This document shows, in pieces, positions 1 through 64,000 of a stretch of 64,000 nt of DNA. How positions within the stretch are numbered: the first letter of the stretch is position 1; each line of letters opens with the position of its first letter. The position numbers and the translations under genes are program-made. The stretch is taken from contig NZ_AP027080.1 in assembly GCF_030295405.1 (NCBI RefSeq), positions 2,604,001-2,668,000 of the forward strand, in the 5' to 3' direction. Below the pieces are notes generated by a model. The model was given only the letters and a program-made list of their open reading frames with translations, made no database searches and was not told the DNA's origin. The stretch comes from Mesoterricola silvestris. GTDB taxonomy: Bacteria > Acidobacteriota > Holophagae > Holophagales > Holophagaceae.

Positions 1-30
1 CCCCTGGAAGGATTTACCCTTAGGGCCCAC

Positions 31-429
31 ATGCCCACGAACCTCCCAGCCCCCGACGAAAGCGAACTGGCGACCGTCCTGGGCCCCGCCCTGCCCGTCT
101 GGAGGGAAATGCTGGCCGCCGCCGAAACCGTCCATGCTCCCCTTGCGAGGATCTGGCGATCCGCCAAGACCGCCTTCGGCCGCATGTGCCTGCTCCAGCA
201 CAAGGGGCGTACGCTCCTCTACCTGACGCCGGACGAGGGCAAGGTCTGGGTGGCCGTGGTGCTGGGGGAGCGTTCCTACCAGCAGGCGATGGCCGGAACG
301 CTTCCCGGCGCCATCAAGGAACTTCTGGCCCAGGCGAGGCCCTATGTGGAGGGCCGGGGCATCCGGTTTCCGGTGGATAGGGAGGGAGAGGGGCCGGTCG
401 TCGCCGAGCTGATGCGGGTCAAGGGGTAA
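31..429 (+). CDS. DUF3788-like protein
   Basis: A 132-residue soluble protein with no signal peptide or membrane segment. The middle (a Leu-rich strand followed by YLTPDEGKVWVAVVLGERSY) resembles DUF3788 proteins, which are small alpha/beta proteins of unknown role, so no function is assigned. The family match is from memory of the pattern rather than an alignment. It is convergent with the MobA-like gene, with 30 bp between the stop codons. The region upstream lies outside the window, so operon membership cannot be judged. Confidence 0.7.
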   Translation: MPTNLPAPDESELATVLGPALPVWREMLAAAETVHAPLARIWRSAKTAFGRMCLLQHKGRTLLYLTPDEGKVWVAVVLGERSYQQAMAGTLPGAIKELLAQARPYVEGRGIRFPVDREGEGPVVAELMRVKG

Positions 430-459
430 GAGGGTCCCTGGGGCCGGTCAGGGGGGGGT

Positions 460-1041
460 CTATGTCAAGGGAGGGGGGCCCTGGCCGAGCCAGGCCTCCA
501 GCGCCCCGGGCGTATCCACGTCCTCCCAGCAGGGGTTCGGCCACTCCACCCTCCGGGTGGGCAGCGCCCGGGCCAGATCCCGGAGGCTGCCGGGCTTCTG
601 GGCGGCCAGATCCCCCACCCGGCTCGAGGGCAGGAAGCTGCCCAGGTACTGGGTGTAATCGCCCACCTGGGCCATGACCCAGTGGCCGGCCCCGGGGTCG
701 GCCTCCAGGACCCGGGCGTGCCAGGCGGCCAGGGCTTCGGGGGTCCAGCGCACCTGGTCGCAGGCCACCACCCACCAGTGGTCGGGGGTTTCGGTCGCCT
801 GGCTGGCCCACCGCACCAGGGCGGCGGCGGGGCCCTGGCCGGGGTCGGCCAGGGGGGTGAGGTCGGGGCGGTCCGGCAGGGGCTCGCCCAGGATCTGCAG
901 GGGACCGTCGGGAAAGACGGCCTGGAATACGGCCACCAGGTGGCCGCCCCAGGTGCCGCCCCGGGGATGGGGCTGGGCGTGCTTGGGGCCGCCGAAACGC
1001 CGGCCCTGGCCCCCCGTGAGGAGGAGGAGGCCGGCTTTCAC
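460..1041 (-). CDS. MobA-like NTP transferase
   Basis: A 193-residue protein of the MobA/GlmU-type nucleotidyltransferase fold. The N-terminus carries the nucleotide-binding loop LLLTGGQGRRFGGPKH (residues 6-21), and a mid-protein VACDQV supplies the Mg-binding Asp of the family. MobA attaches GMP to molybdopterin to make the guanine dinucleotide cofactor. Here the family is clear, but the exact substrate is inferred because no other molybdenum-cofactor gene is nearby. The start is GTG with GAGG about 6 bases upstream. It lies 67 bp downstream of the M13 peptidase gene on the same strand and may share its transcript. Confidence 0.75.
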   Translation of the reverse strand: MKAGLLLLTGGQGRRFGGPKHAQPHPRGGTWGGHLVAVFQAVFPDGPLQILGEPLPDRPDLTPLADPGQGPAAALVRWASQATETPDHWWVVACDQVRWTPEALAAWHARVLEADPGAGHWVMAQVGDYTQYLGSFLPSSRVGDLAAQKPGSLRDLARALPTRRVEWPNPCWEDVDTPGALEAWLGQGPPPLT

Positions 1042-1108
1042 GCGGCCTCGCCCGGGAGGTCCTGGCCCCCCGGGGGCGTGAATTCGGTCGGTCGCTTCAT
1101 GGGTTCCC

Positions 1109-3106
1109 CTACCAGAGGGTGAACTGGGCGTCGGTGGCCTTGCGGTCGGAGGGGGTGCCGGGGAAGGCGGCGCGGAATTCCGGCAGGGCCGCCACGGAGC
1201 CGGTCACCCGCAGGCGGGCGGGGCAGTGCACGTCGGACTGGAGGATGTAGCGCTCCAGTTCGGGCCGCATGTTGGTGCGCCAGCTCTGGGCGAAGCCCAC
1301 GAAGAACCGCTGTTCGGCGGTGAGTCCGTCCACGACGGGCTGGGGCTTGCCGGCGGAGGCCAGCTTCCAGGCCTCCAGGGCGATCTTGAGGCCGCCGATG
1401 TCCGCCAGGTTCTCGCCCAGGGTCTGCCGGCCCTGCACGTGGACGCCCGGGAAGGGCTCGTAGGCGTCGTACTGGCGCACCACGGCCTCGGTCTGGGCCT
1501 CGTAGGCCTTGCGGTCCGCGGGGGTCCACCAGTTGCGCATGTTGCCCTCGGCGTCGAACTGGCTGCCCTGGTCGTCGAAGCCGTGGAGGAGTTCGTGGCC
1601 GATGGTGGAGGACAGTTCGCCGTAGTTGCTGGCGTCATCGGCCCGCTCGTCGAAGAAGGGGGGCTGGAGGATGCCCGCGGGCAGGACGATCTCGTTGAGG
1701 GAGGGGTTGTAGTAGGCGTTGTTGGTCTGGGGGCTCATGTCCCATTCCGCCGGGTCCACGGGCCGGCCCAGCTTGGCCAGGGCGCGCCGGGATTCGAAGG
1801 CCCGGGCCGCCAGGACATTGAGGACGTAGGCCTGGGGCTTGACGCCCATGGGGCGGTAGTCCCGCCAGGCGTCGGGGTAGCCCACCTTGGCGTGGAGGGA
1901 GGCCAGCTTCTTCAGGGCCTGCTCCTTGGTGGCGTCGCCCATCCAGGTGGCCCGCCGGATGCTGGCGCCCAGGGCCTGCAGGTGGAATTTGACCATCTCC
2001 TGGACCTTGGCCTTGGCCTGGGGGCTGAAGGCGCGCTGGACGTACAACTGGCCCAGGTCCTCGCCGATGGCCCCGTCCACCACGGCCAGCACCCGCTCCC
2101 ACCGGGGACGCATCTCCTGGGAGCCGGTGAGCTTCTTGCCGTAGAAGGCGAAGTCCTCCGCCTCCAGGTCCGAGCCCAGGTAGGGGGAGAGGGAGCTGAG
2201 GAGCCGGTACGTGAAGTAGGCCTTCCAGTGGGCCAGGGGCACCTGGTGGAGCAGCCGGCCCAGGCCCCGCACGTATTCGGGCTGGCCCACATCCACGAAG
2301 GCTTCGGAGGCGGGCAGTTCCACGGCCTGGAACCAGGCGGCCCAGGGGAAGCCGGGGGCCGCGGCGGCCAGGGCCTTGCGGTCCAGCTTGTGGTAGTTGG
2401 CTTCGGGGTCCCGCAGATCCACCAGCTTGCGGCTCACCTTGGCCAGGCGGGTCTCCAGGGCCAGGACCCGGGCGGCGGGGCCGGGCTTCACGCCGGCCAG
2501 CTGGAACATGCGGGCGATGTGCTTGACGTAGGCGGCCCGCTGGTCCCGGGTGGTTTCGTCCTGGCGGAAGTAGAACTCCCGCTCGGGCAGGCCCAGACCC
2601 CCCTGCACCACGGAGGGAAGGTGGGCGCGGCTGGACCTGGGATCCTGCTCCACGCCGAAGGCGAAGCCGGCGGTGACGCCCAGGTGGTTGAGGCGGCCCA
2701 TGAGGCGGGCCAGGTCCTCGGGGGTGGCGGCGGCGCGGATGGCCTTGAGCATGGGCGCCAGGGGCTCCACGCCGGCCTTGTCGATGGCCGCCTGGTCCAT
2801 GCCGCTGCGGTAGAAGTCCCGGATGCGCTGGGAGGGGGTGCCGTCGGGGGCGGCCTCCCGGGCGCAGGCCTCAAGGATCTCCTTGAGGATGGCGCGGTTG
2901 CGGTTGTCGATCTCCAGGTTCACCCCGGAGGAGGAGCGCTCGGGGGGGATGGGCTGCCGATCGAAGGCGCCGTTGGCGAAGCGGTAGAAGTCCGAGGCGG
3001 GGGCGGCGGCCCGGTCCATGAAGCCGGCGTCGATGCCCGGGGTGGCCGCGGAAAGGGAGCCGGCCAGGAGGAGGATCGCGGCCGTGGCTCGGGGGGATGG
3101 ATGCAT
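1109..3106 (-). CDS. M13 family zinc metallopeptidase (neprilysin-like), secreted
   Basis: An M13-family endopeptidase of about 665 residues that cleaves small peptides, probably in the periplasm. An N-terminal hydrophobic segment ending SLSAATPG looks like a signal peptide. The zinc site HELLHGFDDQG (HExxH), the upstream substrate-binding NNAYYNP (the NAxY motif) and the downstream GENLADIGGL (third zinc ligand, GENxAD motif) are all present, so the enzyme should be active. I placed the start at the ATG at 3106, which has GGAG 6 bases upstream and begins the signal peptide. The reading frame continues 13 codons further upstream. It is 97 bp downstream of era on the same strand. Confidence 0.93.
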   Translation of the reverse strand: MHPSPRATAAILLLAGSLSAATPGIDAGFMDRAAAPASDFYRFANGAFDRQPIPPERSSSGVNLEIDNRNRAILKEILEACAREAAPDGTPSQRIRDFYRSGMDQAAIDKAGVEPLAPMLKAIRAAATPEDLARLMGRLNHLGVTAGFAFGVEQDPRSSRAHLPSVVQGGLGLPEREFYFRQDETTRDQRAAYVKHIARMFQLAGVKPGPAARVLALETRLAKVSRKLVDLRDPEANYHKLDRKALAAAAPGFPWAAWFQAVELPASEAFVDVGQPEYVRGLGRLLHQVPLAHWKAYFTYRLLSSLSPYLGSDLEAEDFAFYGKKLTGSQEMRPRWERVLAVVDGAIGEDLGQLYVQRAFSPQAKAKVQEMVKFHLQALGASIRRATWMGDATKEQALKKLASLHAKVGYPDAWRDYRPMGVKPQAYVLNVLAARAFESRRALAKLGRPVDPAEWDMSPQTNNAYYNPSLNEIVLPAGILQPPFFDERADDASNYGELSSTIGHELLHGFDDQGSQFDAEGNMRNWWTPADRKAYEAQTEAVVRQYDAYEPFPGVHVQGRQTLGENLADIGGLKIALEAWKLASAGKPQPVVDGLTAEQRFFVGFAQSWRTNMRPELERYILQSDVHCPARLRVTGSVAALPEFRAAFPGTPSDRKATDAQFTLW

Positions 3107-3203
3107 GGGTTCTCCTGGACCGGTGGAAGGGCCTGTGGCCTCCATTCTACCGGTCCCGCCCCCGGCAATGGGCCGGGGCGCCGGGTTGTGATGGAATCCC
3201 GGA

Positions 3204-4118
3204 TCAGAGGTTCAGCTTGTCCAGCTGGTCCGGCCGGTCCCGCCAGCCCTCGGCCACCTTGATGTGCAGGGCCAGGCGCACGGGGCGCTGGAGGAGCTTC
3301 TTCAGCTCCCGCTGGGCGCTCTGGCGGATGTCCTTGATCATCTCGCCCCCGGAGCCCAGGAGGATCTTGCGGTGGCCGGCGCGCTCCACGAGGATCTGGG
3401 CCTCGATGTAGGTGCCGCCCTCGGGGGCGTCCTCGGGGTAGTCGGCCTCGCCGGCCTCCACCCAGGCCTGGATGGCCACGGCCACGCCGTGGGGCACCTC
3501 CTCGCGGGTCTTGCGCAGGATCTTCTCCCGGATGAACTCCGTGGCCATGGTGCGCTCGGTCTGGTCCGTGAAGGTCTCGTCGCCGTACGACCATTCGTGG
3601 TCCAGGGCGTCCCGCTCCAGGATGGCCCAGAGGGGATCCAGGTTCTGGGCGAGCTTGGCGCCCACGGGGACGATCTCGCGGAATTCCAGGAGGTCCTTGT
3701 ACTCGGCGATCTTCTCCAGCAGCGTGCCCTTGGACACCAGGTCCAGCTTGTTGAGGACGAGGTACACGGGCTGGCGCGCCCCCTGGAGGCGCTTGGCCAG
3801 CTCCCGCTCCCCGGGCCCCAGGAAGCCGCTGGCGTCCACCACCCACAGCAGCAGGTCCGCCTCGTCCAGGGCCATGTCCACGTAGTGCAGCATGCGCTGG
3901 TTGAGGGCGTGGCGGGCCAGGTGCACCCCCGGAGTGTCCAGGAAGGCCAGCTGGGCCTCGCCGCGGTTGACGATGCCGGTGATGCGGCCCCGGGTGGTCT
4001 GGGGCATCTGGCTCACCGCCGCCAGCTTCTCCCCCACCAGGGTGTTCAGCAGGGTGGACTTGCCGGAATTGGGCAGGCCCACCAGGGCCACGGTGGCCGA
4101 ACGGCGCTTCTCAACCAC
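3204..4118 (-). CDS. era: GTPase Era
   Basis: A 304-residue Era GTPase, which binds 16S rRNA and assists 30S subunit assembly. G1 is GLPNSGKS (residues 14-21), the G2 region is QTTRG, G3 is DTPG (61-64) and G4 is NKLD. The C-terminal KH domain carries GSGGEMIKDI. The length matches the family (about 300). The start is GTG at 4118, and the gene overlaps the end of lpxA by 8 bp, so translation is probably coupled in a fabZ-lpxA-era unit. Linking a ribosome-assembly GTPase to lipid A genes is unusual but is a common kind of housekeeping cluster. Confidence 0.96.
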   Translation of the reverse strand: MVEKRRSATVALVGLPNSGKSTLLNTLVGEKLAAVSQMPQTTRGRITGIVNRGEAQLAFLDTPGVHLARHALNQRMLHYVDMALDEADLLLWVVDASGFLGPGERELAKRLQGARQPVYLVLNKLDLVSKGTLLEKIAEYKDLLEFREIVPVGAKLAQNLDPLWAILERDALDHEWSYGDETFTDQTERTMATEFIREKILRKTREEVPHGVAVAIQAWVEAGEADYPEDAPEGGTYIEAQILVERAGHRKILLGSGGEMIKDIRQSAQRELKKLLQRPVRLALHIKVAEGWRDRPDQLDKLNL

Positions 4119-4896
4119 GGTGGATGCCCCGCTTGCTTTCGCGGATGAAGCGGGTGAGGAGCTCGATCTCCGGGACCCCGGCGAATTCCTTTTCCACCTT
4201 GGCCAGGGCCTCCTCCCGGAGCAGGCCGGAGTGGAAGAGGATGCGGTGGGCCTTGACCAGGGCCTCCACGGAGGCCTCGGGGAAGCCCTTGCGGCGCAGG
4301 CCGATGGTGTTCACGCCGTAGCTCTTGGTGTCCCGGGCGCCGGCGGTCTTCATGTAGGGGAGGACGTCCATGGTGGCCACGGTGAACCCGCCCATGAAGG
4401 CGTGGGCACCCACCCGGCAGAACTGGTGGACCGCGGAGAAGGCGCCGATGTTGCTGAAGTCGCCCACTTCCACGTGGCCGGCCAGGGTGGCGCTGTTGGC
4501 GAAGATGCAGTTGGAGCCCACGTGGCAGTCGTGGGCCACGTGGGAGCCCGTCATCATGAAGTTGCCGTCGCCCACGGTGGTGAGGCCGCCGCCGCCCTCG
4601 GTGCCGCGGTGCAGGGTGCAGCTCTCGCGGAACACGTTGCGGTCGCCCACCTTCAGGCGGGTGGGGGCGCCCTTGAACTTCAGGTCCTGGGGACCCATGC
4701 CGAGGGTGCAGTGGGGGTAGATGTCGTTGTCCTCGCCGATCTCGGTGTGGGGGCCGACGACCACGTGGCTGCGCAGGACGGTGCGGGCGCCGATGCGCGA
4801 ACCGCCCTCCACGACGCAGAACGGCCCGATGACCACGCCGTCCCCGAGGACGGCGTCAGGGCTGACGACGGAGAGGGGATGGATCTGTGCGCTCAT
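4111..4896 (-). CDS. lpxA: Acyl-ACP--UDP-N-acetylglucosamine O-acyltransferase LpxA
   Basis: A 261-residue left-handed beta-helix acyltransferase that starts lipid A synthesis by adding a 3-hydroxyacyl chain from ACP to UDP-GlcNAc in the cytoplasm. Hexapeptide repeats run through the first two thirds. SHVAHDCHVG carries the catalytic His region, and the C-terminal helical part (GLRRKGFPEASVEALVKAHR) is typical of LpxA. The start ATG overlaps the fabZ stop by 4 bp (ATGA), and the end overlaps era by 8 bp. Its presence shows the organism makes lipopolysaccharide. Confidence 0.96.
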   Translation of the reverse strand: MSAQIHPLSVVSPDAVLGDGVVIGPFCVVEGGSRIGARTVLRSHVVVGPHTEIGEDNDIYPHCTLGMGPQDLKFKGAPTRLKVGDRNVFRESCTLHRGTEGGGGLTTVGDGNFMMTGSHVAHDCHVGSNCIFANSATLAGHVEVGDFSNIGAFSAVHQFCRVGAHAFMGGFTVATMDVLPYMKTAGARDTKSYGVNTIGLRRKGFPEASVEALVKAHRILFHSGLLREEALAKVEKEFAGVPEIELLTRFIRESKRGIHRG

Positions 4897-5372
4897 TTGG
4901 CCTCACTTTTCGGGGCGTCCACCAGCATGGACATGAATTCCGCCTCGGCCACCTTCTGGCCGTCCACGAAGGCCTCGCCGCGGAGCTTGGCCACCTTGCC
5001 GCGGTTGGTCAGGACCTTGACCTCCATGACGAGCTGGTCGCCGGGGACGACGGGCTTGCGGAACTTGACGTTATCGATGGCCATGAAATAGATGAGCTTG
5101 TCATGGCGATCCGGGAGGGTCTGGAGCACCAGGCACCCGCCGGTCTGGGCCATGGCCTCCACGATGAGGACGCCCGGGAAGACGGGGTTCTTGGGGAAAT
5201 GCCCCAGGAAGATCTGCTCGCCGATGGTGACGTTCTTGACGCCGCGGATCCATTCGCCGGGCTCGTAGTCCAGGATCCGGTCCACCAGGAGGATCGGGTA
5301 CCGGTGCGGCAGCAGGTCCTGGATGGCGAGGACGTCGAAGGATCGGGGCTTGCGTTCCGGGGATTCGGCCAT
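4893..5372 (-). CDS. fabZ: 3-hydroxyacyl-ACP dehydratase FabZ
   Basis: A 159-residue hot-dog-fold dehydratase of type II fatty acid synthesis, converting 3-hydroxyacyl-ACP to trans-2-enoyl-ACP. LLPHRYPILLVD near the N-terminus and GHFPKNPVFPGVLIVEAMAQ (catalytic His and Glu) are diagnostic. The start was set at 5372, where an ATG follows GGAG by a good spacing; the open frame runs 29 codons further upstream without conserved sequence. FabZ and LpxA compete for the same 3-hydroxyacyl-ACP pool and are commonly paired, as here with a 4-bp overlap. Confidence 0.96.
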   Translation of the reverse strand: MAESPERKPRSFDVLAIQDLLPHRYPILLVDRILDYEPGEWIRGVKNVTIGEQIFLGHFPKNPVFPGVLIVEAMAQTGGCLVLQTLPDRHDKLIYFMAIDNVKFRKPVVPGDQLVMEVKVLTNRGKVAKLRGEAFVDGQKVAEAEFMSMLVDAPKSEAK

Positions 5373-5430
5373 AGGGACTCCAGGGGTCCATTTTGGCATA
5401 GCCGGCCTGGGAGCCGAACCCAAAGTTGCC

Positions 5431-7131
5431 TCAGGCCCCGCTGGGCACTGTCCTTTCATAGACCTTCGCGTCGATGAAGAGGTCCAGCAGGGCGGCGTCC
5501 ACGTGGCCGTCGGCGGCGTCCTGGCGCAGGATGTCCAGGCTGCGGGCCAGGGGCACCGCGGACTTGTAGGGGCGGTCCTGGGCCGTGAGGGCGTCGAAGA
5601 TGTCGGTGATGGCCATGGCCTTGCTCTGGAGCGGGATCTCGGCGGCCGTGAGCCGGCGGGGGTAGCCCTGGCCGTTCAGGCGCTCGTGGTGGGCGTAGGC
5701 GATGGCGGGGACCATGGCCAGGTCCGGGGTCCAGGGGATCTTCTGGAGGAATTCGTAGGTGTGGGTGACGTGGCTTTCGATCTCCAGGCGCTCGGCCTCC
5801 GAGAGGCTGCCCCGGCGGATGCTCAGGCAGTCCAGGTCCCCGGGCTCCAGCACGGAGGCGGTGGCGCCCTCCCAGTTGGTGAAATGCAGGCTCCCCAGGC
5901 GGCCCAGGCCGTCCTGGGCGTCCTGGGCCAGGAGGGCGGGCTCGTTGCTGCGGATGAGGAGGGCGATGAGGGCGTCGGCCTCGGTCTGGTGGCGGGTCTG
6001 GAGCCCGGACCAATGGGCGGGGTCGAAGGGCAGGCCCGAGGCCCAGTCCGAGCGCAGGAGGGCCAGCATCTCCTCCTGCTGGCGCTGGCGCAGGCGCTGG
6101 AGGAGGATCTCCAGCCGGTTGGGCTCGAGCTTCTTGGACTTGACCAGGACCTGCTCGCGCACGCCGACCTTGCCGAAATCGTGGAGGAGGCTGGCGTACC
6201 GGATCTCCCGCAGCTGGGAGTCGCTGAAGAACACGCCCCCGAAGGGACCCGCGTGGGTGAGGTTCACCGCCTGGGCCAGGCCCACCGTGAGGGTGGCCAC
6301 GCGCCCGGAATGGCCCCGGGTGACCGGGTCCCGCTGCTCGATGGCCTTCACCGAGGCGTCCACGAAGCGTTCGAAGAGGATCTCGATGTCCTTGCGGAGA
6401 TTGGCGTTCTTGATGGCCACCCCCGCCTGCCCCGCCAGGCTCTGGGCCAGGTGCACGTCCCCGGGGTGGAAGGGGATGATCCCCTCCTCGGATTGCCGGT
6501 TGATGAACTGGAGCACCCCCAGGATCTCCCCCTGGGTGTCCTTGATGGGCACCACCAGCATGGAGGTGGTGCGGTATCCGGCCTGCTTGTCGTAGCTGTC
6601 GTTGAAGCGGTAGGGGGCCTCGGGCGGGACGCGGTAGGCGTCCTCCAGGTTCAGGGTCTCGCCCGTGAGGGCGGCGAAGCCGGCCATGGACTCGCCGGTG
6701 ATGGGCATCTGGAAGCGTGTGTAGGGCAGGTTCACCCGGGCGTTCTGGGTGTGGGCGAAGAGCAGTTCGTGCTCCTGCACCACCAGGTAGATGGAGCCCG
6801 CCTCGGCCTCCAGGAGGTTGCGGCCGTGGGTGAGGATCTGGTCCAGGAGCCGGTCCAGGTCCTGCTCGGAGGCCAGGGCCTTGCCCACCTCGTGGAGCCG
6901 CTCCATGTTCCGCCGGTCCTGGAGCCGCTCGAAGCCCACCTTGACCAGGGCCAGGGCGGCCTCCTCCCCGGGCCAGGCGGCGCAGTGGGCCAGGAGCCCC
7001 TCCCCCTCCATGCCCAGGACCACGTCCGCGGGTCCCCCCTCGGTCCATTCCAGGACTTTTCGAACCTCGCGGCCCAGGGACGCCTCGAGGCTGCTACGGT
7101 GCAAGGGAGGGATGGCGACCGTGAGACGCAA
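5431..7131 (-). CDS. GAF and HD-GYP domain protein, probable cyclic-di-GMP phosphodiesterase
   Basis: A 566-residue cytoplasmic protein. Residues about 85-250 form a GAF sensor domain (ending GVLQFINRQS). The rest is an HD-GYP domain: GHSGRVA, the metal-binding LLHDFGKVGV, HHERLNGQGYP (the GYP loop is intact) and TDIFDALTAQDRPYK. HD-GYP enzymes hydrolyse cyclic-di-GMP. About 110 residues separate HDFGKVG from the next conserved helix, far more than usual, so this domain has a large insert. The start is TTG at 7131 with AGGTGG 7 bases upstream. The gene is head to head with the rRNA methyltransferase gene and their 5' ends overlap. Confidence 0.88.
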   Translation of the reverse strand: MRLTVAIPPLHRSSLEASLGREVRKVLEWTEGGPADVVLGMEGEGLLAHCAAWPGEEAALALVKVGFERLQDRRNMERLHEVGKALASEQDLDRLLDQILTHGRNLLEAEAGSIYLVVQEHELLFAHTQNARVNLPYTRFQMPITGESMAGFAALTGETLNLEDAYRVPPEAPYRFNDSYDKQAGYRTTSMLVVPIKDTQGEILGVLQFINRQSEEGIIPFHPGDVHLAQSLAGQAGVAIKNANLRKDIEILFERFVDASVKAIEQRDPVTRGHSGRVATLTVGLAQAVNLTHAGPFGGVFFSDSQLREIRYASLLHDFGKVGVREQVLVKSKKLEPNRLEILLQRLRQRQQEEMLALLRSDWASGLPFDPAHWSGLQTRHQTEADALIALLIRSNEPALLAQDAQDGLGRLGSLHFTNWEGATASVLEPGDLDCLSIRRGSLSEAERLEIESHVTHTYEFLQKIPWTPDLAMVPAIAYAHHERLNGQGYPRRLTAAEIPLQSKAMAITDIFDALTAQDRPYKSAVPLARSLDILRQDAADGHVDAALLDLFIDAKVYERTVPSGA

Positions 7132-8371
7132 AATGCAACCACCTGTGAAGTCAAAAGGTCAGGCTGAAGTCTACCGGAAGCCGGCGGCTCCGGCCGTGAA
7201 ATCGATCCTGACCATCGAACGCCTGGCCTGGGGCGGCAAGGGGGTGGCCCGGGCCGAGGACGGCCGCGTCATCCTGGTGTCGGCGCCCCTGGCGCTCTTC
7301 CCCGGGGAGCAGGTGGAGGCCGAGGTGCGCTGGAAGCCCCGCCACGGCGAAGGGGAGGTCACCCGCTGGGTGCGCCGGGATCCCCGGCGGGCCCAGGCGG
7401 GGTGCCCCGTGGCGGCCACCTGCGGCGGCTGCGAACTTTGGGAGGCGGGACGGGAGACGGCGGAGCTCAAGCGGTCCATGGTGGCCGATCTCCTGGGCCG
7501 GCAGCTGCCCGATGCCCCGGAATGGCGCTGGCTGGAGGCCCCCGCCGACGCCCGCAGGCACCGAATCCAGCTGCACTGGACGGGCCGGGACCTGGGCTAC
7601 CACCGGCGCAACAGCCACGCCCTGGTGCCGGTATCGGCCTGCCCCGCGGCCTCCCCTGCCCTTTCCCAGGCCATCCCGAGATTCCTGGACGCCCTGGAGG
7701 GGCGCATGCTGCCCACCCGGCCCCAGCGCTGGGAGCTGGCCACCGGAACCCCCGCGGGGGAGGTGTACGCCACCGACGAGCAGGGCCGCACCTGGAACCT
7801 GGAGCCCGACGGCTGGAAGCCCTTCCAGGGCGGCATCGTCCACCGCCTGGGGGAGGCGCGGCTGGCGCATCGCCCCGGGGGCTTCTTCCAGGTGTGCCCC
7901 CCCTGGGCCTGGCGGGCCTTCGGGGAGATCCTGGACGGCTGGGAGCTGCCGGCGGGCACCCTCTACGACCTCTACGGGGGCGTGGGGTTCTTCACGGCGC
8001 TGCTGGGCGCCAGGGTCGCGGGCAGCGTGCTGGTGGAGTTCGACGAACCGGCCGTGGCCTGGGCCGCGCGGAACGTGCCCGGGGCCCGGTGCGTGGCCGC
8101 CGACGCCGCGGAATGGGTGCCCGAAGGCCTGGGCGCGCCCGGGGACCTCCTCCTGCTGGATCCGCCCCGCACGGGCCTGGCCCCCGAGATGTGCGCGAAG
8201 CTCCAGACCGCCGGGGCCGGTGACCTGGTGCTGGTGGGCTGCGACGGCGCCGCCTTCTGCCGGGACGTCAAGCGCCTGGAGCCGGCCTGGAAGCTGGAGG
8301 GCCTGGCCGTGGCCGATCTCTTCCCCCTCACCAGCCACGTGGAATGCGTGGGCTGGTTCCGCCGGGCCTGA
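7121..8371 (+). CDS. 23S rRNA (uracil-C5)-methyltransferase, RumA/RlmD type
   Basis: A SAM-dependent 5-methyluridine methyltransferase of about 416 residues. An N-terminal TRAM domain (LTIERLAWGGKGVARAEDGR onwards) binds RNA. GCPVAATCGGC plus SACPA supply the Cys set of the RumA [4Fe-4S] cluster. LYDLYGGVGFF is the SAM-binding motif, LLLDPPRTGL follows, and VGCDGAAFCRDV carries the nucleophilic Cys. The exact uridine methylated (1939 or 747) cannot be told, so no symbol is given. Starts at GTG 7121 (10 bases after GGAGG) or ATG 7133 are both plausible. Confidence 0.87.
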   Translation: MRRKMQPPVKSKGQAEVYRKPAAPAVKSILTIERLAWGGKGVARAEDGRVILVSAPLALFPGEQVEAEVRWKPRHGEGEVTRWVRRDPRRAQAGCPVAATCGGCELWEAGRETAELKRSMVADLLGRQLPDAPEWRWLEAPADARRHRIQLHWTGRDLGYHRRNSHALVPVSACPAASPALSQAIPRFLDALEGRMLPTRPQRWELATGTPAGEVYATDEQGRTWNLEPDGWKPFQGGIVHRLGEARLAHRPGGFFQVCPPWAWRAFGEILDGWELPAGTLYDLYGGVGFFTALLGARVAGSVLVEFDEPAVAWAARNVPGARCVAADAAEWVPEGLGAPGDLLLLDPPRTGLAPEMCAKLQTAGAGDLVLVGCDGAAFCRDVKRLEPAWKLEGLAVADLFPLTSHVECVGWFRRA

Positions 8372-8381
8372 TCCGGGCGGT

Positions 8382-8858
8382 TCAGGTCCGGATCCCCCCT
8401 TCGAGCTCCAGCAGGGCGCGCTTGCGGTCCAGGCCCCCCGCGTAGCCCGTGAGGCCGCCTCCGGCCCCCAGGAGGCGGTGGCAGGGGATGATGATGGAAA
8501 TGGGGTTGGCCCCGTTGGCCGCGCCCACGGCCCGGGCGAGGCGGGGGTCTCCCAGGCGCCGGGCCAGGTCCCCGTAGCTGAGGGTCCGGCCCGGGGGAAT
8601 GCGCCGCAACTCCTCCCACACCCGCAGCTGGAAGGGCGTGCCCCGGGGGGCCAGGGGCAGGTCGAAGGCCGCGCGGACCCCTCGGAAGTATTCGTCCAGT
8701 TGCCGCTCCACCGGGGCGAAGACGGCGGGGTCGGACCCGGCCAGCCCCCGCAGGAGGCGCGGGCGGGGTTCGTGGTCCGCGAAGCCCAGGTAGCACAGGG
8801 CCCCCCCGGCGTCGGCGGCCAGGGCCAGGGGCCCCAGGGGGCTGTTCCAGATCCTCAC
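8382..8858 (-). CDS. ogt: Methylated-DNA--protein-cysteine methyltransferase
   Basis: A 158-residue O6-alkylguanine repair protein that transfers the alkyl group irreversibly to its own Cys. It has the family's short N-terminal domain, then GTPFQLRVWEELRRIPPGRT (the DNA-binding helix and Tyr region), ANGANP, and the active site IIIPCHRLLG. The start is GTG at 8858, overlapping the stop of the upstream AraC-AlkA gene (GTGA), so the two repair activities are translationally coupled. The same frame stays open far upstream through that gene, but that part is shadow sequence. Confidence 0.94.
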   Translation of the reverse strand: MRIWNSPLGPLALAADAGGALCYLGFADHEPRPRLLRGLAGSDPAVFAPVERQLDEYFRGVRAAFDLPLAPRGTPFQLRVWEELRRIPPGRTLSYGDLARRLGDPRLARAVGAANGANPISIIIPCHRLLGAGGGLTGYAGGLDRKRALLELEGGIRT

Positions 8859-10105
8859 GCGGGCACGCCCTTGAGGCTGGCCCAGAGGTGGAAGGTGGCC
8901 AGGCTGCGGTGGGGGGCGAAGGGGGCCATGAGGCGCGCGGTCTCCCTGGCGTCGGGGCGGTGGTCCAGGCCGAAGTGGCGCTGCAGGGCCGCCGTGAGCC
9001 CGGCGTCGCCCAGGGGCACGCAGTCCCCGAAGCCGCAGCCCCGCATCATCACGTAGTGGGTGGTCCAGGGCCCGATGCCCCGGCGCGCGGAGAGCCTGGC
9101 CTCGGCGGAGGTGGCCGCGCCCGCGGGCAGGGCCTCCACGGGGAGCTCCCCCGCCGCCACGGCCCGGGCGGCCTCGACCACGTACTGGGCCTTGCTGCGG
9201 GAGAATTGCAGGGGCCCCAGATCCGCGGGATCCAGGGCGGCCACGGCCCGGGGCGTGGGGTGGGCCTTCAGGTCTCCGGACACCGCCCCGCCGCAGAGGT
9301 CCGTGAGCCGCCGGCGCAGGGTGTACGCGAAGGCCAGGTTCACCTGCTGGCCCAGGATGGCCCACACCAGGGATTCCCACACGTCCGCGGTGAGCGGGAT
9401 CCGCAGGCCGCGCCGGGCCTCCACCAGGGCCTGGAACCGGGGGTCCCCGGCCAGGAAGCCCTCGAAGGGGGCGGGGTCCGTGGCCAGCCCAAGCATGCGC
9501 ACCACGCGGTGGTGCACCTTGCCCATGAAGATGGGATCGGCCTTCTCCGCGGGGCGAATCCGCACCCGCACCGCCCTGCCCCGGAACTCGATCTCCAGGA
9601 GGGTATCGGTATCCTCCAGCCGGATGGCCTTGAAGAGCGTCGACCCCTCCACCCGCTCCGAGAGGCTGAGGGGATCCCGCCCGTGGTAGGCGAGCACGTC
9701 CTCCTGCCGGTACCCCGGGGGCAGGTCCAGGATGAAGGAGGCGCCCTCCCGCCCCAGGGACTGGTACTTCCCCGGTGTCATGCCCGTGAGGCGGTGGAAG
9801 CTGGCGTTGAAGGCCGCCGGGCTCGGGAAGCCGCAGCTCTCCCCCGCCTGGGCCGCGGGACCGAAGTGGTTCAGGAGGCGCTTGCAGGCGCAGATCACCC
9901 GCGCCTGTTCCAGGAAGACCTCCGGGAGGCAGTGGGCGTGGACCCGGAACAGCTCCCCGAGCCTCTCCAGACCCATCCCCGACGCGGCGGCCATGGCCCC
10001 CACGGTGCGGAACTCGCCGGGGTTCATGCGCACCCGGGAGATGAGTTTTTCGAGGAGCGCGCGCTCCGGATCTTCCCGATGGATTTTCGCGGTGGGCTGG
10101 TTCAT
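8855..10105 (-). CDS. AraC-type HTH fused to DNA-3-methyladenine glycosylase (AlkA)
   Basis: A 416-residue two-part protein. Residues about 10-118 are an AraC-type double helix-turn-helix ending CGFPSPAAFNASFHRLTGMTP. About 122-190 is an AlkA N-terminal domain. About 225-415 is a HhH-GPD glycosylase with the hairpin RRGIGPWTTHY (341-351) and a likely catalytic Asp367 in VPLGD. It excises alkylated bases and may also regulate transcription. Known Ada-AlkA fusions begin with a zinc-binding Ada domain that senses methyl damage; that domain is absent here. It overlaps ogt by 4 bp and is divergent from mqnA with 26 bp between the starts. Confidence 0.88.
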   Translation of the reverse strand: MNQPTAKIHREDPERALLEKLISRVRMNPGEFRTVGAMAAASGMGLERLGELFRVHAHCLPEVFLEQARVICACKRLLNHFGPAAQAGESCGFPSPAAFNASFHRLTGMTPGKYQSLGREGASFILDLPPGYRQEDVLAYHGRDPLSLSERVEGSTLFKAIRLEDTDTLLEIEFRGRAVRVRIRPAEKADPIFMGKVHHRVVRMLGLATDPAPFEGFLAGDPRFQALVEARRGLRIPLTADVWESLVWAILGQQVNLAFAYTLRRRLTDLCGGAVSGDLKAHPTPRAVAALDPADLGPLQFSRSKAQYVVEAARAVAAGELPVEALPAGAATSAEARLSARRGIGPWTTHYVMMRGCGFGDCVPLGDAGLTAALQRHFGLDHRPDARETARLMAPFAPHRSLATFHLWASLKGVPA

Positions 10106-10131
10106 CCCCCAAGTCTAGATAAAATGAAAAG

Positions 10132-10944
10132 ATGGCAAGCACAAATCCTTTCCGGATCTCCATCATCGATTACCTGAACGCCGCGCCCCTGAATTACGGA
10201 TTCAAGCACGGCCTGGGTTACGAGCACTTCCACCTGAAGTTCCACGTGCCTTCCCTGTGCGCGAACCAGCTGAAATCCGGGGAAGTGGATGCGGGTCTCA
10301 TCAGTTCAATTGAATACCTGCGCATCCCCAAATTGAAGCTCGTGCCGGGCCTCTGCATCGCCTCCCCCAAGCGGGTGCGTTCGGTGGTGATCCTGTCGAA
10401 GGTGCCGCCGGAATCCATCCGCACCCTGGCCCTGGACACCTCCAGCCGCACCTCCGTGGTGCTGGCCCAGATCCTCCTGCGGGAGCGCTTCGGCGTGGAC
10501 GTGCGGGCCGTGGACATGGCCCCGGACCAGGGCGCCATGCTGGCCCAGTGCGACGCGGCCCTGCTCATCGGGGACGTGGCCATGCGCACCCGGCGCGAGG
10601 GCCTCATCGTCCTGGACCTGGCCGAGGAATGGCACGCATGGACGGGCCTGCCCTTCGTCTTCGCCCTGTGGCAGGTGCGGGAGGACGCCGCGCGCCTGGA
10701 CATCCCCGGCGGCGTGGGCCCCTTCTTCCACCGGAGCCTGGAAATGGGCCGGGAGAACCTGCCCGCCATCGTGGACGAGGCCTGGCGCACCATCGGCTGG
10801 ACCAAGCCCGAGCTGCGGGAGTACCTCACGGAGAACATCTCCTACAGCCTGGGAGAAGCGGAACGGGAGAGCCTGGCGTTGTTCTTCGAGAAGGCCGTGG
10901 CCAACGGCTTCGCGCCGGAGAACAAGCCCCTGGCTTTTCTTTAG
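10132..10944 (+). CDS. mqnA: Chorismate dehydratase MqnA (futalosine pathway)
   Basis: A 270-residue MqnA-family enzyme of the periplasmic-binding-protein fold. It converts chorismate to 3-[(1-carboxyvinyl)oxy]benzoate, the first step of the futalosine route to menaquinone. Recognisable parts are ISIIDYLNAAPLNYGF at the N-terminus, GEVDAGLISSIEYL, and a C-terminal segment of the form LREYLTENISYSLGEAERES. It implies respiration with menaquinone made by the futalosine route. No other mqn gene is in the window. It stands alone and is divergent from the alkA fusion. Confidence 0.92.
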   Translation: MASTNPFRISIIDYLNAAPLNYGFKHGLGYEHFHLKFHVPSLCANQLKSGEVDAGLISSIEYLRIPKLKLVPGLCIASPKRVRSVVILSKVPPESIRTLALDTSSRTSVVLAQILLRERFGVDVRAVDMAPDQGAMLAQCDAALLIGDVAMRTRREGLIVLDLAEEWHAWTGLPFVFALWQVREDAARLDIPGGVGPFFHRSLEMGRENLPAIVDEAWRTIGWTKPELREYLTENISYSLGEAERESLALFFEKAVANGFAPENKPLAFL

Positions 10945-11030
10945 GTGTCTAGGTCCTGAATCGCCAGGTTGTCCTCGGTGATCTGGCTCCAGCTTGGACC
11001 TGAGGTTCTTTATCCTGCCTTTTCCCCTGG

Positions 11031-11172
11031 ATCCTGTTTATCCCCGTTCGAACTCCGCCGGGAGTTGTCGCCACCTTTGGGTCAAGGACGTCGAGTAATA
11101 TGCGCTCCGACCCAACTCTGGGACAGCCCTGCTGAAACAGGGATAAACGCCGATGGATGGGATGAACGGGGA
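11031..11172. repeat. Degenerate large palindrome, family 1 copy A
   Basis: The 286-bp gap between convergent mqnA and the 129-residue protein gene holds a degenerate inverted repeat. ATCCTGTTTATCCCCGTTC on the left is answered by ACAGGGATAAAC and GAACGGGGATCC on the right. The inner part (CTCCGACCCA, CAGCCCTGC) resembles the better-preserved copies at 17101-17234 and 25025-25173. No gene was found here. A role as a bidirectional terminator or a decayed mobile repeat is inference. Confidence 0.6.
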
Positions 11173-11230
11173 TCCCCTAACCTGGAACAGCCCCTTCATC
11201 ACGGTTTCAAGGCAGCTGGGTTTGCCGACA

Positions 11231-11620
11231 CTAGCTCTTGCCCATCAGCAGATTGAGCAGGTCCGCGGGGGTCGTGGAGGGCACGGCGGCGCTGGTCTGG
11301 GCGGCATCGGGGGCCGGGTGGGGGGGATGGGCGCCGCGGGGGCCGTCCAGGTGCGTCTGCAGGGACTGGAAGGCCAGCTGGGCGGCGGACAGGTTTCCGC
11401 TGGCCAGGGCCTGGCCCAGGGAGTTCATGTCGGAGGCGGCCGAACCCGCGCCGGGGGCGGCGGGGGCGGATTCTGCCTGGGCGGTCCCGTCCAGGATCGA
11501 CTGGAAGAGGTCGGCGAAGGCATTGTTTGCCTTGGCGGCGCCCTCGGGGGCGTCGGTGGTCTGGGCGGCCAGGAGCTTGTCCAGGTAGGTCGAATTATTG
11601 ATAGAGTTGACACTGGTCAT
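11231..11620 (-). CDS. Small Ala/Pro-rich hypothetical protein
   Basis: A 129-residue protein of unknown function, supported by a strong ribosome site (GGAGGGGG) ahead of the ATG at 11620 and a clear reading frame. It begins with a Ser/Asn-rich tail, then a helix (ANNAFADLFQSILDG), an Ala/Pro linker, the segment NSLGQALASGNLSAAQLAF (residues about 66-84), another disordered Pro/His stretch and a final helix DLLNLLMGKS. Small proteins with a similar ALxxGNLxxAQxAFxxLQ unit occur in several bacteria without known role. There is no signal peptide. It is divergent from pepQ. Confidence 0.7.
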   Translation of the reverse strand: MTSVNSINNSTYLDKLLAAQTTDAPEGAAKANNAFADLFQSILDGTAQAESAPAAPGAGSAASDMNSLGQALASGNLSAAQLAFQSLQTHLDGPRGAHPPHPAPDAAQTSAAVPSTTPADLLNLLMGKS

Positions 11621-11734
11621 GGTTTGCCCCCTCCGGAACCGGATGCAAAGGGCGTTCCAGGGCCGGGTGGGGGATCGCAATCCCGGCCTTTTGGCCCATA
11701 ATCGCCAGAGGCCCACCGCCATCATGGAGTAAGC

Positions 11735-13042
11735 ATGCCCCTCAAAGGTCTCTTCCTCGATCACCTCGCCACCCGCATGGCCTACGCGGAAAAGGCCTTG
11801 TCGGCCACGGGCTTCGACGCCCTGGTGATCTCCAGCGGGCAGCCGTTCACCTATTTCGCCGACGACCAGGACGCCCCCTTCAACACCGTCCCCCACTTCC
11901 GCCACTACTGCCCCCTCACCGGCCCCCACCACGTGCTGGTCCTGAAGCCCGGCGCGAAGCCCATGCTGGTGCGGTACGCCCCCGAGGACTTCTGGTACGA
12001 GCAGCTGCCCCTGGGCTCCCCCTTCTGGGCCGAGGGCTTCGACCTGGTGGAGGCCCCCAGCCTCGACGCGGTGTGGGAAAAGGTGGGCCAGCCCAAGCGG
12101 GCCGCCTACATCGGCAATGAAACGGACCGGGCGGCCGCGGCCGGCCTGGAGCTGAACCCCGCTTCCATCACCGCCTTCCTGGACTGGGGCCGCAGCTACA
12201 AGACCCCCTACGAGATCCACTGCATCGAGGAGGCCACCGTCACCGCCGCCCTGGGCCACGCCGCCGGCCGCAAGGCCTTCCTGGCCGGCGCGTCGGAGCT
12301 GGAGATCCACTACGCCTTCATGGAGGCCGTGGGCTGCCTGGAATTCGAGCTGGCCTTCGCCTCCATCGTGGCCCAGAACGAGAAGGGCGCCACCCTCCAC
12401 TACGAGAACAAGCGCAGCTTCCGAGGGGGAAACACCCTCCTCCTGGACTGCGGCGCGCGCCACCTGGGCTACGCCTCCGACATCACCCGCACCACCCCCG
12501 CCCCGTCCTGCGATCCCCGCTTCAAGGCCCTGGTGGACGGCATGGAAAAGAACATGCTGGAAATCTGCGCCGCGGTGCGCCCCCACATGCCCTTCGGCGA
12601 GCTGCACCACTTCTCCCACCTCAAGCTGGCCGGGCTCCTGAAGGAGCATGGCCTGCTCGACGCCGACCCCGAGGAGGCCGTGGCCCTGGGCCTCACCCGC
12701 CCCTTCTACCCCCACGGCCTGGGCCACCACCTGGGGATCCAGGTGCACGACGTGGCCGGCAAGCTCGCGGGCCCCGACGGCAGCATCGCCCCGCCCCCCG
12801 CAGGCCACCCCACCCTGCGCACTACCCGCACCACCGAGCCCGGCCACGTCATCACCATCGAGCCCGGCCTCTATTTCATCCCCATGCTCCTGCGCCCCTT
12901 CCGGGAAAACGAGCACAAGGCCCGCTTCGACTGGAAGCTCATCGACGAACTTTCCCCCAACGGCGGCATCCGCATCGAGGACGACATGCTCGTCACCGAA
13001 ACCGGCGGCCGCAACCTGACCCGGAAGCACCTGCCCAACTAG
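11735..13042 (+). CDS. pepQ: Xaa-Pro dipeptidase PepQ
   Basis: A 435-residue M24-family aminodipeptidase that splits dipeptides ending in proline, close in length to E. coli PepQ (443). The pita-bread fold motifs are present: LLLDCGARHLGYASDITRTT (two metal Asp), PHGLGHHLGIQVHD (metal His and catalytic His), TIEPGLYF (Glu) and GGIRIEDDMLV (Glu). There is no signal peptide, so it is cytoplasmic. The ATG at 11735 follows GGAG by 6 bases. It would finish degradation of peptides released by the secreted peptidases encoded around it; that link is inference. Confidence 0.93.
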   Translation: MPLKGLFLDHLATRMAYAEKALSATGFDALVISSGQPFTYFADDQDAPFNTVPHFRHYCPLTGPHHVLVLKPGAKPMLVRYAPEDFWYEQLPLGSPFWAEGFDLVEAPSLDAVWEKVGQPKRAAYIGNETDRAAAAGLELNPASITAFLDWGRSYKTPYEIHCIEEATVTAALGHAAGRKAFLAGASELEIHYAFMEAVGCLEFELAFASIVAQNEKGATLHYENKRSFRGGNTLLLDCGARHLGYASDITRTTPAPSCDPRFKALVDGMEKNMLEICAAVRPHMPFGELHHFSHLKLAGLLKEHGLLDADPEEAVALGLTRPFYPHGLGHHLGIQVHDVAGKLAGPDGSIAPPPAGHPTLRTTRTTEPGHVITIEPGLYFIPMLLRPFRENEHKARFDWKLIDELSPNGGIRIEDDMLVTETGGRNLTRKHLPN

Positions 13043-13603
13043 GGTGATGGCCGCGTAGGCGGCCGTGTCCCGGACCTCCGCCCCGGTTCGTTGGCGCAGG
13101 CAAGCTGCGCCAACGGAAGGGCGCCTCCTTGGGACTGCGGAGGCGTGCTGCCGCATCCATCCTCCGATGGGCGGTGGGGCCGGGGACGGTCATGGGGCTC
13201 CCCTGGAGGGCCTATGCCCATTGGGCACGCTGCGAGTGATCCGGGAGCAGGTTGCTTGGCGCCGACGTTGACGTGTGACGGCGGCATGGGAAATTGGGAA
13301 TTGGGCTCAAGGACAGTCCAAGGCGCACGGTAGGCCGGGCATGGCCAAGCATTCAACGTCGGCGCGACCCGGTCGCCATCCCGGAACACTTGAAGCGGGT
13401 CGAGGGGCCCTAGGCCCATCCGGAGAGCCCACCCCCCCACCCGGGCCGCATCGCCCATCGAAGCCGGAGCGTGCCAACACCCACCCTCAACCTATCGTCG
13501 CGAGCTTTTCGCTGACGCAGCTTGCCTGCGTCAGCGAATCCCTGACGACGGTCCGGAACCCGCACGATGGCACACCAGGCCCGGAGGGAGATGTTCCGTT
13601 CCG
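13043..13603. repeat. Family 2 palindromic element, copy 1
   Basis: A 561-bp gene-free gap between convergent pepQ and the papain-like protease gene. It begins GTGTCCCGGACCTCCGCCCC and has a perfect hairpin at 13090-13114 (10-bp arms, loop GCAAG). A second hairpin near the other end at 13508-13538 has 13-bp arms around CTTGC. The middle holds GGCGCCGACGTTGA (about 13258), which is also found in the copy at 54889-55369. The end sequence and layout match that copy, so this is a repeated element rather than random spacer. Confidence 0.75.
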
Positions 13604-14602
13604 CTAGTCCACGACCCACGCGGGGGCCGTCCCCACCGAGTTGGCGCCGTACTTGATCCACATGAACCCGTTGATGCCCCACTGGCTGCTCCAGGAGTTC
13701 TTGAGGAGCCAGGCGCCCTTGGCGTCGTCCCAGCCCACCAGCAGGACGGCGTGGTTGGGCTGGTTGCCCCGGGAGGTGCCGGTGAAGACGCCGCGGCGGT
13801 AGGCCTGGAAGGCGGAATCCGCGTAGACCCCGATGCTCACGGAGCCCCACTTGTAGATGGCGGCCTTGATGGCGCTCACCGACGGGACCGAGTAGCCGTT
13901 GCCCACGTAGCCCCACTGGGTGACGGGGGTGTAGGACGTGTCGAGGCTGAAGCTGCAGGCGACGCGGTTGGACACGTAGGGGAAGGCGGTGGCGGGGACG
14001 GCGCCCTGGTAGTAACCCGCGCCCCGGTTGGCGTTGGCGGGCATGAGCATGTCGTAGGAGTACCAGCCTCCCTGGCAGCCGTAGCCGTCGGGGTTGCAGC
14101 TGAGCACCTGCTGCTCGGAAAGGGTGGTGATCACGCCGCTGGGGGTGATGGAGCCGTCCGCGTTGACCCGGCCCTGGGGGGCGCCGTGCTTCTTGAGGGC
14201 GGCGCCCTCGAGGTTGCCGATGGTGGCGAAGGCCCAGCAGGAGCCGCACTGGCCCTGGTCCTTGACCGGGCTGAACCAACCCGTGAACGCGGCGGGGAGG
14301 GGGGTGGCGGCGAGGTCCTCCACTTCGTTGTTGAGGTGGCCGCCCTGGGCGTGGGAGGCGAAATCGTACTGGCGGAGCTCGGGCCGCAGGCCGCAGAGCT
14401 GGTCGAGGCTGTACTGCATGGCGGGGTTCACCCCCACCTCGAAGTCCCGGCCCTCCTCCCGGAGCTCCCGGCGGATCTGGTCCACCCGGCTGATGAGCTG
14501 GGGGTCGAACTGCTGCACGCCGTGCTCCTGGGCCGCCAGGAAGGACGGGGCCGCCAGGGCCAGCGTGAAGGCGAAGGTGGAAACGAGGGGAGACTTGTTC
14601 AT
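13604..14602 (-). CDS. Secreted papain-like cysteine protease (C1A)
   Basis: A 332-residue secreted protease. After a signal peptide (FAFTLALAAPSFLAAQ) and a short pro-region, the mature domain begins near FTGWFSPVKDQGQCGSCWAF, the papain oxyanion Gln and catalytic Cys. PNHAVLLVGWDD carries the catalytic His and LLKNSWSSQWGINGFMWI the Asn. The pro-region lacks a full ERFNIN inhibitor. The start is the ATG at 14602 with CGGAG upstream; the open frame extends 79 codons further with no conserved content. It is divergent from the S9 peptidase gene, which suggests extracellular protein use as nutrient. Confidence 0.93.
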   Translation of the reverse strand: MNKSPLVSTFAFTLALAAPSFLAAQEHGVQQFDPQLISRVDQIRRELREEGRDFEVGVNPAMQYSLDQLCGLRPELRQYDFASHAQGGHLNNEVEDLAATPLPAAFTGWFSPVKDQGQCGSCWAFATIGNLEGAALKKHGAPQGRVNADGSITPSGVITTLSEQQVLSCNPDGYGCQGGWYSYDMLMPANANRGAGYYQGAVPATAFPYVSNRVACSFSLDTSYTPVTQWGYVGNGYSVPSVSAIKAAIYKWGSVSIGVYADSAFQAYRRGVFTGTSRGNQPNHAVLLVGWDDAKGAWLLKNSWSSQWGINGFMWIKYGANSVGTAPAWVVD

Positions 14603-14908
14603 CTCGGACTCCGGGGGTGAGCGTGGGCGCGCCGGCGGCTGGCCGGGGTGGCCGCGGTTGGGGAAAGCGGGCGTGGACCCGCGGAAGACGGTGGAGGCGG
14701 ACGGGGCTCGGCGCCGCTTGTTCAAGGTGGGCGCAGGGCTTTTTTCCAACTCAGCCTCGCAACCCAAGGTTCGGCCGCGGGAGCTCCATCCGCAAGGCCC
14801 CAAAGGGTTTACGTGATGGCGGTCATGATGTTGAGACATGTTCTCGAATTTGACGCATGCACGTTCAAAGGCGGTTACGGCTACGCTTAACCATCAATCG
14901 GAGCCCCC
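14603..14908. other. Divergent promoter region between two secreted peptidases
   Basis: This 306-bp space separates the start codons of the papain-like protease (minus) and the S9 peptidase (plus). Its right third (about 14810-14900) is noticeably less G+C-rich and probably holds promoters. I could not fix a convincing -35/-10 pair, and a by-eye comparison with cyclic-di-GMP riboswitch consensus gave no match. Confidence 0.4.
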
Positions 14909-17059
14909 ATGTGGAAAGTCCCCTTCGCCCTGGTCACCGTCCTGGCCCATGCCGCCCAGGCCGAACCCCGGCTTTCCGTCGACAGCCTGTACCATCCCAC
15001 CCGCAAGGTCTCCTATGTGGAGGCGCTGGGTTCCCGCTACCTGTGGCGCCCGGATGGAACCCTCCTGGAGGAGCGCACGCAAAAGGGCGCCCTGGCCGCC
15101 ATCAACCGCATCCAGCGGGGCACCTTCGCCCCGGCGCCCCTCCTGGACCGCGACCAGCTGGCGGCGGCCCTGGCCGCGGCGGGGGCGGACGCCGAGGACC
15201 AGAAGGGGGCCGCCGAAGCCGGGCTCACCTGGAACGCGGCCTGGGACGCCTTCGTGGTGAAGGGGGTCCGGGACCTCTACCTCATGGACCTGGCCACGGG
15301 CAAGGCCCGGCGCCTGGGGACGGGGGACACCCCCTCCTTCAGCCCCGACGGGGCCTGGGTGGCCTTCCTGGAGGGGCCGGACATCCACGCCGTTGAACTG
15401 GCCACGGGCAAGGACGTGGCGATCACCACCGGCGGGGACGCCACGCACCTCAACGGGCGCCTGGACTGGGTCTACCAGGAGGAGGTCTTCAACGAGCGGG
15501 GCAACTTCAAGGGCTACTGGTGGTCGCCGGATTCCCGGCGCATCGCCTTCCTCAGCCTGGACGAAAGCCATGTGCCGGTCTTCACCATCATGGACGACCG
15601 CACCCAGCCCCAGAAGCGCGTGGACACCCACTACCCCAAGGCCGGCGACCCGCTGCCCACGGCCCGGGTGGGCCTGGCCACCCTGGACGGCCAGACCACC
15701 TGGATGGAGGATCCCTTCCCGGGGCAGGACACCCTGGTCCCCCGGGTGGGCTTCGATCCTTCGGGCCGGCTCCTGGTGCACTTCACGGACCGCATCCAGT
15801 CCTGGCTGGAGTGCCGGGTCTTCGAGGGCACCGCCAGCAGGCCCCTGGTGGTGGAGCGCAGCCGGGCCTGGGTCGAGCACCTCCCCCTGCCCCATTTCCT
15901 CAAGGACGGGCGTTTCCTGTGGCAGTCCTCCCGGAGCGGGTTCCAGCACCTCTACCTGTACGACCCCCAGGGACGCCTCCTGTCCACCGTCACCCAGGGC
16001 CCCTGGGACGTCCGCCGCATCCTGGGCACCGACGCCGGCCACGTGTATTTCGAGGCCACCCTGCGCACTCCGGTGGGGCTGGACGTGTACCGCGCCGGGT
16101 TCGAGGGCGTCAACGACCACATGCGCCTGCTCACCGAGGCTCCCGGCTCCCATTCCCTGACCTTCAACGCGGCCTTCACCGCGGCCGTGGACCGCTGGAG
16201 CAACGTGGACACCCCGCCCCAGGACCTGTTCCTGGATGGCGAAGGCATCGTCCTGCACAAGGTCGAGAGCAGGACCTCGAACGCCTTCAAGGCCCTCCCC
16301 AAGGCCAAGGTGCTCTTCCAGCAGATCAAGGCCCGGGACGGGTTCCCCCTGGAGACCATGCTGGTGCTCCCCCCCGGCTTCGACCCGTCGAAGAAGTACC
16401 CCGTCTTCCACTACGTGTACGGGGGCCCCAATTCCCCCCTGGTGAGGAACGCCTACAGCCGGACCTCCCTGTGGTACCAGTTCCTGGCCCAGCAGGGCAT
16501 CGTCACCTGGATCTGCGACAACCGCAGCGCCTCCGCCAAGGGCACCGCCGCCTTCGGGGCCTGGCGCAACCTGGGCGCCCTGGAGCTCCAGGACCAGCTG
16601 GACGGCCTCGCCTGGCTCAAGGCCCAGGGCTGGGCCGACATGGACCGCGTCGCCCTGCACGGATACAGCTACGGGGGCTTCCTCGCCGCCTACGCCCTCA
16701 CCCACAGCAAGGCCTGGAAGCTGGGCATCATCGGCGCCCCCGTCACCGACTGGAGACTCTACGACTGCGTCTACACCGAGCGGTACATGGGCCTGCCCAG
16801 GGACAACGCCGCCGGCTACGACGCCTCCAGCACCCTGAAGGCCGCCGCCAACCTGGGCGGCAAGGTGATGCTCATCCACGGGACGATGGACGGCAACGTG
16901 CACCTGCAGAACTCCGTGCAGTTCCTGGACGCGCTGGGAAAGGCCGGATTCACCGCCCCGCTGGTCCTGATGCCCGGATCCGACCACAGCCCCAAGGCCG
17001 CCCAGAACCAATGGGAGATGTACTCGGGGATGTGGGACTTCCTGAAGGCCAATCTCTAA
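14909..17059 (+). CDS. Secreted S9 family peptidase (dipeptidyl peptidase IV-like)
   Basis: A 716-residue prolyl-oligopeptidase-family enzyme. A signal peptide (FALVTVLAHAAQAEP) is followed by a beta-propeller domain to about residue 470 and an alpha/beta-hydrolase domain. The Ser nucleophile is in HGYSYGGFLA, the Asp in LIHGTMDGNVH and the His in GSDHSPK. The Glu pair typical of DPP IV may lie in VYQEEVFNERGNF (residues about 188-200), which supports a dipeptidyl peptidase. It works outside the cytoplasm, removing N-terminal dipeptides. GGAG lies upstream of the ATG. It is divergent from the papain-like protease gene. Confidence 0.92.
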   Translation: MWKVPFALVTVLAHAAQAEPRLSVDSLYHPTRKVSYVEALGSRYLWRPDGTLLEERTQKGALAAINRIQRGTFAPAPLLDRDQLAAALAAAGADAEDQKGAAEAGLTWNAAWDAFVVKGVRDLYLMDLATGKARRLGTGDTPSFSPDGAWVAFLEGPDIHAVELATGKDVAITTGGDATHLNGRLDWVYQEEVFNERGNFKGYWWSPDSRRIAFLSLDESHVPVFTIMDDRTQPQKRVDTHYPKAGDPLPTARVGLATLDGQTTWMEDPFPGQDTLVPRVGFDPSGRLLVHFTDRIQSWLECRVFEGTASRPLVVERSRAWVEHLPLPHFLKDGRFLWQSSRSGFQHLYLYDPQGRLLSTVTQGPWDVRRILGTDAGHVYFEATLRTPVGLDVYRAGFEGVNDHMRLLTEAPGSHSLTFNAAFTAAVDRWSNVDTPPQDLFLDGEGIVLHKVESRTSNAFKALPKAKVLFQQIKARDGFPLETMLVLPPGFDPSKKYPVFHYVYGGPNSPLVRNAYSRTSLWYQFLAQQGIVTWICDNRSASAKGTAAFGAWRNLGALELQDQLDGLAWLKAQGWADMDRVALHGYSYGGFLAAYALTHSKAWKLGIIGAPVTDWRLYDCVYTERYMGLPRDNAAGYDASSTLKAAANLGGKVMLIHGTMDGNVHLQNSVQFLDALGKAGFTAPLVLMPGSDHSPKAAQNQWEMYSGMWDFLKANL

Positions 17060-17100
17060 AGAGCGCCACCTGCAAGGGGCACCGGACCCCATCCCCGTCC

Positions 17101-17234
17101 ATCCCAGACATCACTGTTCATCCCTGTCTCGCAGGGCCAGCGATGGATTGGGTCGGCGCACGCATTACCCGCATGCGCCGACCCATCCTGACCCTGGCCC
17201 TGCGCAACAGGGATGAACAGTGATGTCGGGGATG
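17101..17234. repeat. Large palindrome, family 1 copy B
   Basis: A nearly perfect 134-bp palindrome between the convergent S9 peptidase and YchJ genes. The outer 26-bp arms (from ATCCCAGACATC) differ at one position. Inner arms GCAGGGCCAG / CTGGCCCTGC and TGGGTCGGCGCA (17149-17160) / TGCGCCGACCCA (17174-17185) flank a short centre. It would fold into one long hairpin on either strand. Copies A and C sit in the same convergent setting. It is probably a mobile REP/MITE-like repeat that also stops transcription. Confidence 0.85.
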
Positions 17235-17315
17235 AAGGAGATGAGGCGGACCATTCCCGACCCCGTCCCGGGTTCGAGACCTTCCCTTATCCCAAAACCG
17301 GAACCCGGATAGAGG

Positions 17316-17711
17316 CTAATTGGTATCGCCATCCACATACGCCCATCGGCCGGCTTCCCTCACGAAGCGGCTCCGCTCCCGGTGCAGCATGCGCTTGCCG
17401 TTGATCAGGAGCTTGGCGTGGAATTCCACGATGCCCGTGGCGTCGTCCTTCCCCCCCAGTTCGGTGGAGAGGATGCGCAGGGAGATGCATTTGACGGAAC
17501 GGCAATAGCGCCGCAGCTCCTCCGGGTCGAGCTTGGCGCGCTCCTCCTCGCTGGTGGTGGCCACCAGGTAGTCGGCGCGGGCCATGGCGTAGGCGGAGAA
17601 GCGGCTGCGCATGAGCTGCTCGGCGCTCTCCGGGAGGGCCTTGCCCAGGATGTAGGGTTCGCAGCAGCGGTCGTAGGTCCGCTTGGATTCGCAGGGGCAG
17701 AGTCGGGACAT
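17316..17711 (-). CDS. YchJ family protein (SEC-C motif)
   Basis: A 131-residue YchJ/UPF0225-type protein. The N-terminal LCPCESKRTYDRCCEPYI is a SEC-C zinc-binding motif, and the rest matches the YchJ core (SAEQLMRSRFSAYAMARADYL, then a cystatin/NTF2-like sheet ending GRWAYVDGD). The molecular function is unknown; family members are small cytoplasmic proteins. There is a single ATG start at 17711 and it is divergent from the pyrophosphatase gene. Confidence 0.88.
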   Translation of the reverse strand: MSRLCPCESKRTYDRCCEPYILGKALPESAEQLMRSRFSAYAMARADYLVATTSEEERAKLDPEELRRYCRSVKCISLRILSTELGGKDDATGIVEFHAKLLINGKRMLHRERSRFVREAGRWAYVDGDTN

Positions 17712-17927
17712 GGGAGCCTCTTGGATAAACGTTGACCCCTCCAGGGTAATGCATAAAGCGGAAAGCCGCGCCCCGCCTCGCAGAACGTCAATCCCGCATT
17801 GACTTTGGGGGGGGTGGTGATAGGCTTGGGCCGAATACCCTTCCCACGAATCCTTCTAGAATTCCAGCACCTCTGCTCCCCGGCCTCCGGGCTGGGCTAT
17901 GTTTCACTTTTTTTCATAGGAGTATCC

Positions 17928-20477
17928 ATGCTTCAAGCCTGGATGGACAAGCTCAAGCTCACACCACTGACACGCCGGATCTACCTGGGCGTCATGATGT
18001 GTTTCTTCGCCCTGGCCTATGCCTGGGGCCAGGTGGCGGCTCCCAAGGCCGTCGCCGCCGAGGCCGAGGGCGCCAAGTTCGAGTACTTCGCCCTGTTCAA
18101 CAAGGTCAGCGGCGAATTCACCAGCGCCGAGCGCATCGGCCTGCTGTTCGTGCTTGGCATCGCCGTCATCGGCCTGCTGTACGCGATCCTGCTCATGAGG
18201 CAGGTCAACGCCGCCGACGAGGGCACCCCCAAGATGCAGGAAGTGGCCGCCGCCGTGCGCGAGGGCTCCAACGCCTACCTCGCGGCCCAGTTCAAGAAGA
18301 TCGGGCCCCTGATCGTCATCATCACCGTGATCCTCTGGTTCACGGTTGAGGACAAGCACTTCGCCTTCGGCCGCGCCGGCGCCTTCCTCATGGGCTCCCT
18401 GTTCAGCTGGGCCGTGGGCTTCGTGGGCATGCGCCTGGCCACCACCGGCAACCTGCGCGTGGCCGCCGCCGCCCGCCACAGCTACGGCGAGGCCATGCAG
18501 CTCGGCTACCGCACCGGCACCGTCACCGGCATGCTCACGGACGGCCTCGGCCTCCTGGGCGGCACGATGATCTTCATCATCTACGGCGTGCACGCCTACG
18601 AGGCCCTGCTGGGCTTCGGCTTCGGCGGCACCCTCCTGGCGCTGTTCATGCGCGTCGGCGGCGGCATCTACACCAAGGCCGCCGATGTGGGCGCCGACCT
18701 GGTCGGCAAGATCGAGAAGGACATCCCCGAGGACGATCCGCGCAACGCCGCCACCATCGCCGACAACGTGGGCGACAACGTGGGCGACTGCGCCGGCATG
18801 GCCGCGGACATCTTCGAGAGCTACGAAGTGACCATCGTGGCCGCCATGATCCTGGGCATGGCCTCCTTCGGCCACAAGGGCGTCATCTTCCCCCTGCTGG
18901 TGCGCGGCATCGGCGTGCTGGGCTCGATCATCTCCACCTACACCGTCAAGGCCGGCAGCGAGGACACCTCCGACACCGCCCTGAAGAGCGTGCACCGCGG
19001 CTTCTGGATCGGCTCGCTGATCTCCGTGGCCGGGTTCTTCATCCTTGGCTACTTCTACCTGCACTTCACGCCCTCTTACCTGGCCAACAACCCCCTGGCC
19101 TCCGCGGGCTTCCCCATGAACGATCCCAACCAGCTCGCCGTGTGGTTCAACTTCGGCGTGCCCGGCCTGGACATGCGCCCGGCCATCACCTGCCTCATCG
19201 GCGTGTTCCTGGCCGTGGCCCTGAACAAGGTGACCAGCTACTACACGCACACCACCCACGCCCCCGTGAAGAGCCTTGCCCGGGCCTGCACCACCGGCCA
19301 CGCCACCAACATCATCGAAGGCTTCGCCCTGGGCTATGAGTCCACCGTCGCCATGATGGTCGTCATCGTCATCGCCATCTTCCTCTCCGTGCTCACCTAC
19401 CACGGCGCCCCGCCGATGTTCGTGGCCTACGGCGTGGCCATGACCGGCATCGGCATGCTGACCCTCACCGGCAACACCATCTCCATGGACGTCTTCGGCC
19501 CCGTCGCCGACAACGCCAACGGCATCGGCGAGATGGGTTACGAGAAGGAGCAGATGGAGAAGGAGAAGCCCGGTTCCTACAAGCGCGCCCGGCAGATCCT
19601 CGCCGACCTCGACGCCGTGGGCAACACCACCAAGGCCGAGACCAAGGGCATCGCCATCGGTTCCGCCGTCATCGCGGCCGTGAGCCTCTTCTCCAGCTTC
19701 ATCGCGGTCATCGCCGTGGGCTCCGAAGCGGCCATCAGCAAGATGACCCTCGGCCAGTACCACGACCAGGCCGGCTTCCTTTCCGTGGCCGAGCCCAAAG
19801 TCTTCATCGGCCTCCTCATCGGCGGCTGCGTGCCCTTCCTCTTCAGCAGCCAGCTCATCCGCGCCGTGGGCCGCGCCGCCTACCACATCGTCATCGAGTG
19901 CCGCTCGCAGTTCCGCGACGCCGAGATCTGGGCCGGCACCAAGAAGCCCGACTACGGCCGCGTGGTGGACATCTGCACCAACACCGCCCAGAAGGAACTG
20001 GTGGGCCCCGGCCTCCTGGCCATCACCGCCCCCCTGCTTGTCGGCCTTCTCCTGGGCCCCTACGCCCTGGGCGGCTTCCTGGCGGGCATGATCCTGGTGG
20101 GCCAGCTGCTGGCGGTCTTCATGGCCAACGCCGGCGGCGCCTGGGACAACGCGAAGAAGATGATCGAGGACGGCCTCTACGGCGGCAAGGGCTCCGAAGC
20201 CCACAAGGCCTCCGTCACCGGCGACACCGTGGGCGATCCCCTCAAGGACACCGCGGGCCCGGCCATCAACCCCCTGATCAAGGTCATGAACATGGTCAGC
20301 CTGCTCACCCTGGGCGTGCTGATGAAGTTCACCCTGTTCCCCGTGGCCAACCAGATGAACGTCAACAAGCTCGGCGGCGTCCTCGGAGCCGCGGTGTGCG
20401 TCGCCGCCATCGTGTGGTCGATCATCAAGAGCAAGCAGGAAACCCCCGGCCTCATCGCCGACGAGGACATGAAGTAG
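17928..20477 (+). CDS. hppA: Membrane-bound proton-pumping pyrophosphatase
   Basis: An 849-residue integral membrane pyrophosphatase with about 16 transmembrane helices. It couples PPi hydrolysis to cation export. The catalytic loop DVGADLVGKIEKDIPEDDPR, then NVGDNVGDCAGMAADIFESY, and GPVADNANGIGEM are diagnostic. The segment VGNTTKAETKG has Lys and Thr at the two positions that mark the potassium-independent, proton-pumping class. The ATG at 17928 follows AGGAG; 43 further codons upstream are open but unlikely. It is followed by a strong terminator and likely forms its own transcript. Confidence 0.96.
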   Translation: MLQAWMDKLKLTPLTRRIYLGVMMCFFALAYAWGQVAAPKAVAAEAEGAKFEYFALFNKVSGEFTSAERIGLLFVLGIAVIGLLYAILLMRQVNAADEGTPKMQEVAAAVREGSNAYLAAQFKKIGPLIVIITVILWFTVEDKHFAFGRAGAFLMGSLFSWAVGFVGMRLATTGNLRVAAAARHSYGEAMQLGYRTGTVTGMLTDGLGLLGGTMIFIIYGVHAYEALLGFGFGGTLLALFMRVGGGIYTKAADVGADLVGKIEKDIPEDDPRNAATIADNVGDNVGDCAGMAADIFESYEVTIVAAMILGMASFGHKGVIFPLLVRGIGVLGSIISTYTVKAGSEDTSDTALKSVHRGFWIGSLISVAGFFILGYFYLHFTPSYLANNPLASAGFPMNDPNQLAVWFNFGVPGLDMRPAITCLIGVFLAVALNKVTSYYTHTTHAPVKSLARACTTGHATNIIEGFALGYESTVAMMVVIVIAIFLSVLTYHGAPPMFVAYGVAMTGIGMLTLTGNTISMDVFGPVADNANGIGEMGYEKEQMEKEKPGSYKRARQILADLDAVGNTTKAETKGIAIGSAVIAAVSLFSSFIAVIAVGSEAAISKMTLGQYHDQAGFLSVAEPKVFIGLLIGGCVPFLFSSQLIRAVGRAAYHIVIECRSQFRDAEIWAGTKKPDYGRVVDICTNTAQKELVGPGLLAITAPLLVGLLLGPYALGGFLAGMILVGQLLAVFMANAGGAWDNAKKMIEDGLYGGKGSEAHKASVTGDTVGDPLKDTAGPAINPLIKVMNMVSLLTLGVLMKFTLFPVANQMNVNKLGGVLGAAVCVAAIVWSIIKSKQETPGLIADEDMK

Positions 20478-20494
20478 CTCCACCCCCCGCACGG

Positions 20495-20525
20495 AAAAGC
20501 GCCGCCCCCGGGCGGCGCTTTTTCT
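20495..20525 (+). terminator. Rho-independent terminator after hppA
   Basis: An 11-bp G+C stem (AAGCGCCGCCC / GGGCGGCGCTT around a short C-rich loop) is followed at once by a run of T residues, 18 bp after the hppA stop. This is a textbook intrinsic terminator. Confidence 0.9.
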
Positions 20526-20533
20526 GCATACCG

Positions 20534-21117
20534 GGCTTTCCGCCCCCGACAGGCAGCCCCTGCCGGGGGCCTCAGGTTCGGGCGGCGAGGTTCCTGGGAA
20601 AGGACCCGGCCCATGCGGTCCCAACCCTGCGCTCCGACCCACCGGTAGCGCTTGCGCAGCAGCGAGCTGCTGCTGGCGCTTGCCGTGATCCATCGACGCC
20701 AGGTGCCGGAGGACCCGGGCCCAGCACCCCAAGCCCGCCATGGCAAGCCAGGTCTGGACCCGAATCGGGAGAGCCCTCGAGGCTTGAATGCCAGTGTCAA
20801 TGCCCTTCCCCGCGCTGGACTCCAGGACGTCCTTCCGGACGGCATTGCCGTCAAGAAACCGAAACCCATGTTCGTGGCCCCCTCCCTACATCGCACAATC
20901 CTGAATCTGTGCCCCCACCCACATCCTCCACCACCTATCGTCCATGGATCACGGCAAGCGCCAGCAGCAGCTCGCTGCTGCGCAAGCGCTACCGGTGGGT
21001 CGGCGCACCGGGTCGGGACCCCATGGGCCGCCCCCTCCCCCCGGAACCCCACCGCTCCAACCCGCAGCCCCCGGCAGGGCCTGTCCGTCGGGGCCGAACC
21101 CTCCCCGCCGCCGGGAC
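20534..21117. repeat. Family 3 palindromic element, copy 1
   Basis: About 580 bp between the hppA terminator and the sdh promoter region. Arms of about 150 bp at roughly 20534-20695 and 20940-21095 are inverted copies of each other. They are identical for about 59 bp in the inner part (CGACCCACCGGTAGCG through CCGTGATCCAT) and diverge outwards. Each arm itself contains a hairpin (GCAGCAGC / GCTGCTGC). The right arm carries TGGGTCGGCGCA at 20996-21007. No gene is supported inside. Confidence 0.82.
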
Positions 21118-21345
21118 ACTCCAAGCCTCCACCACCCCGCTTAATCGATTATTTTGTATCGAATAGACATTGAAAAATAAGGCAATCCAGACGTTAAAGA
21201 GCATTTGCTCCGTAATGGGTTTGAGAATCGAAATTCCTGGCGCATACTTAGCGCCTCCACTTGATCATGTTTCGCAGTCTCGCAGAGCCATCGCCAACAA
21301 TCGCCGGATGCGGCGCATCCGTTATTGCGGAAGGAAGGAGTATCC
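21118..21345 (+). other. A+T-richer leader region of sdhCAB
   Basis: The 228 bp before sdhC are clearly lower in G+C than their surroundings and are the likely promoter region of the succinate dehydrogenase operon. Several TTGA-type -35 candidates exist (for instance near 21170 and 21220), but none has a convincing -10 at the right distance. A small GC hairpin (GGATGCGGCGCATCC at 21306-21320) lies just before the ribosome site. Confidence 0.35.
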
Positions 21346-22044
21346 ATGTCCGTCGCTGAATCCAGCCTGGCTGGTGCCGCCAAGACCCGTCCAGGCTTCC
21401 TGGACTCATCCGTGGGGAAGAAGGTGGTGATGGCCGTGACCGGCATCATGCTCTTCGGCTTCGTCACGGTGCACATGCTGGGGAACCTGCAGGCCTACAT
21501 GGGCGAGGCGCCCATGAACCACTATGCGGAGTTCCTCCACACCATGATCCACGGCATGGGCATCTGGGTCTTCCGGGGCGTGATGCTCGTGGCCGTGGTC
21601 CTCCACGGCTGGGCCGCCCTGAGCCTCACGCTCTCCAACATGGCCGCGCGCCCCGTGGGCTACCGCGCCACCCAGGTGCAGGCCGCCACCTTCGCCTCGC
21701 GCACCATGCGCTGGACCGGGGTGATCCTGGGCCTGTTCATCGTCTACCACCTGCTGCACCTGACCACGGGCACGCTGCATCCCAGCTTCGATCCGGCGAA
21801 CCCCTACAGGAACTTCGTTACCGGGTTCAAGGTGCCCCTGGCCTCGGCGTTCTACATCGTGGCCCAGCTCTGCCTGGGCTTCCACATGTGGCACGGCGTC
21901 TGGAGCCTCACCCAGACCCTGGGCTGGGCCCACCCGCGCTACGACCGCCTGCGCCGCAGGTTCGCCTACGTGATGGCCACCGTGGTGGCCGCCGTCAACA
22001 TTTCGTTCCCCATCGCCGTCCTCACCGGCATCATCCACCTGTAG
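21346..22044 (+). CDS. sdhC: Succinate dehydrogenase/fumarate reductase cytochrome b subunit
   Basis: A 232-residue membrane anchor with five predicted transmembrane helices and several conserved His ([36 protein letters not shown]) that would bind two haems and contact menaquinone. This is the single-anchor b558 (type B) form, which fits a menaquinone-using enzyme. The ATG at 21346 follows AAGGAAGGAG. It is first gene of sdhCAB, with a 5-bp gap to sdhA. Confidence 0.93.
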
Positions 22045-22049
22045 AAGGC

Positions 22050-23972
<1,923 letters not shown>

Positions 23973-23984
23973 GGAAGGCAGCCC

Positions 23985-24767
23985 ATGGAAAAGCACATCA
24001 ACGTCAAGCTGCACGTGTGGCGCCAGAAGAACGCCGCGGACAAGGGCCACTTCCAGGACCTCGAGGCCCCGGGGATCTCCACGGAGATGTCCTTCCTGGA
24101 GATGCTCGACGTGGTCAACGAGAGCCTCATCCACAAGGGCGAGGAACCCATCGTCGTGGACCACGACTGCCGCGAGGGCATCTGCGGGGCCTGCAACCTC
24201 GTCATCAACGGCCGCCCCCACGGCCCCAAGGAGCGCACCACCACCTGCCAACTGCACATGCGCAGCTTCCAGGACGGCGACGACATCACCATCGAGCCGG
24301 TGCGCGCCGACGCGTTCCCCGTGATCAAGGACCTGATGGTGGACCGCTCCGCCTTCGACCGCATCATCGCCAAGGGCGGCTTCGTTAGCGTGCCCACCGG
24401 CAGCTGCTGCGACGCCAACGCCCTGCCCGTGAAGAAGGAGAACGCGGACCTGGCCATGGACGCCGCCGCCTGCATCGGATGCGGCGCCTGCGTCGCGGCC
24501 TGCCCCAACGCCAGCGCCATGCTCTTCGTGGCCGCCAAGATCAGCCACCTGGCCCTGCTCCCCCAGGGCCAACCCGAGCGCTACACCCGCGCCCGGGCCA
24601 TGGTGACCCAGATGGACGCGGAGGGCTTCGGCACCTGCACCAACCACGGCGAATGCGAGGCCGCCTGCCCCAAGGGCATCACCCTGGACAACATCGCCCG
24701 CATGAACCGGGACTACATCAAGGCCAGCATCACCTACCGCCCCGAGAGCGCCACCGGCGGATTCTAG
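23985..24767 (+). CDS. sdhB: Succinate dehydrogenase/fumarate reductase iron-sulfur subunit
   Basis: A 260-residue subunit that wires electrons between the flavin in SdhA and quinone in Sdh[19 protein letters not shown] holds the [2Fe-2S] cluster, [13 protein letters not shown] the [4Fe-4S] cluster and [15 protein letters not shown] the [3Fe-4S] cluster. AAGGAAGG precedes the ATG. It is the last gene of the operon. A G+C hairpin (ACGCCCCCGG / CCGGGGGCGT, 24782-24821) follows the stop but lacks a T run. Confidence 0.95.
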
Positions 24768-25024
24768 CCCCCGCCGCCCCCACGCCCCCGGCCGTTCGCA
24801 GAAGCGGGCGTCCGGGGGCGTTCCCGTGGGGGGCGAGGGATGAAATCCCTTGAAATCCCTGTTCCCCCCAATCCGCTTTGAAGCATTAACCGGGTAATTA
24901 ACCAGCGGGGGGAGCCCGGGTTGTCATCGCGTGCACCGTGGCATGGTTGACAGACGTCCAGAAGGAATTTGGCCGCGAAGGGCAACCCGCCCGACCTGCT
25001 CAAGGCCCCGGTCTCGGGCATTTT

Positions 25025-25173
25025 CATCCCCTACATCCTGTACATCCATTTCATCCCTGTTCCCGCAGGGCCAGAGCTGGGATGGGTCGGCGCATGCAGA
25101 TCAACTGCGCGCCGCCCCACCCCATCGCTGGCCCTGCGGGAACAGGGATGAATAGGATGCAAAGGATGAAGGG
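25025..25173. repeat. Large palindrome, family 1 copy C
   Basis: Lies in the 540-bp gap between convergent sdhB and the CapA-like gene. The arms run from CATCCTGTACATCC inward through CATCCCTGTTCCCGCAGGGCCAG and are answered by CTGGCCCTGCGGGAACAGGGATG on the right, with TGGGTCGGCGCA at 25083-25094 near the centre. It shares inner-arm sequence with copy B but differs in its outer arms. The rest of the gap (24768-25024, 25174-25307) shows no gene. Confidence 0.82.
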
Positions 25174-25307
25174 GATCAGCCGTAGAACTCAGCCCGTTCC
25201 CGGCTGAGGAGCCTGGCCGTGGTTGTCATGGGGTGGCTATCTGTTGGCTTCGGCAGTGGTAGTTAGGGTGGGTCGGAAACCTGCGCTAAGGGTTCAAGCC
25301 ATGCCCC

Positions 25308-26558
25308 TCACGGCCCATCCACGAAGGCCGCCCCCAGGATCTCCCCGGCCCGGGCGCGGCGCAGGTAGAGGGTGCGGAGGTATTCCTGCTGCTCGACCAC
25401 CTTGGCCTTGTCCAGGGGTTCCGCGGACCGGAGGCGGTCCAGGTCGCCCTCGGCCTGGGCCAGGGCGGCCCCCAGAGGAACGACCTGGATCTCCCGGATC
25501 CGGGTGCGGGTGCGCTCGTACCAGTTGTTGCGGGTCCACAGGGGCTCGCAGCGGGCATCCTCCACGCGCACCTGTTCGGAACCGTCGGCCAGCTTCAGCT
25601 TCACGAAGCGGCAGTGGAAGAGGACCCCGTCCCGGCTGTCGCCCCCGGCCACGGGGAACAGATCGGCCCGGTAGACCCGGTCCTGGTTGGAGATGAAATT
25701 GCCCAGGGAGTAGGCCACCACGGTGCGGCGGGAACCGTTCTCCAGCACCTCCACGGGCTGGAGGACGTGGGGGTGGTGGCCCAGGATCAGGTCGGCGCCG
25801 GCCCGGGCCAGGCGGCGGGCCACCTCCTTCTGGCGCGGCAGGGGCACGTGCAGGTACTCGGCGCCCCAGTGGAGGCTCACCACCACGGCGTCGGCCTGGG
25901 CCCGGGCGGCGGCCACGGCCGCTTCGGCGGCGGCGGGGTCCAGGGAGCGAACCCAGGGGCGGTCGGTCTTCTGGTTGAGGTTGATATTGAAGATGTCCGT
26001 GAAGGCCAGGAAGGCGATGCGGAGGCCCTTCACCACCAGGAACCGGGGCGCTTCGGCCTGGGCGCGGGTGGCGCCGCCGCCCACGGAGGGGAGGCCGGCG
26101 GCCTCCAGCCGCTCCAGGGTTTCGGCGAGGCCCCGGGGGCCCTGGTCGAACGCATGGTTGTTGGCGGTGGAGACGATGGTGAGGCCCGAAGCCTTGAGGG
26201 CCGCGGGCAGGTCCTCGGGGGCGTTGAACTGGAAGGGGCGGCCGGGCCGGCCCGTCCTCGGGGCGATGGGGGTTTCCAGGTTGGCGAAGGCGATATCGGC
26301 GCCCTTGAAGAGGGGCGTCACCTCCTTCCAGAGTTCGGTCAGGCTCCCCGCCTGGAGCGCGGAGGTCTTCACGTCCTGGTGCATGAGGATATCCCCCACC
26401 GCCACCAGGTCCACCCGCGCCAATTCCTCCGGCAGACGGCTAGGCGGCGGGCCCGGGGCCACCGGGGCGCGGCTGCCCAGGGCGAGGGCCAGGAGACCGG
26501 CCAGGAAAAGCCTAGGCGGGACCGTAGAAGACCTCAACCGGAAGGCCGGGCAGCCCAT
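25308..26558 (-). CDS. CapA family protein (metallophosphoesterase-like)
   Basis: A 416-residue protein with an N-terminal hydrophobic signal or anchor (LFLAGLLALALGS). The PGA_cap/CapA domain shows LVAVGDILMHQDV, FANLETPI, STANNHAFDQG, VSLHWGAEYLHVP, LILGHHPHVLQPVE and YSLGNFISNQ, the calcineurin-like metal-binding pattern of CapA. CapA takes part in poly-gamma-glutamate capsule export, but no capB/capC is present, so the role is open. The start at 26558 lies 46 bp inside the end of the radical SAM gene; TTG 26537 is an alternative. Confidence 0.85.
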   Translation of the reverse strand: MGCPAFRLRSSTVPPRLFLAGLLALALGSRAPVAPGPPPSRLPEELARVDLVAVGDILMHQDVKTSALQAGSLTELWKEVTPLFKGADIAFANLETPIAPRTGRPGRPFQFNAPEDLPAALKASGLTIVSTANNHAFDQGPRGLAETLERLEAAGLPSVGGGATRAQAEAPRFLVVKGLRIAFLAFTDIFNINLNQKTDRPWVRSLDPAAAEAAVAAARAQADAVVVSLHWGAEYLHVPLPRQKEVARRLARAGADLILGHHPHVLQPVEVLENGSRRTVVAYSLGNFISNQDRVYRADLFPVAGGDSRDGVLFHCRFVKLKLADGSEQVRVEDARCEPLWTRNNWYERTRTRIREIQVVPLGAALAQAEGDLDRLRSAEPLDKAKVVEQQEYLRTLYLRRARAGEILGAAFVDGP

Positions 26559-27378
26559 CCAGCACTCCGGCCGCCAGCCGGTCCAGGTCCCGGGCCGCCA
26601 GGGGCTTCGCCTCGGGCTCGGGGGTGGGCCGGGCCACGGTGTAGAGCTGCACGGCCTGGAGGGTCCCCCGTTCGCGAAGGGTCCGCAGGCACTGGAGGTA
26701 GGCCTCCACTTCCCCGTCCGAAGGCCCCCTTCCCCGCCATTCCAGGAAGAGGGTCTGGATCACGATGGGCCAGCGCGCGGCGGTGGCGGCCAGGTTGTCC
26801 AGGATGCGGGAGAAGGGCACCTTGGAGCGGTTCACCTCCCGATAGTAGGCCTCGGTGCCGGCGTCCAGCTTGGCCCAGATCTCCCCGTTGTTCGCCATGA
26901 GGAGGCCAAGGCCCTCCAGGATCTCGGGGGCCTGGAGCCGGGAGGAATCGGTGATGAGCACCAGCTTCACGTCGTCCAGCCCCCGGCGGGCCTTCAGGGC
27001 CGCGATGCGCTCCACGGCCCGGGGGAATTCCCGCAGGGTGGTGGGCTCGCCGTCCCCGGAGAAGGCGATGTCGTTGAGGCGGCGCTGGCCCGCGTCGGCG
27101 GAGTCGAAGGGCGGGGTCCGGAAGAGCTCGCCCGAGCGGGTGAGTTCGAGCAGCACCTCCATTTCCCGCTCCATCTGGTCCAGGTCCACGTCCCGGCGCC
27201 GGGCGGGGGTGGTCCGGTCCACTTCGCAGTACACGCAATCGAAATTGCAGACCTTGTCGGGATTGAGGTTCACCCCGAGGCTCACGCCCTTGCTGCGCCG
27301 CGAGATGACGGGATAGCAATAGTGGAAGTCCTGCCAGGTGCGGCGGTGGTCCAGGTGGGCTGTGACGAGCTCGCTCAT
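26512..27378 (-). CDS. Radical SAM protein (COG0731-like)
   Basis: A 288-residue radical SAM enzyme. VCNFDCVYCEV supplies the CxxxCxxC set for the SAM-cleaving [4Fe-4S] cluster, DIAFSGDGEPTT is the GGE-type SAM-binding motif, and the remaining strands fit a partial TIM barrel. The opening GVSLGVNLNPDKVCNFDCVY matches a family of uncharacterised Fe-S oxidoreductases distantly like TYW1. The substrate is unknown. It overlaps the CapA-like gene by 47 bp, so the two are probably co-transcribed, and it is divergent from the dehydrogenase gene at 27466. Confidence 0.85.
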   Translation of the reverse strand: MSELVTAHLDHRRTWQDFHYCYPVISRRSKGVSLGVNLNPDKVCNFDCVYCEVDRTTPARRRDVDLDQMEREMEVLLELTRSGELFRTPPFDSADAGQRRLNDIAFSGDGEPTTLREFPRAVERIAALKARRGLDDVKLVLITDSSRLQAPEILEGLGLLMANNGEIWAKLDAGTEAYYREVNRSKVPFSRILDNLAATAARWPIVIQTLFLEWRGRGPSDGEVEAYLQCLRTLRERGTLQAVQLYTVARPTPEPEAKPLAARDLDRLAAGVLDGLPGLPVEVFYGPA

Positions 27379-27465
27379 GGGAACAGGATACTACGGGCCT
27401 CCCGGGAGCCCGGGGGCATGCGGTAGACTGGTTCACCAAATAAATCGCATCCGGAGGCATCCGCC

Positions 27466-28596
27466 ATGAAAAAGATCTGCGTGCTCGGCGCCGGCCGCGT
27501 AGGCGCCACCATGGCCCTGGACCTGGCCCGGGACGGGGAGTTCGACGTCACCGTCGCCGATCGGTCGGAGAAGGCCCTGGGGCGCCTCGCCGAAAGGGGG
27601 CTCCGGATCCAGCCCCGGGAGCTTTCCCAGGCCTCCGAGGTGCGCGCCGCCGTGCAGGGCGCGGACCTGGTGGTGGGCGCCGTGCCCGGCTTCATGGGGT
27701 TCGAGACCATGAGGGCCGTGCTGGAGGCGGGAAAGCCCATCGTCGATATCTCCTTCTTCCCCGAGGATCCCTTCCTCCTGGACGGCCTGGCCCGGGAGAA
27801 GGGCCTCATCGCCGTCATGGACGCCGGGGTGGCCCCGGGCTGCGACAATCTCATCGTGGGCGACCTGCAGCGGCGCCTGGATTCCATCGAAAACTTCGAA
27901 TGCTACGTGGGGGGCCTCCCCGCCATCCGCACCTGGCCCTTCGAGTACAAGGCCGGCTTCAGCCCCGTGGACGTGGTGGAGGAGTACACCCGCCCGGCCC
28001 GCTACGTCGCCCACGGCAAGGAGATCGTGATGCCCGCCCTCAGCGAGCCCGAACTCATGGACTTCCCCGGCGTGGGCACGCTGGAGGCCTTCAACACCGA
28101 CGGCCTGCGCTCCCTCATCCACACCGTGGACGCGCCCTTCAAGAAGGAGAAGACCCTTCGCTACCCCGGCCACATCGAGAAGATGCGCATGCTGCGCGAG
28201 GCCGGGTTCTTCGGCCTGGAGCCCATTGACGTCGGCGGCGTGAAGGTGGCCCCCATGGACCTCACCACCCGGCTCCTCTTCCCCATGTGGCAGATGGAGG
28301 AGGACGACGAGGACTTCACGGTCATGCGCGTGATCGTGGACGGGACCAAGGACGGCAAGCCCGAACGCCACGTGTGGGACCTCCTGGACCGCTACGACCG
28401 GGACACGAAAATCACCTCCATGGCCCGGTCCACCGGGTATGCGTGCACCGCCACGGTGCGCCTGGTGGCCGCGGGCCTGTACACCCGCAAAGGCATCGCC
28501 CCGCCCGAGTATGTGGGCCGCGAGGAAGGCTGCTGGGAGTTCATCCGCAAGGACTTGGCCAAACACAATGTGACCTGGGTCGAGACCAGGAGCTAG
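27466..28596 (+). CDS. Saccharopine dehydrogenase-family oxidoreductase
   Basis: A 376-residue NAD(P)-dependent oxidoreductase. The N-terminal Rossmann fold begins KKICVLGAGRVGATMALDL. Further motifs AVPGFMGFETMRAVLEAGK, VAPGCDNLIVG and a C-terminal saccharopine-dehydrogenase domain (GTLEAFNTDGLRSLIHT, TLRYPGHIEKM) match lysine 6-dehydrogenase and saccharopine reductase-like proteins. The likely substrate is an amino acid of the lysine family, which the sequence alone cannot settle. It is the last G+C-rich gene before an A+T-rich island. Confidence 0.85.
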   Translation: MKKICVLGAGRVGATMALDLARDGEFDVTVADRSEKALGRLAERGLRIQPRELSQASEVRAAVQGADLVVGAVPGFMGFETMRAVLEAGKPIVDISFFPEDPFLLDGLAREKGLIAVMDAGVAPGCDNLIVGDLQRRLDSIENFECYVGGLPAIRTWPFEYKAGFSPVDVVEEYTRPARYVAHGKEIVMPALSEPELMDFPGVGTLEAFNTDGLRSLIHTVDAPFKKEKTLRYPGHIEKMRMLREAGFFGLEPIDVGGVKVAPMDLTTRLLFPMWQMEEDDEDFTVMRVIVDGTKDGKPERHVWDLLDRYDRDTKITSMARSTGYACTATVRLVAAGLYTRKGIAPPEYVGREEGCWEFIRKDLAKHNVTWVETRS

Positions 28597-28903
28597 CCTA
28601 GCGACCATTTCAGCTAGGGTTACCCAGGGGACGGATCACACGGTGGCCCTGGCAGCGATGCTGGCGCCGGCCAAGTCGAATGCAAGGTCATGGTGTGCGA
28701 AGAATCCAAGAGGCAATCGGTCAAGACAATCAAATCAAGTTATTTCATCGCAATATTAACATCGATCGAAAGTTTTCTGGAACCACCTGAACACCCGGGG
28801 CATTAGTTAAAAGAGATGTGACACCCGAATGAACCCATAAAGACGGTATTCGGTTTTCAATAAGGTTACTGGAAGCTCACTATTGAGTTGAAACAGGCAG
28901 TGT
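28597..28903. other. A+T-rich spacer, left edge of island
   Basis: About 300 bp with no supportable gene. From roughly 28680 onward the base composition falls sharply below that of the rest of the window and stays low up to the IS256 element. It may hold the promoter for the small genes that follow. Confidence 0.4.
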
Positions 28904-29104
28904 ATGTCAAATTTATATATATTTGCAATAACGCTTTTGATCCTTACATGGCTTAGACGGTTTCACACAAATTATCAATGCCCTAAATGCAAATCAGCAT
29001 TGCCGTGGTGGCGGATCGAAAAGCCATTTAGGGTTTGGCTTATGGGTGGCTGGCATTGCCCAAAATGTAACATAAATATTTCGAGAAATGGCAAATTGTT
29101 ATAA
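28904..29104 (+). CDS. Small zinc-ribbon membrane protein
   Basis: A 66-residue protein of unknown function in A+T-rich DNA. A hydrophobic N-terminal helix (IFAITLLILTWL) is followed by YQCPKCKSALPWW and GWHCPKCNIN, two CxxC knuckles forming a zinc ribbon. Its codon use is unlike the neighbours, pointing to transfer. It lies 134 bp upstream of the interrupted bacteriocin-like precursor gene on the same strand. An accessory or immunity role is possible but rests only on position. Confidence 0.55.
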   Translation: MSNLYIFAITLLILTWLRRFHTNYQCPKCKSALPWWRIEKPFRVWLMGGWHCPKCNINISRNGKLL

Positions 29105-29325
29105 TTTTTGAAATCCTCACTCCAGAACCTAAATCTTGTTACAGCACAAGGGAGGATTTATGCAAATCTATTAACTACAGTGTTTTCGTGAATAACGTGA
29201 AGCTTTCTCTCGCAACTTTCATGGACAAGGAGGAACCAATGAGTTTAAACAACAGACGGCCAACTGTACTTTCAGAAATCGAACTGGACCAAATAAGGGG
29301 AGGAGGCCCGCCTCCCAAAGACCAA

Positions 29326-29332
29326 AGCAAAG
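29326..29332. repeat. Target-site duplication, left copy
   Basis: AGCAAAG immediately left of the IS256-family element, repeated at 30924-30930 in the same codon phase. Seven bases match exactly; the eighth (A against T) differs, whereas IS256 relatives usually duplicate 8-9 bp. Confidence 0.65.
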
Positions 29333-29363
29333 TTGTGTCCAGAATTTTCTGTAAGTCCGCTCC
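29332..29363 (+). repeat. Left terminal inverted repeat of the IS256 element
   Basis: Begins GTTGTGTCCAGAA and contains TTCTGTAAGT. It matches the right repeat in 24 of 32 positions, with unbroken matches over GTTGTGT and TTCTGTAAGT. Confidence 0.75.
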
Positions 29364-29634
29364 AGTAGGGATTTCCTCAGTCTAGGGCGGGCAGCCGCAG
29401 GCGGACCCCGCCCGGCCCGGCGAAACCGATCAGATTCCTGCTGATGACCATCCGCTGTGGGGCATTTGGAGAACGCGCAGCGGTCTCCAGGCGCAGCCCG
29501 AGGGTGTGGAAAGGGTGCGGGCAGGCCCGCAGGGCCGGTGCGCGAAGCGCAGTCCACAGGCTTTCCATGCCTGAGCACGCTCCACAGAGCATGGGTCGGC
29601 GCCATCAGGGCATGGAGCGACCATAGGAACAAGA

Positions 29635-30798
29635 TCACGCCGGTCCCCCCATGTGCACCCATGCCTGGCCGGTCCAGGCCTCGTTCTGTTCCATGAGAAG
29701 CGCCCCGTAGACGCGTTCCCGGCTTTCCGCATTGGGCCAAACCCGCACCAGTCGGCTCTTTCGCTTCAGCTCCTGGTTGAATCGCTCGACCATATTGGTC
29801 GTCCGCAGCCGCTTATGATGGCCCTCGGGTAGCGCCAGGACGGCCTGGAGGCTGTCCAGGTGCTCCTCCACGTAGTCCACTGCCTTGGGCGATTTCTCCT
29901 CCCAGCGCGCCCTCAGCAGACCGAGCAACTCCTGCGACCGGACGTAGTCCACGGCGTGGAGCACGGCCCTCACGTCTTCCCGGAAGGCCTTCTGGTCCGC
30001 CGCCTTGACCTGCTCGATCGACCTGCGGAGGAAGTGCGCCTGGCACTCCTGCCAGCTCGATCCGGGAAACGCCTTCGTCGCGGCCTGGCAGAGGCCCTCG
30101 TGGGCGTCCGAGACCAGCAGGTCGACCCCATGCAGGCCACGACCCTTCAGGTCCTTGAACAGGCCCTCCCAGGCCACCTCGGTCTCTCCGCCCCAATCCA
30201 GCCAGCCCAGGACCTCTCGCTCCCCCTTCTCGTTGACCCCAGCAGCCCATAGGAAGGCCCGGCTGCGGACGCGGTGGCCTTCCCGGACTTTGTCGAACCG
30301 GGCGTCAACGAGGAGATACGGAAAGGCACCCAAGGGCCGGGTCCGAAACGCTTCCACGGCCGGCTCGATGTCCTTTAGGATCTGGGATACCAGGCTGGGA
30401 CTGACCTCTGCCCCGAAGGCCTCCTCCGCCAGCCTGCTCACGTTCCGGTTGGACACCCCGGCCAGCACCATCTGGCCGCAAGCGGCCAGCAGGGCGCGCT
30501 CGGATCTCTGCCAGCGCTCGAATAGGGCCGGCCGGAAGGAGCCGTTCCGGGCCTGCGGTACAGATAGCTCCAGGGCGCCGGCCACGGTCTGGAAGCCACG
30601 ATCCTTGTAGCCATTGCGATAGCCGTTAGGCCGTTCCATGCCCCGGGCGTTCCAGGGCGCCTCGAAATGGGCGTCGGCCTGGCTGTTGATCAGGGCCTGG
30701 GCCACGGCTTCCACCAGCACTCGGAAGCCCTCGCCTCCTGGCTGCGAAAACAGTCCTTCCACAGTCCCCTCGGGGACCTCAAACTTCAACTCGGCCAT
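29635..30798 (-). CDS. IS256 family transposase (mutator-type)
   Basis: A 387-residue DDE transposase of normal IS256 length. The likely catalytic triad is Asp165 (YLLVDARFDK), Asp231 (LLVSDAHEGL) and Glu338 (RTTNMVERFNQELKRKSR, the family signature near the C-terminus). CQAHFLRR (about 252-259) is the conserved C-x2-H region. No frameshift or stop interrupts it, so it could be active. The ATG at 30798 is preceded by AAGGA. It reads opposite to the gene it interrupts. Confidence 0.95.
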   Translation of the reverse strand: MAELKFEVPEGTVEGLFSQPGGEGFRVLVEAVAQALINSQADAHFEAPWNARGMERPNGYRNGYKDRGFQTVAGALELSVPQARNGSFRPALFERWQRSERALLAACGQMVLAGVSNRNVSRLAEEAFGAEVSPSLVSQILKDIEPAVEAFRTRPLGAFPYLLVDARFDKVREGHRVRSRAFLWAAGVNEKGEREVLGWLDWGGETEVAWEGLFKDLKGRGLHGVDLLVSDAHEGLCQAATKAFPGSSWQECQAHFLRRSIEQVKAADQKAFREDVRAVLHAVDYVRSQELLGLLRARWEEKSPKAVDYVEEHLDSLQAVLALPEGHHKRLRTTNMVERFNQELKRKSRLVRVWPNAESRERVYGALLMEQNEAWTGQAWVHMGGPA

Positions 30799-30887
30799 TG
30801 GCTTCCTTTCGTAGGCTTGCTTGCTCGCAACTTCAAACCTACTGGAGCCAGTGGCCCCTTTGCTACCCGGACACCTGGAATGGCGCG

Positions 30888-30919
30888 GGGGCTAACTTAC
30901 AGAAGCTTTTATACACAAC
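30888..30919 (-). repeat. Right terminal inverted repeat of the IS256 element
   Basis: On the minus strand it begins GTTGTGTATAAAAG and contains TTCTGTAAGT, pairing with the left repeat. Bases CCCAT follow before the right target duplication. Confidence 0.75.
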
Positions 30920-30923
30920 CCAT

Positions 30924-30930
30924 AGCAAAG
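30924..30930. repeat. Target-site duplication, right copy
   Basis: AGCAAAG, matching 29326-29332. In both places it is read as Ser-Lys followed by G of the next codon, which is what a clean insertion into a coding frame leaves behind. Confidence 0.65.
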
Positions 30931-31199
30931 AGGATAAAAACCTAATGGGTGCGGCCGTGACCGGTGCCATTGCAGGGGTCATTGAGGGTTCACCCGGAGG
31001 GCCTGCCGGGATGGTGTTTGGTGCCTTGGGTGGCGCTGCGGCCGGCCTCGGAATTGACGCGGGAGGCGCTTACATAGCCGGTGGAGATCGAAGTAAGATC
31101 CCAAGCCTTAACCGGCAATATCCGTGGAGGCCTGAGCACATGGCGGTATGCCATTAAATCAAAAACCATTGGAGAAAGTTGGGATAAGGACACCAACGC

Positions 31200-31760
31200 T
31201 CAGGGCTCCCCCGCCGCCGCCAGCCTTCCCGTGAGCGGGAAGCGGTCGCAGGGCTCGTAGCGGGGGCCGATCCAATCGAAGAGGGTGAGGTTGCGCACCT
31301 CGAAGGCGAGGTGGAGGTTCTGCTGCAGCACCAGGTCCACGGCCTGGCCGTAGGTTCCGCGGACGGGGTCGCCCTGGGCCAGGGTGATGTGGGGAACCCA
31401 GCGTTCGGGGACGTACAGGGGGGGGATCCGGCCGCCCAGCTTCGCCACTTCGGCGCAGACGCCCTGGTGCAGCTCCGACAGGACGGGGGTCTTCACCACG
31501 GGGGCGAAGAGGATCCGGGCGGGGGCGCCGAAGAGGCCGATTCCGCTGGTTTCCAGCATGAAGGGGGGGAGGGACTGGGAGACCCGTTCCAGGAGGCTCT
31601 TCACCTCGTAATGGGTCAGGCCTTCGAAGGCCATGAGGGTGAGGTGGGGAAAGGGGACCTTGTGGACCCCGGCCAGGCCGAATTCGGTTTCCAGCAGCGA
31701 CCACACCTCCCTCACCCGGCTGGCTGCCGGGTCGTGGAGAACCAGGGCGATGGTGGACAT
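31200..31760 (-). CDS. 2H phosphoesterase (2'-5' RNA ligase/LigT-like)
   Basis: A 186-residue cytoplasmic protein with the two HxT motifs of the 2H superfamily: PHLTLM (near residue 39) and PHITLA (near residue 122). Members act as cyclic phosphodiesterases on 2'-3' cyclic nucleotides or RNA ends. The physiological substrate is unknown. Normal G+C composition returns here, marking the right edge of the A+T-rich island; it ends 42 bp from the interrupted precursor gene, convergently. Confidence 0.82.
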   Translation of the reverse strand: MSTIALVLHDPAASRVREVWSLLETEFGLAGVHKVPFPHLTLMAFEGLTHYEVKSLLERVSQSLPPFMLETSGIGLFGAPARILFAPVVKTPVLSELHQGVCAEVAKLGGRIPPLYVPERWVPHITLAQGDPVRGTYGQAVDLVLQQNLHLAFEVRNLTLFDWIGPRYEPCDRFPLTGRLAAAGEP

Positions 31761-31817
31761 GGAAGCAGTATAACGGATCGCGGTGGTTAAAACCGAGCCC
31801 AGGGCGGATAACTCTCG

Positions 31818-32612
31818 TTAAAAACGAGCGGTGACCGTGACGCCCTTGAAGCCGGGGGAGAAGGCCGGCTCGACGCTGAAGGCCGCCCGGCCCGCATGGC
31901 TCCGGATGCCTTCGTTGACCCGCACCACGGCGCGGCCCATGACGGTGCCCACCAGGGCCCCGGCCACGACGTCGGAGGCGAAGTGATCCCGGGTGCCCAG
32001 GCGGGCTACGCCCACCAGTCCGGCGGCCCCGTAGGCGCACCAGCCCACCCAGGGCTCGGTGGACCGCATGGAAATCACGGAGGCCATGGCGAAGGCCTGG
32101 GCGGCGTGGCCGGAGGGGAAGCCGTCCTGGGAGGATAGGGCGCGGAAATCGTGGGTGCCCTTCCCGTCCAGGGGCCGGGCCCGGCCGGCGCCGTACTTCA
32201 GGGGCAGGATGGCCGCCTGGGCCAGCACCGTGGCCACGCCCATGTCCACGATGACCGAGCGGGGCTCGTCCTTGCCCAGGACGGTGAAGCCCAGGTAGCC
32301 CGCGCCCATGAGGACGAGGCCGGCGGTGCCGCCGGGCCGGGCGAGGTTCGTGGCCAGGCGGTCCCGGGCGTCGGTGTGGTTGCGCTTGGAGGCGTCGTCC
32401 AGGGTCTTGTCCAGGAGGACGGCGGTGCCCAGGACGGCGGCGGCGCCCAGGCCCAGGGCCTTCCAGTCGGAAGCGTCCCAGGAAGCCGGCGCCTGGGCCA
32501 CGGACTTCGCATCCTCCCAGAGCAGGCCGGGGAGCTTGGGGATTTCATCGCGGGAGTAGGGGGTCTGGCCCCAGAGGGCGGTGCTCGCCAGGACGATCGC
32601 GAGGACCTTCAT
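31818..32612 (-). CDS. PAP2 superfamily phosphatase
   Basis: A 264-residue membrane-associated acid phosphatase with a signal peptide ([15 protein letters not shown]). The three PAP2 signatures are present: KYGAGRARP, the PSGHA box and RLGTRDHFASDVVAG. Such enzymes dephosphorylate phospholipids or undecaprenyl pyrophosphate at the membrane. The ATG shares one base with the sucD stop (TGATG), so it is translated with the succinyl-CoA ligase genes although the functional link is not obvious. Confidence 0.88.
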   Translation of the reverse strand: MKVLAIVLASTALWGQTPYSRDEIPKLPGLLWEDAKSVAQAPASWDASDWKALGLGAAAVLGTAVLLDKTLDDASKRNHTDARDRLATNLARPGGTAGLVLMGAGYLGFTVLGKDEPRSVIVDMGVATVLAQAAILPLKYGAGRARPLDGKGTHDFRALSSQDGFPSGHAAQAFAMASVISMRSTEPWVGWCAYGAAGLVGVARLGTRDHFASDVVAGALVGTVMGRAVVRVNEGIRSHAGRAAFSVEPAFSPGFKGVTVTARF

Positions 32613-33493
32613 CAGGACCTGGCAGCCAAACGCTCGGCCATGGCCTTGCCCATTTCGGCGGGGCTCACCACCACGGTGATGCCGGCGGCCTCCAGGGCAG
32701 CCATCTTTTCCTTGGCGGTGCCTTTGCCGCCGCTGATGATGGCGCCGGCATGGCCCATGCGCCGGCCCGGAGGGGCGGTCTGCCCTGCGATGAAGGCCAC
32801 CACGGGTTTGGTCACGTTGGCCTTGATGAAGGCGGCGGCCTCCTCCTCGGCGTTGCCGCCGATCTCGCCCACCATCACGATGGCGTGGGTGTCGGGGTCG
32901 GCCTGGAAGAGCTTGAGGCAGTCGATGAAGTTGGTGCCGTTGATGGGATCGCCGCCGATGCCCACGCAGGTGCTCTGCCCGATGCCCAGGGCGGTGAGCT
33001 GGCCCACGGCCTCGTAGGCCAGGGTGCCGGAGCGGGAGATGATGCCCACGTGGCCGGCCAGGTGGATGCGCCCGGGCATGATGCCGATCTTGGCCTGGCC
33101 GGGGGTGATGACGCCGGGACAGTTGGGACCCACCAGCCGCTGCCCGGGGTGCTCGGCCAGGACGCGCTTGACCTTGACCATGTCCTGCACGGGGATGCCC
33201 TCGGTGATGCAGACGATGAGCTCGATGCCGGCGTCCAGGGCCTCCAGGATGGCGTCGGCGGCCGCCGGGGGCGGCACGAAGATCATGGTGGCGTTGGCGC
33301 CCGTGGCCTTGCGGGCGGCCTTGACGGTGTCGAAGACGGGAAAGCCGTCCACTTCGGTGCCGCCCTTGCCGGGGGTGACGCCGCCCACCACCTGGGTGCC
33401 GTACTCCCGGCAGCCCTTGGCGTGGAAGAGGCCTTCCCGGCCGGTGATGCCCTGGACGATCAGGCGGGTGGAATTGCCGAGCAGGATGGACAT
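32612..33493 (-). CDS. sucD: Succinyl-CoA synthetase alpha subunit
   Basis: A 293-residue subunit that binds CoA and carries the phosphorylated His. It starts [21 protein letters not shown], then [24 protein letters not shown] and [13 protein letters not shown], and has the active His in [17 protein letters not shown]. With SucC it makes ATP or GTP from succinyl-CoA in the TCA cycle. It lies downstream of sucC but is separated from it by a small membrane protein gene (22-bp gap). Confidence 0.96.
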
Positions 33494-33515
33494 GGTGACC
33501 TCGGATGGAAGGGGT

Positions 33516-33914
33516 TCAGGCGTCGTCGCGGAAGGCGTCGGGGTCCGGACCCGGCGCGGGCCGGGCCTCGTTCGGGAGGGAGTCCGGCAGCCTCGACTTG
33601 AGCGCGCGGAGCTCGGTGAGATACTGGCGCTTGACGGCGTCGAGCTCCAGGTTCCTGCGGTACAGCTGCAGCACGAGGGCCACCACCACCGCCAGGTTAA
33701 GCGGCACGGCGATCCACATGAGGAGCGGGGCGTGGAAGGTGGTCCGCTCCCAGTTGCCCGCGCCCACGATCCAGATGAAGAGCCACATCATGGGCAAAAA
33801 GCCCACGGTGACGAAGAAGAAGCCCCATCCGATGCGCCAGGCACCCCGGTGCATCACGGACTGGTACTCGGCCCACTTGGCCTCGTACTGGGCCTTGGGA
33901 TCGGCAGCCGTCAT
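33516..33914 (-). CDS. Small two-helix membrane protein between sucC and sucD
   Basis: A 132-residue protein of unknown function. Two transmembrane helices (about residues 27-50, [20 protein letters not shown], and 65-83) are followed by a charged, coiled-coil-like segment ([24 protein letters not shown]) and a Pro/Asp-rich tail. Its ATG overlaps the sucC stop (ATGA), so it is translated with sucC. sucC and sucD are normally adjacent, which makes this insertion noteworthy. It could recruit the ligase to the membrane, but that is speculation. Confidence 0.8.
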
Positions 33915-35068
33915 CGGATGGAGGCCACGACCTTGCGCGCCGCGTCGTCGAGGTTGGCGGCCACCTGGATGCTCAGGCCGCTCTCGGAGAGGATCTTCTT
34001 GCCCTGCTCGACGTTGGTGCCCTCCAGGCGCACCACGACGGGGACCGTCACGCCGATGTCCTTGGCGGCGTTCACCACGCCCGCGGCCACGATATCGCAC
34101 CGCATGATGCCGCCGAAGATGTTCACCAGCACCGCCTTGACGCCGGGGTCCTGGAGGATGATCCGGAAGGCGTTCTTCACGGCCTCCTCGGAGGCGCCGC
34201 CGCCCACGTCCAGGAAGTTGGCGGGGCTCGAGCCGTGGTACTGGATGATGTCCATGGTGGCCATGGCCAGGCCGGCGCCGTTGACCATGCACCCGATGCT
34301 GCCGTCCAGCTTGATGAAGTTCAGGCCGTATTTCGAGGCCTCGATCTCCGCGTGGGCCTCCTCGTTGAGGTCGCGGTAGGCCACGATCTCCGGGTGGCGG
34401 AAGAGGGCGTTGTCGTCGAAGGCGATCTTGGCGTCCAGGGCGCAGACGTCGCCCTGGGCGGTGACCACCAGGGGATTGATCTCCACCATGGAGCAGTCCT
34501 TCTCCACGAACAGGCGGTAGAGGTTCTGGAAGAAGGTGGCGCCCTTCTTCCAGCTGTCGCCCTCCAGGCCCAGGGCGAAGGCCAGTTCCCGGGCCTGGTG
34601 GCCGGTGAGGCCCAGGGCCGAATCCACGGCGATCTTCACGATCTTCTCGGGGGTGTGCTCGGCGACCTCCTCGATCTCAACGCCGCCCTCCGTGGAGGCC
34701 AGGGCCGTGACGCGGCCCGTGGCGCGGTCCACCAGGAAGCTCAGGTACAGCTCCCGGGCGATGTCCACGGGATCGGAGAGGAACACGGTGTGGACCGTGC
34801 GGCCCTCGGCGCCGGTCTGCTTCGTGACGAGATTCATCCCGTTCATCTTCGTGAAGAGCTCCGCGGCCTCCTCGGGGGTCTTGGCGAACTTGACGCCGCC
34901 GCCCTTGCCGCGGCCGCCGGCGTGGATCTGCGCCTTGACGACGCTCCTGCCGCCCATCTCCCGGGTGATGGCCGCGGCCTCGGCCGCATCCCGGGCAACC
35001 CGCCCCCCCGGGGTGGCGACGCCGTACGTCCGGAGCAGTTCCTTGGCCTGGTATTCGTGGATATTCAT
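33911..35068 (-). CDS. sucC: Succinyl-CoA synthetase beta subunit
   Basis: A 385-residue ATP-grasp subunit. [20 protein letters not shown] at the start, [40 protein letters not shown] and the C-terminal [15 protein letters not shown] are typical. It supplies the nucleotide-binding site of succinyl-CoA synthetase. The start was set at the ATG at 35068 with AGGAG 6 bases upstream; the frame is open 23 codons further. First gene of sucC-orf-sucD-PAP2. Confidence 0.96.
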
Positions 35069-35188
35069 CAGGTCTCCTGGAGGTTGACAAGGGTTGCGGA
35101 GCGCATAGTGTATCCGGATCCTGGGTCTTTGTATCAACGAGCCCGAGGTCGCTTTAGGCTAGACTGGGGGTTCCCCTTGGAGCCCGCC

Positions 35189-36757
35189 ATGCCCCAGTTG
35201 GACCGCCTGCTGGCCCACATCTCCCCCCGGGGCGGACTGCGGCTCCGCCTGGAGCCCAACGCCCCGCCCATCCTGGAGCTGGCCGGAGGCACGGAGATGC
35301 CCCTCCTGGCCAATCCCCTGCCCCCGACCATGGTGGAGGTCCTGGCCAAGGAGGTGGTGCCCCTGGAAAGGGAGGCCGCCCTGGCCGCCACGGGCGAGGC
35401 CTATTTCGACCACGAGGCCGGCGGGGAGGTGTACCGCATCCTGGTGAACCGCGGGCCCCAGGGCACCCGCATCACCGCGGAGCCCTCCCGGGGCGCCGCC
35501 ACCGCGACCCAGCCCCTGCCCCGCCGCACGAATCCCCCCGCGCCCATACCAGCCCCAGCTCGCGTTCCGCCCCCGGCGCCCGTTCCGGCCCCGGCGCCCG
35601 TTCCGTCCCCCGCGCCCGCCGCGGCCGGCACCCCCGGGCAGCCCATCTACGGCACCCATCCCCTGGCGGAAGCGCTGTTCCGGGCCCTCCTGGAGCACAA
35701 GGGCTCCGACCTCCACCTCAGCTCCTTCGAGGCGCCCATCGTCCGGGTCCACGGGGACATGGAGGACCTTTCCGATTTCGGGATCCTGGGACCCAGCCAG
35801 ATCATGGAGCTCATGGAGGCCCTGGCCCCCGCGGCCGCGTGGCGCCAGTTCACCGAGAAGAACGACGCGGATTTCGCCTACCCCTTCGAGGCCGGCGGCT
35901 GCCGCCTGCGGGTGAACTACTTCATGGATCGCGTGGGGCCGGGCCTGGTGTGCCGGGTCATCCCCAACGAGATCCCGGACCCCGACAAGCTGGGCCTGCC
36001 GGACCCGGTCCGGCGCCTCGCGGCCCTGAGCAAGGGCCTGGTGCTCGTCACGGGCCCCACCGGGTCGGGCAAGTCCACCACCCTGGCCGCCATCATCGAT
36101 ATCGCCAACAAGCAGCGCGACGATCACATCCTCACCATCGAGGACCCCATCGAGTTCGTGCATCCCCGCAAGCGCTGCCTGGTGAACCAGCGGGAGGTGG
36201 GCACCCACACCGAATCCTTCAAGTCCGGCCTCCGGGCCGCCCTGCGCGAGGACCCCGACATCGTCATGGTGGGCGAGATGCGGGACCTGGAGACCATCTC
36301 CATCGCCCTGGAGACGGCCATCACGGGCCACCTGGTCTTCGGCACCCTGCACACCTCCAGCGCCATCGGCACCGTGGACCGCATCGTGGACCAGTTCCCC
36401 GCGGACCGCCAGCAGCAGATCCGGGTGATGCTGGCCGACGCCCTCAAGTGCGTCATCAGCCAGGCCCTCCTCAAGCGCGTGGGCGGAGGCCGCATCGCCG
36501 CCCTGGAGACCCTCTTCATCACCCCCGCCATCTCCAACCTCATCCGCGAGGGCAAGAACTTCCAGATCCCCAGCGCCATGCAGACGGGCCGCGCCTACGG
36601 TCAGAAGCTCATGAACGACGCCCTGGTGGAACTCATCCAGGCCAAGCAGGTGGAGCCCAAGGAAGGGTACCTGAAGTGCCCGGACAAGGAATCCTACATG
36701 AACGCGCTCAAGCGCGCCGGAATTGATTGGGACCTGCGGGCCCACGAGGCAAGCTAG
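35189..36757 (+). CDS. PilT-like type IV pilus retraction ATPase with N-terminal extension
   Basis: A 522-residue ATPase. PilT proteins are about 350 residues; here residues 1 to about 100 form an extra domain, followed by a Pro/Ala linker (repeats of PAPVPAP) and the ATPase from about 155. Walker A is GPTGSGKST (289-297), the Asp box TIEDPIEFVH, Walker B DIVMVGEMRD and the His box GHLVFGTLHTSSA. PilT hexamers depolymerise type IV pili for twitching motility. The ATG at 35189 follows TTGGAG. No other pilus gene is near. Confidence 0.88.
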   Translation: MPQLDRLLAHISPRGGLRLRLEPNAPPILELAGGTEMPLLANPLPPTMVEVLAKEVVPLEREAALAATGEAYFDHEAGGEVYRILVNRGPQGTRITAEPSRGAATATQPLPRRTNPPAPIPAPARVPPPAPVPAPAPVPSPAPAAAGTPGQPIYGTHPLAEALFRALLEHKGSDLHLSSFEAPIVRVHGDMEDLSDFGILGPSQIMELMEALAPAAAWRQFTEKNDADFAYPFEAGGCRLRVNYFMDRVGPGLVCRVIPNEIPDPDKLGLPDPVRRLAALSKGLVLVTGPTGSGKSTTLAAIIDIANKQRDDHILTIEDPIEFVHPRKRCLVNQREVGTHTESFKSGLRAALREDPDIVMVGEMRDLETISIALETAITGHLVFGTLHTSSAIGTVDRIVDQFPADRQQQIRVMLADALKCVISQALLKRVGGGRIAALETLFITPAISNLIREGKNFQIPSAMQTGRAYGQKLMNDALVELIQAKQVEPKEGYLKCPDKESYMNALKRAGIDWDLRAHEAS

Positions 36758-36772
36758 GTCGGCCGTGTCCTT

Positions 36773-37099
36773 CTAATCCCTCAGGACGCGACGTTCCAGT
36801 TGGCTCTGGAATTCGCGTCTCCCGTCGGCAACCAGGAGCAGGAGGGCCTGGTTTCCCGCAATCCGATAGATCAGGCGGTAGGGCTGGAACATCACCTGCC
36901 GGAATTCCCGGATGCCCAGGTTCAACAGTTCCTTGGGGCAGGAGCCGCGTTCGGGGAATTCGGCGAGATCGTTCGCGGCGTCGAGGATGCCTTCCAGGAT
37001 GCGCTCGGCCACCGTGGGGCCCTCGCGCTCCGCCAGGAAAGCGACGATCTCGGCCAGATCGCCTTCGGCTCCCCGCGTGACCCGCACCTCATGTCCCAT
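36773..37099 (-). CDS. ParE/RelE family toxin
   Basis: A 108-residue toxin of the ParE/RelE fold: MGHEVRVTRGAEGDLAEIVAF, a mid-section FPERGSCPKELLNLGIREFRQ and the C-terminal strand YRLIYRIAGNQALLLLVADGRR fit the family. ParE poisons gyrase and RelE cleaves mRNA; the sequence does not separate the two firmly. Its ATG shares one base with the stop of the antitoxin gene (TGATG), the usual antitoxin-first arrangement. Confidence 0.88.
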   Translation of the reverse strand: MGHEVRVTRGAEGDLAEIVAFLAEREGPTVAERILEGILDAANDLAEFPERGSCPKELLNLGIREFRQVMFQPYRLIYRIAGNQALLLLVADGRREFQSQLERRVLRD

Positions 37100-37371
37100 C
37101 AGGGACGGATGCCGGCGCGCAGGCGCTTGCCTACTTCGGAGAGGGGACGGGTCCGCCCCTCCTCCGCCTCACGGGTGCCGATGGCCAGGAGCTTGAGGAG
37201 GGCGAGGGTCTCCTGGGTCTCCTCGTACGAGGTCACGTCCTGGAGCACGGCCTTCGCTTCCCCGTTCTGGGTGATCACCAGGGGTTCCCGGCGCCCGGAG
37301 AGCTGGAGCAGGACTTCTGCGGCGTGGGCCTTCAGATGGGTGATGGGTTTGACCTGGGCCGAGTACTTCAT
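37099..37371 (-). CDS. Phd/YefM family antitoxin
   Basis: A 90-residue antitoxin. The N-terminal half (KPITHLKAHAAEVLLQLSGR, then EPLVITQNGEAKAVLQDVTSYEE) is the Phd/YefM DNA-binding fold, and the charged C-terminus would wrap around the toxin. It probably represses its own promoter just upstream (37380-37430). Together with the downstream ParE-like gene it makes a complete type II toxin-antitoxin pair. Confidence 0.88.
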   Translation of the reverse strand: MKYSAQVKPITHLKAHAAEVLLQLSGRREPLVITQNGEAKAVLQDVTSYEETQETLALLKLLAIGTREAEEGRTRPLSEVGKRLRAGIRP

Positions 37372-37478
37372 GGCGCCTCCGCAGGACTTAATATAGTCCT
37401 TTATCGGTCCTTGGCCAGTTCCTGATCCGGTGGAAAAGGGCGGCTGGCCGCGCCGTCGCGGGATTTACCACCGGGGCC

Positions 37479-38474
37479 TCAGTTGCTGCGGGCCAGGAGG
37501 ATTCCGGGGATGTCCAGGAGCAGGCGCCGGGTGCCATCGTGTCCCGCCACCGGTTTTAGCGCCGCCGTGGCCGCCTCGGAGGCCCTGCGGGCCAGGTCGC
37601 GGGTCTCGGCGAGGGCGTCGTGGCGCTCCAGGAGGGCGCGCAGGGCCTTCTCGTCGGCGGGGGAGATGGGGAGCTTCTCGCCGTTCTCCCAGATGCGGGC
37701 GATGATGGGGCGGGCTTCCTGGGGGGCCCGCTCCAGGAGGGTGAGCATGGGGAGGGTCAGCTTCCCTTCCCTCAGGTCCGAGAAGACGGGCTTGCCCATC
37801 TCGGCCTCGGTGGAGGTGTAGTCCAGGAGGTCGTCCACCAGCTGGAAGGCCCTGCCGATCTCCAGGCCGTAGCGGCGCAGGGCCTCGCAATCGGCTTCGG
37901 GGCGCCCGGCCAGCACGGCGCCGGTCTCGGTGCAGCCCGAGAACAGCAGCGCGGTCTTGCGCTCCTGGATATCGAAGTAGTCCTTGCGGGTGGTGTCCAG
38001 GTTGAACAGGCAGTCGTTCTGGATGAGCTCGCCCTCGATCATGCGGGTGGTGACCTCGGCCATGATCTCCAGCATCCGGAAGGACCTGCCGGCGATGGCG
38101 GAGGACATGGAGCGCAGGTAGAGCAGGTCCCCGAAGAGCACCGTGAGGGTGTTGCCCCAGAGCGCGTTGAGGGTCGGCTTGGCCCGGCGGGTCTGGGCGT
38201 GGTCGATGACGTCGTCGTGGATGAGGGTGGCCGTGTGCATCATCTCGAAGACCACGGCGAACCGCACGTCCTCGGTGGACTCCACCCCGCACAGGCGGCT
38301 GCCCAGCAGCACCAGGGCGGGCCGCAGGCGCTTGCCCTTGCCCGAACCCACGTGGGAGGCCAGCCTCCCCACCACGGCCACGTCGGATTCCATCTGGCGC
38401 TGCAGCTCCTCCTCCACTTCGGAAAGCTTGGAGGAGATGGGCAGGAAGTAGCGCAGCAGATCGATGCGGGACAT
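37479..38474 (-). CDS. Polyprenyl diphosphate synthase
   Basis: A 331-residue trans-prenyltransferase that builds long isoprenoid chains, probably the menaquinone side chain. The first Asp-rich motif is LIHDDVIDHA, with GKRLRPALVLL upstream, and the second is QLVDDLLDYT followed by GKPVFSDLREGKLTLPML. Small residues before the first motif (MMHTATLIHDD) suggest a long-chain product (IspB/HepT type). The length is usual for the family. A menaquinone link is consistent with MqnA elsewhere in the window. It lies 3 bp downstream of the YajQ gene. Confidence 0.9.
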   Translation of the reverse strand: MSRIDLLRYFLPISSKLSEVEEELQRQMESDVAVVGRLASHVGSGKGKRLRPALVLLGSRLCGVESTEDVRFAVVFEMMHTATLIHDDVIDHAQTRRAKPTLNALWGNTLTVLFGDLLYLRSMSSAIAGRSFRMLEIMAEVTTRMIEGELIQNDCLFNLDTTRKDYFDIQERKTALLFSGCTETGAVLAGRPEADCEALRRYGLEIGRAFQLVDDLLDYTSTEAEMGKPVFSDLREGKLTLPMLTLLERAPQEARPIIARIWENGEKLPISPADEKALRALLERHDALAETRDLARRASEAATAALKPVAGHDGTRRLLLDIPGILLARSN

Positions 38475-38477
38475 CGC

Positions 38478-38975
38478 TCAGTTCCGGTAGTTCGTGAACT
38501 GGAGGTCGAGGCCCTGGTCGTTCTTCTTGAGAAGGGCGATGGCGTCCTGCAGGTCGTCCTTGTTCTTGCCCGAGACCCGCAGCTGGTCGCCCTGGATGGA
38601 GGCCTGCACCTTGACCTTGGCGTCCTTGAGCACCTTCACGAGGCCCTTGGCCTTCTCGGTGGGGATGCCCTGGAGGATCTTGACCTCCTGGCGGCAGGTG
38701 CCCTTGCTGGCGGGCTCCACCTTGCCGAACTCCATGGCCCGGATGCTCACGCCCCGCTTGACCAGCTTGCTCTGGAGGACGTCCACCACGGCCTTGAGCC
38801 GCACCTCGTCGTCGCTGGCGAGGACGAGAACCCCCTCCTCCTTCAGGTCGATCTTCGAGATGGAGCCCTTGAAATCGAAGCGCTGGCCGATCTCCTTCAT
38901 GGCCTGCGTGACGGCGTTCTTCACCTCGTCCATGTCCACCTTGGACACCACATCGAACGAACAATCAGTGGCCAT
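38478..38975 (-). CDS. YajQ family nucleotide-binding protein
   Basis: A 165-residue UPF0234/YajQ protein: [18 protein letters not shown] at the start, QRFDFKGS, and the C-terminal [21 protein letters not shown] are characteristic. Family members have two RRM-like domains and bind nucleotides; in Xanthomonas a relative binds cyclic-di-GMP. The ATG at 38975 follows GGAGGGG. The start overlaps the Nudix gene by 11 bp, giving a nudix-yajQ-prenyl synthase run. Confidence 0.92.
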
Positions 38976-39615
38976 CAGCCCCTCCGTGATCCTCCAATGT
39001 AGCATCCCCGTGACAATTTAGCTTCCTCTTGAGGTCCTCCCAGCCCTCCCAGAGGAAGAGCCTCAGCAGGGCCACCTGCACGAGGGCGTGGTCGATGCGG
39101 CCTTCCCGGAGCATGGCCTCGGCCTCCTTCCAGGGCACGGCCCACACGCGCAGCTCCTCGGAGGGATCCAGGTCCAGCCCCGCCTCGCACCGGCAGTCCA
39201 GGCCCAGGAAGAAGTGGCAGCGGTTGTCCTGGATGGCCGGATTGGGGGAGCAGCTGCCCAGGCTGATCCAGCGGTCCGGGATGTGGCCGGTCTCCTCCAG
39301 CAGCTCCCGGCGCCCGGATTCCCCGGGCTCCTCCCCGGGGTCGCACACGCCCCCCACCACCTCGAAGGTGCTCGCGCCGATGCCGTGGCGGAACTGCTCC
39401 ACCAGGAGCAGCTCCCCCTCCCGGGTGAAGGCCACGACGTTCACCCAGTCCGGGCACAGCAGCCGCGTGAAGCCGTGCTCCCGCTCGGTATGGGGCGACC
39501 TGCGCCGCACGAGGATATGCCGGAAGAGGCGGGTCTCGCCCTTCACCTCCACGACCTTGTCCACCCAGGGGCGGGAGGGGTCGAATCCGGGGGAGTGCTG
39601 GGCGAGGAGGCGCAT
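38965..39615 (-). CDS. Nudix hydrolase (ADP-ribose pyrophosphatase-like)
   Basis: A 216-residue hydrolase. The Nudix box [20 protein letters not shown] (extended by TGH) is intact, and the surrounding [20 protein letters not shown] and a downstream acidic loop ([16 protein letters not shown]) match ADP-ribose or NADH pyrophosphatases that hydrolyse nucleoside diphosphate derivatives. The specific substrate is unknown. It is first of a three-gene minus-strand run with yajQ and the polyprenyl synthase. Confidence 0.88.
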
Positions 39616-39665
39616 GGGTCCAGTCTAGTCTTCATTCCCCGGCGGGTTGGTGCTATGGTTCGGCC

Positions 39666-40289
39666 ATGGACGTTCCACGAGCATCGTTTCTGGCCCTGGC
39701 CGCGGTTCTGCTCACCGGTTGCAGCACCGAGGATCCCCGGCTGCCCGAGAAGCTGTATGAAGAGGCCATAGACCTCAACCGCCAGGGGCGGAACCAGGAG
39801 GCCCAGAGCCTCATGAAGCAACTGGCCTCCCAGTACCCCGAATCCCCCAAGGGCCAGCAGGCCACCAAGGACCTCTACACCCTGGAGGCCCTGCTCCGCC
39901 AGGACCTGCGCGACCGCACCCGGCAGCTCCACGGCAGCATGAAGCGCGTCGCGGACGCCCTGACGCGCTTCAAGGGCAAGCACGGCGAGTACCCGCGCTT
40001 CCTCTCCGCCCTGGTGCCCGATTACCTGGAGCAGATGCCCGAGACGCCCTGGAAGCACCCCTTCTTCTACCGGCCCTACGTGACCACGCCGATCATGGAT
40101 GTGAAGGACCGAAGGGGCCGGGTGGCCCAGGTGTTCAGCACCAAGTTCGACGGCTACGTGCTGGTGAGCCTGGGCGTGGACATGCAGGTGGGCGGCGACG
40201 ACCTGGCCGCGGACACCTACGTGGTGAACGGCGAATGGTACAAGGGCAGCGCCCCCCCGCCCATCCCCACGCCCCAGCCGCTGCGCTAG
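39666..40289 (+). CDS. Lipoprotein with TPR-like and GspG-like segments
   Basis: A 207-residue lipoprotein. A signal peptide ends in the lipobox LLTGC (Cys about residue 19). Next comes a short TPR-like helical pair (EKLYEEAIDLNRQGRNQEAQ, SLMKQLASQYPESPKG). The C-terminal half (YPRFLSALVPDYLEQMPETP, then WKHPFFYRPY and GYVLVSLGVDMQVGGDD) resembles the C-terminal domain of the type II secretion pseudopilin GspG. It lacks the pseudopilin N-terminal helix and prepilin site, so it is anchored by lipid instead. The function is unknown. Confidence 0.75.
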   Translation: MDVPRASFLALAAVLLTGCSTEDPRLPEKLYEEAIDLNRQGRNQEAQSLMKQLASQYPESPKGQQATKDLYTLEALLRQDLRDRTRQLHGSMKRVADALTRFKGKHGEYPRFLSALVPDYLEQMPETPWKHPFFYRPYVTTPIMDVKDRRGRVAQVFSTKFDGYVLVSLGVDMQVGGDDLAADTYVVNGEWYKGSAPPPIPTPQPLR

Positions 40290-40323
40290 GCCAGGCTCCT
40301 AGGGATGGGCGGGGTCGGCCCTC

Positions 40324-41355
40324 CTACTTGACGCCCCAGTCCAGGATGACCTTCCCGGACTTCCCGCTGCCCATGACCTCGAAGCCCTGGCGGAAGTCCT
40401 CGATGGGGAAGTGGTGGGTGATGATCGGGCTGATGTCCAGGCCGCCCTGGATCATGGCGGCCATCTTGTACCAGGTCTCGAACATCTCCCGGCCGTAGAT
40501 GCCCTTCAGGAACAGGCCCTTGAAGATCACCTTGCCCCAGTCCACGGCCACGTCCTCCCCGAGGATCCCCAGCATGGCGATGCGGCCGCCGTTGGCCATG
40601 GAATCGATCATGCCGCGGAAGGCCGACGCGTTGCCGCTCATCTCCATGCCCACGTCGAAGCCTTCGGTCATGCCCAGTTCCTTCTCCACGTCGGCCAGCT
40701 TCTCCCGGGAGACGTCCACGGCGCGGGTGGCGCCCATCCTGCGGGCCAGGTCCAGCCGGTAGGGGTTCACGTCGGTGATCACGACGTTGCGGGCGCCCAC
40801 GTGCTTGGCGATGGCCACGGCCATGATCCCGATGGGGCCGGCGCCGGTGATGAGCACGTCCTCCCCCACCATGTCGAAGGACAGGGCGGTGTGGGCCGCG
40901 TTGCCGTACGGATCGAAGATGGAGGCCAGGTCGTCGGATATGCCGTCGGGCACCTTGAACAGGTTGGTGGCGGGAAGGGACAGGTACTCCGCGAAGGAGC
41001 CGGGGCGGTTCACGCCCACGCCCCGGGTGTTGGGGCAGAGGTGGCGCTTGCCGGCGCGGCAGTTGCGGCAGTGGCCGCAGACGATGTGGCCTTCGCCGGA
41101 AACCCGGTCGCCCACCTTGTAGCCCTCGACCTCGTCGCCCACCTTCTCGATGATGCCCACGTACTCGTGGCCCACGTGCATGGGCACGGGGATCGTCTTC
41201 TGGCTCCAGGCGTCCCAGTTCCAGATGTGCATGTCCGTGCCGCAGATGGCGGACTTGTGGATGCGGATCAGCACGTCGTTGGGGCCCGTCTCCGGCATGG
41301 GGACGTCCTCCATCCACAATCCGGGTTCCCGCCTGCTCTTGACCAGTGCTCTCAT
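40324..41355 (-). CDS. tdh: L-threonine 3-dehydrogenase
   Basis: A 343-residue zinc alcohol-dehydrogenase-family enzyme oxidising threonine to 2-amino-3-ketobutyrate with [18 protein letters not shown] (catalytic zinc Cys and family signature), [18 protein letters not shown], the structural zinc set [14 protein letters not shown] and the NAD-binding [14 protein letters not shown] are all present. The length equals E. coli Tdh (341). Its start is 15 bp after the kbl stop; the two enzymes act in sequence. Confidence 0.96.
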
Positions 41356-41370
41356 GGCCTGTCTCCTTGA

Positions 41371-42558
41371 TTACTTGATGACGCCCAGGGCGCGCCCGAC
41401 CTTGGCGAAGGCGGCGATGGCCACGTCCAGGTCCTCGCGGCTGTGGCCCGCCGACATCTGGGTGCGGATGCGGGCCTGGCCCTTGGGCACGACGGGGAAG
41501 AAGAAGCCCGTGACGTAGACGCCCTCGTCCAGGAGCCGGGAGGCGAATTCCTGGGCCAGGGGGGCGTCGTAGAACATCACCGGGATGATGGGGTGCTCGC
41601 CGGGGAGGAGCTTGAAGCCCAGCTTGCCCATCTCGGTGCGGAAGTGCAGCGCGTTGGCCCGCAGCTGGTTGCGCAGGCCGTCGCCTTCCTTGAGCATGGC
41701 CAGCACCTTGAGGCTCGTGGCGGTGATGGAGGGGGCCAGGGTGTTGGAGAAGAGGTAGGGCCGGGACTTCTGCCGCAGCCAGTCGATGACCTCCTTGGAG
41801 GACGACACGTAGCCGCCCGAGGCGCCGCCCAGGGCCTTGCCCAGGGTGCCGGTGATGATGTCCACCCGGCCCATGACCCCGTGGTGCTCGTGGGTGCCCC
41901 GGCCCTTGGCGCCGATGAAGCCCACGGCGTGGCTGTCGTCCACCATCACCATGGCGCCGTATTTCTCGGCCAGGTCGCAGATGGCGGGAAGGTTGGCCAG
42001 GTAGCCGTCCATGCTGAAGACGCCGTCGGTGACCACGAGCTTGAACCGGGCGCCGGAGGCCTCCTTGAGCTTGGCTTCCAGGTCCGCCATGTCGTTGTTG
42101 GCGTAGCGGTAGCGCTGGGCCTTGCACAGGCGGATGCCGTCGATGAGGGAGGCGTGGTTGAGGGCGTCGCTGATGATGGCGTCCTCCTCGCCCAGCAGGG
42201 GCTCGAAGACCCCCCCGTTGGCGTCGAAGCAGCTGGAATAGAGCTGGGTGTCCTCCATGCCCAGGAAGTCGCTGATCTGGGCCTCCAGCTCCTTGTGGAT
42301 GTCCTGGGTGCCGCAGATGAAGCGCACGCTGGACAGGCCGAAGCCGCGGCGGCCCAGGGCCTCCCGGGCGGCCTCCACCAGGGCGGGATGGTTGGCCAGC
42401 CCGAGGTAGTTGTTGGCGCAGAGATTGATGACCCGCTTCCCGTTGGCCTCCACCCAGGGGCCCTGGGGGCTGGTCATCACCCTCTCGTTCTTGTAGAGCC
42501 CCTGCTCCCTGAGGGCGCGGGTTTCATCGGCGAGGTGGTTGAGAAAGAGCTTGTTCAC
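41371..42558 (-). CDS. kbl: 2-amino-3-ketobutyrate CoA ligase (glycine C-acetyltransferase)
   Basis: A 395-residue PLP enzyme of the alpha-oxoamine synthase family that cleaves 2-amino-3-ketobutyrate with CoA to glycine and acetyl-CoA. [30 protein letters not shown] and the PLP Lys in [15 protein letters not shown] are diagnostic. The start was chosen at GTG 42558, preceded by AAGGGG and matching the E. coli Kbl N-terminus; 19 more codons are open upstream. It forms an operon with tdh. Confidence 0.95.
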
Positions 42559-42657
42559 GTTGGACCCCTTTTCGGCTCGGCCATTATAGGACGGGGAATT
42601 CGTGAGACTAGTCACGTACTCCCGGCCCCACTAGAATTGGGCCAGAGGGTCCACCCC

Positions 42658-43206
42658 ATGCGCATCCTGCTCGCCATCCCCGTCCTGGTAGCCGCCCTGG
42701 CCTGCGGTTCCCCCAAGCTCTCCCGCAGGGAGGCCGAAGGCGACATCCGCAAGGACTACCCCGTCCAGATCGTCGTGACCATCCCCGAATCCGCCTCGGC
42801 CATCAAGGGCTCCCCGGAACACGCCCGGCTCGTGGCCCTGCAGGAGGCCGTGGCCGCCAAGGGCGCCTTCGCGGTCACGCGGAAGGCGGAGGGGGACCGC
42901 GAGACCTTCGCCTTCAAGCCCGGCGCCTCCGCCCCCAAGGAGGCCAGCCTTTCCGCCAAGGGCTACGAGCTCCCCGCCGCCGAGGCGGAGTTCGTGCGGG
43001 CCCTGCGCATCGAATACATGCGGGATTCCGCCCGGGTCACCTACCAGATCCGCCTGTCCAGGCCCACGGCCTGGTTCGGCCTCTTCCAGACCCTCCACCC
43101 CGGGGTGCGCCCCGGGGAGACCAAGGAACGCCACGCCTCCTACCGCCGGGAGGGCCGCAGCTGGGTCCTGCAGAACACCGACGAGACCCTGAAGAAGGCC
43201 CGATAG
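42658..43206 (+). CDS. Hypothetical lipoprotein
   Basis: A 182-residue protein with a signal sequence ending LVAALACGS, a likely though not perfect lipobox. The rest is a mixed alpha/beta domain (KDYPVQIVVTIPESASAIKG; KGYELPAAEAEFVRALRIEY; VTYQIRLSRPTAWF) that I do not recognise. AGAGGG lies before the ATG. It is divergent from kbl with 99 bp between starts, and 31 bp upstream of guaA on the same strand. Confidence 0.65.
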   Translation: MRILLAIPVLVAALACGSPKLSRREAEGDIRKDYPVQIVVTIPESASAIKGSPEHARLVALQEAVAAKGAFAVTRKAEGDRETFAFKPGASAPKEASLSAKGYELPAAEAEFVRALRIEYMRDSARVTYQIRLSRPTAWFGLFQTLHPGVRPGETKERHASYRREGRSWVLQNTDETLKKAR

Positions 43207-43237
43207 GCTCTGGTATCATTAAATTTTAGGGGCCCAA

Positions 43238-44767
<1,530 letters not shown>

Positions 44768-44819
44768 CCGGGAGCGCGGCGCCCTCCGGCGGCATCCCAT
44801 ATCCCAGGGAGGGCATTCG

Positions 44820-45716
44820 ATGGCGGAAGGCATGCGTGTGGTGGTGGCCGGCGGCACGGGACTGGTGGGGAGGCACCTGGCGGAGGCCCTGGCCCGGGAG
44901 GGCGCCGAGGTGCGGATCCTGAGCCGCAGGCCCGGCCAGCCCTACTCCTGGGACGATCTGCCCCGGGCCCTGGAGGGCGCGGGGGCCGTCGTCAACCTCG
45001 CCGGGGAAGGCATCGCCGACCGACGCTGGACCGCCTCCCGCAAGGAGGCCATCCTCCGCAGCCGGGTGGAGGCCACGGAACGGCTGGTGGCGGCCATGGG
45101 CGCCCTGCCCTCCCCGCCCTCCGTCCTGGTGAACGCCAGCGCCGTGGGCATCTACGGCCCCATGGACGGGCGCCCCGTGGACGAGGGCCGGGAGCCCGGC
45201 AAGGGCTTCCTGGCCAAGGTCTGCCGCCAGTGGGAGGCCGCCGCGGACGGGGCCCTGGCCCTGGGGGTCCGGGTGGTCAAGCTGCGGCTGGGGGTCGTCC
45301 TGGCCCGGGACGGGGGCGCCCTGCCGAAGATGGCCTTCCCCGTGCGGATGTTCCAGGGCGCCAAGCTGGGCCACGGCCAGCAGGGCCTCAGCTGGATCCA
45401 CGTGGACGACCTGTCGCGCCTCGTCCTCGCGGCCCTGGGGGACCCCGCCTACGCGGGCCCCGTGAACGCCACGGCCCCCCGCCCCGTCACCAACGAGACC
45501 TTCACCCGCGCCCTGGCCCGCCGCCTCCACCGGCCCCTGCTCCCCGTGCCCGGCTTCGTGACCCGCACGGCCCTGGGGGCCCTGTTCGGGGAGATGGGCC
45601 GGGAGATGCTTCTGGAAGGGGCCTTCGTGTACCCCCGCAGGGCCCAGGAGCTGGGCTTCGCGTTCCGGTTCGAGCGGGTGGAGGATGCCCTGGCCGACCT
45701 GCTGGACCCGGCCTGA
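44820..45716 (+). CDS. TIGR01777-type NAD(P)-binding epimerase (SDR39U1-like)
   Basis: A 298-residue atypical short-chain dehydrogenase. It has the Rossmann motif VVVAGGTGLVGRHLAEAL, NLAGEGIADRRWT, NASAVGIYGP (catalytic Ser and Tyr region), LRLGVVLARDGGALPKM and WIHVDDLSRLV, all typical of the YfcH/SDR39U1 family. The substrate is unknown. GGAGGG lies upstream. Convergent with rex, with only 2 bp between the stops. Confidence 0.88.
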   Translation: MAEGMRVVVAGGTGLVGRHLAEALAREGAEVRILSRRPGQPYSWDDLPRALEGAGAVVNLAGEGIADRRWTASRKEAILRSRVEATERLVAAMGALPSPPSVLVNASAVGIYGPMDGRPVDEGREPGKGFLAKVCRQWEAAADGALALGVRVVKLRLGVVLARDGGALPKMAFPVRMFQGAKLGHGQQGLSWIHVDDLSRLVLAALGDPAYAGPVNATAPRPVTNETFTRALARRLHRPLLPVPGFVTRTALGALFGEMGREMLLEGAFVYPRRAQELGFAFRFERVEDALADLLDPA

Positions 45717-45718
45717 AT

Positions 45719-46360
45719 TCAGCCCCGGAAGGTGCCCCGCTCCGAGAGCTTCCGGCTGAAGATCGCCAGGCTCGCGTAGAGCTCCACGTTCTCCACGATG
45801 ATGTCCTCGGGCACGTCCAGGGTGATGGGGGCGAAGTTCCACATGGCCCGGATGCCGCCCTGGACCATCACCTCGGCCACGTGCTGGGCCCGGTCCGCGG
45901 GGATGGTGAGGATGCCGATGGTGATGTGGAGCCGCCGGATCACCTCCTCCAGCTTGTCCACGGGGTACACGGGCACGCCGTGGATCTTCTTGCCCACCTT
46001 GGAGGGGTGGGCGTCGAAGGCGGCGGTGATGCGGATGCCGGCCTTGTCGAAGCCCGGGTACCCCAGCAGGGCCGAGCCCAGGTTCCCCGCGCCCACGAGG
46101 CAGGCGTCGGAGGCCGAGTTCCAGTTCAGGAAGGTCTCGATGGAGGCCAGCAGGTCCGCCACGCGGTGGCCCACCTTGGGCTTGCCCTGGCTCCCGGTGG
46201 CGGCCAGGTCCTTGCGCACCTGGGTGTGGTGGATGCCCAGGTCCTCGGCCATCTGGGTGGCGGAGATGATCTCCTGCCCTTCGCCCTGGATCCGCTTCAG
46301 GTAGTGGTAGTACTTCGGCAACCGACGCAACGTTGGGGTGGGTACGGCTGAGGCTGCCAT
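45719..46360 (-). CDS. rex: Redox-sensing transcriptional repressor Rex
   Basis: A 213-residue repressor that leaves DNA when NADH is high. The N-terminal winged helix (ATQMAEDLGIHHTQVRKDLA) is followed by a Rossmann domain (VGAGNLGSALLGYPGF) and the C-terminal swapped helix NVELYASLAIFSRKL. Rex usually controls fermentative and respiratory genes. The ATG follows CGGAGAAAATCC. It lies 34 bp upstream of another minus-strand gene, miaB, but in the order miaB then rex. Confidence 0.95.
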   Translation of the reverse strand: MAASAVPTPTLRRLPKYYHYLKRIQGEGQEIISATQMAEDLGIHHTQVRKDLAATGSQGKPKVGHRVADLLASIETFLNWNSASDACLVGAGNLGSALLGYPGFDKAGIRITAAFDAHPSKVGKKIHGVPVYPVDKLEEVIRRLHITIGILTIPADRAQHVAEVMVQGGIRAMWNFAPITLDVPEDIIVENVELYASLAIFSRKLSERGTFRG

Positions 46361-46393
46361 GGATTTTCTCCGAAGTGAGTATACCCAGTAAGC

Positions 46394-47698
46394 CTAGGCA
46401 AGCTCACCCCTAAGAAAATGCGGCCCCGCCCCGGTGACCCGGATGTCCACCAGTTCCCCGAAGGGCAGCCGCCGCCCCTCCGGCACCGCCAGGTGCACGT
46501 TCTTCCACTCCCCGGTGCGGGCCAGCCAGTGGCCCCCGTCCAGGGCCCCCTTGCTCTCCACCCGGGCCTTGAGGGAGCGGCCCACCATGCGCTGGTTGCT
46601 TTCCAGGGTCAGCTCGGTCTGGCGGGCCTGGAGCCGGGTGAGCCGCCGGGACTTCTCGGCCTGGGGCAGATCGTCGGCCAGCCGCAGCGCGGGGGTCCCG
46701 GGCCGGGGGGAGTACACGAAGCTGAAGGACTGGTCGTAGCGCACCCGCTCCAGCAGGGCCAGGGTGTCCTCGAAGTCCGCCTCGGTCTCCCCGGGGAAGC
46801 CCACGATGAAATCCGTGGAGAGGTGGATGCGCTCCCGGGCCCCGCCCAGGTAGGCCAGGCGCTCCAGGTACTGCTCCACGGTGTACTCCCGGCGCATGCG
46901 CCGGAGCACCGCGTCGCTGCCGCTCTGCACGGGCAGGTGGAGGAAGGGGGCCACCTTGGAGTTCGTCGCCAGGGTCCGGGCCAGCTCCTCCGTGAAGTTC
47001 ATGGGGTGGCTGGTGGTGAAGCGGATCCATTCCAGGCCCTCGACCTCGGCCACCCGGTCCAGGAGCTGCGCGAAGGTGCAGCCCCCCAGGTAGCTGTTCA
47101 CGTTCTGACCCAGGAGCTCCACCTCCCGGAAGCCCATGGCCACGAGGTCCTCCACCTCGGCCACCACGTCCTTCCAGGGCCGGTGGCGCTCCACGCCCCG
47201 GGTGGTGGGCACGATGCAGTAGGTGCAGGCGTGGTTGCAGCCCTCGATGATGGTCACCAGGGCCTTGGCGGTGCTGTGGCGCAGGGTGGTTTCCGGGGGG
47301 AACAGGTGGTTGTCGGGGTAGTCCCCGGTGTCCATGACCCGGGCCTTGCCGGCGCGGGCCTCCTCCACCAGCCGCGGCAGCTGCTGGAGGGCCATGGTCC
47401 CGAGGACGAAGTCGATCTGCGGGGCCCGCCGGAAGAGCCCGGCCTTCTCCTGCTGGGCCAGGCACCCCGTGACCCCCACCAGCAGGGGCCGGCGCTTCTT
47501 CTCCTCCCGCAGGCGCCCCAGTTCCGTGTAGACCTTGTTCACGGCCTTCTCCCGGATGGAGCAGGTGTTCAGGAGCACCACGTCGGCGTCCTCCACCCCC
47601 TCGGCCGCCTGGAACCCTTCCTTTTCCATGAGACCCGCCAGCTTCTCGCTGTCGTGGTCGTTCATCTGGCATCCCCAGGTCTCGATCAGGTACTTCAT
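46394..47698 (-). CDS. miaB: tRNA-2-methylthio-N6-dimethylallyladenosine synthase MiaB
   Basis: A 434-residue radical SAM methylthiotransferase that converts i6A37 to ms2i6A37 in tRNA. The N-terminal UPF0004 domain carries the auxiliary-cluster Cys (ETWGCQMNDHDSEKL, LLNTCSIREKA, VTGCLAQQ), then the radical SAM CNHACTYCIVP and a C-terminal TRAM domain (MVGRSLKARVES onward). The start was set at ATG 47698 with GGTGGG upstream; an in-frame TTG lies four codons earlier. It precedes rex on the same strand with 33 bp between them. Confidence 0.95.
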   Translation of the reverse strand: MKYLIETWGCQMNDHDSEKLAGLMEKEGFQAAEGVEDADVVLLNTCSIREKAVNKVYTELGRLREEKKRRPLLVGVTGCLAQQEKAGLFRRAPQIDFVLGTMALQQLPRLVEEARAGKARVMDTGDYPDNHLFPPETTLRHSTAKALVTIIEGCNHACTYCIVPTTRGVERHRPWKDVVAEVEDLVAMGFREVELLGQNVNSYLGGCTFAQLLDRVAEVEGLEWIRFTTSHPMNFTEELARTLATNSKVAPFLHLPVQSGSDAVLRRMRREYTVEQYLERLAYLGGARERIHLSTDFIVGFPGETEADFEDTLALLERVRYDQSFSFVYSPRPGTPALRLADDLPQAEKSRRLTRLQARQTELTLESNQRMVGRSLKARVESKGALDGGHWLARTGEWKNVHLAVPEGRRLPFGELVDIRVTGAGPHFLRGELA

Positions 47699-47792
47699 CG
47701 CCCACCGCAAATGGACATTCTACCGGGGGAGGGTGGATTTGTGTCGTTGCCCGCCGCCGAGTTCCCGGTAGGCTCGGGGGGGAGGTTCCCCG

Positions 47793-48566
47793 ATGACCGA
47801 AGATTGGACCCAGGCCTGGCGCACCGCGACGGTCACGGACAACCGCGAAGTGGGGCGGGGCTTCCGCCTCCTCCACCTGGAAGTGGCCGACGCCCTGCCC
47901 TTCCCCTTCGAACCGGGCCACGTGGTGTCCCTGCGCCATGCGGGGCACCGCCACCCCTACACCCTCTCCTGGACGGATCCCGGCTCCCGGACGGTGGGCC
48001 TGCTGTTCCGCGTGATCCCCGGCGGGCGCCTGACGCCGTCCCTGGAATCGGCGACCCCCGGCACGGTCATGGAGATCAACGGCCTGCACCACGAGCCCAT
48101 CGCCGGAATGATCGCCCCGGAGGCCCGGGCCGTGGTGGGCCTCTCCACCGGATCGGGCATCGGCCCCCTGTGGGGCTTTTCCCGGCGGGCCCTGGCCGCG
48201 GGCTTCGACCGGCCCATCACCCTCGTCGCCGGCTACCGCGAGGCCGCCGACATCTGCCTGGCGCCGGAACTGGACGCGCTCCAGGCCGCCCATCCCGGAT
48301 TCACCTGGCACCCCACCCTCACCCAGCCCGGCCCCGGCTGGACCGGCCACCGGGGCCGCGTGGGCGAAACCGCCGCCGCCCTCGTCGAGGACCCGCGCCA
48401 TTGCCACTTCCACCTGGTGGGCAACGGCGCCATGCTCGCCGAGATGAAGGCGGCCCTGGCGCTGTGCGCCGTTCCGGAAGCCCAGGTCACCTCGGAGGTT
48501 TTCTTCAATTTCAAGGCCGAGGCCGACCCCGAGGTGGTGCGGGCCCTCGCGGCGCGCTTCCTATAG
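47793..48566 (+). CDS. FAD/NAD(P)-binding ferredoxin reductase-like protein
   Basis: A 257-residue FNR-family flavoprotein. The FAD-binding segment is HPYTLSWTDPG (a variant of RxYS), followed by LLFRVIPGGRLTPSL. The pyridine nucleotide domain has GLSTGSGIGPLWGF and FHLVGNGAML, with a C-terminal VTSEVFFNF. It resembles bacterial ferredoxin/flavodoxin-NADP reductases. It could supply low-potential electrons, for example to radical SAM enzymes such as the divergent neighbour MiaB; that is inference. Its stop overlaps that of the convergent lectin gene by 6 bp. Confidence 0.85.
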   Translation: MTEDWTQAWRTATVTDNREVGRGFRLLHLEVADALPFPFEPGHVVSLRHAGHRHPYTLSWTDPGSRTVGLLFRVIPGGRLTPSLESATPGTVMEINGLHHEPIAGMIAPEARAVVGLSTGSGIGPLWGFSRRALAAGFDRPITLVAGYREAADICLAPELDALQAAHPGFTWHPTLTQPGPGWTGHRGRVGETAAALVEDPRHCHFHLVGNGAMLAEMKAALALCAVPEAQVTSEVFFNFKAEADPEVVRALAARFL

Positions 48567-49043
48567 GATGACGCACCAGTCCCGCCTGGCCTCCTCATCC
48601 TGGATGGCCTTGCGGAGCTCCCCCAGGGGCAGCACGATGCGCACCGCCACCGCCCCCGCCGCCCAGAGGCGCCGGGGGCCGCTGAAGACGCAGAGTTCCC
48701 CGTCGTCCTGGAGAACCAGGTGGCCCGGGATCCGGGCCCCGGTTTCCGCGGTGGCGCTGTGCCAGCGGGTGGCCCCCTCCGCGTCCGCGAGCACCAGGTC
48801 GTTGTCGGCACGCATCTCCAGGGCGCCGGCCCCCGGGAACCCGTCGCCGGGGGACTCCCACACCAGCGCCTCGGCCGGGGCCAGGCGGTACACCGCCAAC
48901 TTCCCGTCGTCCCGCACATCCATGCGATAGGCGTTGTTCCGGGAGGTGAGGGACTCCCCCTTGGCGAGGCGGGCGCCACTGGGCAGCGAATCCGCGGCCA
49001 GGAGGGGGACGGCGATCAGGAGAAGAAGTGGAAGGCAACGCAA
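48561..49043 (-). CDS. Secreted bulb-type lectin domain protein
   Basis: About 160 residues: a signal peptide (LPLLLLIAVPLLAADS) and one bulb-type mannose-binding lectin domain. Its repeats look like YRMDVRDDGKLAVYRL, LEMRADNDLVLAD and HLVLQDDGELCVFSG, the QxDxNxVxY theme in a degenerate form. It would be exported and may bind sugars or serve as a structural fold. No ATG is available near the signal peptide, so TTG 49043 is the best start. The C-terminus reads CVIL, which looks like a eukaryotic CaaX box but is most likely chance. Confidence 0.65.
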   Translation of the reverse strand: MRCLPLLLLIAVPLLAADSLPSGARLAKGESLTSRNNAYRMDVRDDGKLAVYRLAPAEALVWESPGDGFPGAGALEMRADNDLVLADAEGATRWHSATAETGARIPGHLVLQDDGELCVFSGPRRLWAAGAVAVRIVLPLGELRKAIQDEEARRDWCVIL

Positions 49044-49164
49044 GCGGGACCCCGGGATACCCAGACTAGATGCGGGCGGCGCGGGAAAGGTTTTGGAAGG
49101 AATGGGGGGCGAATGGATCAAGGAAGTGCTAGGAGCCTTCCGATTGCCGGGAAAAGCGCCGAAA

Positions 49165-49191
49165 AGGAAAGGGCCCCTTGCGGGGCCCATT
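49165..49191 (-). terminator. Terminator hairpin after groEL
   Basis: A 7-bp perfect G+C stem (GGGCCCC / GGGGCCC, loop TTGC on the plus strand) lies 23 bp after the groEL stop and is followed, reading along the minus strand, by CTTTCCTTTTC. Confidence 0.75.
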
Positions 49192-49213
49192 CCTTCTTGC
49201 CTTGGAGTGCGGT

Positions 49214-50851
<1,638 letters not shown>

Positions 50852-50882
50852 TTATCTCCTGGATGGATGCCGGAATTCGTTT

Positions 50883-51170
50883 CTAGCCGACGATGGCGAG
50901 GATCTCGTCCTCGCGCACGATGACGTGGTCGATGCCTTCGATCTTCACCTCGGTGCCCGTGTACTTGCCGATCAGCACCTTGTTGCCGGCCTTGACGGAC
51001 ATGGGGATGCGCTTGCCGTCCTCGGCGAACTTGCCTTCGCCCACGGCCACGACCTCGGCCTCCATGGGCTTCTCCTTGGCGGTGTCGGGGATGATGATCC
51101 CTCCCTTGACGGTTTCGGCGGGCTCGCTGCGCTTGAGCAGGACACGATCGTAGAGGGGCTTGATTGCCAT
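50883..51170 (-). CDS. groS: Co-chaperonin GroES
   Basis: A 95-residue co-chaperonin that caps GroEL. KPLYDRVLLKRSEPAETVKG at the N-terminus, the mobile loop GGIIIPDTAKEKP, and the C-terminal YTGTEVKIEGIDHVIVREDE are diagnostic. First gene of groES-groEL. A heat-shock operator and a strong sigma-70 promoter lie 50-100 bp upstream. Confidence 0.98.
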   Translation of the reverse strand: MAIKPLYDRVLLKRSEPAETVKGGIIIPDTAKEKPMEAEVVAVGEGKFAEDGKRIPMSVKAGNKVLIGKYTGTEVKIEGIDHVIVREDEILAIVG

Positions 51171-51219
51171 GATGGCCTCCGTGTGAAAGGGGACCCGGGA
51201 GCATCACCCGGGATGGTTG

Positions 51220-51246
51220 TTAGCACTTCCTAACAGCGAGTGCTAA
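51220..51246. promoter_or_regulatory. CIRCE operator upstream of groES
   Basis: TTAGCACTT-N9-GAGTGCTAA, an inverted repeat matching the CIRCE consensus (TTAGCACTC-N9-GAGTGCTAA) with one mismatch. It is the binding site of the HrcA heat-shock repressor. It overlaps the -10 box of the groES promoter, so HrcA would block initiation directly. Confidence 0.93.
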
Positions 51247-51273
51247 TTTAGCCCGCACCCCTAGGGCTGTCAA
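51245..51273 (-). promoter_or_regulatory. Sigma-70-type promoter of groES-groEL
   Basis: On the minus strand, TTGACA (51273-51268), a 17-bp spacer and TAAATT (51250-51245). The -35 is perfect and the spacing ideal. The CIRCE operator begins within the -10 box. Confidence 0.85.
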
Positions 51274-51386
51274 GGGCCACCTCCCCCCCTTGAGTCTCAT
51301 AGGCTAATATTTTATTAATGGAATTATTTCGATCTTTGGAGGAGATTGCCCCGCCTTCATGGTCCGCTTGGAGGTAGGCTATACCC

Positions 51387-52094
51387 ATGAGTCAGCTTTC
51401 CCTCCTGATCGAACTCCAGACCGTGCATGACAATCTGCACGTCATCCAAAGGGACCTGAGCGCTTTCCCGCCCGACCTGGCCGCCCTGGATTCGGAACTC
51501 AAGATGCTGGCGAAGAAACTGGAGGAAACCGGCAGGGCCCTGGTATCCTCCCGGACCCAGCAGGCCTCCCTGGCCACCAACCTCGCCGCCGCCCAGAAGC
51601 AGGAAGACCTGTCCAAGGCCGCGGTGAAGGAAACCAAGCAGAAGACCCAGTTCACCCTGGCCATCCGGGAACTGGACGACCGCCAGCGCCAGAAGGCCTC
51701 CATCGCCCGCCCCCTGAAGGACGTGGAGACCCGCATCGAGGCCCTGGAGCGGGCCGAGGTCGAGATGCGCGCCCGGCAGGCCGAGGCCCAGCGGCAGTTC
51801 GACGAACTGCGGGCCGTCTTCCTTTCCGAGCACGAGAACCAGGTGGAGGCCGAACGCCGCCTCCAGGCGCGCCGGGCGGAAATTGCCGTGGAGGTGGACC
51901 CCGCCGTGCTGGTGAAGTTCGACCGACTCCTCCAGCAGCGCCAGGGCCGGGCCGTGGTGTCCGTGGACAAGGGCTCCTGCGGCGGCTGCCGCACCCGCCT
52001 GCGAACCCCCTTCCTGGCCCAGCTCCGGGAGGAAAAAAACCTCTACTGCGAATCCTGCCAGCGCATTCTCTACGATCCCGCCCAGCTCCCGTGA
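51387..52094 (+). CDS. Coiled-coil protein with C4 zinc ribbon
   Basis: A 235-residue protein of the DUF164/CT398-like family. A long antiparallel coiled coil (residues about 5-170, many heptads) is followed by a C-terminal zinc ribbon: GSCGGCRTRLR and YCESCQRILYDP. Relatives are conserved but poorly characterised; a Chlamydia member has been linked to RNA polymerase sigma-54 and secretion. No enzymatic motif is present. It lies 10 bp upstream of the YggS gene and is divergent from groES. Confidence 0.88.
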   Translation: MSQLSLLIELQTVHDNLHVIQRDLSAFPPDLAALDSELKMLAKKLEETGRALVSSRTQQASLATNLAAAQKQEDLSKAAVKETKQKTQFTLAIRELDDRQRQKASIARPLKDVETRIEALERAEVEMRARQAEAQRQFDELRAVFLSEHENQVEAERRLQARRAEIAVEVDPAVLVKFDRLLQQRQGRAVVSVDKGSCGGCRTRLRTPFLAQLREEKNLYCESCQRILYDPAQLP

Positions 52095-52104
52095 GTTCCC
52101 AGGG

Positions 52105-52767
52105 ATGACCCCGCTCAGCTCCCGCATTGCCCGGTTGCGCACCCGCATCCAGCGGGCCTGCGAGGATTGCGGCCGGGATCCCGGCGGCGTGGAGCTCCTT
52201 CCGGTCTCCAAGCGCCAGCCCCTGAACCTGGTGCGGGAGGCCGCGGCCCTGGGCTTCCCCCGCTTCGGGGAGAACTACGTGCAGGAGGCCCTGGCGAAGA
52301 TCTCCGAGGCCCCGGATCTGGGCTTCGTGCTCATCGGCCCCCTGCAGCGCAACAAGGCCCGCACGGCCCTGTTGAATTTCCGGCAGATCATGACCGTGGA
52401 CCGCCCCGAACTGGCCCTGCGCCTGCGCCACCTGGCCGGGGAACTGGACGTGACGCGGGAGATCTGGCTCCAGGTGGACCTCTGGGACGAGACCACCAAG
52501 GTGGGCGGCGCGGGCGCCGGCGACCTGGAGGCGGTGTTCGCCGCCCTGGGGGACGATCCGCGCCTGCCCGTCCAGGGCTTCATGGCCATTCCGCCGCCCG
52601 AGGACCCCGGTTCCTTCCGCGCCCTGGATCTGCTGCGCACCCGCTGGCAGGAGAAACTCGGCCGCAAGTTGAGGCTTTCCATGGGAATGAGCGGCGATCT
52701 GGAGGAGGCCATCCGGGCCGGGAGCGATCAGGTGCGCATCGGGACGGCATTCTTTGGCACGCGGTGA
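52105..52767 (+). CDS. YggS family pyridoxal phosphate homeostasis protein
   Basis: A 220-residue single-domain PLP-binding protein of alanine-racemase-like fold. VELLPVSKRQPLNLVREAA (the PLP Lys sits in this VSK motif), FGENYVQEALAK, HLIG-like FVLIGPLQRNKA and LSMGMSGDLEEAIRAGS are family motifs. It buffers cellular PLP rather than catalysing a reaction. Probably co-transcribed with the zinc-ribbon gene just upstream. Confidence 0.93.
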   Translation: MTPLSSRIARLRTRIQRACEDCGRDPGGVELLPVSKRQPLNLVREAAALGFPRFGENYVQEALAKISEAPDLGFVLIGPLQRNKARTALLNFRQIMTVDRPELALRLRHLAGELDVTREIWLQVDLWDETTKVGGAGAGDLEAVFAALGDDPRLPVQGFMAIPPPEDPGSFRALDLLRTRWQEKLGRKLRLSMGMSGDLEEAIRAGSDQVRIGTAFFGTR

Positions 52768-52856
52768 GGGAACTTTGTTTTCACAATTTACGATTCACGA
52801 TCTATTCTTTGATACGCCCATTGAACATCCCCAACCCGCATGTCTAGGAGTCTGAG

Positions 52857-54404
52857 ATGGAATTCTGGAACTCACTGAGCATCAGGAAGAAGCTGAGCTA
52901 TTCCATCCTTGCGCTCACGCTCATTCTGGCCATCACGGCGGGCATCGTTTCGGGCTGGAAGCTCACCACGACGCAGACCGAGGGCATCTGGTCCAAGGGC
53001 CACAGCCTTTCCGCCGTGCTGGCCGAGGCCACCACGTCCTCCTACCTTTCCGACGACCTGGGCACCACCACGGGCGCCACCGAACGCGCCCTGGAATTCG
53101 TCAAGGACGACGCGGACGTGAGCATCGCCGCCGTGGTGGCCGTGGACACCGCCACCAAGGCCGTGGCCGTGAAGTTCCAGAAGCGCTACCGCGCCGACGC
53201 CAAGGTCGACACCGCGGCCCTCTGCGAGCCCCTGGGCAAGGGCGGGCTCAAGTACGAGAAGGGCGGCTTCATGATCACCGCCTCCCCCCTGGGGGCCGAG
53301 GCCCAGGACCCCTCCAAGAAGGTCTACCAGGTGCTGGTCCTCAACGACACCAGCATCTCCCGGGAGAACCTCAAGAGCATGGGCATGATGTTCATCCTCG
53401 GCCTGGCCATGGTGGCCCTGGGCTTCGTGGCCTCCCAGGTGCTGGGCAACGCCATCGTCAAGCCCCTGGAGACCATCCAGGGCCGCATGCGCGACATCTC
53501 CGAAGGCGAAGGCGACCTCACCGCCCGCCTCGACGTGGTGGGCACCGACGAGATCGCCCAGCTCTCCGTGCACTTCAACCGCTTCGTGGAGAACATCCAG
53601 GGCATCGTCCACCAGGTGATCACCATCTCCACCAACATCGCCTCGGGCTCCCTGCAGATGACCGCGGGCATGACCGAGATGGCCTCCACCGCCGACGCCA
53701 TCGCCCACACCGCCGAGAACCAGAAGTCCAGCGTGCGCCAGGCCAACGACAGCGTGGGCACCATCGCCAATTCCTCCAAGGTGATCTTCTCCACGGTCTC
53801 CGACGCCCTGAACGTGTTCGACCAGGCCCAGGAGGCCGCCGGCAAGGGCGGCACGGCCGTGGGCGCCGCCGTGAGCGGCATGCAGGTCATCAACCAGAAC
53901 TCCAAGCAGATCGGGAACATCCTCAACGTCATCACCGAGATCGCCAACCAGACCAACCTCCTGAGCCTCAACGCCGCCATCGAGGCCGCCAAGGCCGGCG
54001 AGCACGGCAAGGGCTTCGCCGTGGTGGCCGAGGAGGTGCGCAAGCTGGCCGAACGCAGCGCCCAGGCCGCCAAGGAGATCACCGCCCTCATCCAGACCTC
54101 CAGCAAGAGCATCGACGACGGCACCTCCATGGTGAACACCGCCGGCTCCGCCCTGCGCAGCATCGAGGAGTCCATCAAGGCCAGCGCCGAGCGCATGAAG
54201 ACCATCGGCAGCCAGAGCCAGACCCAGAGCCAGGACAGCTCCACCGTGGTGAACGCCATGGGCAGCCTGTCCAGCATCGCCGAGGGCAACGCCGCGGCCA
54301 CGGAACAGATGGCCGCCACCATCCGGGAAACCACCCGCACCGTGAACGAACTGAGCAACCTGGCCGAGAACCTCAACAACCTGGTCTCCCGTTTCAAGGT
54401 CTGA
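52857..54404 (+). CDS. Methyl-accepting chemotaxis protein
   Basis: A 515-residue receptor. TM1 (about 15-37, [19 protein letters not shown]), a periplasmic sensor domain of about 130 residues, TM2 (about 174-195, [20 protein letters not shown]), a HAMP domain, then the signalling domain with the hairpin tip [20 protein letters not shown] and [20 protein letters not shown]. It controls CheA activity. The ligand is unknown. AGGAG precedes the ATG. It stands alone, with no che gene in the window. Confidence 0.94.
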
Positions 54405-54468
54405 CCTTCACGAAACCTCCCCGGCTGCCGATACGTAAGGGGTTCGGCCATCACCGGGGAGGTTGCTC

Positions 54469-54888
54469 ATGGGTTTCCGAATCAAGGCGTTCGCCGCGAC
54501 GGCCCTGGCCGTCGCGTCCCTGTGGGCCGGGGATCTCGCCCCCGACCAGCAGGCCAAGTTCATCAAGATCCTGGCCAGCAGCGCCGGTTCCGCCGGCAAG
54601 GTGGCGTGCAGGGACGCCGCCCTGGCCGGGGAGCTTGCCAAAATGGGCGTGGCCAACGACGCCGGCGCCAAGGTCGCCTGGGCCGGCTCCGAGGCCGAGG
54701 TGAAGAGCCTCAAGGCCGCCGGCAGGCTGGTCATCTGCGGCCGGGTGGAATGGCTCGCCGCCGGCGGGAGCATCGCCATCGTGGATGAGGGCGGCAAGCC
54801 CCAGATCATCCTAAGCATGGGCAACATCGCCGCCTCCGGCGTGACGCTCTCGGATGCGGTGCTCAAGATCGGGAAGAAACTGAACTAG
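54469..54888 (+). CDS. Small secreted YfiR-like (DUF4154) protein
   Basis: A 139-residue exported protein. The signal peptide (FAATALAVASLWAG) is followed by QQAKFIKILASSAG and a C-terminal GGSIAIVDEGGKPQIILSMG, NIAASGVTLSDAVLKIGKKL. This pattern is like the periplasmic YfiR/DUF4154 family, some of which restrain diguanylate cyclases. The resemblance is moderate and the protein is shorter than YfiR. ATG 54469 follows GGGAGG. Located after a chemotaxis receptor on the same strand. Confidence 0.65.
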   Translation: MGFRIKAFAATALAVASLWAGDLAPDQQAKFIKILASSAGSAGKVACRDAALAGELAKMGVANDAGAKVAWAGSEAEVKSLKAAGRLVICGRVEWLAAGGSIAIVDEGGKPQIILSMGNIAASGVTLSDAVLKIGKKLN

Positions 54889-55369
54889 GAGCCCGGCTAC
54901 GTAATCGTACGTGTCCCGGACGTTCGCCCTGTTTCGTCCTCGCCGGCCAAGCCGGCGATGACGGGGGGGTGCGGAAGGGACGTCGGGGCTGTGCTACGCC
55001 CAACCCACTTCGTTGAGCGGATGGGAGTCCGGAAGGAAATGGCTCTCCTGGAAGGCCCAGGCGAGGAGAGCGGCTCCCATGGGTTCGTGGGTTTGCTTCG
55101 CGATGGCCCTCTCGGTGCCGGTGGGCGCCGACGTTGAATGGTTTGTGTTGAAGGCCCGGTCCGAGACGAGGGCGCTTTCACTGATTAGCGTTGGCGCGGT
55201 CCAATGGCCTCCTCGCAGCACTCGAAGAGAGGCCCCGAGGTGGGTCGGGGCCAATGGGTGAAAACACAGGCCCAACCATGGGGTGAGAGCCTTCCGTTGC
55301 TGCGGGCTTGGCCCGCAGCAACGAACCGGGGCGGAAGTCCGGGACACGTGCGATTACGTTGCGGGGCTC
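54889..55369. repeat. Family 2 palindromic element, copy 2
   Basis: A 481-bp gene-free block filling the gap between two convergent genes. Terminal inverted repeats of about 53 bp begin at the stop codons on both sides (CTAGGAGCCC..., then TACGTAATCG / CGTGTCCCGGAC) with only a few mismatches. Inside each end is a hairpin: CGCCGG-ccaag-CCGGCG on the left (about 54947-54963) and GTTGCTGCGGG-cttgg-CCCGCAGCAAC on the right. The core carries GGCGCCGACGTTGA. Sequence and layout match 13043-13603. Confidence 0.85.
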
Positions 55370-56065
55370 CTAGCTGAGGATCGGGTGGTGCAGGGCCAGC
55401 CCGCTCAGGACCCGGCCCCCGGAGGCGGGGGGGTTGTCCAGGCTCGTCCAGAGGAGGGCCTTGGCCACCTGGGAGGCCTCGATGGGGGCGTACCGCCAGA
55501 GGAAGCGGGAGCGGGGGGCCAGGTACCGGGCGGCGGCCAGGTAGGGCTTGGCCAGGAGGAGGGCTCCCAGGCGCTCGGCGAGGCGGAATTCCTCCCGGTC
55601 GCCCAGGAGGAGGGAGGGGCGCGCGATGAGGTAGGGGAGGCCGCTGGCCACCAGGACCTTTTCCACCTCGGCCTTGGTTTCCAGGTAGAGTCCCCGGGGG
55701 TGGCCGGCGCCGGCGGCGGAGACCAGGGCGAAGGCGGGACGGGTGGGGAGCGCGGCGAGGCGGGTGATGAGGGCGGCGGGGTAGCCCAGGTCCACCTCCC
55801 GGAAGGCCGCGGGGGAACCGGCCTTCTTGAGGGTCGTGCCCAGGGCGCAGAGGAGGAGGTCGCAGGGGATCTCCGTGCCCAGGCGCTCCAGGTCCGCGGG
55901 GGAGCGGTAGTCGAAGGTGGCCTCCTTCACCCGGCCCGACAGGGACCGCAGGGAGCCCGCACGGCGCACCAGGGCCGTGAATTCCACATCCTTGCGCGCG
56001 TCCAGCTGGCGCACCAGCTCCCGGCCCACGAGGCCCGTGGCCCCGGCGATCACCACGTTTCTCAT
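55370..56065 (-). CDS. NAD(P)-binding protein (HTATIP2/atypical SDR-like)
   Basis: A 231-residue Rossmann protein: RNVVIAGATGLVGRELVRQL at the start, CALGTTLKKAGSPAAFREVD, FALVSAAGAGHP and YLETKAEVEKVLVASGLPYL (a YxxxK-type helix). This is the pattern of the HTATIP2/YbjT-like atypical SDR family. The role is unknown. The ATG overlaps the ftsW stop by 4 bp (ATGA), so it is coupled to a cell-division gene. Confidence 0.85.
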   Translation of the reverse strand: MRNVVIAGATGLVGRELVRQLDARKDVEFTALVRRAGSLRSLSGRVKEATFDYRSPADLERLGTEIPCDLLLCALGTTLKKAGSPAAFREVDLGYPAALITRLAALPTRPAFALVSAAGAGHPRGLYLETKAEVEKVLVASGLPYLIARPSLLLGDREEFRLAERLGALLLAKPYLAAARYLAPRSRFLWRYAPIEASQVAKALLWTSLDNPPASGGRVLSGLALHHPILS

Positions 56066-57168
56066 TCGCTGGCTTCCTTGGAAATGGCCAGCAGCAGCCC
56101 CAGGGACGCGAGGCTCGCGATGAGGCTCGAGCTGCCGTAGCTGATGAACGGCAGGGGGATCCCCTTGTTGGGGGCGAGGCTGAGGACCACGCTCATGTTC
56201 ATGAAGGCCTGCACCACCAGCAGGAGGGTGAAGCCCATGGCGCAGAGCTTCAGGAAGCTGTCCCGCACCCGGTGGGCGATGCGGTAGCCCCGCCAGAGGA
56301 TGCCCACGAACAGGGCCAGGACGAGGACGCTTCCGATCAGCCCCGCCTCCTCCGCGATGACGGCGTAGATGAAATCCGTGTGGGCTTCGGGAAGGTAGTT
56401 CAGCTTCTGCATGGAGCCGCCCAGCCCCACGCCGGTGATGCCGCCGTTGCCCACGGCGATGAGGCTCTGCAGGGCCTGGTGGCCCTTGCCCAGGGGGTCG
56501 GCCTCGGGGTTCAGGAAGCTGAGCACCCGGGCCCTGCGGTAGGGCTCGAACCACACGAAGGCGAAGCCCACCGCCCCCAGCGCCGGGGCCGCCACCGCGA
56601 AGATCCACCGCTGCGCCCCGCCCAGGAAGGTCACCAGGAGGGCTACGAACAGGATCAGGAACGTGGTGCCGAAGTCCGGCTCCCGCAGGATCAGGGCCAG
56701 GGGCACCAGGAGGATCGCGAAGAGCGCCACCAGCTTGGGTATGGACTCCCGGCTCCCCTTCCCCCACAGGTCCCGGTGCCGGATCATCCACCAGGAGGTG
56801 ATGAGCACGGAGACGGGCTTGAACAGCTCCGAGGGCTGGATGCTGAGCCGGCCGAAGCGGATCCACCGGTGGGCGTGGTTGATGGCGGGAAAGGCGAACA
56901 CCGCCCCCAGGAGCACCAGGAAGACCACGTAGAGCACCTGGAGGGTCCGGGGATTGTCCCGCAGCACGGCCAGGTCCGTCTGGGTGAGGGCCAGCATGAT
57001 GGCGATCCCCACGAACCCTCCCACCATCTGGTTCACCAGGAAGGTGGTGGCGGCGCTGTGGTTCTTGAAGGCGGAGGCGGAGAAGACCCAGACCATCCCC
57101 ACGGCCATCAGGGCGAGGGCGAAAAAGAGCAGGAGGCGGTCGATGGGGCGGCGTACGTCGGGGCTCAA
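56062..57168 (-). CDS. ftsW: FtsW/RodA/SpoVE family peptidoglycan glycosyltransferase
   Basis: A 368-residue SEDS polymerase with about ten transmembrane helices that links lipid II into glycan strands at the septum. WIRFGRLSIQPSELFKP, ILREPDFGTTFLILF, SLIAVGNGGITGVGLGGSMQ, LPEAHTDFIYAVIAEE and GIPLPFISYGSSSL are the SEDS signatures, and the LPEAHTDF form fits FtsW better than RodA. No mur or other fts gene accompanies it here, so it is detached from the usual division cluster. Confidence 0.92.
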   Translation of the reverse strand: MSPDVRRPIDRLLLFFALALMAVGMVWVFSASAFKNHSAATTFLVNQMVGGFVGIAIMLALTQTDLAVLRDNPRTLQVLYVVFLVLLGAVFAFPAINHAHRWIRFGRLSIQPSELFKPVSVLITSWWMIRHRDLWGKGSRESIPKLVALFAILLVPLALILREPDFGTTFLILFVALLVTFLGGAQRWIFAVAAPALGAVGFAFVWFEPYRRARVLSFLNPEADPLGKGHQALQSLIAVGNGGITGVGLGGSMQKLNYLPEAHTDFIYAVIAEEAGLIGSVLVLALFVGILWRGYRIAHRVRDSFLKLCAMGFTLLLVVQAFMNMSVVLSLAPNKGIPLPFISYGSSSLIASLASLGLLLAISKEASE

Positions 57169-57220
57169 GGCGGTCCCTTGGAGGTGGAAGGACCATTCTA
57201 GCCCCTCCCCGCCCCGGACG

Positions 57221-59794
57221 TTAGAGACTCGCGCGCTGCATGGAGGCCTTGAGGGCCGAGTCGACGGTGGCCCGGCATTCGGCGATGTGGGCCCGGGTCT
57301 CCCGGGAAAGCCCCGGCCGGCGATCCGCGGTGGCCAGTTGCCGGCGCAGGAGCTCCAGCTCCTCCCGCGCCAGGGCCCGGGCGTCGTCCGGGGTGGCGGG
57401 GTTGGCCCGCAGCACCAGGGCGATGAGCTGGCGCAGGTGCTCCTTCTGCAGGCCCCGGCGGGTGGCGGTGGGCTCCGAGCCCCGGTGCAGCTCCTCCCAG
57501 ATGGCGGCGTGGAGCCCGTCGAAGAGCTCGGAAAGGCGGAAGACGTCCTTGTCGCGGGTCTTCTCCGGGGCGTCCAGGATGCGGGCCATGGCGAAGGGAT
57601 TGAGCACCCGGGCCAGGACCGCCTTCTGGATGGAGAGGGTCCGGGCCGAGACGGAGAAGTCCGGGAAGCTCCCCACGGGGCCGTAGCCCCGGTCGAAGGG
57701 GTCCACCACGAGGCGGGAGACGAATTCCGGCCGCAGCCGCAGGGCGTCCATGGTGAAGATGGAACCGGTGATCAGCTTGAGGGCGGCCCGCTGGCGCGCG
57801 CCGGGCACCGGGGTCATGGGCGCCCGGGCCGAGCCCGCGTGGTCGCGCAGGCACACCACGCCGCCCAGGTACTTGGCCGCGTTGAAGGTGGCCGTGGCCA
57901 TCTGGTTCAGGGCCAGGCTCGTGGTGCGCCGGAGCTGCCGGAAGTCGTCGCCGGGCCGGAAGGTGCGCTCCTGGAGCCGGTCCAGGAGCTCGTGGCTGAG
58001 GGCGATGCGCTTGGCCAGGTACGCCAGGGGATCCTGGCCCAGGTCGAAGCGGTTGACCTCGGGGTCCATGGCGGCGATGCCCGGTCCGGCCTCCTCGTCC
58101 GTGGCGTAGGCCAGGAGGGGATCCGTCTCGCTCCGGGCGGCGATGCGGGCCAGGTCCGCCTTCTCCCGGTCCGGGGCCAGGTCCGCGTAGGCGTACTCGA
58201 TGGCCCAGTAGTCGTAGGGCCCCAGGGTGGCCATGGTGTAGTCGCCCTGGGCATGGCCGGCCAGGGCGAGGTTGACGGGGGTGTAGTCCATGACCGAGCC
58301 CGCGATGCCGTGGGCGTCGGTGAAGGCCTTGTCCCCCAGCTGGGCCTCGGTGTAGGCGATGGAGGCCCGGAAATTGTGGCGCAGGCCCAGGGTGTGGCCC
58401 ACCTCGTGCATGACCACGCTCTTGAGGTAGGCCTGGACGAAGGCCTGGGCCCCGGGGGTCCCGGGCTCCATCCCCCCCCGGGCCTCCAGGAGATCGGCGC
58501 CGAAGGCCAGTTCGTCGCGGCCTTCCGCCAGGTAGCGGCACGCGGCCTTGCCGGCCTGGGGCAGCTCCTCCCGGGAGCTCTCCTGGATGCTCCGGGCGAA
58601 CCCATCCCCCACGGCGATGTCCGCGGCCAGGATCTCCCCGGTGCGGGGATCCACCAGGCTGGGCCCGATGGCGAAGCCCGCGTCCACGCCCAGGAACCAC
58701 CGGATGGAGGCGTGCAGGAGCCCGTGGGCGTCCGGGTCCGCGTCGTCCGGGGTCTGCCGCACTTCCAGGGCGTCCTTGTAGCCGATGCGCTCGAAGGCCT
58801 TGTTCCACTCCAGGATCCCGGCCCGCACCGCATCCCGGTACTTCTCCGGAATGTTCCGGTCCATCCAGAAGACGATGGGGTGCTTCGGCCGGCTGAGGGG
58901 GGCCCCCGGATCCGCCTTCTCCAGGCGCCAGCGGTTGACCAGGCGGATCCTGGGATCGGGCCGGTCGTCCTGGGTGAAGTCCCACACCGTGGCCACGAAG
59001 TGACCCACGCGGTCATCGGCTTCCCGGGGCCGCATGGGCTCGCCGGGCAGCTTGGCCAGGGTGTAGCGGAAGCCCAGGAAAAGGCTCCGCAGGTCCTCCA
59101 GGGTGCCCGGCAGGGGCGCCGCGGAGATCACCGGGCGGGCCATGGAGAAGTGCGCGCTCACCTGGAAGGACGCGTAGTCCGGGGCGGCGGTGGCGCTGGC
59201 GAAGGAGCTGTTGGGCAGGTCCATGGCGTAGGGCTGGCGGAAGGCGGCCTCCAGGTCCAGGGTGGCCATGGGCAGGTCCTTCAGGAACAGGAGGTTGGCC
59301 TCCACCAGCACCCCCTTGCCCCGGGGGTCGGGAAGGGACACCACCGGCGCCGAGGCAAGCAAGCTATCGGAAAACCCGTCGGCCACCGCGTGGGCCATGG
59401 GCGTCCCGGGCCGGGCCGTGAAGGCCGAATTGTGGGCCAGCAGCTGGAGGTTGTTGCCGATGCGCTTGAAATAGACCAGGTGGCTGTCGCCCATCATGCC
59501 GCCGTAGATCCCCCGCTCCCCCAGGCCGCTGGGAAAGGTCCAGGACAGGAAGAACAGGGGCCCCAACTGCTCCGGCTTGAGATCGATCCAGACCTTGTCG
59601 TCCTTGCGCCACAGGGTGAAGAGCCCGCGCTGCTCCCGGGCGCCCTGCACCACGTCGGCGTAGGGCTTGAGGGGCACCGGGGCCTCCTTGGCCATGACGA
59701 TGGAAATGGGGGGCTGGGGTACCGGGGCCGGCGGCGGGTCAGCGGAAAGGAAAGCGGCCGAGGCGGACACCAGGGCCAGGACGGTGGGCTTCAT
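57221..59794 (-). CDS. Secreted zinc-dependent metalloprotease (DUF5117/DUF4953 type)
   Basis: An 857-residue exported protease. A signal peptide (PTVLALVSASAAFLSADP) is followed by a proline-rich stretch, a DUF5118/DUF5117-like region and a metzincin-like catalytic site HEVGHTLGLRHNF (HExxHxxGxxH), with SVMDYTPVNLAL downstream as the Met-turn. Proteins of this layout are common in Bacteroidota and Acidobacteriota and are barely characterised. The start is ATG 59794, four bases after GGAGG. It is followed by ftsW (52-bp gap) on the same strand. Confidence 0.88.
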   Translation of the reverse strand: MKPTVLALVSASAAFLSADPPPAPVPQPPISIVMAKEAPVPLKPYADVVQGAREQRGLFTLWRKDDKVWIDLKPEQLGPLFFLSWTFPSGLGERGIYGGMMGDSHLVYFKRIGNNLQLLAHNSAFTARPGTPMAHAVADGFSDSLLASAPVVSLPDPRGKGVLVEANLLFLKDLPMATLDLEAAFRQPYAMDLPNSSFASATAAPDYASFQVSAHFSMARPVISAAPLPGTLEDLRSLFLGFRYTLAKLPGEPMRPREADDRVGHFVATVWDFTQDDRPDPRIRLVNRWRLEKADPGAPLSRPKHPIVFWMDRNIPEKYRDAVRAGILEWNKAFERIGYKDALEVRQTPDDADPDAHGLLHASIRWFLGVDAGFAIGPSLVDPRTGEILAADIAVGDGFARSIQESSREELPQAGKAACRYLAEGRDELAFGADLLEARGGMEPGTPGAQAFVQAYLKSVVMHEVGHTLGLRHNFRASIAYTEAQLGDKAFTDAHGIAGSVMDYTPVNLALAGHAQGDYTMATLGPYDYWAIEYAYADLAPDREKADLARIAARSETDPLLAYATDEEAGPGIAAMDPEVNRFDLGQDPLAYLAKRIALSHELLDRLQERTFRPGDDFRQLRRTTSLALNQMATATFNAAKYLGGVVCLRDHAGSARAPMTPVPGARQRAALKLITGSIFTMDALRLRPEFVSRLVVDPFDRGYGPVGSFPDFSVSARTLSIQKAVLARVLNPFAMARILDAPEKTRDKDVFRLSELFDGLHAAIWEELHRGSEPTATRRGLQKEHLRQLIALVLRANPATPDDARALAREELELLRRQLATADRRPGLSRETRAHIAECRATVDSALKASMQRASL

Positions 59795-60205
59795 CGATCC
59801 TCCATGGACCAAACCTAGGGCGTTTGCCTTCCATGTCGATGACTTCAAAGGGTTTCTGCTCCTCCGCCCGCCCACTTCATGCGTTCGCCTGAGCGCTTCA
59901 ATTAATTCAATAATTCGGCTTTTAATCGCACATGCCCGCTCGTTTGTTCACGCCACTTGTGACCGCCACCACGAACCCCCACGCCCCCAGAAAAAAAGGA
60001 AACAAGGATGTTGCGTCGCACGCCACCGGCACGCCGCCCCTGGCGCGCCTGTGTAAAAAAGAGGCACTACTGTCGCGCCAATGTTAATTTTTCAAATCCA
60101 GCATTGACGGAGACCTTGTGGACCCTAAGTTTATGGCCTCGCCGTTCGGCGGGACCTTCCCAAACCCAAGCGGAGCCTCGCTCCGCCCAATCCAGGAGGT
60201 TTTCA
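59795..60205. other. Divergent intergenic region, moderately A+T-rich
   Basis: A 411-bp space between the starts of the metalloprotease and the small Cys protein genes. Stretches around 59890-59960 and 60055-60105 are A+T-rich and likely hold promoters. No gene with a ribosome site was found. Confidence 0.4.
60104..60131 (+). promoter_or_regulatory. Candidate promoter of the small Cys protein gene
   Basis: TTGACG, a 16-bp spacer and TAAGTT, about 75 bp upstream of the ATG at 60206. Plausible but unproven. Confidence 0.35.
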
Positions 60206-60469
60206 ATGCTGATTTCCGCTCTGTTCCTGTTGGCTTCCGCCACATCCCCGGTTCCGGCGACCCCCACCGAAACCCCGGCCGTCGTGGAGCCCTCCCCCAG
60301 CGCCACCTGTCCCGTCTGCGGCAAGACCATCGAGCCCGGACAGGGCACCAAGGTCTCCATCCGCGGCCGCGAATACACCGTGGATGACACCGCCTGCAGC
60401 AACCAGCTCATGGCCGACCCGGACAAGTACCTCGAATCCGACGGGACGCCGAAGAACGCAAGGAAGTAG
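60206..60469 (+). CDS. Small exported YHS-like Cys protein
   Basis: An 87-residue protein with a signal peptide (LISALFLLASATSP), a Pro/Thr-rich linker and a compact domain: ATCPVCGKTIEPGQGTKVSI, then GREYTVDDTACSNQLMADP. The CPVCGK start and the C-terminal DPDKYL resemble YHS domains, which often bind metal. Three Cys (CxxC plus one) could bind a metal or form a disulfide. AGGAGG precedes the ATG. No partner gene is apparent. Confidence 0.75.
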   Translation: MLISALFLLASATSPVPATPTETPAVVEPSPSATCPVCGKTIEPGQGTKVSIRGREYTVDDTACSNQLMADPDKYLESDGTPKNARK

Positions 60470-60540
60470 ACCCCGGATTCCGCATGCGGCCCGTCCCGGC
60501 CTTCCCCGCCGGGGGCCGCGTGCCGGATCCACCGGGTTCC

Positions 60541-61317
60541 GGGGGGTGACGCCGACCCACAGGGGTTCCGTCTTGTTGCGCCGACCCACCGGTACCGTCG
60601 GCCTCCAGTCCTCGCTGCGCTGCGGGCTGGAGCCTCCGGTTAGCCGTGGCCGGAGTTCGAGGGAAGGTGCGCCGGAAGTGGGGGGCTCCCCACTTTCGGG
60701 TGGGGGCTATTCGTGGCGTTTCTGGAATCACGTGTTGGCCCTGAGCACCTAGGCGCCCATGCCCACTCGGGCCACGGCAAAACGGAGGCTCCAGCCCGCA
60801 GCGCAGCGAGGAGGCCGACTCCAGAGGGGCCGGATTATTGGATGCCTCGGGCCCGTCCGGCCTTGCCTGCCGGGGGCCGTGGACGGGAAGGTTCGGGTTC
60901 CCCCCATCGGGCCGGCCCACCGGAGTTCCATCTGCCCGCGCCGACCCACCGGTACCGTCGGCCTCCAGTCCTCGCTGCGCTGCGGGCTGGAGCCTCCGGT
61001 CAGCCGTAGCCCGGGTGGGCAGGGACGCCCGGGCGCACTGGGCCAACACGCGATTCCAGAAACGCCCCAAACAACCCCAACCCCAAATTGGGGAGCCCCC
61101 CACTTCCGGCGCACCTTCCCTCGAACTCCGGCCACGGCTAACCGGAGGCTCCAGCCCGCAGCGCAGCGAGGACTGGAGGCCGACGGTACCGGTGGGTCGG
61201 CGCAAAAAGCGGGAACCCCGGTGGGCCGGCCCGATGGGGGGAACCCGGCCCTTCCCGTCAGCGGCCCCCGGCAGGGAAGGCCGGACGGGGCCCAGACCTC
61301 AAATGATCCGCCCCCCC
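60541..61317. repeat. Family 3 palindromic element, copy 2 (double)
   Basis: Almost the whole 848-bp gap between two convergent genes is repeat. Positions 60578-60692 and 61089-61203 are a perfect 115-bp inverted repeat (starting GCGCCGACCCACCGGTACCG). The first 63 bp are repeated directly at 60938-61000, and an inverted piece lies at about 60783-60812. Each unit has an inner hairpin (CTCCAG...CTGGAG). The block about 60832-60935 is inverted again at about 61211-61311. No gene is supported. Confidence 0.88.
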
Positions 61318-62973
61318 CTAGAGTACGAGCCGCTCCTGGTACTCACCGAACACCGTGCGCATCGCGTCGCACACCTCGCCCACCGTGGCCTCGGCCTTGA
61401 CGGCGTCGAGGATCAGGGGCATGAGGTTGTCGGTGCCCCTGGAGGCGGCGGTGAGGGCGTCCAGCTTCGTCCGCACCGCGCCGTTGTCGCGCTCGGCGCG
61501 GTACTGCGCCACCTGGGCGCGGCGGCGGGCGCCGAGGGCCTCGTCCACCCGCAGCAGGTCGGGCTTGGCCTCGTTCTGCACGGTGAACTTGTTGACGCCC
61601 ACCACCACCTGCTCCCCGCGCTCCACGCCCTTCTGGAATTCGTAGGCGGCGTTCTGGATCTCCCGCTGGGGGATGCCCTTCTCGATGGCGGAGACCATGC
61701 CGCCGGCTTCGTCCACTTTGCGGATGAGGGCCTCGGCGCGGGCCTCCAGCTCGTCGGTGAGGCTCTCGATGAGGTAGCTGCCGGCGAAGGGGTCCACGGT
61801 GTCGGCGATGCGGGATTCGAAGGCCAGGATCTGCTGGGTGCGCAGCGCGATGCGGGCGCTGACCTCGGTGGGCAGGGCCAGGGCCTCGTCGCGGCTGTTG
61901 GTGTGCAGGGACTGGGTGCCGCCCAGCACCGCGGCCATGGCCTGCACCGTGGTGCGCACGATGTTGTTGTCGGGCTGCTGCGCGGTGAGGGTGGAGCCGG
62001 CGGTCTGGGTGTGGAAGCGCAGCATCTGGCTCTTGGGATCGGAGGAGCCGAAGCGCTCCTTGATGATCTTCGCCCACATGCGCCGCGCCGCGCGGAACTT
62101 GGCGATCTCCTCGAAGAACTGGTTGTGCGCGTTGAAGAAGAAGCTGAGCCGGGGCGCGAAGTCCTCGAGCTTCATGCCCGCGGCCAGCGCGGCCTCCACG
62201 TATGCGATGCCGTCGGCCAGGGTGAACGCGATCTCCTGGGCCGCGGTGCAGCCCGCCTCCCGGATGTGGTACCCGGAGATGGAGATGGTGTTCCAGTTGG
62301 GAACCCCCGCCGCGCAGAACTCGAAGATGTTCGTGATGAGCCGGATGCTGGGGCGGGGCGGGTAGATGTAGGTGCCCCGGGCCATGTACTCCTTGAGGAT
62401 GTCGTTCTGGATCGTGCCGCTCACCTGGCTCCAGGAGGCGCCCTGCTCCTCGGCCACGGCCAGGTAGAGGGCGAGGAGCACCGAGGCCGGGCCGTTGATG
62501 GTCATGCTGGTGCTCACCTTGTCCAGGGGGATGTCCTTGAACAGCACCCGCATGTCGCGGATGGAGCAGATGCTCACCCCCACCTTGCCCACTTCGCCCA
62601 TGGCCATGGCGTGGTCCGGATCCATGCCGATCTGGGTGGGCAGGTCGAAGGCCACGGACAGGCCGGTCTGGCCCTGCTCCAGGAGGTAGCGGTAGCGCTT
62701 GTTGGATTCCTCCGCCGTGCCGAAGCCGGCGTACTGGCGCATGGTCCACAGGCGCCCCCGGAAGCCCGTGGGCTGCACGTGGCGGGTGAAGGGGTACTTC
62801 CCGGGGCGGCCCAGGTCCCGCACGGCGTCCAGGTTCTCGATGTCCGCGGGGGTGTAGCTGTTCTTGAGGGGGATGCCGGAACTGGTCTCGAATTTGGGGG
62901 ACCGCAGCTTGGTCGGGTCCTCCTTCACCTCCAGGTTCTCGCGGACCTGTCGAAGGTATTCGGGCTGGTACAT
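61318..62973 (-). CDS. Methylmalonyl-CoA mutase large (catalytic) subunit
   Basis: A 551-residue acyl-CoA mutase catalytic subunit. [60 protein letters not shown] and [19 protein letters not shown] are highly conserved in methylmalonyl-CoA mutases. It interconverts methylmalonyl-CoA and succinyl-CoA using adenosylcobalamin. The C-terminal B12-binding domain is absent, so a separate small subunit must exist outside the window. The closely related isobutyryl- or ethylmalonyl-CoA mutases cannot be excluded. It is divergent from the amidohydrolase gene. Confidence 0.93.
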
Positions 62974-63060
62974 GCGTCCTCCAAGGTTTGGCCCAGGGTA
63001 CCATGAGGACGCTGCGCGATTGGGTCACAGTGCTCTAGACTGGGTGGAAAGGTGGATTCC

Positions 63061-64000
63061 ATGCCCGTTCACGCCCTCCCCCCGCCCCCCGCGATCCAGG
63101 TCCTCCTGGGGGCCGACGTGTGGAGCGGCGACGGGGAACCCCGCTCCGGGCAGGCCCTGGCCCTGCGCGGGGCCCGCATCCTGGCCGCGGGACCGGCGGC
63201 GGAGATCCTCGGGAAGTACCCCGCGGCGCGCCGGGTCGAACTGCCCGGGGGCACGCTGCTGCCGGGCCTCATCGAAGGCCATGCCCACGTCCTGGGCCTG
63301 GGCCAGCAGGGCCTGCGGGCGGACCTGGCCCTGGCCCCCAGCCTGCCGGCGGCCCTGGACCGGGTGAAGACCTGGGCCGGCTCCCACGGCGGCTGGATCG
63401 AGGGCCGGGGCTGGGATCAGAACCTCTGGCCTTCCAAGACCTTCCCCACGGCCCGGGACCTGGACGCCGTGACGGGCGATCGGCCTGCGGCCTTGGAGCG
63501 GGTGGACGGCCATGCCCTCTGGGTGAATTCCGCGGCCCTGAAGGCCGCCGGCATCACCCGGGGAACCCAGGACCCCGCGGGCGGCAGCATCCTCCGGGAC
63601 GCCGCGGGCGAACCCACCGGCATCCTGGTGGACGGGGCCATGGATCTGCTGCTCAAGGTCCGCCCCGCCCCCTCCCCCGCGGCCCTGGAGGCCGCCCTGG
63701 CCGCGGGCCTGGCCCGGCTGCGCAGCCTGGGCTTCACCTCCGTGGCCGACATGGGCGTGGACCACCCGACCCTGGACGCCTACCGCCGCCTGGCCCGGGC
63801 CGGCAAGCTCCCCATCCGCGTCTTCGTCTACCTGGCCCACGATACGCGGCTCATGCTCCAGGAGCTGCGCCGGGCCCGCAACCCCAAGCCCGGCTTCCTC
63901 CAGGTGCAGGGCGTGAAGTTCTACCTGGACGGCGCCCTGGGCAGCCGCGGGGCCCGGCTCCTGGAGCCCTACGCCGACGCGCCCACCTCGGGCATCTGGA
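63061..64000 (+). CDS. Amidohydrolase (YtcJ-like), partial
   Basis: The first 313 residues of a protein cut by the window end. LPGLIEGHAHVLGLGQ carries the first metal-binding His pair of the amidohydrolase superfamily. VDGHALWVNSAALKAAGI, PTGILVDGAMDLL, GFTSVADMGVDHPTL and VQGVKFYLDGALGSRGARL match the YtcJ/amidohydrolase-3 family. These hydrolyse C-N bonds of unknown substrates. There is no clear signal peptide. AAGGTGG lies 6 bases before the ATG. The remaining metal ligands would be in the missing part. Confidence 0.85.
   Translation, partial: MPVHALPPPPAIQVLLGADVWSGDGEPRSGQALALRGARILAAGPAAEILGKYPAARRVELPGGTLLPGLIEGHAHVLGLGQQGLRADLALAPSLPAALDRVKTWAGSHGGWIEGRGWDQNLWPSKTFPTARDLDAVTGDRPAALERVDGHALWVNSAALKAAGITRGTQDPAGGSILRDAAGEPTGILVDGAMDLLLKVRPAPSPAALEAALAAGLARLRSLGFTSVADMGVDHPTLDAYRRLARAGKLPIRVFVYLAHDTRLMLQELRRARNPKPGFLQVQGVKFYLDGALGSRGARLLEPYADAPTSGIW

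Follow-up and report, generated by a model that had tools for sequence, protein, structure and literature searches.

A 481-bp element lying between two facing genes in the genome of Mesoterricola silvestris is very probably a non-autonomous, MITE-like transposable element that duplicates a YTAR/CTAG target on insertion. The element was identified in the window, the 64,000-nucleotide stretch analysed here, which represents positions 2604001-2668000 of G000:C1, a single-contig genome of 4.99 Mb with protein relatives in the family Holophagaceae, phylum Acidobacteriota. It is short and without a transposase gene, is bounded by terminal inverted repeats, and belongs to a family of dispersed copies for which duplicated CTAG or TTAG sites, empty sites in relatives and an excess at gene 3' ends were observed. 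The coordinates and the facing stop codons given in the original prediction were exact. The features of the element and its surroundings are as follows:

54469-54888, plus strand: upstream facing gene, DUF4154/YfiR-like (weak match, below the cut-off)
54885-54888: left CTAG, target-site duplication (sequence and TSD table); TAG at 54886-54888 is the stop codon of the plus-strand gene
54889-55369: element, 481 bp, no recognisable coding capacity (100% identity to itself, 68-96% to family members)
54889-54906, plus strand: left outer terminal repeat GAGCCCGGCTACGTAATC, also present in a second element family, MITE-B
54911-54921, plus strand: left core motif GTGTCCCGGAC, where conservation within the family is highest
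54935-54963, plus strand: left subterminal hairpin CGTCCTCGCCGGCCAAGCCGGCGATGACG, with one C-A mismatch
55295-55323, minus strand: right subterminal hairpin CGTTGCTGCGGGCCAAGCCCGCAGCAACG, perfect
55337-55347, minus strand: right core motif GTGTCCCGGAC
55352-55369, minus strand: right outer terminal repeat GAGCCCCGCAACGTAATC
55370-55373: right CTAG, target-site duplication (sequence and TSD table); CTA at 55370-55372 is the stop codon of the minus-strand gene
55370-56065, minus strand: downstream facing gene, NAD(P)-binding protein
13043-13603: diverged second copy within the window; the CTAGs at 13039-13042 and 13604-13607 carry the stop codons of the two genes facing it

Each arm of the element consists of an outer repeat (about 18 bp), the core GTGTCCCGGACNTTCGCC and a hairpin, in that order, an arrangement repeated in the copy at 13043-13603. 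The ends are inverted, as had been predicted; the arms are imperfect and exceed the predicted length of about 53 bp, extending over 77 nt (54880-54956 versus 55302-55378) with 81% complementarity. An internal open reading frame of 117 aa (54994-55347) gave no Pfam match.

The family comprises at least 60 copies in the host genome, in which a search with the 54889-55369 element as the query returned 96 alignments. The survey covered 1.15 Mb around known copies, together with arm-pattern counts over the whole genome. At least 131 arms matched the pattern with up to three mismatches, against one match for a reversed control pattern, and the five congeners gave 0-6 matches apiece. Paired arms mostly delimit elements of about 420-560 bp, and a few of 110-125 bp are nearly pure palindromes. 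Single copies with the family ends were detected in the congeners G001, G004 and G005, with CTAG at both edges in G001 and G004 and at the right edge in G005. The plasmid and phage collections that were searched contained no match to the element. Pairwise identity across 48 elements was highest in the core and hairpins (0.73-0.82), lower in the interior (0.57-0.68) and lowest in the outermost 14 bp (0.39-0.40), the part that a transposase must read, which is a point against mobility. At one of the mini copies (G000:C1:2280381-2280440), a predicted facing gene seems to read into the element, and its C-terminus may be element-derived.

The position of the family with respect to YTAR was found to be precise. 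In 24 of 118 arms, YTAR is located exactly 14 bp beyond the arm model, compared with about 0.2 per offset farther out. In the copies at 2658889 (the window element), 4572928, 1919888, 4328505 and 2988831, the two ends have identical YTAR sequences (CTAG or TTAG) at this 14-bp distance or no more than one base away from it, and a clean duplication at both ends is missing in most older copies. Measured from the arm model, the junctions form two classes, one at 13-15 bp and the other at about -2 to 4 bp. In the short class, the stop codon lies directly at GNATCG. This class may have arisen when inserted copies lost their outer end, or it may stem from an earlier element with different ends or from use of the arm by the host; gene order shared with G004 supports the view that some of these are true junctions.

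Genes of the host genome contain almost no CTAG, which is mostly intergenic or part of a stop codon, and insertions therefore land at harmless positions. In the 1.15-Mb sample (G+C content 68.9%), CTAG was counted 425 times, whereas trinucleotide frequencies predict about 1,180; of the 425 sites, 168 serve as stop codons and 42 lie within genes. This distribution accounts for the facing stops at the ends of the element. In the same sample, convergent genes flank 92 of 135 arms, and most others adjoin the 3' end of one gene, figures that describe the copies rather than an unbiased genome average, the sample having been built around known copies. We infer that the position pattern was shaped both by the scarcity of CTAG in genes and by the purging of harmful insertions. 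Where convergent genes overlap by exactly four bases, the overlap sequence can be YTAR only, and duplication of such an overlap gives each gene its own intact stop codon.

Empty sites were identified in relatives. At locus 1919888, the host genome reads GGGGCTAG-element-CTAGCCGTGGTATCC, whereas G004, the closest relative, reads GCCGCTAGGCCGTGGTATGC with a single CTAG. At locus 2258380, the convergent genes of G004 overlap by CTAG, and the host genome contains 556 bp with weak arms. The orthologues of the two genes flanking the window element overlap by TTAG in the metagenome-assembled genome UBA692 (L083), but in G004 they are separated by 128 bp with no 4-bp overlap, and the ancestral state at this locus is therefore not fixed. 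The site of the second window copy is occupied in G001 by a short interval carrying a hairpin.

The original prediction also described a paired exchange of hairpin arms between the two window copies and attributed such matched changes to selection on structure. The exchange is real, and covariation in a larger alignment, whose absence was to count against the claim, proved significant. In 37 distinct hairpins of the host genome, 97.1% of cells were standard pairs, and the covariation score of 0.520 exceeded that of shuffles (0.153; 0 of 500 reached it), which kinship alone can also bring about without structure, and that of slid structures (0.04-0.14), which fell short as well. A separate count on 33 distinct stems agreed with this result. 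Both-sided changes numbered 85 and one-sided changes 1 in the 407 cells of the 37 hairpins, and among 47 distinct hairpins there were nine A-C mismatches and two G-T pairs. An RNA helix should tolerate G-U, and G-T is expected to be common where a transcript is selected to fold. Given the near absence of one-sided and G-U states, the covariation does not imply an RNA function. A constraint on the hairpins, or their repair, at the DNA level is favoured, whether by extrusion, transposase recognition or template switching, which the data do not separate; a DNA hairpin or template-switch repair fits the pattern at least as well as RNA function does.

The matched changes are thus established, but they are not proof of selection, as template switching explains the pattern too. 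Repair of palindromic DNA by template switching, without structural selection, is a strong contender that falls a little short of being the probable cause, and it is compatible with a mobile element. Template switching during replication has been reported to make multi-base compensatory changes (PMC8794818), and the near absence of one-sided changes and of G-T intermediates agrees with this mechanism. One unique stem is present in both arms of element 4957617, and a pair of mini copies take the form of long, almost perfect palindromes. However, selection by a transposase or on a cruciform yields an identical pattern, and the two stems within one element, left and right, are on average no more alike (0.706) than stems of different elements (0.717), so that arm-to-arm copying is not a general process. 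On the same values, concerted evolution of an element's two hairpins was rejected as a general rule. Long-range pairing between the arms was also set aside as independent support, the paired fraction being 84.7% versus 82.2% in shuffles with no rise in double changes; subfamilies can explain it.

For the mobile-element reading, it is proposed that a transposase supplied in trans would recognise the inverted ends, join the element to YTAR, mostly CTAG, and cause those four bases to be duplicated. Judged from the target and the duplication, the enzyme would most likely be of the IS5 type, for which the target duplication is YTAR (PMC10359306), and the hairpins would act at the DNA level. The 4-bp YTAR duplication of the IS5 family was found, and ends matching an IS5 element of the host genome were not. 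An IS5-family insertion sequence is present in the host genome (L179, L180 and L219) with CTAG at both edges, the left CTAG containing the TAG stop of a gene; its copies were rejected as the partner, their ends (GGGCTGTCGGCAAACC) being unlike those of the 54889-55369 family. This element (1063-2568 of L179, G000 ~139.0-140.5 kb) has its CTAG edges at gene stop codons and carries a GxxExxY passenger gene, and the transposase of the L219 copy is internally deleted. The original prediction had suggested looking for a transposase with matching ends, and the searches made revealed none. The family shares its outer 17 bp, GAGCCTG[GT]CTACGTAAT, with MITE-B, a non-coding element of about 270 bp in the host genome and G004; they were not seen on a transposase-bearing element. 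One unseen transposase may move both the 54889-55369 family and MITE-B. Copies of MITE-B include G000:C1:140465-140731 and 4051114-4051378, and variants occur in other Holophagaceae genera.

Mobilisation by a transposase of the IS630 type instead of the IS5 type is rather unlikely. An IS630-family element of G004 (G004:C1 ~742306-744170) has CTAG at both edges and adjoins a family copy, but it ends in TGTAGGCCGCCAGAA, unlike the family ends GAGCCYGGCTACGTAAT and GAGCCTGKCTACGTAAT. An IS630-type partner within the host genome was rejected, as no DDE_3 match was found there. The G004 element contains its own GxxExxY gene, and it sits exactly at the right CTAG of the family copy and is followed by MITE-B.

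Because the outer ends are the least conserved part and the junctions form two classes, later co-option by the host was also considered. The arms, comprising core and hairpin, could have become 3'-end boundary elements of convergent genes, serving termination, transcript protection or collision control, and this is a doubtful addition to the mobile-element reading. If it were true, the core and hairpins would be kept while the outer transposase ends decay, and flanking genes would adopt stops inside the arm.

A folded RNA or bidirectional terminator selected at the 3' ends of convergent genes is a very unlikely origin of the family. The element folds far better than its shuffles (z -9.3), the hairpins covary, the core and hairpins are conserved above the interior and ends, and copies lie directly behind stop codons. 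Against this, A-C mismatches outnumber G-T pairs, no Rfam match reached the gathering score, and the element is almost missing from congeners. The arm hairpins are not followed by a T-run, and a terminator scan gave one weak site inside the element, with 0.5 expected. A native terminator hairpin is retained alongside the element at 1931228 and 1921589. The original prediction had left a folded RNA and a transposase-recognised end side by side; the empty sites, the duplicated CTAG and the dispersed copies support the latter, and the pair counts speak against the former. Movement of a REP/REPIN-like palindrome by a RAYT (Y1) transposase is extremely improbable, for although the copies are extragenic and palindromic with hairpins in inverted pairs, Y1_Tnp was not found in the host genome, the unit size is about 500 bp, and a CTAG duplication is not expected of Y1 enzymes.

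Several known systems resemble the family. MITEPsy1 of Pseudomonas syringae is an IS5-like, non-coding MITE with inverted ends that start with G and a 4-bp duplication of CTAG or YTAA (PMC3189936). MITEPsy1 is 100 bp long, has ends of 18 bp and occurs in few copies, whereas the present elements measure about 110-560 bp, have hairpin-bearing arms of about 70 bp, and account for more than 100 arms, most of them located at the 3' ends of genes. In Rhodococcus equi, TnRErm46, a member of the IS481 family, also targets CTAG; the TAG that it duplicates provides target genes with their stop codon, and some of these genes remain uninterrupted (PMC6794481). It differs in being an autonomous resistance transposon of another family, with an NCTAGN duplication and different ends. 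Chunjie (Geobacter), QMITE2 (Coxiella) and RUP (pneumococcus) are likewise intergenic miniature elements with tens of copies; QMITE2 is mostly located in 3' untranslated regions and RUP clusters with other elements (PMC10969869). Their sequences and targets are unrelated to those of the 54889-55369 element.

The principle is known already from TnRErm46 and MITEPsy1. The target choice of the 54889-55369 family is instructive: a tetranucleotide that is avoided in genes yet common at stop codons offers a harmless landing site, at which an element can slip between two facing genes with neither being broken. At least three unrelated types of end with CTAG edges occur in the genus, namely those of the 54889-55369 family, the IS5-type and the IS630-type elements. 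Each insertion creates two new CTAG sites, and elements can therefore pile up there. The paired hairpin arms, in which one-sided changes are nearly absent, provide a natural data set for comparing structural selection with template-switch repair. Another dispersed inverted repeat, CATCCCTGTTCCCGCAGGGCC ... GGCCCTGCGGGAACAGGGATG, was also observed between convergent genes, at 24768-25307 of the window and at ~50-260 of L219.
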